Assembly: GCA_017429475.1 (NCBI GenBank)
Contig: JAFROX010000012.1
Coordinates: 1 to 33,804 of the forward strand
DNA from: Bacteroidales bacterium
Lineage (GTDB): Bacteria > Bacteroidota > Bacteroidia > Bacteroidales > UBA932
DNA: 33,804 nucleotides
Reading direction: 5' to 3'
Below the pieces are notes generated by a model. That model ran no database searches. It worked only from the letters and a program-made list of their open reading frames with translations, and had not been told where the DNA came from. Positions 1 to 33,804 of this stretch are shown piece after piece. Position 1 is the stretch's first letter; the number at the start of each line of letters is the position of its first letter. Made by a program: the position numbers and the translations under genes.

Positions 1-2
1 AG

Positions 3-908
3 GGCGCCGGCGACCAGGGCATAATGTTCGGCTGCGCCTGCAACGAGACCCCTGAGTATATGCCGCTGCCGGTGACCTTAGCACATACCGCTCTGATGAT
101 CCTGGCCGACATCCGCCGCGAGAATCCCAGCCCGATGCCTTACCTGAGGCCTGATGCCAAGAGTCAGTTCACCATCGAATACGATCCCGACGGCAACGCA
201 GTGCGCGTGCATACATTCGTCCTCTCCACCCAGCACGACGAGTTCGACGAGGAGAAGGCGATGCAGCGCCGCATCACCGAGGATGTGCGCAACATCCTGA
301 TTCCGCGCATCAAGAACTGCGTGGGAGAAAAGATTGCTGCACTCTTTGACGATGACTTGATACTTCACGTAAATCCAACGGGTAAATTCGTCATCGGAGG
401 CCCTCACGGCGACACCGGTCTGACAGGGCGCAAGATCGTGGTGGACACCTATGGCGGACGCAGCGCACACGGCGGCGGAGCCTTCAGCGGCAAGGATGCC
501 AGCAAAGTGGACCGCAGCGCCGCCTATGCAGCGAGGTACATCGCCAAGAATATGGTGGCAGCCGGTGTCAGCGACGAGATTATGGTGCAGATATCATATG
601 CCATCGGCATTGCGGAGCCTGTGAGCATCTTCGTAAACACCTTCGGCAAGAGCCATTCCCGTCTGGACGACAGCGAACTTGCGGAGTGCATCGGCAAGAT
701 GTTCGACCTGCGGCCCGCAGCCATAATCGAGAAGTTCGGCCTGCGCAAACCCATCTTCCTTCCGACTGCGGCATACGGCCATTTCGGACGCACTCCCTAC
801 AAGGCGCCTGTGGAAATGGTCCGAGCAGGTAAAAAAATAACCGAAGAAGTTCAGTTCTTCGGCTGGGAGCTGCTCGATGCTGTCGAGCTCTGCAAGACAC
901 TTCTCTAA
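3..908 (+). CDS. metK: S-adenosylmethionine synthase, 5'-truncated by window edge
   Basis: Makes S-adenosylmethionine from methionine and ATP in the cytosol. The reading frame is open to the window's first bases and begins [15 protein letters not shown], the conserved motif of the MetK central domain, so the N-terminal ~120-130 residues lie outside the window. Further family signatures are [14 protein letters not shown], the glycine-rich segment [18 protein letters not shown] and the C-terminal GHFGR motif. About 301 residues are visible; Bacteroidota MetK is usually about 420-430. The ATG at 24 is internal and is not the start. The gene ends 3 bp before the stop of the convergent lipoprotein gene. 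No defect is seen in the visible part. Confidence 0.97.
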
Positions 909-911
909 GTG

Positions 912-1265
912 TTACTTTGCCGGGTGCTGGGTGATAATCAGGTATCTGGTGGACCCGTCGCTGCCGTACTTGGCATAAAGTTTCACCTTCCAGGTCCTCT
1001 CCACATCGAGAGTAGAAGGCGGCACTGTGACTGAGATTGTCCAGGTGCCTGCAATTCCTGATTCAGGAGTGAACGTGATGCCTTCATCTTCACTTGATGC
1101 AGTCCATTTGGCATTCGAAACGAAAGTGGTTGTAACAACTCCTCCTTCCGGACCTATTTCGGCCAGTGAAGGGTAGATGTTGGTGCTGGTATCATAGTCT
1201 GCGCAGGAGCTGAGCAACAGGGCCGCAGCTGCGAAGACGAGGATGAAGATGCGTTTGAATGTCAC
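912..1265 (-). CDS. Small BACON-like lipoprotein
   Basis: A 117-residue exported lipoprotein. Residues 1-20 form a signal peptide ending in a lipobox (LLLSSC), with Cys21 the probable lipidated residue. The rest is one beta-rich domain resembling BACON: an early GPEGG segment, then NAKWTASSEDEGITFTPESG, and a final strand LIITQH. This Trp-then-'P-x-S-G' pattern is the usual BACON layout, although the classic W-[IL]-x-[IV] block is weak. BACON domains are thought to bind glycans or mucin, or to act as spacers in surface proteins. It is divergent from the lipoprotein at 1336 and shares its promoter region. Function unknown beyond a surface or periplasmic role. Confidence 0.8.
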   Translation of the reverse strand: MTFKRIFILVFAAAALLLSSCADYDTSTNIYPSLAEIGPEGGVVTTTFVSNAKWTASSEDEGITFTPESGIAGTWTISVTVPPSTLDVERTWKVKLYAKYGSDGSTRYLIITQHPAK

Positions 1266-1290
1266 TGCAATAATGTTTGGTTCAACAGAG

Positions 1291-1323
1291 CAAAGTTAAG
1301 ATATTAAATGATATCTTTGCAAA
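1291..1323 (-). promoter_or_regulatory. Bacteroidota-type promoter for the 912-1265 lipoprotein
   Basis: On the minus strand TTTG (1323-1320) is followed after 21 bp by TAACTTTG (1298-1291), matching the Bacteroidota TTTG / TAnnTTTG consensus in sequence and spacing. The start codon at 1265 lies about 20 nt beyond the expected transcription start. Confidence 0.6.
1312..1319 (+). promoter_or_regulatory. -7 promoter box for the 1336 lipoprotein
   Basis: TATCTTTG fits TAnnTTTG and lies 16 bp before the ATG at 1336, giving a very short leader. No TTTG sits at the right distance upstream. The box lies between the -33 and -7 boxes of the divergent promoter, so the two would compete for polymerase. 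Confidence 0.5.
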
Positions 1324-1335
1324 AATTCTGCCGGT

Positions 1336-1719
1336 ATGGGACGCACCAGGAAAGTATTGATGGCTGTTTTGGCCGCCGCAGCTGTGATTGCAGCTTCAGC
1401 AGGCCTGTCATCGTGCGAAAAATACATACTCCCTACGCTGACTTTGAGCCAGGACACCCTGCTGGTCAACAAAAACGCACAGGAACTGTCCCTCGTGGTC
1501 AACACCGAAGTGAACTGGTCGTTCGACCTCAGCAGCGCGGGCGCTTCGTGGCTGACTGTCACCCCCGACATTGGACTGGGCGTTGCCACGGTCAAGATTC
1601 AGATTGAAGAAAACGGCGGTGCAAAAGTCCGCAGGGCCACTGTGCCGGTCAAGACGGCTACCCTCGAACGCAACCTGTTCATCGTCCAGTCAGCTGATGA
1701 CGTTTTGCCCGAACCTTAA
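1336..1719 (+). CDS. Small BACON-domain lipoprotein
   Basis: A 127-residue protein with an N-terminal signal peptide and a lipobox ending GLSSC (Cys27), so probably a lipoprotein. The mature part is one BACON-like module: LTLSQDTLLVNKNAQELSL, then VNWSF, the diagnostic ASWLTVTPDIG block, and a final strand LFIVQSA. It pairs divergently with the lipoprotein at 912-1265. The two are similar in plan but not close in sequence. Its stop overlaps the stop of the convergent metallo-hydrolase gene by a few bases. The role is inferred only from the domain: surface glycan contact or a spacer. Confidence 0.82.
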   Translation: MGRTRKVLMAVLAAAAVIAASAGLSSCEKYILPTLTLSQDTLLVNKNAQELSLVVNTEVNWSFDLSSAGASWLTVTPDIGLGVATVKIQIEENGGAKVRRATVPVKTATLERNLFIVQSADDVLPEP

Positions 1720-2414
1720 GGCATTTCCCTAAGCCTAACTTCTATTCCTGAACCCTCCAGGTCTGCGCACAGCTGCTGCAGGTCAGTCACCTCTTCGACC
1801 TGACCGTAATGGTAAGGATAGAAAATCTTAGGCTTGATGATCTTTGCGGCATTGACGGCCTGCCTTACGGTCATCGTGAACGGCTGGTTCACGGGCAGGA
1901 ACGCTATGTCGATGTTCTTTTCGGGAAGATTGTGGATGGCGGGAACGTCCTCCAGGTCGCCGGCGACGTAGACTTTCAGTCCGTCGAAACTCAGGATATA
2001 GCCGTTGTCACGTCCGGCAGGATGGAAATGCTCCCTGGAAACATAGTTGTAGGCCGGAACGGCTTCCACGGAAAATCCCTTTCGGAAATTGAGCGAATCC
2101 CCGTTCTGCATAATCTCGATGTCCCTGTCGTCCCTGTCCGGTATTTCCCCGGCAACGGTCTTGGTGCAGACGATGGTGGTGTCTTCCGTGGCAAGGTCCT
2201 CCAGCGCCTTCAGGTCGAAGTGGTCGCTGTGGTGGTGGGTGAAGAAGATGAAGTCGGCTTTCTCGCAGTCGCTGTAGTCTGCCAGGCTTGAAGCAGGGTC
2301 GACGTAGATGACTCTGTCTCCAAACCGGAATTTCAGGCTGGCGTGGACTATGAAGGTGATTTCCAGTTTCTTTCCGGAAGCCGTTTCGAACGTATCTGTG
2401 ACGAGGTTTTTCAT
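1716..2414 (-). CDS. Metallo-beta-lactamase-fold hydrolase (UlaG-like)
   Basis: A 232-residue cytosolic metal-dependent hydrolase of the MBL superfamily. The zinc motif H-x-H-x-D-H is present as THHHSDHFD (His60, His62, Asp64, His65). Later ligands are suggested by the HPAGRDNGY stretch, AGDLEDVP and the C-terminal YPYHYGQ. The frame runs open for 39 more codons upstream, but that extension is rich in Asn, Ile and Lys and lacks family similarity. The Met at 2414, followed by KNLVTDTFETASGKKLEITF, fits the fold's first strand, so I place the start there. It resembles the UlaG / 'MBL fold metallo-hydrolase' group; the substrate cannot be told. Confidence 0.88.
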   Translation of the reverse strand: MKNLVTDTFETASGKKLEITFIVHASLKFRFGDRVIYVDPASSLADYSDCEKADFIFFTHHHSDHFDLKALEDLATEDTTIVCTKTVAGEIPDRDDRDIEIMQNGDSLNFRKGFSVEAVPAYNYVSREHFHPAGRDNGYILSFDGLKVYVAGDLEDVPAIHNLPEKNIDIAFLPVNQPFTMTVRQAVNAAKIIKPKIFYPYHYGQVEEVTDLQQLCADLEGSGIEVRLREMP

Positions 2415-2506
2415 GTTTTCGGGGTTTTCTTCTACAATATTACTAAATAATGGAGGAATGTTGATAATAAGTTTCTTGTTGTTCAACCAAAGATGAAAAA
2501 TATTTA

Positions 2507-2514
2507 TATTTTTG
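2507..2514 (+). promoter_or_regulatory. -7 promoter box for the TonB-dependent receptor
   Basis: TATTTTTG matches TAnnTTTG and lies 38 bp before the receptor's ATG, in an AT-rich stretch between divergent genes. TTG triplets lie upstream (2476-2481), but their spacing is longer than the consensus. Confidence 0.5.
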
Positions 2515-2552
2515 AGCCGGAAAAATTTCAAATTTCAACTAAATAACTATCT

Positions 2553-5500
2553 ATGAAAAAAGCTATTAAATGCTTGCTTGCAACATTGGCAGCCATCTTC
2601 GTGACGGCATCCGCCTTTGCGCAGGTAACCAATTCGTCTCTCGGCGGTTCTATCGTTGACGAGAACGGCGAACCGGTCATCGGAGCAGCCGTCATCGCGA
2701 CCCACGAACCTTCGGGAACTGTCTATGGGGCAGCTACCAACGCCCAGGGTCGTTTCACGATCAACGGTATGCGTCCGGGCGGCCCTTACAACGTTGAGGT
2801 TTCAAGCCTCGGCTACCAGACTGCTACATACACAGGCATCACCCTTCAGCTCGCTGAGACTTATGCACTCAACGCTACCCTGAAAGAAGAGTCTCTCACT
2901 CTCGGAGAGTCTGTCGTGATCGCCACTGCTTCTTCAAAATTTGCAACTGAAAAGACCGGTGCCGTGACCAACGTCAACAACGATCAGCTGGTTGCTCTGC
3001 CTAACGTGAACCGCAGCCTCACTGAAGTCACCAAGGTTTCTCCTTACGGTGGTAAAGGAATGAGTATCGCCGGTAGTGACGGCCGTACTTCAAGCTTCAC
3101 TGTCGACGGTGCCAGCTTCAACAACAACTTCGGTCTTTCAGACGCTCTCCCGGGCGGCGGCAACCCTATCTCAATCGATGCCATCGAAGAGATGCAGATC
3201 GTGGTTTCTCCCTTTGACGTACGTCAGACCAACTTCGTCGGCGGCGCCGTGAACGCCATCACCAAGTCAGGTACCAACACTCTCAAGGGAACAGCCTACA
3301 TCTACCATCGCAACGAGAATATGCGTGGTGACGTAGTTGCAGGCGAAACCATTCCGACAGCCCGCGACCGCGACCGCAACACCACTTACGGTTTCACACT
3401 CGGCGGCCCGATCGTGAAGAACAAACTCTTCTTCTTCGTGAACTTCGAGAAGGCCACCACTCCTACCCAGATTACCAGCTGGCGTCCTTCAACCAACGGA
3501 GTTGCAAATCCTGATGCATACATTTCCCGCACTACCGTGGCCGACATGCAGAGAGTCCAGAAATATGTTATGGACAAATATGGATATGATGTAGGTTCTT
3601 ACGACGACTATTCAGGACAGGAAGGTGACACCAAGGCTCTTGCCCGTCTCGACTGGAACATCACTTCGAAACATCATCTCGCAGTCCGCTACAACTATAC
3701 TCTCAACAGGTATTGGGCTCCCACCAATGCAACTTCAATGGACCCGAGGCCTGCCCGTCCTGTATTCGGCCGTCTGTCCCAGTATGCTATGTCGTTCTCG
3801 AACGCTACATACTCATCCGACAACGTTGCCAACACCTTCTCGTTCGACTTGAACAGCCGTTTCAACAACAACCTGTCGAACCAGCTGCTTGTGACCTATT
3901 CCATCCTTGACACCAGGCGCGGTTCTCCGTCGCAGCCTTTCCCCTTCGTGGACATCATGGACGGCACAGGTACTACTACTCCTTACATGTCCCTCGGATA
4001 TGAGCTCTTCACCTGGCATAACGGCTACCACAACCGCAGCATCACTGCAAAGGACGATATCATCTACTACTTCGGTTATCACAAACTGACAGCTGGTGTA
4101 GCATATGATTACCAGATGGTGGACAACGTCTATATGCGTAACGGTACTGGTTATTACCGTTATTATTCACTTGACGATTTCCTGAATCAGGCAACTCCCG
4201 AGCTTGTAAACCTTACATACGGTTTTAATGGTGAAGAAGCTCCGGGAGCCCGCGTGCGCTATCACAAGCCGGCCGTTTATGTGCAGGATGAATGGAATCC
4301 CACTGCAAAACTGAAACTTACCGCAGGTGTCCGTCTCGAGACCATCATCTATGACAAGAGGGACGTCATCCGCAACAATGCTTTGTACAATCTTGATTAT
4401 AATGGATTCCATGTAGATACAGGCATTTGGCCCACCCCCAAGATCCAGGCTTCTCCCCGTCTCGGTTTCACCTATGACGTGCTTGGCAACGGTGACCTCA
4501 AGTTGCGCGGTGGTACCGGTCTGTTCACAGGCCGTCTGCCTCTCGTGTTCTTCACAAATATGCCTTCCAATGCAGGTATGTATCAGAATCAGGCAACTGT
4601 ATGGGCAAAAGACGGACTTGCAGGTACAGAGGAAATCCTCAATGCTTTCAACGGCAAATTTATCACTGACAAAGACGAACTGCTTAAATACTTGAACGGT
4701 CTCAATCCTGAAAGGTTCCCGACCACTATCACACCCGACAAGGGAACCGGCAAATCAAGTGTTGCAGCAGTCGATCCCAAGTTCAATATGCCGCAGATAT
4801 GGAAGACATCTTTCGCAGTGGACTACAACCTTCCGTTCTCATTCCCGTTCAGCATCAGCGCAGAGGGTATTCTCAACAAGAACGTGAACGCAGTCTATAT
4901 CCAGGATATCAACCAGAAACCGATAGCAGGATTCGCCCGTCTCAACGGCGCCGACAACCGCCCGATCTTCCCGACAGACTACACATATACCGGAACATCT
5001 GCATATGTGCTGCAGAACACCCATAAGGGTTATGGCCTTATCGGAAGCTTCCAGATCAACGCCACTCCGGTGGATGGTCTCAACATTATGGCTGCCTATA
5101 CCCACACAATCCAGAAAGAACTTACCGGTATGCCCGGCAGCGACGCTTCATCAGCATTCACGTATATTCCTACTGTTTACGGTCCCAACAACCCGGCACT
5201 CCACAATTCCGAGTATGTCACTCCTGACCGTTACTACGTGAACCTCACATATAATGACAAGGCCAACAATCACTACAGTCTGTTCTACGAGGCTTGGCGC
5301 GGTGGTTACAACTACTCTTATATGTACACCAACGACCTTAACGGCGACCTCTCTCCCTACGATGCAATATACATCCCGACTGAGAACGATTACCAGCAGG
5401 GTCAGGTGAAGTTCGCTTCTGCCGATGATGCAAGCCGCTTCTTCGCTTATGCAAAGAAGGATGCATACCTTTCAAAGAATATGGGTAAATATGCGGAAGC

Positions 5501-5834
5501 CTACAGCGTTTACTCTCCCTGGGTACACCGTCTCGACTTCCACTATGCACACGACTTCGTGGTTCGCATAGGCAATACCAAGAATGTTCTGCAGCTCAAC
5601 CTCGATGTCAACAACATCCTCAATATGTTCAACAGCAACTGGGGCGTAAGCAAGCAGATGAATCCCGATCTCAACTTCGGCCGTATCCTCAAGGTTGAAG
5701 GAGTCGGCAGCGACGGTATTCCTGTAATGTCTACTCCCGCTGCAGTTTCAGGCAATACCGAAATTTGGAAATATGTCCACAATATCGGCCAGGTATGGTC
5801 TGCACAGATCGGTGTCAAATATTTGTTCAACTAA
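2553..5834 (+). CDS. Oar-type TonB-dependent outer-membrane receptor
   Basis: A 1093-residue outer-membrane receptor. The signal peptide ends ASAFA (about residue 23). Residues ~28-115 form a carboxypeptidase-regulatory-like domain (GGSIVDENGEPVIGAAV, then GRFTINGMRPGG). A plug domain follows at ~130-235 (VDGASFNNNFG, ISIDAIEEMQIVVSPFDVRQ, FVGGAVNAITKSGTN), then a ~850-residue beta-barrel rich in Tyr and Asn. This layout is the Oar group of Bacteroidota receptors, not a typical SusC, and no SusD-like lipoprotein follows. The receptor would use TonB/ExbBD energy to import or handle an unknown substrate. The lipoprotein gene starting 15 bp downstream is almost certainly co-transcribed and is a candidate surface partner. 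Confidence 0.93.
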   Translation: MKKAIKCLLATLAAIFVTASAFAQVTNSSLGGSIVDENGEPVIGAAVIATHEPSGTVYGAATNAQGRFTINGMRPGGPYNVEVSSLGYQTATYTGITLQLAETYALNATLKEESLTLGESVVIATASSKFATEKTGAVTNVNNDQLVALPNVNRSLTEVTKVSPYGGKGMSIAGSDGRTSSFTVDGASFNNNFGLSDALPGGGNPISIDAIEEMQIVVSPFDVRQTNFVGGAVNAITKSGTNTLKGTAYIYHRNENMRGDVVAGETIPTARDRDRNTTYGFTLGGPIVKNKLFFFVNFEKATTPTQITSWRPSTNGVANPDAYISRTTVADMQRVQKYVMDKYGYDVGSYDDYSGQEGDTKALARLDWNITSKHHLAVRYNYTLNRYWAPTNATSMDPRPARPVFGRLSQYAMSFSNATYSSDNVANTFSFDLNSRFNNNLSNQLLVTYSILDTRRGSPSQPFPFVDIMDGTGTTTPYMSLGYELFTWHNGYHNRSITAKDDIIYYFGYHKLTAGVAYDYQMVDNVYMRNGTGYYRYYSLDDFLNQATPELVNLTYGFNGEEAPGARVRYHKPAVYVQDEWNPTAKLKLTAGVRLETIIYDKRDVIRNNALYNLDYNGFHVDTGIWPTPKIQASPRLGFTYDVLGNGDLKLRGGTGLFTGRLPLVFFTNMPSNAGMYQNQATVWAKDGLAGTEEILNAFNGKFITDKDELLKYLNGLNPERFPTTITPDKGTGKSSVAAVDPKFNMPQIWKTSFAVDYNLPFSFPFSISAEGILNKNVNAVYIQDINQKPIAGFARLNGADNRPIFPTDYTYTGTSAYVLQNTHKGYGLIGSFQINATPVDGLNIMAAYTHTIQKELTGMPGSDASSAFTYIPTVYGPNNPALHNSEYVTPDRYYVNLTYNDKANNHYSLFYEAWRGGYNYSYMYTNDLNGDLSPYDAIYIPTENDYQQGQVKFASADDASRFFAYAKKDAYLSKNMGKYAEAYSVYSPWVHRLDFHYAHDFVVRIGNTKNVLQLNLDVNNILNMFNSNWGVSKQMNPDLNFGRILKVEGVGSDGIPVMSTPAAVSGNTEIWKYVHNIGQVWSAQIGVKYLFN

Positions 5835-5849
5835 TAATGCTCAACTAAG

Positions 5850-8069
5850 ATGAAAACAAGATATTTCTTACTCTCGGCAGCATTAGTCATCGCAACCCTC
5901 TTCACGGGGTGTACTACAGATGAGATTATCAAGCTCAACGGCATAGAGGTTTCCAAGTCGTTCATAGGACTTGAAATGAACGGCGGCAGCCAGAGCATCG
6001 AGCTAACGACTAACGGCCCGTGGGCATTCGAGGCCTTCGACGCTGACTGGCTCACAATAAGCCCCACCAGCGGCTCAGCCGGCAAGACCACCGTCACTTT
6101 CACGGCAGGTCCTTCTGCTAACGACCATTCCCTGGAACTCAAGATCACCAGCGGCAACGAAACCCAGTATATCAGTGTATTCCAGCCCGGCGACCCTTCG
6201 CTTAAACCCAAGTATGACGAATTCAAGGAAGGTGATTACTGGATTATGTTCAACAACGACGGCAAGTGGATTGTCTCCCTTCCTGTTCCCGATGGAAGCT
6301 CTTACGGCTATCTGTACTCAACAGATGCCATTGTAAGCGGTAGCGAGCTCTCTAGCTCAGCTGCAAACGCTTTCACCTTCAAGAAGGTTGACGGCGGTTT
6401 CACCATCCAGGACGCTTCAGGCCGTTACTATTATTTGTCAGGAACCTACACCAGCTGCAACGTCGCTGCAGAGATGCCTGCTTCAGGTGCAGTATGGACA
6501 GTAGAGCAGACCGGTGACTATGAATTCTATGTAACCAATGCCAACGGCAAATGGATGCAGTTCAGCACAGGTTACTCTTCAATGGGCGTATATGACGCTC
6601 CTCAGGCTGGCGGTCTTCTTCCTTACCTCGTAGAGATGGGCGAGCCCCCGGTAGAACCTCTCGTTCTCCAGACCGAAGATAAAGTCGAGATGCCTCAGGA
6701 AGGCGGTTCATTCGAAACCGGCATCCTCTGCCTCGGCGACGGCATCGCATTCTCTGTTCCTGCTGAGGCTCAGAGCTGGCTCGGTCTCGTGGTTTCAAAG
6801 GTTGACGGCGACATTACCACCTATACCGTGAACGTAGCCGAGAACCCTGCAAGCAACCGCAGCGCTGACATCCTCTTCAAGACCAACTACAACGGCAACG
6901 AGTATACCGCTACAGTTACCGTAAGCCAGAACGGAGCCATCACTCCCGCAACTGTCGGTGAAGTCGATGCTGCATCAGACGATCCCAATGTTCTCTACCG
7001 TGTCCAGGGTTATGTTTCAAGCGTCAACAACCTTGCAAAAGGCCGCTTCAACATCAAGGACTTCTCAGGCGAGATCTATGCATACAACATCGCAGCTGAA
7101 CCGGGCGGATCTACCGACCTATCTGGCATCATCGAAGAAGGCGACGTTGTGACCATCGTAGGTTACAAGACTTCTTACCAGGGCAAGAACGAGCTCGTCG
7201 GCTATCTCGAGAGCTTCTATCCCGTAGAGACTGTCACCATCGCCGAGTTCAACGCAGCAGAAGACGCAGCTGATGTATGGTACCGCATCACCGGTGTCGT
7301 AACCAACGGCGAAGGCAAGACCGAAGGCGGCGTTACCAAGAAGTTCGACCTCGCAACCTATGGCAACTTTGACCTCGTGGATGAGACCGGAAGTGTATAC
7401 GTATACGGTGTGCTGACCGGACTCAACGGTGAGAAAGGCAAGTTCGGCACCCTCGGCGTACAGGAAGGCGACGAACTCACCATCGTGGCGGCCAAGAAGA
7501 CCTACAAAGACCTTATCGAGGCTGATCCTACCTGGTATGTATCACACGTTCCCGCTGTAGAGCCCGAACCCGAGCCCGAGCTTACAGTTTATCTTGACGA
7601 GCCCTTCGCAGAGGGCCCTGGTGCTTTCACAGTAGAAAATGCCCTGATTCACGATGATCTTGAATACATATGGACTTTCGACAGCAAATATGGAATGAAA
7701 GCATCAGCCTTCGTAAACGGAACTGCATACGAGTCTGAGAGCTGGCTCATCTCTCCGTCGATGGATCTTTCTGAAGCTACTGCAATCACTCTTACCTTCG
7801 ACCAGGCAGCCAACAAGTTTGCTGAGAATGCCTATAAGGATCAGTGCAAGGTTGTTGCAATCTGCGGCGAAGAGACCATTGAAATCACTATTCCGGAAGA
7901 CAAGCTTCTTCCTGGCAATAGCTGGACTTTCGTGACCACTACTCTTGACCTTTCAAGTGTTGCCAGCAAGAGCGATGTGAAAGTGGCTTTTGTCTACAAG
8001 AGCTCTACAGAATCTTGCGGTACCTGGGAAATCAAGAATGTCAAAGTGGAAGACACCCCCGAAGACTAA
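5850..8069 (+). CDS. Multidomain BACON / OB-fold surface lipoprotein
   Basis: A 739-residue lipoprotein with lipobox LFTGC (Cys21). Domains in order: a BACON module at ~35-113 (ADWLTISPTSGSAG); a ~150-residue beta region at ~120-265 with repeated Y/W-x-x-N-NGKW turns (FNNDGKWIV, NANGKWMQF), perhaps a trefoil-like fold; a second BACON-like module at ~272-360 (AQSWLGLVVS); two OB-fold-like modules at ~365-460 and ~465-570 (YRVQGYVSSV and YRITGVVTNG, each followed by a GDxxTIVxxK strand); an acidic Pro-Glu linker; and a C-terminal jelly-roll resembling the choice-of-anchor J family (SWLISPSMDLS). It probably sits on the cell surface with the receptor upstream and binds a ligand. No catalytic motif is seen. 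Confidence 0.85.
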   Translation: MKTRYFLLSAALVIATLFTGCTTDEIIKLNGIEVSKSFIGLEMNGGSQSIELTTNGPWAFEAFDADWLTISPTSGSAGKTTVTFTAGPSANDHSLELKITSGNETQYISVFQPGDPSLKPKYDEFKEGDYWIMFNNDGKWIVSLPVPDGSSYGYLYSTDAIVSGSELSSSAANAFTFKKVDGGFTIQDASGRYYYLSGTYTSCNVAAEMPASGAVWTVEQTGDYEFYVTNANGKWMQFSTGYSSMGVYDAPQAGGLLPYLVEMGEPPVEPLVLQTEDKVEMPQEGGSFETGILCLGDGIAFSVPAEAQSWLGLVVSKVDGDITTYTVNVAENPASNRSADILFKTNYNGNEYTATVTVSQNGAITPATVGEVDAASDDPNVLYRVQGYVSSVNNLAKGRFNIKDFSGEIYAYNIAAEPGGSTDLSGIIEEGDVVTIVGYKTSYQGKNELVGYLESFYPVETVTIAEFNAAEDAADVWYRITGVVTNGEGKTEGGVTKKFDLATYGNFDLVDETGSVYVYGVLTGLNGEKGKFGTLGVQEGDELTIVAAKKTYKDLIEADPTWYVSHVPAVEPEPEPELTVYLDEPFAEGPGAFTVENALIHDDLEYIWTFDSKYGMKASAFVNGTAYESESWLISPSMDLSEATAITLTFDQAANKFAENAYKDQCKVVAICGEETIEITIPEDKLLPGNSWTFVTTTLDLSSVASKSDVKVAFVYKSSTESCGTWEIKNVKVEDTPED

Positions 8070-8096
8070 ATACAGGTATAATATTTGATTATTGGA

Positions 8097-8131
8097 GGGC
8101 GCGGACTTCTTTGAGGTCTGCGCCCTTTTTT
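8097..8131 (+). terminator. Rho-independent terminator after the receptor/lipoprotein pair
   Basis: A 10-bp stem (GGGCGCGGAC pairing with GTCTGCGCCC, one G-T pair) closes a short loop and is followed by TTTTTT. It lies 27 bp after the lipoprotein stop. Confidence 0.9.
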
Positions 8132-8140
8132 GTATATTTG
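8110..8140 (+). promoter_or_regulatory. Promoter of the nuclease lipoprotein, overlapping a terminator
   Basis: TTTG (8110-8113) and TATATTTG (8133-8140) are separated by 19 bp, an exact consensus pair. The TTTG lies in the loop of the preceding terminator hairpin. The ATG at 8181 follows after about 35 nt of leader. Confidence 0.65.
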
Positions 8141-8180
8141 TTAGAATCTGTATAGGTATTGTCCACTAAAGGATTTTCAT

Positions 8181-10253
8181 ATGAAAAAAGTCATTGGTTT
8201 GCTAACTGTGCTGCTTTCCCTGCTGGCATCTTTTTCCTGCAAGGAGCCTGAACCCAGCCCTTATCTGAGCATCAGTTTTCCTTCAGTATCCGTAGAAGCT
8301 GCGGGCAGGACAATCGATGTATCGGTGTCTTCGAATACGAGTTGGACTGCGGCCTCGAACGTGCCCTGGATTACAGTTTCTCCCGCATCAGGACTTGAGA
8401 ACGGCTCCGTAAAGGTCGCTGTGGCCGAGAGCAAGGAAGATGTCCGCACCGGCGTTGTAACCTTCTCCTGGAGCGGCACGCCAGTCACCCTCACGGTTAA
8501 GCAGGATTCAGGCAAGCCCGAAGAGCCGCCCACTCCCATAGACGGTACCATCACGATATCCCAGTTGCGCAAGCTCTATGACGACGGTCAGAAGAACGAC
8601 AAGTACAATACCACTGAAAGATACATCATCCAGGGCAGTGTGATAAGCGACTACCGGCAGGATGGCTTGGACAACTATACTACCGTCAAGGCTATGGTCA
8701 TAAGTGACGGTACGGCCGGAATAATGCTTTACTGCGACAACAACAATACCACTTTCAAGCCTGGTGACGAAGTGAAGGTCATAGTTCCCAAAGGACAGGA
8801 ACTGAGCCGCTACCAGAAGGGTCCCGTCCAGCTGAACGGCATCAAGATGGCCGGAATCTCGAAGGTGGGCGAGAAGGCCCTGGAGCCCGTTGAAATTACC
8901 GCTGCAGAGTTTCTTACCAACAAGTATGAATCGATGTACGTGGCAGTGAAGGACGTCCAGGTGCAGAGCTCTGAAATAGGCAAGACCTTCGTGATGAACG
9001 ACGCCCACACCTCGATCATAATGGAGGGAAAGAACGGTGAGGTGTTCGACATCTTCACCAGCAAGTACGCCACGTTCGGAAAGGAGAAGGTTCCCACGGG
9101 CAGCGGTACCCTCAAGGGCATCGGCAGCGTCTATGGCGAGCGTATGCAACTCTGCATCGCCAAGGCCAGTGACTATGCCGGCCTCACTGGAGAGCGTTTT
9201 GCCGGCGCCGGCACGTTCTCTCTGTTCTATTCTGAATATACCCACAACGGTGACAAGGGCAGCTACACCATCCAGGTGCTTGGCGACGTAGACTGGACGG
9301 CCAGCTGCGACAAAGAGGGCTTCACGCTCTCCAAGACTTCAGGGAAAGGCGCCTCGGATGTCATTCTGTCTTTCGGCGACAATCCAAGCACCACCGACAG
9401 AAGGGTAGCAAAGGTCACCTTCAAGACAACTGCCGCAGTGGCGCAGAAGGAACTTGTGTTCACCCTCACCCAGCTGCCGTTCCAGCCGCTGGTTTCCGAC
9501 AAGGTTCCCGTCCGGATGGAACTTCCTGCAGTAAAGACGCAGGACAGCGTGGTGTTCATTACCCACGAATATGAGCTGGACGGCAAGAAAGTCCACAACT
9601 ATTCTGCATACTACGACGCCCGCTACAAAGTGGCCTACTGGGTGGCATATCCCCTGTATGCAAGCGTGCTCAGCGGAGTTTCCCGTACCGACGCGTGGGC
9701 ATACGACCCGAAGGTTCCTGAGCGCGACCAGGCACGCCTCTTCAAGGCCTGGTCCGGCTACAGCCGAGGCCACCAGCTTCCTTCTGCCGACCGCCTTGTG
9801 AACAAGGAGGCTAACGAACAGACATTCTATGCCACCAACATAACTCCCCAGGACGAAGGAATGAACTCAGGCCTCTGGGAGACTTTGGAGAACGACCTGC
9901 GTGTCGTGGCCCGCAACTGCGACACGGTCTACGTGGTGACGGGCTGCGTGGTGACGACAGCCGAAGACCAGACGGTCAACTATATCCAGGACAACATCGG
10001 CGCTCCGGTCGCTGTGCCTAAGGCCTACTACAAGGTCTGCCTGAAATACAAGGCTTCAAGCAGCGCCAACGGCGGCTACAGCGCCATCGGATTCTGGATG
10101 GAGAACAAGAACGTCAGCGGCAAGGTCAGCAGCTATGTGAAGTCCGTGGACGAGATAGAGGCTCTCACCGGATTCGACTTCTTCCACAACCTTGACGACG
10201 CCGTCGAGACTGTGGTTGAGAAGAACAAGAATACGGACGGATGGAATTTGTAA
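8181..10253 (+). CDS. Surface lipoprotein with BACON, OB-fold and non-specific endonuclease domains
   Basis: A 690-residue lipoprotein; the signal peptide ends in LLASFSC (Cys20). Domains: BACON at ~30-110 (VPWITVSPASG); a DUF5689-like/OB-fold region at ~125-355 with two OB-type repeats (YIIQGSVIS, MYVAVKDVQV); a second BACON-like module at ~360-450; and a C-terminal DNA/RNA non-specific endonuclease (NUC1) domain at ~470-680. The nuclease motif reads YSRGHQLPSADR, with His531 as the expected general base. The classic DRGH has Ser in place of Asp, a variant I recall as common in Bacteroidota exported members. The metal-binding Asn region is YATNITPQDEG, followed by NSGLWETLE. It likely degrades extracellular nucleic acid at the cell surface. 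No immunity gene is seen next to it, as expected for an exported nuclease. Confidence 0.9.
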   Translation: MKKVIGLLTVLLSLLASFSCKEPEPSPYLSISFPSVSVEAAGRTIDVSVSSNTSWTAASNVPWITVSPASGLENGSVKVAVAESKEDVRTGVVTFSWSGTPVTLTVKQDSGKPEEPPTPIDGTITISQLRKLYDDGQKNDKYNTTERYIIQGSVISDYRQDGLDNYTTVKAMVISDGTAGIMLYCDNNNTTFKPGDEVKVIVPKGQELSRYQKGPVQLNGIKMAGISKVGEKALEPVEITAAEFLTNKYESMYVAVKDVQVQSSEIGKTFVMNDAHTSIIMEGKNGEVFDIFTSKYATFGKEKVPTGSGTLKGIGSVYGERMQLCIAKASDYAGLTGERFAGAGTFSLFYSEYTHNGDKGSYTIQVLGDVDWTASCDKEGFTLSKTSGKGASDVILSFGDNPSTTDRRVAKVTFKTTAAVAQKELVFTLTQLPFQPLVSDKVPVRMELPAVKTQDSVVFITHEYELDGKKVHNYSAYYDARYKVAYWVAYPLYASVLSGVSRTDAWAYDPKVPERDQARLFKAWSGYSRGHQLPSADRLVNKEANEQTFYATNITPQDEGMNSGLWETLENDLRVVARNCDTVYVVTGCVVTTAEDQTVNYIQDNIGAPVAVPKAYYKVCLKYKASSSANGGYSAIGFWMENKNVSGKVSSYVKSVDEIEALTGFDFFHNLDDAVETVVEKNKNTDGWNL

Positions 10254-10280
10254 TACAGCAAAAGATTCAAACAGTATATT

Positions 10281-11378
10281 ATGAACGATAAATATTATGC
10301 CGTAATTATGGCCGGAGGCGTCGGAAGCCGCTTCTGGCCTGTAAGCAGGAATGAGATGCCCAAGCAGTTCCTGGATATCCTCGGGGTTGGAAAGACCTTC
10401 CTGCAGATGACTGTGGACCGCTTTGCCAAGATTGTCCCGCGCAAGAACATATTGATAGTCACTGCGGCGAAATACAAGGATCTGATCGAACAGCAGCTGC
10501 CGGACATCAAGCCCGAGAATGTTCTCTACGAGCCCTATAAGCGCAATACCGCTCCCTGCATAGCATATGCGACATACAAGCTTATCAGCCGTCATCCGGA
10601 CGCCACGGTAGTGGTGAGTCCTTCGGACCATTATATAGCCGACGAGGTGATGTTCGTGGACACCATATCCACGGTGATGAATTATGCTTCTACGAATGAC
10701 GAGTTGTTCACTGTCGGCATCAAGCCCACAAGCCCTAATGTAAACTATGGCTATATCCAGGCGAACAAGAAGCGCGGCTTCGAATTCGAAGGCCACAAGG
10801 CCTACGCTGTCAAGACTTTCACCGAGAAGCCTGACGCCGAGCTGGCAAAGGTGTTCCTCGAGTCCGGCGAATTCCTGTGGAACTCCGGCATATTTATCTG
10901 GAATCTGAAGACCATCAGGAGCGAGCTCGAGAACTGCCTTCCCAACGTGGCGAGCCTGTTCTCGGCGGGAGAGGGTATCTACGATACCGATGCCGAGCCT
11001 GCATTCATCAAGAAGGTCTATGAGGACAGCACCACCATCTCGATCGACTACGGAGTGATGGAGAAGACCAGGAAGGCGCACGTCTTCGAAGGCCTGTTCG
11101 GATGGTCTGACCTCGGAACCTGGCAGTCGCTCTACGAACAGGTTCCCAAGAGCGATGCCCAGGCCAACGCCGTGCAGGCTGCCAATGTCATACTGAAAAA
11201 AGTCGGCGGCAGCATAGTGTTCGAGGCTGACAACGGCAAGCTCGTTGTCGTGAAGGGATTGAAAGATTATCTTGTGATAGATACGAAAGACGCTCTGATG
11301 ATATGCCCCCGCGACGACGCCGCGGTCAAGGAAATCCTCGTCGACCTCGCCGTCAAGGATAAAGAAAGCTATCTGTAA
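10281..11378 (+). CDS. manC: Mannose-1-phosphate guanylyltransferase
   Basis: A 365-residue cytosolic nucleotidyltransferase that forms GDP-mannose from mannose-1-phosphate and GTP. The nucleotide-binding signature is VIMAGGVGSRFWPVSR near the N-terminus, followed by PKQFL. Further family blocks are VVSPSDHYI, the sugar-binding FTEKPD and FLWNSGIFIW. The length matches the single-domain form without the C-terminal isomerase domain found in bifunctional ManC/AlgA. The product feeds capsule, O-antigen and glycoprotein synthesis. It starts 27 bp after the nuclease lipoprotein and may be read through from it. The gene symbol is given by family; cpsB is also used. Confidence 0.93.
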   Translation: MNDKYYAVIMAGGVGSRFWPVSRNEMPKQFLDILGVGKTFLQMTVDRFAKIVPRKNILIVTAAKYKDLIEQQLPDIKPENVLYEPYKRNTAPCIAYATYKLISRHPDATVVVSPSDHYIADEVMFVDTISTVMNYASTNDELFTVGIKPTSPNVNYGYIQANKKRGFEFEGHKAYAVKTFTEKPDAELAKVFLESGEFLWNSGIFIWNLKTIRSELENCLPNVASLFSAGEGIYDTDAEPAFIKKVYEDSTTISIDYGVMEKTRKAHVFEGLFGWSDLGTWQSLYEQVPKSDAQANAVQAANVILKKVGGSIVFEADNGKLVVVKGLKDYLVIDTKDALMICPRDDAAVKEILVDLAVKDKESYL

Positions 11379-11398
11379 CGATTTCCGCGGAATATTGT

Positions 11399-11406
11399 TA
11401 CATTTG
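11399..11406 (+). promoter_or_regulatory. -7 promoter box upstream of pheS
   Basis: TACATTTG fits TAnnTTTG. Transcription from it would give a leader of ~160 nt containing the palindromic repeat at 11448-11468. No -33 TTTG at consensus spacing is seen. Confidence 0.45.
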
Positions 11407-11427
11407 CAGCTCACTCCATTGTTAGAG

Positions 11428-11480
11428 CCCGAAGGGCGAAGGGCAAGTCCCTTCCCCGAGGGAAGGGATTTAGGAATGGG
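11428..11480. repeat. Intergenic GC-rich palindromic repeat (pheS leader)
   Basis: Short repeats of GAAGGGC are followed by a perfect 9-bp inverted repeat, TCCCTTCCC (11448-11456) and GGGAAGGGA (11460-11468) around a CGA loop, then GGAATGGGG. This C/G-run style resembles interspersed intergenic repeats common in Bacteroidota genomes. It has no T-run, so it is not an obvious terminator. The rest of the 11379-11571 gap shows only the promoter box. Confidence 0.6.
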
Positions 11481-11571
11481 GACACGTAAGAAAAAGAGCG
11501 AGGGGGAGAAGTTTCGCAAGCCCTCCAACGTTCGAAAAGTAAACAAATAAATTCTTGCGAAACTTGTGAGA

Positions 11572-12606
11572 ATGATTGACGACAAGATTATCGAGGAGCT
11601 TCAGAAGCAGATAGACGAGCTGAAGGCCGCCTCACAGCAGCAGGTAGAAGAGATAAGGGTTAAAATGCTCGGCAAGAAAGGCGAAATCACCAGGCTTTTC
11701 GAAGAGTTCCGCACCGTCCAGGCAGATCAGAAGAGGCTTTACGGCCAGAAGCTGAACACCCTCAAGAACAATATGCTCGCCAAGATGGAAGCCCTCAGGG
11801 CAGCCGTGGAGAGCCAGGAAGGTCCGCAAAATTCTGCTGAAGACCTCACTATGCCCGGTGACCGTATGCCTATGGGCGCCCGTCATCCCATTTCCATAGT
11901 ACGCGAGGAAATCCTCTCGATATTCAAGAAGTTCGGCTATTCAGTGGCCGAGGGTCCGGAGATCGAAGACGACTGGCACGTGTTCAGCGCGCTCAACTTC
12001 CCTCCCGAGCACCCTGCCCGCGATATGCAGGACACATTCTTCATCAACAACCAGACTGCCAACAACATCCTTCTGCGCACCCACACTTCTTCAGTTCAGG
12101 TCCGCACTATGGAGAACCAGTCTCTTCCAATCCGTGTGGTATGCCCAGGCCGCGTGTTCCGCAACGAAGCCATCAGCGCCCGTGCACACTGCATCTTCCA
12201 CCAGGTCGAAGGTCTCTACATCGACAAGAACGTGTCTTTCGCCGACCTCAAGCAGTCAATCCTTCTCTTTGCACAGGAAATGTTCGGTGCTGACACCAAG
12301 ATCCGTATGCGTCCCAGCTACTTCCCCTTCACAGAGCCCAGCGCCGAGGTGGACGTAAGCTGCAACATCTGCAAGGGCAAGGGCTGCAGCATCTGCAAGG
12401 GCACAGGCTGGCTGGAAATCCTGGGCTGCGGCATGGTCGACCCGAACGTGCTCGTGGCCAACGGCATCGATCCTGAGGTCTACAGCGGCTTCGCTTTCGG
12501 AATGGGTATCGAGCGCATCGCAATGCTCAAGTGGCAGGTCAACGACCTTCGCCATTACTTCGAGAACGACGTGCGTTTCCTGAAAGAGTTCGAAACGGTC
12601 ATTTAA
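11572..12606 (+). CDS. pheS: Phenylalanyl-tRNA synthetase alpha subunit
   Basis: A 344-residue class II aminoacyl-tRNA synthetase subunit that charges tRNA-Phe as an alpha2-beta2 enzyme with PheT, which is not in the window. A Lys/Glu-rich N-terminal coiled coil (residues ~5-80) precedes the catalytic core: HPISIVREEI, motif 2 around VVCPGRVFRNEA, PSYFPFTEPSAEVDVSC and motif 3 GFAFGMGIERIAMLK. The CNICKGKGCSICKGTGW segment near residue 265 is a Cys-rich insertion that I recall as typical of Bacteroidota PheS. The frame opens two codons earlier with GTG (11566), but the ATG at 11572 is preferred. Confidence 0.97.
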   Translation: MIDDKIIEELQKQIDELKAASQQQVEEIRVKMLGKKGEITRLFEEFRTVQADQKRLYGQKLNTLKNNMLAKMEALRAAVESQEGPQNSAEDLTMPGDRMPMGARHPISIVREEILSIFKKFGYSVAEGPEIEDDWHVFSALNFPPEHPARDMQDTFFINNQTANNILLRTHTSSVQVRTMENQSLPIRVVCPGRVFRNEAISARAHCIFHQVEGLYIDKNVSFADLKQSILLFAQEMFGADTKIRMRPSYFPFTEPSAEVDVSCNICKGKGCSICKGTGWLEILGCGMVDPNVLVANGIDPEVYSGFAFGMGIERIAMLKWQVNDLRHYFENDVRFLKEFETVI

Positions 12607-12616
12607 ACGCTATAAT

Positions 12617-13588
12617 ATGAAAAGATTGATAGTTTTGGCTGCAGCGATGCTTGCGGCTGTATTGTCTTATGCCCAAAACGCTCCTCAAGCCGGTCCCGCA
12701 AGAGGCGGATTCTTTATGAACGCCGATCCCAGCGAGGGCTTGTATTCATATCGTTTTTCAAATGTCAATTATGCCGGTGACGATCTCGTCAGCCATAATA
12801 TGGACATTTATCTTCCCAAAGGCCTGAGCGAAGGCCGCTCTCCCAAGGTGATAGTAGTCATCTACGGCAGCGCCTGGTTCTCGAACAACAGCAAGGCTGC
12901 GGCGATGCCGTCTGTGGGCAACGCCCTGCTTGAGGCCGGATTCGCAGTGGTGACCATCAACCACCGCTCCAGCATGGAAGCAGCCTGGCCGGCCCAGATC
13001 AATGACGTGAAGGCGGCCATCAGGTATGTCCGCGCAAATGCCGACAAATATGGCTATGACGCTTCGACCATCGGAATCACGGGCTATTCCTCAGGCGGAC
13101 ACCTGTCGACATATGCAGCAGTGACCAATGACGTAGACGTGCTTTGTGAGGGTAATGTTTCAATCGATATCGAAGGCAATATCGGACAGTATACCTCGGT
13201 AAGCAGCAAGGTGGATGCAGTGGTGGACTGGTTCGGTCCGGTAGATATGCTCCATATGTCTGACGACTGCTCGTCTCCCAAGGACGCTACATCTCCCGAG
13301 GCTTTGCTGATGGGCGGACTCGACCCCCGCACATCCAAGAACTGGGTGATGCTTATCAGCCCCGTATATCTGGTTACCTCATCCTCACCCGAGATCCTCA
13401 TTATCCACGGAACTGCGGATGGCACCGTTCCCAACTGCCAGAGCCATATTCTCAAGGAGTCGTTCGACAGGGCGGGAGTGAAAGCCACTCTGGTCGATGT
13501 CGAAGGAGCTGACCACGGTCCTGGCTGCTTCAAAGCTCCCTATTACAAGATGATGAACGAATACTTCACTAAACAACTGAATAAATGA
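12617..13588 (+). CDS. Exported alpha/beta-hydrolase esterase
   Basis: A 323-residue secreted hydrolase with a signal peptide ending near LSYAQ (residue ~20). The fold is the BD-FAE / CE10-like alpha/beta hydrolase: MDIYLPKG, an oxyanion-type segment VVIYGSAWF, the nucleophile elbow GYSSGG with Ser158, the acid in HGTADGTVP and the histidine in GADHGPG. Such enzymes remove acetyl or feruloyl groups from plant polysaccharides or small esters. It lies 10 bp after pheS, and its stop overlaps the ATG of the next esterase, so the two esterases are translationally coupled. Substrate not determined. Confidence 0.88.
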   Translation: MKRLIVLAAAMLAAVLSYAQNAPQAGPARGGFFMNADPSEGLYSYRFSNVNYAGDDLVSHNMDIYLPKGLSEGRSPKVIVVIYGSAWFSNNSKAAAMPSVGNALLEAGFAVVTINHRSSMEAAWPAQINDVKAAIRYVRANADKYGYDASTIGITGYSSGGHLSTYAAVTNDVDVLCEGNVSIDIEGNIGQYTSVSSKVDAVVDWFGPVDMLHMSDDCSSPKDATSPEALLMGGLDPRTSKNWVMLISPVYLVTSSSPEILIIHGTADGTVPNCQSHILKESFDRAGVKATLVDVEGADHGPGCFKAPYYKMMNEYFTKQLNK

Positions 13589-15276
13589 AAATAAAAAGTT
13601 TATTAATCTGCACTGCCATTGCCGGACTGGCATTCTTTGCCGCATCCTGCAACAACGGCAGCAAGTCATCATTTGACTATGACCCGGACGCCCAGCTGGT
13701 CTACATCGGCGAGGACATCGCCGTAGCACAGACCCAGTACGGCAAGGTGAAAGGCTACATTATGAGGGATGTCTACACGTTCCTCGGCATTCCCTACGGT
13801 GCAAGCACCGAGGGCAAGAACCGCTTTATGCCCCCTCAGCCCCCCGAGCCCTGGGACGGCGTCCTTCCTACAGTCTATTTCGGTGCGTGCGCTCCCCAGG
13901 CACCCGGCAACTGGCAGTCTACATCCTACAAGACTTTCCAGGATGAATGGAATTATGCCTATATGAGCGAGGACTGCCTCAAGCTCAATGTATGGACTCC
14001 TGCCATCGACAAGGCAAAACGTCCCGTAATCGTGTGGATCCACGGCGGCGGATACAGTTTCGGCTGCTCATATGAACAGAAAGGTTACCTCGGAGAGAAC
14101 TTCGCCCGCAGGGAAAACTCTGTCTTCGTTTCCATCAACCACCGTCTGAACTGCTTCGGATTCACCGATTTCGCAGGAGTGGGTGGTGAGAAATACAAAC
14201 ATTCCGGAAATGTCGGAATGCTCGACTGCGTGGCTGCCCTGCAGTGGGTGAAGGACAACATCGCCAACTTCGGCGGCGACCCTGACAACGTAACCATCAT
14301 CGGCCAGTCAGGCGGCGGCGGAAAGGTCTGCATCCTTGCCTCTATGCCTTCAGCCAAAGGCCTCATCAGCAAGGTTGTGCCTCTCAGCGGCAGTGCCACC
14401 AGCGCTGGTGACCAGGCTTACGCAGAAGCCCTTGGTGCTGAGATTCTGAAGGCCGCAGGCCTCAAACCCGGCGAAATCGACAAGCTTCAGGAGATGCCCT
14501 GGGAGGAATACTACGAGCTTGCATATTCAGTTTCCCGCAACTTCAGGCCTGAAGGTATGAATGCCAGAGGTGCTTTCAGCCCCGTGGCTGACGATATCGA
14601 CATCCCGAAAGGAACCTTCTTCACCCTCGACCGTGACGACCTTCCCGATGTTGCGATGCTGCTCTGCACCACCACCAACGAATTCACTTCAGACCGTGAC
14701 GATCCTTCAAAAGAACTGCTGACCAAAGCTGAAATAGTAGATATGCTCAAAGCCAACTTCGGCGACAATGCAGAAGCTGTCTATGACGAGTATGACAAAC
14801 TTTTCCCCGGAAACAGCCCTTATGGCATCTACACAATCGTCAACACTCCGAGAACCAGCGTCCTGAACACAGCAAACGCAAAGCTGCACCAGAAATCTCC
14901 GGTTTACCTGGCCTGGTACAACTGGTATCCCCCGATGTTCGACGGCCGCTACCGTTCATTCCACAATATCGACATCAGCTTCTGGTTCTACAATACCGAC
15001 GTGATGCTGTCGCACTCAGGCGGTGGAAAAGTGCCGCGCGCCCTCTCTGCAAAGATGGCCGACGCGCTGCACGCCTTTATGCTTACCGGCAATCCGAACA
15101 CAGGAAAGAAAGACGGTCTGCCTCAGTGGCCTCAGTATACTCAGGAAGGTTGCGAGACTATGATTCTCAACAACACCTGCGTTGTGAAGAACAACCCTGA
15201 TACCCGCGCTCGCGAGCTGATGGGCAGCAATGTGCCTTCACTGCTTCCTGCACCGACTCCCGCTCCTGCGAAGTAG
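13585..15276 (+). CDS. Carboxylesterase type B family lipoprotein
   Basis: A 563-residue lipoprotein (lipobox FFAASC, Cys22) of the type-B carboxylesterase/cholinesterase-like family. Signatures: YGKVKGYIMRDVYTFLGIPYG at the start of the fold, the oxyanion motif IHGGGYSFG, the EDCLKLNVWTP block and the nucleophile elbow GQSGGGGK with Ser242. The usual Glu before the serine (GESAGG) is Gln here. The family's later acid lies in the TNEFTSDRDD region and the histidine in the FHNIDISFWF region; neither is assigned with certainty. It starts with an ATGA overlap on the upstream esterase, so the two form an operon. It probably cleaves ester substituents on carbohydrate in the periplasm. Confidence 0.87.
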   Translation: MKIKSLLICTAIAGLAFFAASCNNGSKSSFDYDPDAQLVYIGEDIAVAQTQYGKVKGYIMRDVYTFLGIPYGASTEGKNRFMPPQPPEPWDGVLPTVYFGACAPQAPGNWQSTSYKTFQDEWNYAYMSEDCLKLNVWTPAIDKAKRPVIVWIHGGGYSFGCSYEQKGYLGENFARRENSVFVSINHRLNCFGFTDFAGVGGEKYKHSGNVGMLDCVAALQWVKDNIANFGGDPDNVTIIGQSGGGGKVCILASMPSAKGLISKVVPLSGSATSAGDQAYAEALGAEILKAAGLKPGEIDKLQEMPWEEYYELAYSVSRNFRPEGMNARGAFSPVADDIDIPKGTFFTLDRDDLPDVAMLLCTTTNEFTSDRDDPSKELLTKAEIVDMLKANFGDNAEAVYDEYDKLFPGNSPYGIYTIVNTPRTSVLNTANAKLHQKSPVYLAWYNWYPPMFDGRYRSFHNIDISFWFYNTDVMLSHSGGGKVPRALSAKMADALHAFMLTGNPNTGKKDGLPQWPQYTQEGCETMILNNTCVVKNNPDTRARELMGSNVPSLLPAPTPAPAK

Positions 15277-15298
15277 GCGTTATTCAATGATACAACAA

Positions 15299-15331
15299 GG
15301 GCCGGGGATTTGTCTCCGGCCCTCGTTTTTG
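15299..15331 (+). terminator. Rho-independent terminator after the esterase operon
   Basis: GGGCCGG (15299-15305) pairs with CCGGCCC (15316-15322), followed by TCG and TTTTT. It lies between the convergent carboxylesterase and sialate-esterase-like genes. Confidence 0.85.
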
Positions 15332-15333
15332 TT

Positions 15334-16794
15334 CTATTGGTTCTGTGGCGCAGGTTCCACCTTGGCTCTGAAAGGTATGACGGGAAGCCCGTTCCCTCCA
15401 ATCAGAGTGCCGACCTCAAAGTCCTTGAAGCAGTAGCGTACCTCCACAGGGTTAGGGACGAGGTCGCACCATACTGCAACCGTGCCGCCCGGCATCACTT
15501 CTGCCTTTGCTGCGTGGAAGGTTCCACCTCCTCCAGCCACTTCGAATCCTTTGATTTCATCTGTCCCCATAAAGCCCAGATTTGCATTGTTGAAGCGTAC
15601 CAGCACACGTCCGTCGCGCACTTCTGTAGAACGGAAGCTGGGGTTGAGTGCCGGCAGCTGTTCGAAGCCGTAGGTCGTGCGCATAGCCATATAACAGAGC
15701 CGCTCTCCGATCTGCCTCTTCTGCGAAGCGTGCACCTGCTTCTGCTCATATGGGTATGCCAGGTCGTTGGTCCCGATGATGGCGGCGTTAGGGATGCGCT
15801 GCGAGGCGATGAACTGCTGCTCCCTCACGATGGGGCCGTGTTCGTCCTGAAAGCCGTAGGGGCCGTCATAGTAGTCGTAGGGGGTGAGTTCCACGATGAA
15901 GAAGGGGATGTCGCCGCGGCCTATGTCTTTCCTCCACAGCTCGGCCATAGCAGTAAGGCGGTCGGCATACTCGAGATAGGAGATGCTGATGTTCGATTCA
16001 CCCTGGAACCATATTATGCCCGCGGTTGAGTACTGGCTGGCAGGGCGGAACATAGCGTTGTACATAATCATCGGTTTGTACATTGCGTTGACCTTGCTGT
16101 CCGATGCGTTGGCCAGGTTGACGTCGGGACAGTCCTTCAGCAACTCTTCGCTCATCCAGGCTTCTATCACCGAGCCGCCCCAGCTGGCATTGATGATGCC
16201 GACCGGAACGCCCAGAATGTCGGAGAGCCTCGTGGCGAAGAAATATCCTACGGCGGTAAACGCAGGAGAATTGTTGGGGTTGCATTCCTTCCATTCGCCT
16301 TCAGCATCGGTTTCGGGCACGAGAGCCTGCTTCTTCTTGACTTCAAACAGCCGGACTCCCTTGTATTTTCCTGACTGTGCGATTTCCTGCAGCGATCCTT
16401 CGACAGGAGTGCCGTTGCCTCCTGAGAGCCTCATCTCCATATTGCTCTGGCCGGAACATAGCCATACCTCACCTATGAGTACGTTGTTTGCAGTAACGGT
16501 CTGGCCGCCGCTGCGTGCCCTTACGGTCTGTGGAGAGAAAGTGGCTGACGGAGTACGGAGCATAACTTCCCAGCGGCCGTCGGAACCCGCCTTGTCGGAA
16601 ACGGACGATGAGAGCCACGAAGCCGACACGGAAACGGTGGAGCCAGGGTCTGCGAAGCCCCAGATACGCACCTGGGTGGATTGCTGAAGCACCATATTGT
16701 CACCGATGAAAGATGAAAACCTGAGGTTGCCCGCAAAACTGGCAGTTGTCACCAGCAGAAGCAAGCAAAGAGTTGCTGCAAGATGTTTTTTCAT
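15334..16794 (-). CDS. Sialate O-acetylesterase-like SGNH hydrolase (copy 1)
   Basis: A 486-residue exported esterase; the signal peptide ends TASFA (residue ~21). The N-terminal beta-domain has the family hallmark GDNMVLQQS, then ADPGSTVSV. The SGNH core has the nucleophile block SGQSNME with Ser117, GGSVIEAW, the WFQGESN block with Glu266, and the C-terminal D-x-x-H region with Asp344 (GTNDLAYP) and His355. The C-terminus ends with the usual GLPVIPFRAK segment. In the gut context these enzymes remove O-acetyl groups from sialic acids or from xylan/pectin-type sugars. It is divergent from the DUF1593 lipoprotein. The catalytic set looks intact. Confidence 0.92.
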   Translation of the reverse strand: MKKHLAATLCLLLLVTTASFAGNLRFSSFIGDNMVLQQSTQVRIWGFADPGSTVSVSASWLSSSVSDKAGSDGRWEVMLRTPSATFSPQTVRARSGGQTVTANNVLIGEVWLCSGQSNMEMRLSGGNGTPVEGSLQEIAQSGKYKGVRLFEVKKKQALVPETDAEGEWKECNPNNSPAFTAVGYFFATRLSDILGVPVGIINASWGGSVIEAWMSEELLKDCPDVNLANASDSKVNAMYKPMIMYNAMFRPASQYSTAGIIWFQGESNISISYLEYADRLTAMAELWRKDIGRGDIPFFIVELTPYDYYDGPYGFQDEHGPIVREQQFIASQRIPNAAIIGTNDLAYPYEQKQVHASQKRQIGERLCYMAMRTTYGFEQLPALNPSFRSTEVRDGRVLVRFNNANLGFMGTDEIKGFEVAGGGGTFHAAKAEVMPGGTVAVWCDLVPNPVEVRYCFKDFEVGTLIGGNGLPVIPFRAKVEPAPQNQ

Positions 16795-16837
16795 AATTGT
16801 TTCAATTATTGAACAGACAACTAAAGTTAGTGATTAT

Positions 16838-16845
16838 TATCTTTG
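16838..16845 (+). promoter_or_regulatory. -7 promoter box for the DUF1593 lipoprotein
   Basis: TATCTTTG fits TAnnTTTG, 24 bp before the ATG at 16870. A TTG codon in the same frame (16843) falls inside this box and so cannot be the start when this promoter is used. Confidence 0.55.
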
Positions 16846-16869
16846 CGTATAACCTCCAGCAATCCTGTT

Positions 16870-18390
16870 ATGAAAAAATATCTTCCGTTATTATTGATTG
16901 CGACCCTCGCGGCCTGCACGCCCAAGACAGTGGTTTCCGAATACCTGGCAGCTCCCGTGGACAAGAGCCAGCAGACCCGTGTGCTGATCACCACGGACCT
17001 GGAAGTCGACGATATGAACGGCCTTATCCTGAGCCTTATGTTTGCCGACCAGTACGATATAGCCGGTATAGTGTGGACGGCCGGGATGTACCATTTCAAC
17101 GGTGACGGCGGCCTGCACACCCTCGGCCAGATCACCCCGAACTACCGTTGCAACGCCCAGCACTGCGAACACCGCGTCAAGACTGCCGCCGACCTTACGG
17201 AGTACCGACCTGTCGACCCTACCTGGCTGCCGCGCATCCTTGACTGCTATGAGGCCGACTATGCCCTGATGAGCAAGAACAACCCGAACTATCCGACTCC
17301 CGAATACATCCGCAGCATCACAAAGGTGGGCAACATCGAGTTCGAGGGCGACTACCGTTTCGAGACCGAAGGTTCGAACTTCATAATGAAACTCATCCTG
17401 GACGACGACCCGCGCCCGCTGATCATCCAGCACTGGGGCGGCATCAACACTACCGTCCGTGCGCTCTACAGCATATACCAGCGTTACTACGGTACTCCCG
17501 AGTGGGATGCAATCCTGAAGAAAGTGACTGACAAGGTCCGCATCGGAGGCAGCGGTGAAGACAACTGCCGCATCGACAGCAAGATTGACGAGATGTTCCC
17601 CGGCCTGCAGAACGGAGGCTACGGCCTCGGCGGCTTCTTCAGCTACGGCACCTTCTTCTCTGCAAGCGACTCTCCGCGCCGCGCCGCAGAAGAACTCCAG
17701 CCCTATATGCACGCTCCCTGGAATCTCGAGGCCTACAAGCAGAACCACGGCAAGCTGCCTGAGCAGATATGGCTGATGGCAGAGGGCCGCGCAATCTACG
17801 GCGAGCCGCTCATCTACAACTACGGTTTGATAGACTATATGGACTGGGGGCTTTCAGCCAAGATGGGATGGGGCCCGGAGAGTCTGGTCAATTACCCTCG
17901 TGCCAACTATGAACCATATTCGTGGGCATTCTGTCAGTTCGGCTGCGCCGGCTTCATCGACATAGGTCTTCGCAGTGACGTCAACAACCGCGGTAACAAT
18001 CACTACACAATCGTGATGTGGGAAGAACTGGCTGCCCGTGCCGACTGGGCCATCTGCGAGCCGAAAGACTGCAACCACGCTCCGATAATTGACGGCGGGC
18101 AGCTGGATTTCGCAGCGATGCCCGGCGAAACCGTGGAACTCAGTGCATCGGCTTCCGACCCCGAGGGAGACCGCTTGGATGTGCAGTGGTATGTCCCTGC
18201 AGCATCCTGCACCTACAAGCAAGGCAAGGCCGAAGGACTCAGCGTTGCTGTCAACAAGACCTGGAATGCATCGTTCACCGTGCCTTCAGATGCTCAGAGC
18301 GGTGACAAACTGGTTGTGAACCTTGAGGTGCGCGACGAGGCAGAGCGTCCGATGACCCGGTTCGCCCAGTACGTCATTACCGTAAAATAA
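16870..18390 (+). CDS. DUF1593 nucleoside-hydrolase-like lipoprotein (Sde182 type)
   Basis: A 506-residue lipoprotein (lipobox TLAAC, Cys16). The catalytic-like domain has the nucleoside-hydrolase Asp cluster TTDLEVDDMNG (Asp43, Asp47, Asp48), HWGGINTT and the IGGSGEDN block. A C-terminal immunoglobulin-like domain (~420-506) follows, with SASASDPEGDRLDVQWY and a final strand TRFAQYVITVK. This pairing is the DUF1593 plus 'cellulose-binding Sde182 C-terminal' layout found beside glycoside hydrolases in Bacteroidota. The real activity is unproven; a nucleosidase or a glycan-binding role fits. The ATG is chosen because a -7 box overlaps the upstream TTG. It is convergent with the next gene, one base between stops. 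Confidence 0.85.
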   Translation: MKKYLPLLLIATLAACTPKTVVSEYLAAPVDKSQQTRVLITTDLEVDDMNGLILSLMFADQYDIAGIVWTAGMYHFNGDGGLHTLGQITPNYRCNAQHCEHRVKTAADLTEYRPVDPTWLPRILDCYEADYALMSKNNPNYPTPEYIRSITKVGNIEFEGDYRFETEGSNFIMKLILDDDPRPLIIQHWGGINTTVRALYSIYQRYYGTPEWDAILKKVTDKVRIGGSGEDNCRIDSKIDEMFPGLQNGGYGLGGFFSYGTFFSASDSPRRAAEELQPYMHAPWNLEAYKQNHGKLPEQIWLMAEGRAIYGEPLIYNYGLIDYMDWGLSAKMGWGPESLVNYPRANYEPYSWAFCQFGCAGFIDIGLRSDVNNRGNNHYTIVMWEELAARADWAICEPKDCNHAPIIDGGQLDFAAMPGETVELSASASDPEGDRLDVQWYVPAASCTYKQGKAEGLSVAVNKTWNASFTVPSDAQSGDKLVVNLEVRDEAERPMTRFAQYVITVK

Positions 18391-18391
18391 T

Positions 18392-19867
18392 CTATTCTTC
18401 CACCTTCAGCCAGAAGGGAACGAGCGGAAGGCCTTCCACACTGTGGATGTTGCCGGGCATAAAGTCTGCCCAGCCGTAGCGTACTTCCCTGATGTCCGTC
18501 ACTTCCTGTGACATCGGAATCATGTTTCCGCGGAAGTACATCACGCGGTCGACCTTGTGCCATACTCCGTCCGGCCCGCAAACCTCCATACCCTCTATCT
18601 CTTCAGTACGGTCGATGCCGTGAGGGCAGTTGGCTATCTGGATCATTGTCATCGGGGCGGCAGGCGCAGCACCAGGCCTTGCACCGGGACGGCCGCCGAA
18701 GCCCTGCATCTTGCCGAGTGCGACGGCTTCGGGAGCGTCACAGGCGATGCGGGTGAATCCGTAGTCCCTGTTCAGGGCAAGATATGCCAGACGGTTTCCT
18801 ACCGACTCCTTGTCGCAGGGATGGATGTTGGCAGCCTCATAGGGAGCCACGAGGTCGTTTGTGCAGATGATTCCACAGTTCGGCACCTGCTTGGCCACAT
18901 CGTGCTGAGCCTTGCGCAATGCGGCACCAGTTCCGTTGTGACCGCTGTAGGGAGTGATCTCAACCATATAGAAAGGCATCTTGTTGCCGAAATCCTTCCA
19001 GTCGCTGCGCCATTGGCGGACAAGTTCGGTCATTCTCGGCACGAACTCGTCTTCGTGACCCACGTTGGAGCAGCCCTGATACCAGATGAATCCGCGTGCG
19101 GTGTAGCCCTGCAGGGGAACCTGCATTCCGTTGTACATTTCGTAGGGACGGAGCATATCCATTCTCTGCTTTACGGCCTCTATAGACACATCCTCTCCAA
19201 AGGAAGCGACAGTCTCCTTGGGCAGCCAGCCTTCGACACGTGCGCCTCCGCGGGCGAAAGCAACTACGCCTACTGGGATGTCAAGCACCTCATTGAGCTT
19301 GCGTGCGAAGAAATAGCCGACTGCGCTCATATCCGGAATGCTGTTGGGGTCTGCGCCCTTCCAGCCGTCGGTGGCAGCGGCAGTCACTTCTTCCTGAGGC
19401 TCGTCAGCCTGTACGGTCCGGACATAGAGCATACGGATGCGGTCGCGGGCAGGAGCCTGGGTGATTACCTCATTATACCCTTTGACAGGACAGTTGTCAA
19501 AACCCTTGATGGGCATCTCCATATTGGACTGTCCGGAAGCCAGCCAGACTTCGCCGACAAGAACGTCCTGTATGGTGATCGAACCTCCGTCACCCTTCAC
19601 GGCGACAGTATAGACGTTGTAGCTGGCGGCAGGGGTGGGGACATAAGCTGTCCAGTGGCCCTTGGCGTCAGCCTTTGCGGTATAGGTCTCTCTGTCCCAC
19701 GAAGGAGTCACGGATATTGTGGCACCTGGAGAGGCGAAGCCGAAAACTGCAGCCTGTGACATCTGCTGCAGTACCATATGGTCACCGGTGGGATATTTGA
19801 GCCTGAGCTCTGCGTTCATAGTCAGACATAAGAACAGAAAAGATGCAATCAACAATAGTTTTTTCAT
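18392..19867 (-). CDS. Sialate O-acetylesterase-like SGNH hydrolase (copy 2, altered motif)
   Basis: A 491-residue exported paralogue of the 15334-16794 enzyme, with the same plan: signal peptide, GDHMVLQQM, SGQSNME (Ser114), a GG block (ARGGARVEGW) and D-x-x-H region (Asp338 in CTNDLV, His349). Two differences stand out. The WYQGESN block reads WYQGCSN, with Cys266 exactly where copy 1 has Glu266. A Gly/Pro/Ala-rich insertion (residues ~389-405) sits in the C-terminal third. The catalytic Ser, Asp and His are kept, so it may be active on a different ester. The start follows a TAACTTTG box on the minus strand. Confidence 0.9.
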   Translation of the reverse strand: MKKLLLIASFLFLCLTMNAELRLKYPTGDHMVLQQMSQAAVFGFASPGATISVTPSWDRETYTAKADAKGHWTAYVPTPAASYNVYTVAVKGDGGSITIQDVLVGEVWLASGQSNMEMPIKGFDNCPVKGYNEVITQAPARDRIRMLYVRTVQADEPQEEVTAAATDGWKGADPNSIPDMSAVGYFFARKLNEVLDIPVGVVAFARGGARVEGWLPKETVASFGEDVSIEAVKQRMDMLRPYEMYNGMQVPLQGYTARGFIWYQGCSNVGHEDEFVPRMTELVRQWRSDWKDFGNKMPFYMVEITPYSGHNGTGAALRKAQHDVAKQVPNCGIICTNDLVAPYEAANIHPCDKESVGNRLAYLALNRDYGFTRIACDAPEAVALGKMQGFGGRPGARPGAAPAAPMTMIQIANCPHGIDRTEEIEGMEVCGPDGVWHKVDRVMYFRGNMIPMSQEVTDIREVRYGWADFMPGNIHSVEGLPLVPFWLKVEE

Positions 19868-19902
19868 ATCAAATTCCGGATATCGGCACCGGCACGCCTT
19901 TT

Positions 19903-19910
19903 CAAAGTTA
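19903..19910 (-). promoter_or_regulatory. -7 promoter box for the copy 2 esterase
   Basis: On the minus strand TAACTTTG fits TAnnTTTG, 36 nt before the ATG at 19867. It lies 4 bp from the divergent box on the other strand. Confidence 0.5.
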
Positions 19911-19914
19911 CCAT

Positions 19915-19922
19915 TATTTTTG
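19915..19922 (+). promoter_or_regulatory. -7 promoter box for the GH43-like/esterase operon
   Basis: TATTTTTG fits TAnnTTTG. Its position downstream of the ATG at 19843 supports the GTG start at 19951. Confidence 0.5.
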
Positions 19923-19950
19923 TTACCTTGTTGCTCAAAACAGACTTACA

Positions 19951-20889
19951 GTGAAAAAAGCCATCTCCATTCTCTTAGCCATATTCTTTGCCTGTTCAGT
20001 AATGGCAGCCCAGAATACCGGCAGCAGCAACATTCCTTTGGCCGATCCTTTCATCTATTGTGAGGACGGAGTATACTATCTCTACGGCACCGGTGCGGCC
20101 GACGGCATAGCGGTCTGCACCTCCACCGACCTGATGCAGTGGCAGTGGCCAGAAGGCAGGCAGATGTACCTTGCCTTGTCAAAGGATGATTCCTATGGCG
20201 AGAAATGGTTCTGGGCCCCAGAGGTCTATCACATAGGCGACCTTTACTATATGTACTATTCTGCCGAGGAGCATTTCTGCGTGGCGACATCCCGCTCGCC
20301 GCTGGGCCCGTTCGTGCAGCAGGAGAAAGTCCCGATGAGGGAGGAGAAGGGCATCGACAACTCGCTGTTCATCGATGACGACGGCACGCCTTACCTGCTT
20401 TTCGTGAATTTCGACAACGGCAACGAGATATGGATTGCCGAGCTGCAGGATGACCTGATCCATCTCAAGCCCGGCACCGGACGTTTCGTGATAAAGATGA
20501 GCCAGGAGTGGGAGAAAGTATGGCCTTCGGTCAATGAAGGACCTTTCATCGTAAAACATAACGGTATATACTACCTGACATATTCCGCCAACAGCTACGA
20601 AAGCCCTGCCTATGGTGTGGGCTATGCCACAGCCACCTCGCTTCAGGGCCCTTGGACCAAGTTCGACGGCAACCCGATCCTGCAGTTTGCGGGAGGCTTC
20701 GACGGCACCGGCCATCACGCCCTCTTTGTCGACAACCAGGGGCAGCGCAGGATAGTTTTCCATTCTCATAACAGGCGTGGGCAGATTCAGCCTCGCGTGA
20801 TACACATCGGCAGCTATGGTTTCACCCCTGACGGCCGTATGGAAGTTGACGAGATTTTTATGAATCCTTTTATAATATTCCAGCAATGA
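19951..20889 (+). CDS. Exported GH43-family glycoside hydrolase (1)
   Basis: A 312-residue five-bladed beta-propeller hydrolase. The frame is open from an ATG at 19843, but a signal peptide (VKKAISILLAIFFACSVMAA) begins at the GTG at 19951, which also follows the promoter box; I take GTG as the start. The GH43/clan F triad is visible: base Asp32 in ADPFIYCEDG, pKa modulator Asp136 in GIDNSLFIDDDG and acid Glu196 in NEGPFIVKHNG. The family removes arabinose or xylose from arabinan, arabinoxylan and related glycans. The catalytic domain is unaccompanied by a CBM. Its stop overlaps the ATG of the next esterase, indicating coupling. Confidence 0.88.
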   Translation: MKKAISILLAIFFACSVMAAQNTGSSNIPLADPFIYCEDGVYYLYGTGAADGIAVCTSTDLMQWQWPEGRQMYLALSKDDSYGEKWFWAPEVYHIGDLYYMYYSAEEHFCVATSRSPLGPFVQQEKVPMREEKGIDNSLFIDDDGTPYLLFVNFDNGNEIWIAELQDDLIHLKPGTGRFVIKMSQEWEKVWPSVNEGPFIVKHNGIYYLTYSANSYESPAYGVGYATATSLQGPWTKFDGNPILQFAGGFDGTGHHALFVDNQGQRRIVFHSHNRRGQIQPRVIHIGSYGFTPDGRMEVDEIFMNPFIIFQQ

Positions 20890-21965
20890 AAAAAGCAATA
20901 CTGATCATTTCAATTCTGGCGCTGTCCCTGTCCCTTTCTGCCCAGCGGATGGGACGCACGCCCAACGATACCCTGCGTTCAGTCATCGTTCAGCCTGACG
21001 GCAGGGTTCTTTTCCAGATTTATGCACCCAAGGCCCGCACGGTTTCACTGGGCGGCGATCTTGGCTATGGCAGCCGTGTCGAATTCAAGGAAGCCCCGAA
21101 CGGAGTATGGCAGGGTATGTCCGGCAAACTTGACAACGGCCTGTTCCGTTACCATTTCATCGTTGACGGCGTGAAGGTCCAGGACCCGAAGAGCGCTCTT
21201 GCAGGCGAGACTTCAGCCATCCTGACTGTCGGCGAAGGCTATGTGAAAGACGTTCCGCACGGAGCGGTAGCACAGCGCTGGTACTATTCGAAGAATCTCA
21301 AGGAGATGCGCCGTATGCACGTCTGGACCCCTGCCGGATATGAGAATTCGAAGCAGAAACTTCCCGTGCTCTATCTCATCCACGGTGGCGGAGACAATGA
21401 CGCAGCCTGGCCTACTGTCGGTGCAGCCGGCTGGATTCTGGACAATCTGCTGGCCGAGGGCAAGATGGTGCCTATGATAGTCGTGATGCCGAATGGAACC
21501 ATCAATGTCCCCGATGAGGTTCCGCCCTTCGCAGAAGATCTCTTCAGTTCCATCATCCCGTTCGTGGAGCAAAATTACCGTGTCCTTGCCAACCAGAAGA
21601 GCCGTGCGATCGCCGGTCTTTCAATGGGAGGTATGGAGACTATGGAAGCTGTCTTCACACATCCTGAGATGTTCAGCTATGCGTGGGTGCTGTCTTCAAG
21701 CCTGAAACCGGGTGTTGACCCGAAGCAGGAGGCTGAGCGCCTCGGCATCGCCGGCAAGATCGCACAGATCAACAAGGAGTACCGCCAGTTCTATTTCACA
21801 CAGGGCGGTCCTTCGGATATCGCTTATCAGAACTGCAAGAACACCCTCAAGGTGATGGATGAACTCGGCCTCAACTACAAATATGTCGAGAACGCCCAGG
21901 CTGGCCACAGCTGGCCTACCTGGCGCGCCGACCTCGAGGTCCTCGCACCGCAGATTTTCAAATGA
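20886..21965 (+). CDS. CBM48-like / esterase-D family exported esterase
   Basis: A 359-residue secreted enzyme with a signal peptide ending LSLSAQ (residue ~20). Residues ~35-115 form an immunoglobulin-like E-set/CBM48 domain (FQIYAPKARTVSLGGDLG, RYHFIVDGV). The rest is an esterase-D/enterochelin-esterase-type alpha/beta hydrolase with LYLIHGGGDND, the nucleophile elbow GLSMGG (Ser246) and the terminal His in QAGHSWPTWR. Proteins of this plan include feruloyl and acetyl-xylan esterases encoded in xylan-use loci. It overlaps the GH43 gene by four bases, so the pair probably attacks the same decorated glycan. It is convergent with the second GH43 gene. Confidence 0.9.
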   Translation: MKKAILIISILALSLSLSAQRMGRTPNDTLRSVIVQPDGRVLFQIYAPKARTVSLGGDLGYGSRVEFKEAPNGVWQGMSGKLDNGLFRYHFIVDGVKVQDPKSALAGETSAILTVGEGYVKDVPHGAVAQRWYYSKNLKEMRRMHVWTPAGYENSKQKLPVLYLIHGGGDNDAAWPTVGAAGWILDNLLAEGKMVPMIVVMPNGTINVPDEVPPFAEDLFSSIIPFVEQNYRVLANQKSRAIAGLSMGGMETMEAVFTHPEMFSYAWVLSSSLKPGVDPKQEAERLGIAGKIAQINKEYRQFYFTQGGPSDIAYQNCKNTLKVMDELGLNYKYVENAQAGHSWPTWRADLEVLAPQIFK

Positions 21966-22934
21966 TTAAAGCCGGGTTGCCGGAACTCCTTCGAAAGTGA
22001 TTTTCACCGGTAGAATCTTCCCGTCACCGTCGAAGTACAGCCTTTCAATGCACGTCACCCTGTCGTTGCCGTCCGTGGCACCGAGAGGGTGACGGTGGTA
22101 TATGATGTAGTATTCGTCCTTGCCGCGGCCTTTTATGACGGAGTGATGCCCTGCGCCGGTAGCGACTTCAGGGTCGGACTCGAGTATGGTGCCGATGCGT
22201 TCGAAGGGGCCGAAAGGACTGTCTGACATTGCATAGGCCACGTGGTAGTCGGGGCCGGTCCAGCCTCCCTCGCTCCACATAAAATAGTATGTGTCACCTC
22301 TCTTGAGCATAAAGGGGCCTTCGACATATCCTTTCGGGGTGATTTCTTTGTAGACTTCTCCGTCATCGAAAGGCACGATGCTCATAAGGTCGTTTCCGAG
22401 GCGGACCATATTGCAGTGGCGCCATCCGCCGTAATACATATAGTACGTTCCGTCATCGTCCCTGAAGACGAACTGGTCGATGGGCTGGGCTCCGTTTATG
22501 ACCTCGTCGATAAGGGGATGTCCGAGGGCGTCCCTGAACGGGCCGGCGGGGTTGTCGGCGGTTGCGACTCCGATGCCGCCTTTGCCTTTTTCGTGCATGT
22601 CATTCGCTCCGAAATAGAGGTAATAGGTGCCGTCTCTTTCTATGACGGATGGTGCCCATAGGGCTCTGCGCAGCCAGGAGATGTTTTCTTTGGAAATGAC
22701 TTTCTCGTGTTTTGTCCAGTTGACAAGGTCCTTGGATGAGAATGCATCCATAAACAGCTGTTCGTCATATGGCTGCGACCAGGTGGGGTAGATCCAGCAT
22801 TCGTTGCCGAAGACTATTCCTTCGGGGTCGGCATACCAGCCTTCGAACAGGGGATTTCCGCTCATCTGGGCCGGCTTCCTCGAGCAGGCGCAGACCGTCA
22901 GCGCCAGCAGGACTATCGTGACAATTCGTTTCAT
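21966..22934 (-). CDS. GH43-family glycoside hydrolase lipoprotein (2)
   Basis: A 322-residue lipoprotein (VCAC lipobox, Cys17) with a GH43-type beta-propeller. The triad is visible as Asp36 (WYADPEGI), Asp153 (QPIDQFVFRDDDG) and Glu205 (GYVEGPFML). The open frame continues upstream through the tRNA-Gly gene, but the signal peptide fixes the start at the ATG at 22934. It is not a close copy of the GH43 at 19951. A near-match -7 box (TATCTTAG) lies just upstream. Likely an arabinofuranosidase or xylosidase; the sequence does not decide. Confidence 0.9.
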   Translation of the reverse strand: MKRIVTIVLLALTVCACSRKPAQMSGNPLFEGWYADPEGIVFGNECWIYPTWSQPYDEQLFMDAFSSKDLVNWTKHEKVISKENISWLRRALWAPSVIERDGTYYLYFGANDMHEKGKGGIGVATADNPAGPFRDALGHPLIDEVINGAQPIDQFVFRDDDGTYYMYYGGWRHCNMVRLGNDLMSIVPFDDGEVYKEITPKGYVEGPFMLKRGDTYYFMWSEGGWTGPDYHVAYAMSDSPFGPFERIGTILESDPEVATGAGHHSVIKGRGKDEYYIIYHRHPLGATDGNDRVTCIERLYFDGDGKILPVKITFEGVPATRL

Positions 22935-23019
22935 ATTGCTAAGATAGAAAGAATTCAGAATCTGCGAGGCTAATACGAAAAGCAAGGTCTTCGGGTTCTG
23001 CGCAGCAGGTTCCGGCATA

Positions 23020-23055
23020 TCCCCCTTGGGGGATGTCGCAAAGCGACAGGGGGGA
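23020..23055. repeat. Intergenic palindromic repeat
   Basis: TCCCCCTTGGGGGA (23020-23033) is followed by TGTCGC-AAA-GCGACA (23034-23048) and GGGGGGA (23049-23055). The first C-run can pair with either G-run, giving two alternative hairpins. It lies between the GH43 gene and tRNA-Gly and resembles the interspersed 'CCCCTTGGGG' repeats of Bacteroidota genomes. Confidence 0.6.
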
Positions 23056-23070
23056 GACTTTTCCGCACGA

Positions 23071-23100
23071 AAAAAGTCCAGCAACACTGCTGGACTTTTT
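23071..23100 (-). terminator. Terminator after tRNA-Gly
   Basis: AAAAAGTCCAGCA and TGCTGGACTTTTT form a perfect 13-bp stem around ACAC. It begins 3 nt after the tRNA 3' end, and its symmetric A/T ends would let it work in both directions. Confidence 0.85.
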
Positions 23101-23103
23101 GAG

Positions 23104-23176
<73 letters not shown>

Positions 23177-23232
23177 GTGATTGGGATGGCAAAGATATGG
23201 ATATTTTTGATATGTGCAAACAAAAAAGATGA

Positions 23233-23240
23233 TATTTTTG
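23233..23240 (+). promoter_or_regulatory. -7 promoter box for the large envelope protein
   Basis: TATTTTTG fits TAnnTTTG, 24 bp before the ATG at 23265. An upstream TTTG (23206-23209) is 23 bp away, slightly longer than consensus. Confidence 0.5.
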
Positions 23241-23264
23241 CAAGACCATATTGACAACGCTGAC

Positions 23265-26228
23265 ATGAGACGACTCTTCTCCATACTGTTTTTATTGACC
23301 GCAGTCACTTGCGTGACCGCAAATGCGCAATTGCATTATTCAGCCGGAAGCGACCCCTTCTCCAAGTGGAAAAGCATCCGTACAGAACACTATGACATTA
23401 TATATCCATACGGAGTGGATTCTCTCGCAAGAGTCTACGCGGCCAACCTGGAGGCTGTCCGCAAGGATGCGATCGTCCTGCCTCAGAAAGTAGATCCCGC
23501 CCTTGCGAAAGTGATACTCCATCCCTTCACCCTCACCGGTGACGACAGCAAGCGCAGCAACAGTCCCCTGAGGATGGATGTGTATACCTCGCCCGATATG
23601 TACGACTATATGTCGGAGCCTTGGGAATATACCACAGCCATTGCCAAGAGCCGTCACCTGGGCCACGAAACCCTGATGGACCGCGGCTTCTTCCACGGTG
23701 CACACTATGTTGTCGGCGACAACATTCGAGTGCTCGGTTCCATGTTCTTCAACAATTTCTACTGGATGGGCGACGCAGCGGTTGCCGTGACCGACCTGTC
23801 TCACGCCGGAGCCGGCCGCAACGCAGAGTTCCTCAAATTCTACCGCACTGCATTCGTGGAGAAGGACCTTCGCAACTATGACAGGTGGAAACTCGGTTCC
23901 TATAAGTATATGACTCCAGGCCCTGAAGCTTTCGGATATATCCTCGAAGCCAACTACAAGAATCAGAATAGCGACTACCTCTTCAGCAGCGGATGGGCCG
24001 ACAATATCATAGACCACCCCCTGAAGTCGTTGTTCAACGGCCGCACTACCGCTCCTTCCGGAACGTTCATGGCTCCGAATTTCAACTCCTACCGGAGCAC
24101 TCTGGCAGATATGTTCCAGAAGGATTTCGACTCCCGCAGGCCTTTTACTCCCGTGACATCTGTATGGCAGGCAAAAAACTACAGCGAGTATACGAACTTC
24201 GTGTACATCGAGTCGCAGGACGCGATTTTCGCAGTAAAGGAGAGCCTGCAGGAAGCCACACAGCTGGTGAAGATCAATCCCCGCAACGGCACTGAAAAGT
24301 TCGTGATGTATTTCAACCCGGACGCATCGTCGCTTGACGAGCGCAACGGCAAACTGTACTGGAGCGAAACCGTACACAAGGGGCCCTGGGAACTTGAGGA
24401 CTTTTCAGAGATATTCTCTTTTGACACCCGGAAGGGAACTCTCAAGAGGATAACGAAGGACACGCGCTATTTCAGTCCGGCACTGAATGATGACGGAACG
24501 GTGATCGCGGTCAGCGAGAATACGATTCTCGGGGATTCCTATCTGACCATACTTTCGCCCGACGGCGAAAAGGAACTCAGCATCAAGGCTCCGGACAACG
24601 GCTCGATAAAGAAGATGGCCTGGATGGGGGATGTGCTGTACTGCCTGATCGTCACCAAGGACGGCCTCGGCATCTACAGTATGGGCGATGACGGGTGGAA
24701 AACCCGTCTGGCCCCGCAATGGCAGAACATCTATGACCTGTCTGCAACAACCCTGCGGCTTGACGGCCGTATGGCGAACGTTCTGACTTTCACAAGCGAT
24801 GTGGACGGTGTGCTGAACATCTATGCTTTCGAGCCTGCCACCCGTGCCGTGCACAAACTTATAAACTCTCCCTACGGAGCTGTCGAGGCAAATTCATATA
24901 AGGACGGAGCGATGATCTACAGCCGATTCGGACGGACTGGATATTCGCTTGCCAGAACCGATGCCGCAGACTTTGCGATGAAGCCTACGGATATGTCCAA
25001 GCCTTATAGTTTCCCCCTGGCTGACAAGGGCGCCGAGCTTGCAGGCAACGCTTATCCCAAGCCAGACGAAGAGTTGCTGGCGAACTACCTTGACGAGAAG
25101 GAATATCCTTCCCGCGACTATAGCAGACCCGCCAACTTGTTCCACATCCACAGCTGGCTGCCGGCTTATGTCAATGCAGGCATCGGCCACAGCAAGATGG
25201 CTCTCCCGGCCGCGCCCGGAGCTATGGTGTTCTCGCAGAACTATCTGGGAACGGTTCAGGCAATACTCGGATATTCATACGGAAAGAGCCCCTATTCTTC
25301 AGACTGGCTGCACGGAGGACACTTCGGTATAGTGTTCAACGGCACTATTCCCAGAGTGGAACTGTCTGCCGAGGTCAACACCACCGAGAAGGTGATCTAC
25401 GCATATGGTGCCGACGAATACGGCAAGCCCTGGAACTATCTGGCCTTTGCCGATGACGGCAAGCCCTTCTATGAGATTTCAGCCCGCATATTCCAGCCGC
25501 TGACCTACAGGATGCTGGGCCTTAACGCCAAGGTCGAACCTTATCTGAGTTTCCACCACAGCAATAACCTCGCTGTCGATTATATCGGGGGACGCAGCAG
25601 ATCTGCGGATTATTTCGTGGCCGGAATCAGCGGAGAGGCAGCAACTGACGTAGCCCATTCCGGCATCTATCCCCGCTGGGGCATCGGACTCTCTATGGAC
25701 CGTATCTCTCCTTCAGCCTTCGGCAAGGCTGCAAGCGCCTTCACTTCGCAGTTCGGCACGAAACTGTCTGTCTATCTGCCCGGAATCGATGTCACCCACG
25801 GCGTGCACGTGACGATGGACTGGGTTCGCCAGAACTGGAAGAGGGGTAGCGCCGTTTTCACAACAAACAGTCTCATCGAGCTGCCCAGAGGCTATACTCA
25901 GATTGACCTCCTGCAGTTCAGCAACGCAAGGTATTGGAAAGGCGGTGTGGACTATGCCGTTCCTATCTATCTGGGCGATACCAGTCTTGGAGGTTTTATG
26001 TACCTTAAGAGGCTGCAGGTCATTCCTTTCTTCGACTTTGCAGTGAGCAAGAGGTATGACGGCAGCAGACAGAACTACCTCAGTGCAGGTACGGACCTGC
26101 AGGTAGACTGCAATTTCTTCAGACTGAAACTGGACGGTTCTTTCGGTGCCCGCGTGGCATACAACACTCCCTTCGAGCTTATGCAGAGAGTGGTTACTGC
26201 CCAGGCGCTTATGAAAGTGAACTTCTAG
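23265..26228 (+). CDS. Large beta-propeller plus outer-membrane beta-barrel protein
   Basis: A 987-residue exported protein; the signal peptide is RRLFSILFLLTAVTCVTANA. The N-terminal ~300 residues begin DPFSKWKSIRTEHYDIIYPY, like the peptidase-MA-like N-terminus of Bacteroidota TolB-type proteins, but I see no HExxH zinc motif. The central ~310-620 region has propeller-like repeats (RITKDTRYFSPALNDDGTVIAV, LTILSPDGEKEL). The C-terminal ~350 residues have alternating strands with aromatic ends, finishing VTAQALMKVNF, as in an outer-membrane barrel. Role unknown; an envelope assembly or surface function is inferred. The frame runs 17 codons further upstream, but the signal peptide and promoter box support the ATG at 23265. 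Its stop overlaps the convergent pfkA stop. Confidence 0.8.
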   Translation: MRRLFSILFLLTAVTCVTANAQLHYSAGSDPFSKWKSIRTEHYDIIYPYGVDSLARVYAANLEAVRKDAIVLPQKVDPALAKVILHPFTLTGDDSKRSNSPLRMDVYTSPDMYDYMSEPWEYTTAIAKSRHLGHETLMDRGFFHGAHYVVGDNIRVLGSMFFNNFYWMGDAAVAVTDLSHAGAGRNAEFLKFYRTAFVEKDLRNYDRWKLGSYKYMTPGPEAFGYILEANYKNQNSDYLFSSGWADNIIDHPLKSLFNGRTTAPSGTFMAPNFNSYRSTLADMFQKDFDSRRPFTPVTSVWQAKNYSEYTNFVYIESQDAIFAVKESLQEATQLVKINPRNGTEKFVMYFNPDASSLDERNGKLYWSETVHKGPWELEDFSEIFSFDTRKGTLKRITKDTRYFSPALNDDGTVIAVSENTILGDSYLTILSPDGEKELSIKAPDNGSIKKMAWMGDVLYCLIVTKDGLGIYSMGDDGWKTRLAPQWQNIYDLSATTLRLDGRMANVLTFTSDVDGVLNIYAFEPATRAVHKLINSPYGAVEANSYKDGAMIYSRFGRTGYSLARTDAADFAMKPTDMSKPYSFPLADKGAELAGNAYPKPDEELLANYLDEKEYPSRDYSRPANLFHIHSWLPAYVNAGIGHSKMALPAAPGAMVFSQNYLGTVQAILGYSYGKSPYSSDWLHGGHFGIVFNGTIPRVELSAEVNTTEKVIYAYGADEYGKPWNYLAFADDGKPFYEISARIFQPLTYRMLGLNAKVEPYLSFHHSNNLAVDYIGGRSRSADYFVAGISGEAATDVAHSGIYPRWGIGLSMDRISPSAFGKAASAFTSQFGTKLSVYLPGIDVTHGVHVTMDWVRQNWKRGSAVFTTNSLIELPRGYTQIDLLQFSNARYWKGGVDYAVPIYLGDTSLGGFMYLKRLQVIPFFDFAVSKRYDGSRQNYLSAGTDLQVDCNFFRLKLDGSFGARVAYNTPFELMQRVVTAQALMKVNF

Positions 26229-27205
26229 ACGCTGAGAATCTTGGTAATCTCGTAGAGGTTGCGGTTGATCTGGTTGTGACGGCTGCAGGCCTCTTCGAAC
26301 GGTGTGTAGGTTACATCACCCTTGCGGATGCCGACCATTACGCCCTTGCGGTTGTCGAGCAGCGCGCCGACGGCTTCATATCCGAGTGTGCTGGCCAGCA
26401 CGCGGTCGCTGCAGGTAGGGCTGCCGCCGCGCTGGATGTGTCCGAGAGTGGTGACGCGGGTGCTGTATTCAGGAATATGCTCTTTCACCTGGGCGGCCAC
26501 TTCTTCTGCGCTTCCCATCTTGCCGCCTTCTGAGACTATGATGATGCCGGAAGTCTTGTTCTTGCGCCTTTCGATGACGAGATAGTTGCAGAGACTGTCG
26601 ATATCGGTCATGATTTCGGGAACAAGCGTAACCTCGGCTCCTGTCGCAATGCCGGTGTTGAGTCCGATGAATCCGGCATCGCGACCCATCACTTCGACAA
26701 AGAACACAAGGTTGTGGCTCTGTGCGGTGTCGCGGATCTTGTCGATAGCATCCATAGCCGTATTGATGGCAGTGTCGAAGCCTATAGTATAATCGGTGCC
26801 GTAAATGTCATTGTCGATGGTAGCCGGAATGCCCACGATCGGAATGTCAAAATCTTCGCCGAGGGCCATCGCACCCCTGAAGGATCCGTCACCTCCGATT
26901 ACCACCAGTCCGTCGATTCCGGCTTCGACAAGGTTGTCATAAGCAATTTTCCTTGCTTCTTTCTCCTTGAATTCGGGGCAGCGTGAAGTTTGGAGTATGG
27001 TGCCTCCGCGGTTTATGATTTTCGAAACTGACTGGGACTGCATAGGGACGAATTTCTTCTTCAGGATACCCTTGTATCCTTCCATAATACCCACAACATC
27101 AATCTTATAGAAGATTGCAGTACGAACCACGGCTCGGATGGCTGCATTCATTCCCGGAGAGTCTCCGCCTGACGTAAGAACGCCGATTCTTTCTATTTCG
27201 TGCAT
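26225..27205 (-). CDS. pfkA: ATP-dependent 6-phosphofructokinase
   Basis: A 326-residue glycolytic enzyme that phosphorylates fructose-6-phosphate with ATP. Signatures: the ATP loop TSGGDSPGMNAAIR, GGDGSFRGA, the catalytic/substrate block GIPATIDND with GTDYTIGFDTA, VEVMGRDAGF for fructose-6-phosphate and the LGHIQRGGSPT motif. The length is typical of bacterial PfkA. The residue after GGDG (Ser) is consistent with the usual ATP-dependent group, though cofactor choice is inferred. It is transcribed toward the envelope-protein gene with a 4-bp stop overlap. A near-match -7 box (TATCTTTA) lies upstream. Confidence 0.97.
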   Translation of the reverse strand: MHEIERIGVLTSGGDSPGMNAAIRAVVRTAIFYKIDVVGIMEGYKGILKKKFVPMQSQSVSKIINRGGTILQTSRCPEFKEKEARKIAYDNLVEAGIDGLVVIGGDGSFRGAMALGEDFDIPIVGIPATIDNDIYGTDYTIGFDTAINTAMDAIDKIRDTAQSHNLVFFVEVMGRDAGFIGLNTGIATGAEVTLVPEIMTDIDSLCNYLVIERRKNKTSGIIIVSEGGKMGSAEEVAAQVKEHIPEYSTRVTTLGHIQRGGSPTCSDRVLASTLGYEAVGALLDNRKGVMVGIRKGDVTYTPFEEACSRHNQINRNLYEITKILSV

Positions 27206-27278
27206 AGTTAATCAATGTTTTTCGCTGCGTAAAGATAGTGATTTTGCAATAGTTTTTTATTTATTAATAATTTTTTCA

Positions 27279-27286
27279 TACCTTTG
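27279..27286 (+). promoter_or_regulatory. -7 promoter box for the OmpA/TPR protein
   Basis: TACCTTTG fits TAnnTTTG, 49 bp before the ATG at 27336, in a strongly AT-rich stretch divergent from pfkA. Confidence 0.5.
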
Positions 27287-27335
27287 AACGTTACTATACA
27301 CCAACTGACTAAAGTTATAATCAAATATTTACTCT

Positions 27336-28733
27336 ATGAAAACTTTGTTCAAAGGATTTCTTATTGCTTCGCTGATGTTCATCGGCGTGGCTGCCAACGC
27401 CCAGACTAGGATTTACAGCAACGTTGGTACAATTGATGTTACAAAGGCCGAATACAACGGCGACCAGGTCGATCTTGCGTACACCATTACAATTGATCCC
27501 GATGTCCAGAACATCATCGGACTCAAAGGCAAGAAAGGCATCGTTCTCACCACAGCTCTTGCAGAAGGTGACTTCAAACAGGTTGTCGAGTGCCTCGTTA
27601 TCAGCCCTGCTAAAGGCAATGCACGCTCAGCATGGTTGGAGGACAGAGTAGAGGACGTTACCAACAATGTCCGCTATTTCAACGCAAAGGCTGACGAACC
27701 TCTCGTAATCAAATCTAACTACACTCTGAAGGCTAAAGACTGGACTTCTCCTGACACCCGTCTTACCATCACCACCCAGGAGCTTAAGAAGGCTGAGTGC
27801 CTCGTCCGTCTCAACGGTCCGAAACAGGTTGCCAAGCTGAAAGCTACCGATATCGTTCCCCAGTGGGCTAACCTCAACCCTGGTGACGGCACTGCAGAGA
27901 AACATCTCTCAACCAAACTTTACTATCCTGTAAACGTTACCAAAGAAGTTGACGACTATCTCGAGAATGCACAGGCTCTCAATATCCTCAAGACTCTCGA
28001 TTCACCGAACTTCGACGTAACTGCCATCAAGATCAACGGTTGGGCTTCACCTGAGGCTACAGTTGCATACAACCAGAAACTTTCTGAAGGTCGTGCCGCT
28101 ACAATGAAGGAGATCATCTCTAATAGATACAGCTTCCCTGAGGATGTTTATTCAGTAAGCGGTAACGGTGAGTACTGGGATCTCGTTGAGGCTTATGTTG
28201 CAGCAAGCGACGATCCTGCTCTCAAGAAATGGTCTGAGAGGAAGTTCTCTAACCTCGATTCAAGAGAAGCCGCTCTCAAACAGCTGAGTGCATACAAGGA
28301 CATCTTCAACACCGTATATCCTCGTTCACGTTTCGCTGACTGCGACGTAACCTACAAGCTCGTCAACTTTGACGCCGCTGCTGTACGCTCAATCTACAAC
28401 ACTTATCCTGAGCAGCTCAGCGAGGCTGAATATGTAGCTCTTGCTTCACTCAACGACAACGTTGACAAGGCAGTTGTTGAGAAAGGTCTTTCTTACTATC
28501 CGGACAGCGAGGCTCTCAACAACCTTGCAGCCAAGGCTGCTGTTGCAGAGGGCAACTACCGTGGTGCTATCAACTACCTCCAGAAAGCCGGTAACAGCCG
28601 TGAGGTTCTTAACAACCTCGGTGTATGCCAGATGCTTCTCGGTCAGAAAGAGGCTGCCACCCAGTCATTCCAGAGGGCCTTCGGTCTTCCTCAGGCAGCT
28701 CAGAACCTCCGCGAGCTCAAGAAAGTCGAGTAA
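27336..28733 (+). CDS. Exported protein with OmpA-like segment and C-terminal TPR repeats
   Basis: A 465-residue exported protein; the signal peptide ends GVAANAQ (residue ~23). Residues ~25-210 are beta-rich without a clear family. Residues ~225-275 (FDVTAIKINGWASPEATVAY, LSEGRAATMKE) match the OmpA-like pattern of a 'GxASPE' loop followed by NxxLSxxRA. The C-terminal ~370-460 looks like tetratricopeptide repeats (YPDSEALNNLAAKAAVAEGN, VLNNLGVCQMLLGQKEAA). The plan resembles the DUF3868/OmpA proteins encoded near Bacteroidota fimbrial operons, though no fimbrillin gene is nearby. It probably contacts peptidoglycan and another envelope protein. The codon use is strongly biased (repeated CTC, GTT, AAG), suggesting high expression. 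Confidence 0.8.
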   Translation: MKTLFKGFLIASLMFIGVAANAQTRIYSNVGTIDVTKAEYNGDQVDLAYTITIDPDVQNIIGLKGKKGIVLTTALAEGDFKQVVECLVISPAKGNARSAWLEDRVEDVTNNVRYFNAKADEPLVIKSNYTLKAKDWTSPDTRLTITTQELKKAECLVRLNGPKQVAKLKATDIVPQWANLNPGDGTAEKHLSTKLYYPVNVTKEVDDYLENAQALNILKTLDSPNFDVTAIKINGWASPEATVAYNQKLSEGRAATMKEIISNRYSFPEDVYSVSGNGEYWDLVEAYVAASDDPALKKWSERKFSNLDSREAALKQLSAYKDIFNTVYPRSRFADCDVTYKLVNFDAAAVRSIYNTYPEQLSEAEYVALASLNDNVDKAVVEKGLSYYPDSEALNNLAAKAAVAEGNYRGAINYLQKAGNSREVLNNLGVCQMLLGQKEAATQSFQRAFGLPQAAQNLRELKKVE

Positions 28734-28755
28734 TCGATAATACCTTATAATATAT

Positions 28756-28790
28756 AAAAAGTGACTGGCCATCGTGCCAGTCACTTTTTT
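28756..28790 (+). terminator. Terminator after the OmpA/TPR gene
   Basis: A 14-bp stem, AAAAAGTGACTGGC with GCCAGTCACTTTTT, closes a 6-nt loop and runs into a T tract. Confidence 0.9.
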
Positions 28791-28793
28791 TAT

Positions 28794-28801
28794 TACCTTT
28801 G
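28794..28801 (+). promoter_or_regulatory. -7 promoter box for tRNA-Leu
   Basis: TACCTTTG fits TAnnTTTG, with transcription expected to start about at the tRNA 5' end (28811). It abuts the preceding terminator. No consensus -33 TTTG is present. Confidence 0.55.
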
Positions 28802-28867
28802 TCTCGCAACGCCTTGGTGGTGGAATGGTAGACACGAGGGACTTAGGCTGGTTCTTTGAAATAATTA

Positions 28868-28899
28868 TTTGTAAGACATGATGGTTGATCTTAACTTTG
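28868..28899 (+). promoter_or_regulatory. Promoter inside the intron, before the endonuclease
   Basis: TTTG (28868-28871) and TAACTTTG (28892-28899) are 20 bp apart, an exact Bacteroidota consensus pair. The predicted transcription start falls at or next to the ATG at 28905, so a transcript from here would be leaderless or nearly so. Confidence 0.55.
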
Positions 28900-28904
28900 C
28901 GTGT

Positions 28905-29525
28905 ATGAGCAAAGCAAAATATTCAATCGAAGATGTCAAGCAGGCTGTTTTTGACAGCAAGTCTGTAGCGGGTGTCTTGAGGCAATTAGGGCTAAGACCC
29001 ATTGGTGGGAACTATAGAACCATAAATAGGATAATAGCGGAGAACAAAATCGATATTTCTCATTTCACCGGGCAGGGTTGGAATGTCGGATTGGCCTTCA
29101 AACCGAACAAAGGCATCTCAGATGAAGAAATATATGTAAAAGATTCATCATATAAATGCTCTTGGAGGTTGCGCGAACATTATAAGAAAACTACAGGCAT
29201 CACTCATTGCGAAAAATGTGGTTTGGATAGGTGGCAATCTCAGCCAATTCCATTGGAGATTCATCATATCAATGGTAATAATATGGACAACAGATTGGAG
29301 AATCTTCAACTGCTATGCCCGAACTGCCACGCTCTTACAAAGAATTATAGAGGAAGATCCAAATTGAGTGCTCTGTCCGAAAGGAGAGATGTAGAATGTC
29401 GTAAATTCAAGGAAGCCTTAACGGGTAATGCCGATGGTAATCTTGAGCCAAGCCTTTTCAAAGAGGAAGGTGCAGAGACTAGACACGACACACCTAAAGA
29501 CGATCAGTCCATGGTGAAGGAATAG
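28905..29525 (+). CDS. Intron-encoded HNH homing endonuclease
   Basis: A 206-residue HNH nuclease. The N-terminal half carries the helix-turn-helix-like module seen in phage and intron HNH enzymes (YSIEDVKQAV, VLRQLGL, GGNYRTINR, DISHFTGQGWN). The HNH domain at ~100-150 has two zinc pairs (Cys102/Cys105 and Cys138/Cys141), the EIHHINGNN catalytic block (His120, His121), RLENLQLLCPNCH with Asn133 and His142, and a NYRGR tail. ATGs at 28878 and 28881 extend the frame by nine or eight codons, but they lie before the promoter, and MSKAKYSIED fits the family start. The last ~50 residues are encoded by P2-P8 and the stop lies in P7. The region is AT-richer than neighbouring genes. It would cut intronless trnL(UAA) alleles to spread the intron. 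Confidence 0.9.
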   Translation: MSKAKYSIEDVKQAVFDSKSVAGVLRQLGLRPIGGNYRTINRIIAENKIDISHFTGQGWNVGLAFKPNKGISDEEIYVKDSSYKCSWRLREHYKKTTGITHCEKCGLDRWQSQPIPLEIHHINGNNMDNRLENLQLLCPNCHALTKNYRGRSKLSALSERRDVECRKFKEALTGNADGNLEPSLFKEEGAETRHDTPKDDQSMVKE

Positions 29526-29628
29526 TCCGGACCACAAACAGAGATGGTGGCGAAAGCCATAGTGGCAAGAAAATCCCTTGGGCAGTAATGTCCGTGCGGG
29601 TTCGAGTCCCGCCCGGGGCACTGATTGG

Positions 29629-29665
29629 AAATCCAACCTATTGATATTCAGTAGGTTGGATTTTT
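29629..29665 (+). terminator. Terminator after tRNA-Leu
   Basis: AAATCCAACCTA (29629-29640) and TAGGTTGGATTT (29652-29663) form a perfect 12-bp stem followed by further T residues, 8 bp after the tRNA 3' end. Confidence 0.9.
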
Positions 29666-29679
29666 GCATATAGGATTCT

Positions 29680-29725
29680 TGTCCCACAAATGTCCCAATA
29701 ATTTTGAAAACGGATGAGTTGGGAC
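29680..29725. repeat. Short direct and inverted repeats beyond tRNA-Leu
   Basis: TGTCCCA occurs at 29680-29686 and 29691-29697, and the inverse TTGGGAC at 29719-29725. These may be integrase arm-type sites or the remains of an attachment region, an inference from their position just past a tRNA. Confidence 0.4.
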
Positions 29726-29740
29726 GAAAATGATTGAACG

Positions 29741-29774
29741 AAAAACGGCGCCTCAAAATCACTTCGAGACGCCG
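29741..29774 (-). terminator. Terminator of the phage-like block
   Basis: On the minus strand a 9-bp stem (29774-29766 with 29754-29746, one mismatch) is followed by TTTTT (29745-29741). It is positioned to end the lysozyme-containing transcript. Confidence 0.75.
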
Positions 29775-29852
29775 CGGTTCAATAAATAAGAGTGGCCGAA
29801 GCCAATCTTGGTTGCAAATATAGTCAATTCTGAGAAGAATTCAGAGCAGCCC

Positions 29853-30314
29853 CTACCCCGAGAAGTAAAGGTCGGCTTCCATCTTGCGCCTGCGGACAAG
29901 GCCGGGAAGGCGCTTGCCGCCGCCGTAGACCCAGCGGGCAAACTCGCCGCGGATGGACGGGTCTTTGGGGTTGGCCTTGACTTTCTTCAGCAGTGTTGAC
30001 CGAGCGAGGTTGCCGGTGCCGACGTTGTAGGTGAAGGAGAGGAGGGCGTCGAACTGATGCTGGGAGATCGGAAGGCCGTTGGGCATCCGGCCAGAGTCGT
30101 CGAGGCCCAGGGCGAAGGTGAGGTTGTCTTCGAAGATCCTGATGTCCTGCTCGAGGAACTCGTTCGCCTGTTCGCGGGTGATGGTCATTCCTTCATAGAC
30201 GCCTGCAGTATGGCCCCAGCCGATAGTCCAGACGCCGGCGGGGCACTTGTAGGCGTGGAGCCTGCAACCCTCGAAGGTGTGGACGAGAACGTATGCGGAT
30301 TTGGATGCTTTCAT
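29853..30314 (-). CDS. Phage-type lysozyme (GH24 endolysin)
   Basis: A 153-residue muramidase that cuts the glycan strand of peptidoglycan. The GH24 signature is plain: FEGCRLHAYKCPAGVWTIGW, then GHT, with catalytic Glu15, then Cys24 and Thr30 at the E-8-[D/C]-5-T spacing. Cys in place of Asp is the version known from phage P1 Lyz. A second block QFDALLSFTYNVGTGNLARS and the C-terminal RRRKMEADLYF are also typical. There is no clear signal or SAR sequence at the N-terminus, so export would need a holin; none is seen nearby. It is the last gene of the block, before its terminator. Confidence 0.93.
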   Translation of the reverse strand: MKASKSAYVLVHTFEGCRLHAYKCPAGVWTIGWGHTAGVYEGMTITREQANEFLEQDIRIFEDNLTFALGLDDSGRMPNGLPISQHQFDALLSFTYNVGTGNLARSTLLKKVKANPKDPSIRGEFARWVYGGGKRLPGLVRRRKMEADLYFSG

Positions 30315-30386
30315 GACGATGAGGATATAAAAGACTCCCGTCTGACGTGAGCCGGGCGGGAGTCCGTGGGAGAGGGGGTCTGATGC

Positions 30387-31076
30387 CTACTCGCTGGAGA
30401 GCTTGGCCTGGGCAAGTACGTCTCCGGACTTCTCGCCGGTGGCGGTGTTCACGTAGAAGTACTTGAAGAAGACCTTCGGGCTGCCGGCGGAAGGAGCGCC
30501 GCACTTGCTGTCGTAGGCACTCTTGATGTCGATGGCCGTGGCCACGGGAGTGTACGGGTCAGCGAAGGCAGCAGCCTTGCTGTAGGCGCGGGTGATACCG
30601 TTACCCTGGGGATCGGAGGCCTGGATGACGAGTTTCAGGTTGGTCACATCGCTGGGGATGGTGGCCAGCTGGAAGGTCATCGCAGAGGCGGTGAGGGTGA
30701 TGGTCGCGGAATCCGGAGCGACGACACCGGCCAGGTTGGGCACGGCGGTCATGATGTTGCCGCCGCAGTAGACCACCCAGTAGTTCAGCCTCATGAAGAG
30801 GTTGGCACCGGAGATCTTGGCTTTGGTACCGAGAACGGACTTGCCCTGTGCGGTGTTGGCCGCGGCATTCCAGGCGAGGATCTGCTCGTTGGTGAGACCC
30901 TGCCAGGCCTGAGAGAGCTGCTTGAAGACAGCTTTTACGGAAGACTGGAACGCGGTCCTGGTGGAGCCGCCGTATCCACGGTTGCGGATGTACTTACGAC
31001 CGCGCGTCTTGGCAGCGGTGACACCCTTTGCGGAGCCCGACATTTCGTCGAAGGCGATAGAAGGATTGTACTTCAT
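30387..31076 (-). CDS. Phage-like paralogue A, unknown function
   Basis: A 229-residue protein that I cannot assign to a named family. The N-terminal ~105 residues carry the block's shared module: MKYNPSIAFDEMSGSAKGVT at the start, a helical region ending LTNEQILAWNAAA, and SGANLFMRLN. The C-terminal half is beta-rich and ends with a shared motif, VFFKYFYVNTATGEKSG. It is unlike the lysozyme before it. Abundant Ala, Thr and Gly and the lack of signal peptide and catalytic motif suggest a virion structural or assembly protein. Its closest relatives here are the proteins at 31880 and 33040. Confidence 0.75.
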   Translation of the reverse strand: MKYNPSIAFDEMSGSAKGVTAAKTRGRKYIRNRGYGGSTRTAFQSSVKAVFKQLSQAWQGLTNEQILAWNAAANTAQGKSVLGTKAKISGANLFMRLNYWVVYCGGNIMTAVPNLAGVVAPDSATITLTASAMTFQLATIPSDVTNLKLVIQASDPQGNGITRAYSKAAAFADPYTPVATAIDIKSAYDSKCGAPSAGSPKVFFKYFYVNTATGEKSGDVLAQAKLSSE

Positions 31077-31108
31077 GGCGCAAATAGATTAAAAGTTAAA
31101 CAAATGGT

Positions 31109-31861
31109 TTATTCTGATGTGTTGTCATTGTTGTCTCTGACGAGGAAGGCATATACGAAGGGATCGTGAGCGGTGTCGAAGAATCCCATCACGCGGCGCT
31201 GGTTGCTGAGCACCTTGTTCTCGATGTGGGCTTCTGCCATACCGTCGCAGTTGGGGTGCATCTGGTTGCCGCCTCCGCAGATCGGAACATCAGCCGTGAT
31301 GTCTGCAGGCAGCTGCTCCATCGTTACCTCCCACAGCGCGTCCCTGTAAGCGTAAGAAACGCCGGAAAACATCAGGTGGATGAACACCCAGTGCTCGAAC
31401 TCCACCATAAAGGTCTCGTAGCCGAAGCGCAGGTAATTGCCTTCCGTGGTCATCGTAAGGCGTTGCATCGTGCTCTTGATGGTGTCGCTGCCCTGATTCA
31501 GCTGCGGGTAGAGCGTGAGTATGTAGATGATGAGCGGGCCGTTCTCGTCGAACCAGGGCTGTTTCTCGATGACGATGGTGTTCTTGTCCTTGATCCAGGA
31601 CTTGAGCACCGTACCGCCGTCATACACGGAATCACCCCAGGAGTAGTGGTAATCCTCGACAAAGCGAATGAAGACTCCACCCACAGCACTGCGGTCGATG
31701 ATCAGATCCGGAACGTAGATTTCCAGCTGGTCGCAGGCCTGGTAGTCGGCATTCGTCGGGTCAAACGTGAACTTGGAGTTCAGGACCACGTAGTTCTCCG
31801 CCTGGTAATCCTTGAAGGTTATCTGGCCGGCTCCGAAGTTATTTCCAATACTGTTGAACAT
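31109..31861 (-). CDS. Conserved protein of unknown function in the phage-like block
   Basis: A 250-residue protein lying between two of the paralogues but lacking their shared module. It has beta-rich stretches (LEIYVPDLIIDRSAVGGVFI, TLYPQLNQGSDT), many aromatic residues, a Cys-rich GGGNQMHPNCDG segment and an acidic Asn-rich C-terminus (VRDNNDNTSE). No signal peptide, membrane segment or known catalytic motif is visible. Its position and the same strand imply co-transcription with the paralogues; a baseplate or fibre component is possible but not shown by the sequence. Confidence 0.7.
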   Translation of the reverse strand: MFNSIGNNFGAGQITFKDYQAENYVVLNSKFTFDPTNADYQACDQLEIYVPDLIIDRSAVGGVFIRFVEDYHYSWGDSVYDGGTVLKSWIKDKNTIVIEKQPWFDENGPLIIYILTLYPQLNQGSDTIKSTMQRLTMTTEGNYLRFGYETFMVEFEHWVFIHLMFSGVSYAYRDALWEVTMEQLPADITADVPICGGGNQMHPNCDGMAEAHIENKVLSNQRRVMGFFDTAHDPFVYAFLVRDNNDNTSE

Positions 31862-31879
31862 AGTCGTTGCGATAGGGGA

Positions 31880-32926
31880 TTAGTAGATGATTCCGGAGCC
31901 AAAGCACTCAGTAGGCATTACGTAGTAGCCGCCACGATGGGCGAATGTCATTTTAGCACCATCGGAAAGATTATATATGTAGACCAGGTAAGACTGCGGG
32001 ATAATCTTGCCGTCAGCGCCATTCCCGCGGCCCAGGCAGATGCCTGTACCGATGACATCGGCAGGAAGCGGACGATCCAGATACACCTCGGAAGAAGCGA
32101 CGTTGCTGTGGCCCAGGCACATTGCGTTGAACTCTGCCACGGGAACGCCGGTGGAGAAGTCCACATCCAGCGAAGAAACATGGCTTTCCTCTGTCGGGTC
32201 AAGATCGTCCATCGTAGCGCGGACACGCTGCCCGGACGGGCTTTCTCCGGTTACTATGGCCACGTCCTGGAGTACTTGCCCGGCGAAGCCGGTAGCCGTA
32301 TCCATCCAGTAGGATTCGACGAAGACCTTCTGGCCGGGAACGGGCTCCACGCCGATGGTTTTGAAGTACAGCTTGGTCACGTCAGCCTGGCCCCAGTCGT
32401 CCTCCATACCGGGAGAGACGATGACAGTCTTGCTCCAGCCGTTGGAGATGCCGACACTCTGGGTGCCGGACATCTTCACGACCAGCTTGTAAGGGGAAGG
32501 GGCGTGCTTGATGCCGTTGATGGCGATGAATTCGGGAGTAACGACCGCCTCGTCGTAAACCACGATCGGAATGGTCCCGTGATAGGAAGGCGCATCCCTG
32601 AGAATGGGCTCTCCTGCCATGACACGATTGGAGTTGAGACGGACGAAAGCGTTGTGGCCGGTCATCTCGGCGGCAGAGCCGATGGAGGACGCAGCCTTCA
32701 TATGAGATGCCAAGACCTCCCAGGCTTGCATTTGGGAATCAGAGAGCTGCTTATACTCCCGGGAGATCTTGGACAACTGATTTCGAGTGGTAGCCTGGGC
32801 CGGCGTGACGACCTTGCTCTGGAAGGCCCGGACGGAGAGGATATTGCGCCCATTGACGTTCCTCGCGGTGACATCCTTCGCGGTGCCGGCGAAGTCGTTG
32901 AACGCTATGGAAGGCTTTGCTATCAT
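31880..32926 (-). CDS. Phage-like paralogue B, long form
   Basis: A 348-residue protein; the frame also opens with GTG at 32962, but that codon touches the -7 box, and MIAKPSIAF aligns with the other paralogues' starts, so I take the ATG at 32926. It has the shared module (KPSIAFNDFAGTAKDVTARN, the Arg/Gln-rich helix LSDSQMQAWEVLA, TGHNAFVRLNSN) and the beta motif VFVESYWMDTATGFAG near residue 220. An extra ~110 residues follow, containing DLDPTEESHVSSLDVDFSTG and GTGICLGRGNGADG, absent from A and C. That extension may carry its specificity. The family is not recognised; a structural role is inferred. Confidence 0.75.
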   Translation of the reverse strand: MIAKPSIAFNDFAGTAKDVTARNVNGRNILSVRAFQSKVVTPAQATTRNQLSKISREYKQLSDSQMQAWEVLASHMKAASSIGSAAEMTGHNAFVRLNSNRVMAGEPILRDAPSYHGTIPIVVYDEAVVTPEFIAINGIKHAPSPYKLVVKMSGTQSVGISNGWSKTVIVSPGMEDDWGQADVTKLYFKTIGVEPVPGQKVFVESYWMDTATGFAGQVLQDVAIVTGESPSGQRVRATMDDLDPTEESHVSSLDVDFSTGVPVAEFNAMCLGHSNVASSEVYLDRPLPADVIGTGICLGRGNGADGKIIPQSYLVYIYNLSDGAKMTFAHRGGYYVMPTECFGSGIIY

Positions 32927-32961
32927 AATCTTCTTATGGGTAGCAGCCTCTGATTCCGACA

Positions 32962-32969
32962 CAAATATA
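32962..32969 (-). promoter_or_regulatory. -7 promoter box for the phage-like genes
   Basis: On the minus strand TATATTTG fits TAnnTTTG, about 35 nt before the ATG at 32926. It could drive paralogue B through the lysozyme. Confidence 0.5.
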
Positions 32970-32980
32970 CAAAAAGTTTT

Positions 32981-33006
32981 CTAATTATTCAAATACAAAT
33001 AATTAG
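32981..33006. repeat. AT-rich inverted repeat upstream of paralogue B
   Basis: CTAATTATT (32981-32989) and AATAATTAG (32998-33006) are perfect inverted copies around 8 nt, just upstream of the -7 box. It could be an operator or a weak hairpin for paralogue C's transcript. The surrounding ~70 bp are much more AT-rich than the genes. Confidence 0.5.
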
Positions 33007-33039
33007 ATACGATTGTATAAAGTATTACTTTAGGTAAAT

Positions 33040-33753
33040 TTACAGCTCCATCAGGAAGGATTTCTTCCGGAAAATGTTGCGGTAGCCGGTCTCGGAGTCG
33101 AGCAGAAAGTACCGGAAATGCACCTGGTACTCCGGCAGGTCGAGGTCCCAGATGTCCTTGTATCCGGGGACCAGCACTTCCACGATGCAGTCATCGGAAG
33201 AGCAGTTCTGCTGGGCGACGAACGACCTAAGGTAGCCGGGCCTTCTGCCTGCTCCGGGCGTGGTGAGCTGGAGACGGACCGCCAGCCGGTAGCGGGAAGG
33301 ATTGGCGCAGCGATCCAGACGCACCCGCAGCTTGAGCGAAAGGGTGGTGCCATCCACGACTGACGCCGAGTGGAACTCGCAGTATAGCGGCGGGAAGTCC
33401 TCGAAGGCCCTGGGTACCGGCACGTGCTCATTGTCCAGCTGCGCGAAGCCATGGTAGCCGGACACGAAGAGATTGTGGCCGGTGATGTGGTGGTCCTTGC
33501 GGAACGGCGGCCGGTGGCTCTGCACGGTCAGCGCCAGCATGTTCCACTGCTCCTGCGTCAGGGGATCGAGGTCACGCCAGGCCTGCAGCGCACGAAGATG
33601 CACGGACTGCGCTTCCAGCTGCCCCAGGGTGCCCGGAAACTCCGGATGCGCCCGCTTCTTCCAGTAGCAGATGCCGTTCCTGTGGTAGAACGTGACATCA
33701 CCCACTGAAGACCAGCAGTCGGAGAATCGGATATTTGGGTTATACCTGGGCAT
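33040..33753 (-). CDS. Phage-like paralogue C, unknown function
   Basis: A 237-residue protein. The frame is open to the window edge from a TTG, but MPRYNPNIRFSDCWSSVGDV matches the starts of paralogues A and B, so the ATG at 33753 is preferred and the gene is complete. The module is present but diverged: helical LDPLTQEQWNMLALTVQ, then ITGHNLFVSG. The C-terminus has the shared beta motif YQVHFRYFLLDSETGYRN. It differs from A and B in being rich in Arg, Trp and His. A separate promoter likely serves B onwards, since ~110 bp of AT-rich sequence lies downstream. Confidence 0.75.
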   Translation of the reverse strand: MPRYNPNIRFSDCWSSVGDVTFYHRNGICYWKKRAHPEFPGTLGQLEAQSVHLRALQAWRDLDPLTQEQWNMLALTVQSHRPPFRKDHHITGHNLFVSGYHGFAQLDNEHVPVPRAFEDFPPLYCEFHSASVVDGTTLSLKLRVRLDRCANPSRYRLAVRLQLTTPGAGRRPGYLRSFVAQQNCSSDDCIVEVLVPGYKDIWDLDLPEYQVHFRYFLLDSETGYRNIFRKKSFLMEL

Positions 33754-33804
33754 ACTGTGCAGTCTATGGCCGGGGCAGGGGTCGCGCCTTGAACTCTTGA
33801 ACAA

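Follow-up and report, generated by a model that had tools for sequence, protein, structure and literature searches.

A probably mobile group I intron with an HNH endonuclease gene splits the UUA-codon leucine tRNA gene of a gut Bacteroidales bacterium

The UUA-codon leucine tRNA gene of a gut Bacteroidales bacterium is split by a probably mobile group I intron that carries an HNH endonuclease gene. The locus lies in what we call the window, the whole stretch of 33,804 nucleotides that was analyzed, and its features are listed in Table 1. The evidence comes from the split gene, its ribozyme core, empty sites within the genus, a conserved protein, the frame of the gene encoding it, and a recurrent association with tRNA-Leu; the signal from split gene, core, and empty sites is far beyond chance. 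As an explanation of the whole, we consider it likely that the intron, residing in the only tRNA-Leu(UAA) gene found, is mobilized by HNH-driven homing and that it belongs to a lineage that phages carry too.

Table 1 Features of the split tRNA-Leu(UAA) gene, in window coordinates
Feature	Position	Strand	Remarks
5' exon of tRNA-Leu(UAA)	28811-28844	+	ends at U34 (GGGACTT)
Group I intron	28845-29569	+	725 nt, starts AGGCTGG, terminal G at 29569
Promoter-like motif TTTG-N20-TAACTTTG	TTTG 28868-28871, TAACTTTG 28892-28899	+	within the loop of P1; the HNH ATG follows after 5 nt
HNH endonuclease ORF	28905-29525	+	206 codons plus UAG; HNH part ~28905-29363; remainder encoded by ribozyme core
Internal guide sequence GAGUG	29366-29370	+	pairs with 5' exon ACUU (P1), U34 opposite G; hand-drawn
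P2 hairpin, GAAA loop	29373-29388	+	one of six pairs is G-G in the window
P3 5' strand	29397-29402	+	partner 29485-29490; one covarying pair
P4-P5	29407-29446	+	P4 is 29407-29411 with 29442-29446; P4 and P5 invariant, P5a covaries
P6-P6a	29447-29471	+	P6 invariant; four of four P6a pairs changed on both sides
P7 5' strand	29477-29481	+	partner 29523-29527; no covariation, one unpaired cell
P3 3' strand	29485-29490	+	hand structure
P8 and P8a	29492-29515	+	P8 is 29492-29494 with 29513-29515; P8 invariant, P8a covaries; loop short in the window
P7 3' strand	29523-29527	+	contains UAG 29523-29525, the HNH ORF stop
P9 and P9.1	29532-29565	+	one covarying pair each
3' exon of tRNA-Leu(UAA)	29570-29620	+	joined exons called by ARAGORN

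The split tRNA gene and its ribozyme core

ARAGORN calls a tRNA-Leu(taa) when the two window exons are joined and no tRNA-Leu in the unjoined window, in line with an earlier note on this DNA, which had the gene split by 725 nt after U34. Among 48 bacterial split loci, a set that includes near-copies such as L006 and L037, the joined exons give tRNA-Leu(taa) in 47 and the unjoined loci in none; the sole miss, L005, is cut by a contig end. Comparison of the sequences confirms the insert as a group I intron placed after U34. We suppose that the pre-tRNA folds the P3-P9 core and splices at U34, which would leave a normal tRNA.

The covariance search that had been proposed for this locus gave a match to RF00028 at 29355-29550 (51.3 bits, E 2.2e-10), barely above the curated gathering score of 50. 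Because this score is marginal, a comparative core was drawn by hand on the aligned cores of relatives, comprising P2, P3, P4, P5, P5a, P6, P6a, P7, P8, P8a, P9, and P9.1. This structure bears out the P3-P8 core that the earlier note had described as drawable by hand: standard pairs are found in 99.2% of 1680 cells (35 distinct cores, P3/P7 pseudoknot included), and pairing falls to 30-42% when partners are slid by 1-3 columns. Compensatory changes, with both sides altered, occur in 16 of 48 pairs, compared to a mean of 8.4 in shuffled data, with none of 500 shuffles as high; further pair types were not in excess of shuffles (219 of 500). The covariation evidence does not extend to P4, P5, P6, and P8, which are invariant over the 35 cores, nor to P7, which has only one unpaired cell. 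Additional changes in P3 are seen by eye in viral cores; viral P3 and P8 pairing was read in this way throughout, and in the joint bacterial and viral alignment the segment 3' of the P8 insertion is out of register.

We observe the features expected of a group I intron, namely a P3-P9 core with the P3/P7 pseudoknot, a terminal G, and a U before the 5' splice site (the exon ends CTT) that lies opposite a G of the guide (GAGTG) in a hand-drawn P1. The guide is invariant in 37 aligned rows and in another 30, the two sets overlapping. Since it pairs with ACUU of the 5' exon, the HNH gene sits in the P1 loop.

The HNH protein and the reading frame through the core

That the intron has its own HNH gene, as claimed before, is upheld by the longer ORF at 28878-29525, which narrowly exceeds the Pfam cut-offs for HNH (23.6 versus 21.4 bits) and HNH_3 (25.1 versus 24.8 bits); the start codon kept in relatives is the ATG at 28905. 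Seven residues (C102, C105, H121, N133, C138, C141, and H142) are invariant in 37 HNH sequences, and we take them to be the metal and zinc-knuckle residues of HNH proteins. In 24 comparisons, limited to dS values of 0.1-1.5 with all others dropped, the HNH part has a median dN/dS of 0.09 at a median dS of 1.2, which is near saturation; the window and L037 differ by a dN of 0.038 and a dS of 0.192. These values indicate that the HNH part is under purifying selection. In the core-encoded tail the median dS is 0.26, and this low synonymous divergence implies that RNA constraint dominates there. The AlphaFold model of the window protein has a mean pLDDT of 78, with residues 184-206 below 50, and a sequence search of solved structures gave a single match at E 0.31. 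Weak NCBIfam matches to RNA-guided IscB (23.7 bits, curated cut-off 175) and Zorya ZorE (25.2 bits, cut-off 600) cover the HNH region, and at whole-protein level both identities were rejected.

The window ORF runs from the P1 loop through P2-P7 to the UAG in the 3' strand of P7. Among the ORFs of the 34 type-A introns, the group that includes the window and in which L006 and L037 are probably one contig, 18 (window included) reach the UAG in P7', 12 stop in P6a, two stop elsewhere, and two are cut by contig ends. Five viral relatives (L106, L110, L112, L115, and L223) have about 220-240 extra nucleotides in the P8 loop, and all five contain a single ORF of 277-287 codons that leads from the P1 loop through the core and the P8 loop to the P7 UAG. 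A Bacillota MAG (L054) has the same layout, with its stop slightly further on. The window ORF shares its frame and its stop codon with these phage relatives but has no P8-loop domain. This domain has three invariant cysteines and helices predicted by AlphaFold, with Pfam zinc and helix-turn-helix matches below threshold only, and it may be a cysteine-rich, helix-turn-helix-like domain. In free-standing homologues (e.g. L113, L119, L123, and L125) the added part follows immediately on the HNH domain, uninterrupted by a ribozyme.

We modeled one two-domain protein with AlphaFold. Block means of pLDDT are 81-94 over most of the HNH part and 72-92 in the added part, and values below 50 occur at residues 57-66 and 151-195. 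In this protein the core starts at about residue 152 and the 5' strand of P8 ends at about residue 195; the second of the two low stretches thus coincides almost exactly with what the core encodes, so the core would read as a disordered linker. When the two-domain model was used for a fold search, no structure matched at E 0.001 or better.

From these sequences we lean slightly towards the reading that the ribozyme core is also translated in phages and Bacillota, the frame through it joining the HNH domain in the P1 loop to the cysteine-rich domain in the P8 loop, and that the window ORF is the same gene minus the P8-loop domain. The lineage would then be a dedicated tRNA-Leu parasite of phages and Bacteroidales, with upstream, downstream, P1-loop, P6-loop, and P8-loop positions. 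It is possible, if rather doubtful, that the frame is accidental, no stop happening to precede the core and the tail being functionless. Such an accident would fit the type-A ORFs that end in P6a or elsewhere, the divergence of the tail, which tracks RNA constraint, and the different phase of the guide-to-P7' distance in five ORF-bearing type-A introns (L030, L033, L036, L038, and L039). It fits less well with the six copies that have the P8-loop domain (L106, L110, L112, L115, L223, and L054), in all of which the core is open and the guide-to-P7 distances (120, 108, 108, 108, 111, and 117, respectively) are multiples of 3, compared to four of nine intronic copies without the domain, a count that is weak alone given that the six copies are related. 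The end motif YGI-L/M-x-x-V/I-K, which is similar in the ribozyme-free homologues L113, L119, L123, and L125, also speaks against it. If the core is indeed translated, a catalytic core doubles as linker-coding sequence, which is an unusual overlap of RNA and protein, and the question arises how translation and splicing stay apart.

The promoter-like motif in the P1 loop corresponds to what is presumably the Bacteroides-type promoter consensus. The strict pattern is present in 15 of the 34 type-A introns and the loose one in 24, where first-order Markov shuffles predict 0.08 and 0.30, a comparison that overstates the excess since the rows are related; in ten of the 34 the motif is absent even in its loose form. 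This is suggestive of an internal promoter, from which the HNH gene would most likely be transcribed. Since a start at this motif lies 3' of the 5' splice site, the resulting transcript would lack that site, and translation of such an HNH mRNA would be no competitor of splicing.

Relatives, empty sites, and mobility

The earlier note knew of no other ORF-bearing trnL(UAA) intron in Bacteroidota; the protein search shows that such introns are not unique to this genome. We sorted 59 genome loci with a related protein by hand according to position. In 44 of them a split tRNA-Leu gene, with one or both halves seen, contains the HNH gene: 35 are type A (Bacteroidia or Bacteroidales MAGs), eight are type B (five Prevotellaceae), and one is the Bacillota copy L054. 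In six loci (L041, L048, L051, L060, L061, and L065) the split gene is ORF-less and the HNH gene is found downstream of it. In seven (L047, L056, L057, L058, L063, L064, and L066) the HNH gene adjoins an intact tRNA-Leu, the hosts being Hymenobacter, Pseudonocardia, Berkelbacteria, Moraniibacteriota, a delta-proteobacterial MAG, and two others. Two loci (L043 and L067) show neither arrangement. For ten free-standing bacterial copies, L105 included, the nearest tRNA is Leu in eight of the nine having a tRNA, at a distance of 0-16 bp; because few tRNAs are near, the control within loci has little power here (265 of 5000 draws as high). The HNH stop codon lies 10-54 nt inside the tRNA gene in six of seven cases (L047, L056, L058, L063, L064, and L105; not L057). 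Among 295 Bacteroidia genomes the HNH gene was found in two, including the genome of the window itself, and RF00028 matches were found in 17 of 395 genomes under stricter filters.

Some of these loci are rearranged. In L025 (5677-5790) the intron is followed by a tandem duplication of the 3' tRNA half. In L065 (5360-5950) a rearranged duplicate, consisting of a partial second intron copy with anticodon arm and HNH gene, follows the ORF-less split tRNA. In Hymenobacter L067 (4960-5330) the HNH relative is broken off after the first cysteine pair, 988 bp from trnL(UAA).

A search of viral contigs, whose labels rest mostly on the IMG/VR classification, gave 52 loci, some of them weak. In nine (L106, L109, L110, L112, L115, L117, L223, L235, and L247) the HNH gene lies in an intron-split gene with the same guide, and the joined exons give tRNA-Leu(taa) in all except L223. 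Core motifs are also present in L244, L245, L246, L128, and L260. The RF00028 cut-off was passed by two viral introns, L235 (63.3 bits) and L247 (51.3 bits), while L223 gave a partial match (39.2 bits). Among 20 sources scanned at the gathering score, L106, L109, L110, L112, L115, L117, and L054 fell below it; L117, L177, and L054 had no match at E 0.01, and L244 and L128 had none at E 0.05, so that some viral cores are defined by motifs and joined exons only. The exact type-A core pattern, which is too strict, had no match in viral contigs, and a looser pattern had five. The 595-kb phage LR756511 (L269, 750-1650) has an HNH gene in what appears by eye to be the P6 loop of a trnL(UAA) intron, and ORF-less trnL(UAA) introns occur in the 735-kb phage LR756501 (L270) and the cultured Agrobacterium phage Atu_ph07 (L271); the joined exons of all three give tRNA-Leu(taa).

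In a hand re-tally of free-standing viral copies, with the intronic L106, L109, L110, L112, L115, L117, and L128 set aside, the nearest tRNA is Leu in 14 of the 17 that have a tRNA. With these seven included, 23 of 25 viral loci have a tRNA and Leu is nearest in 15, compared to a within-locus mean of 7.84, a result reached in 0 of 5000 draws. We suggest that the HNH lineage, which phages also carry, is a tRNA-Leu specialist that would move among free-standing, flanking, and intronic positions.

Three viral loci have further peculiarities. The crAss-like phage cr111_1 (L088, 2941-3481) has its HNH gene directly behind tRNA-Leu, followed by a second tRNA 3' end. A 245-kb viral contig (L117, 2387-2642; also L177) carries a permuted tmRNA gene whose end lies some 260 nt upstream of its split trnL(UAA), and the viral contig of L235 has a second RF00028 match (1245-1491, 65.9 bits).

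Within the genus, 26 genomes, the window's included, were surveyed with the 85-nt tRNA as query. A full-length intronless match was found in seven (G001, G002, G004, G022, G025, G016, and G021) and a nearly full-length one, at 87%, in two (G012 and G011). Five gave two halves (G000, G006, G019, G020, and G023), one (G008) gave the 5' half alone, followed by an ORF-less intron up to the contig end, and 11 gave no tRNA match. When G001, G002, G004, and G022 are aligned to the window, the alignment breaks off at 28845 and is taken up again from 29570, the base in the relative's sequence being the same, with one shared A; the upstream flank is 79-82% identical over about 1.5 kb, and downstream of the empty site only 52 bases align (97 in G004). 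Occupied and empty alleles thus occur at one site, as is characteristic of homing elements.

The downstream flank, 29622-33804, is not common to the relatives compared, whose alignments end at 29621-29666. It begins with a phage-type endolysin gene at 29853-30314 (minus strand), after which come ORFs without Pfam or PHROGs matches, and it may be a prophage remnant or an island located behind the tRNA. In two same-genus genomes, truncated 5' tRNA-Leu copies lie about 170 bp upstream of the real gene (L094 at ~1350-1395; L098, reverse, at ~1335-1375).

As the earlier note had suggested, we infer that the intron moved laterally, carried by the HNH gene, because presence is patchy within the genus with exact empty sites, because the HNH gene is rare in the class, and because viral and bacterial copies interleave on the trees. 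The HNH protein would cut or nick an intronless tRNA-Leu gene, and repair would copy the intron into the cut allele. An old, immobile resident intron, inherited vertically with occasional loss and containing by chance a separate tRNA-Leu parasite, is in our view distinctly unlikely. It would accommodate the ORF-less introns with the same core type in the genus (G006, G020, G023, and G008), the trnL(UAA) introns of other Bacteroidia, and the intron-free HNH copies that adjoin tRNA-Leu. It would also accommodate the HNH tree (83 rows), where intronic position changes 12 times, at least seven of them forced by starred branches; on the same tree, however, virus and bacterium change nine times, at least five of them forced (the bootstrap is not fully settled, and 14 rows were left out, namely L006, ten identical proteins, and three long viral branches). 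The cores themselves point to transfer of the intron, since type-A bacterial cores group with viral cores and not with type-B Bacteroidales: in the core tree (51 rows), L054 and four viral cores join 22 type-A bacterial ones in a group with support 100/99, and viral L117 falls inside type B, with six of 57 cores dropped for want of a pattern match and a long-branch warning for L109 and L054. Similarly, the window core is identical to viral L110 at 110 of 133 positions versus 89 of 151 with Prevotellaceae L045, gap columns counted.

The check for an intact tRNA-Leu(UAA) elsewhere, which the earlier note had called for, found none in the window genome or in G019. In the former, 80% complete, the tRNA scan gave 43 matches, and among those examined, a set without nine short ones (71-75 nt), the Leu tRNAs are only TAG, CAA, CAG, and GAG. 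G019, of the same genus and 100% complete, carries the same 725-nt intron; its eight tRNA matches of at least 82 nt are four Leu (TAG, CAA, CAG, and GAG), three Ser, and one Tyr, and the 85-nt query gives only the two halves, so the split gene appears to be the sole trnL(UAA) found in this sister genome. A tRNA gene in decay, or one that the cell could spare, is a highly improbable reading of the locus, since, despite the incompleteness of the window genome and the rarity of UUA (7 of 6024 codons in ten window ORFs), the long tRNAs of G019 include no intact UAA gene, and the tRNA halves, splice sites, and core are kept in dozens of loci.

Relation to known introns and homing endonucleases

Cyanobacteria and plastids have in trnL(UAA) a textbook example of an ancient intron, short and as a rule ORF-less, and how it first moved is an open question. 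The window intron interrupts the same gene at what is presumably the same U34/A35 site, as the earlier note had it, and the group I core is compact in both. It differs in having an HNH gene in the P1 loop and in its presence and absence within a genus, and it is neither short nor ORF-less. The intron is mentioned for Nodularia (PMC3610870) and also in PMC4476775. The view that such introns are typical of these lineages proved too narrow: group I introns interrupt tRNA-Leu-TAA outside cyanobacteria, as in the window, in the Beggiatoaceae BOGUAY and Thiomargarita Bud S10, and the excerpt describing them gives a span of 353 nt for the interrupted gene and does not mention an endonuclease (PMC4853749). 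The window intron brings together, at this site, an endonuclease, empty alleles within its genus, and phage relatives, which makes its mobility testable.

I-Ssp6803I, of the Synechocystis tRNA-fMet intron, also belongs to a group I intron that carries an endonuclease gene and interrupts the anticodon loop of a bacterial tRNA; it is a PD-(D/E)XK enzyme in another tRNA, not an HNH protein. The HNH homing endonucleases of phage introns (I-HmuI and I-PfoP3I), taken together with free-standing HNH genes and collaborative homing, resemble the present lineage in their HNH domain, in having intronic and free-standing forms, and in a gene flanking an intron; to our knowledge they target protein genes. 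In fungal mitochondria, intron ORFs are fused to the upstream exon and their frame overlaps ribozyme core elements, whereas the phage and Bacillota relatives described here would place two endonuclease domains on opposite flanks of the core, one in the P1 loop and the other in the P8 loop, and in a tRNA intron. According to a 2014 review, all phage introns so far were in protein-coding genes, despite many phage tRNA genes (PMC3984707). Titles and abstract openings of the literature, with most subscription journals outside this set, revealed no Bacteroidota trnL intron, no phage tRNA intron with an HNH gene, and no endonuclease with parts on both sides of a ribozyme core. One HNH lineage in so many positions around a single tRNA can be regarded as giving snapshots of an endonuclease and an intron joining. 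By its authors' account, tRNAscan-SE is not built for group I introns (PMC8450103); tRNAs were found with it in PMC7162821, where the word "intron" is absent from the main text.

Other introns were noticed by eye in Bacteroidia. L159, L161, L164, L171, L172, and L176 are trnL(UAA) group I introns from other families, too short for an HNH gene, and L163, L166, L168, and L174 are apparent introns in tRNA-fMet, with others in further tRNAs. In L175 (reverse, ~1060-1800) an HNH relative lies in an apparent tRNA-Leu intron whose 5' exon ends in C, the anticodon being perhaps CAA.
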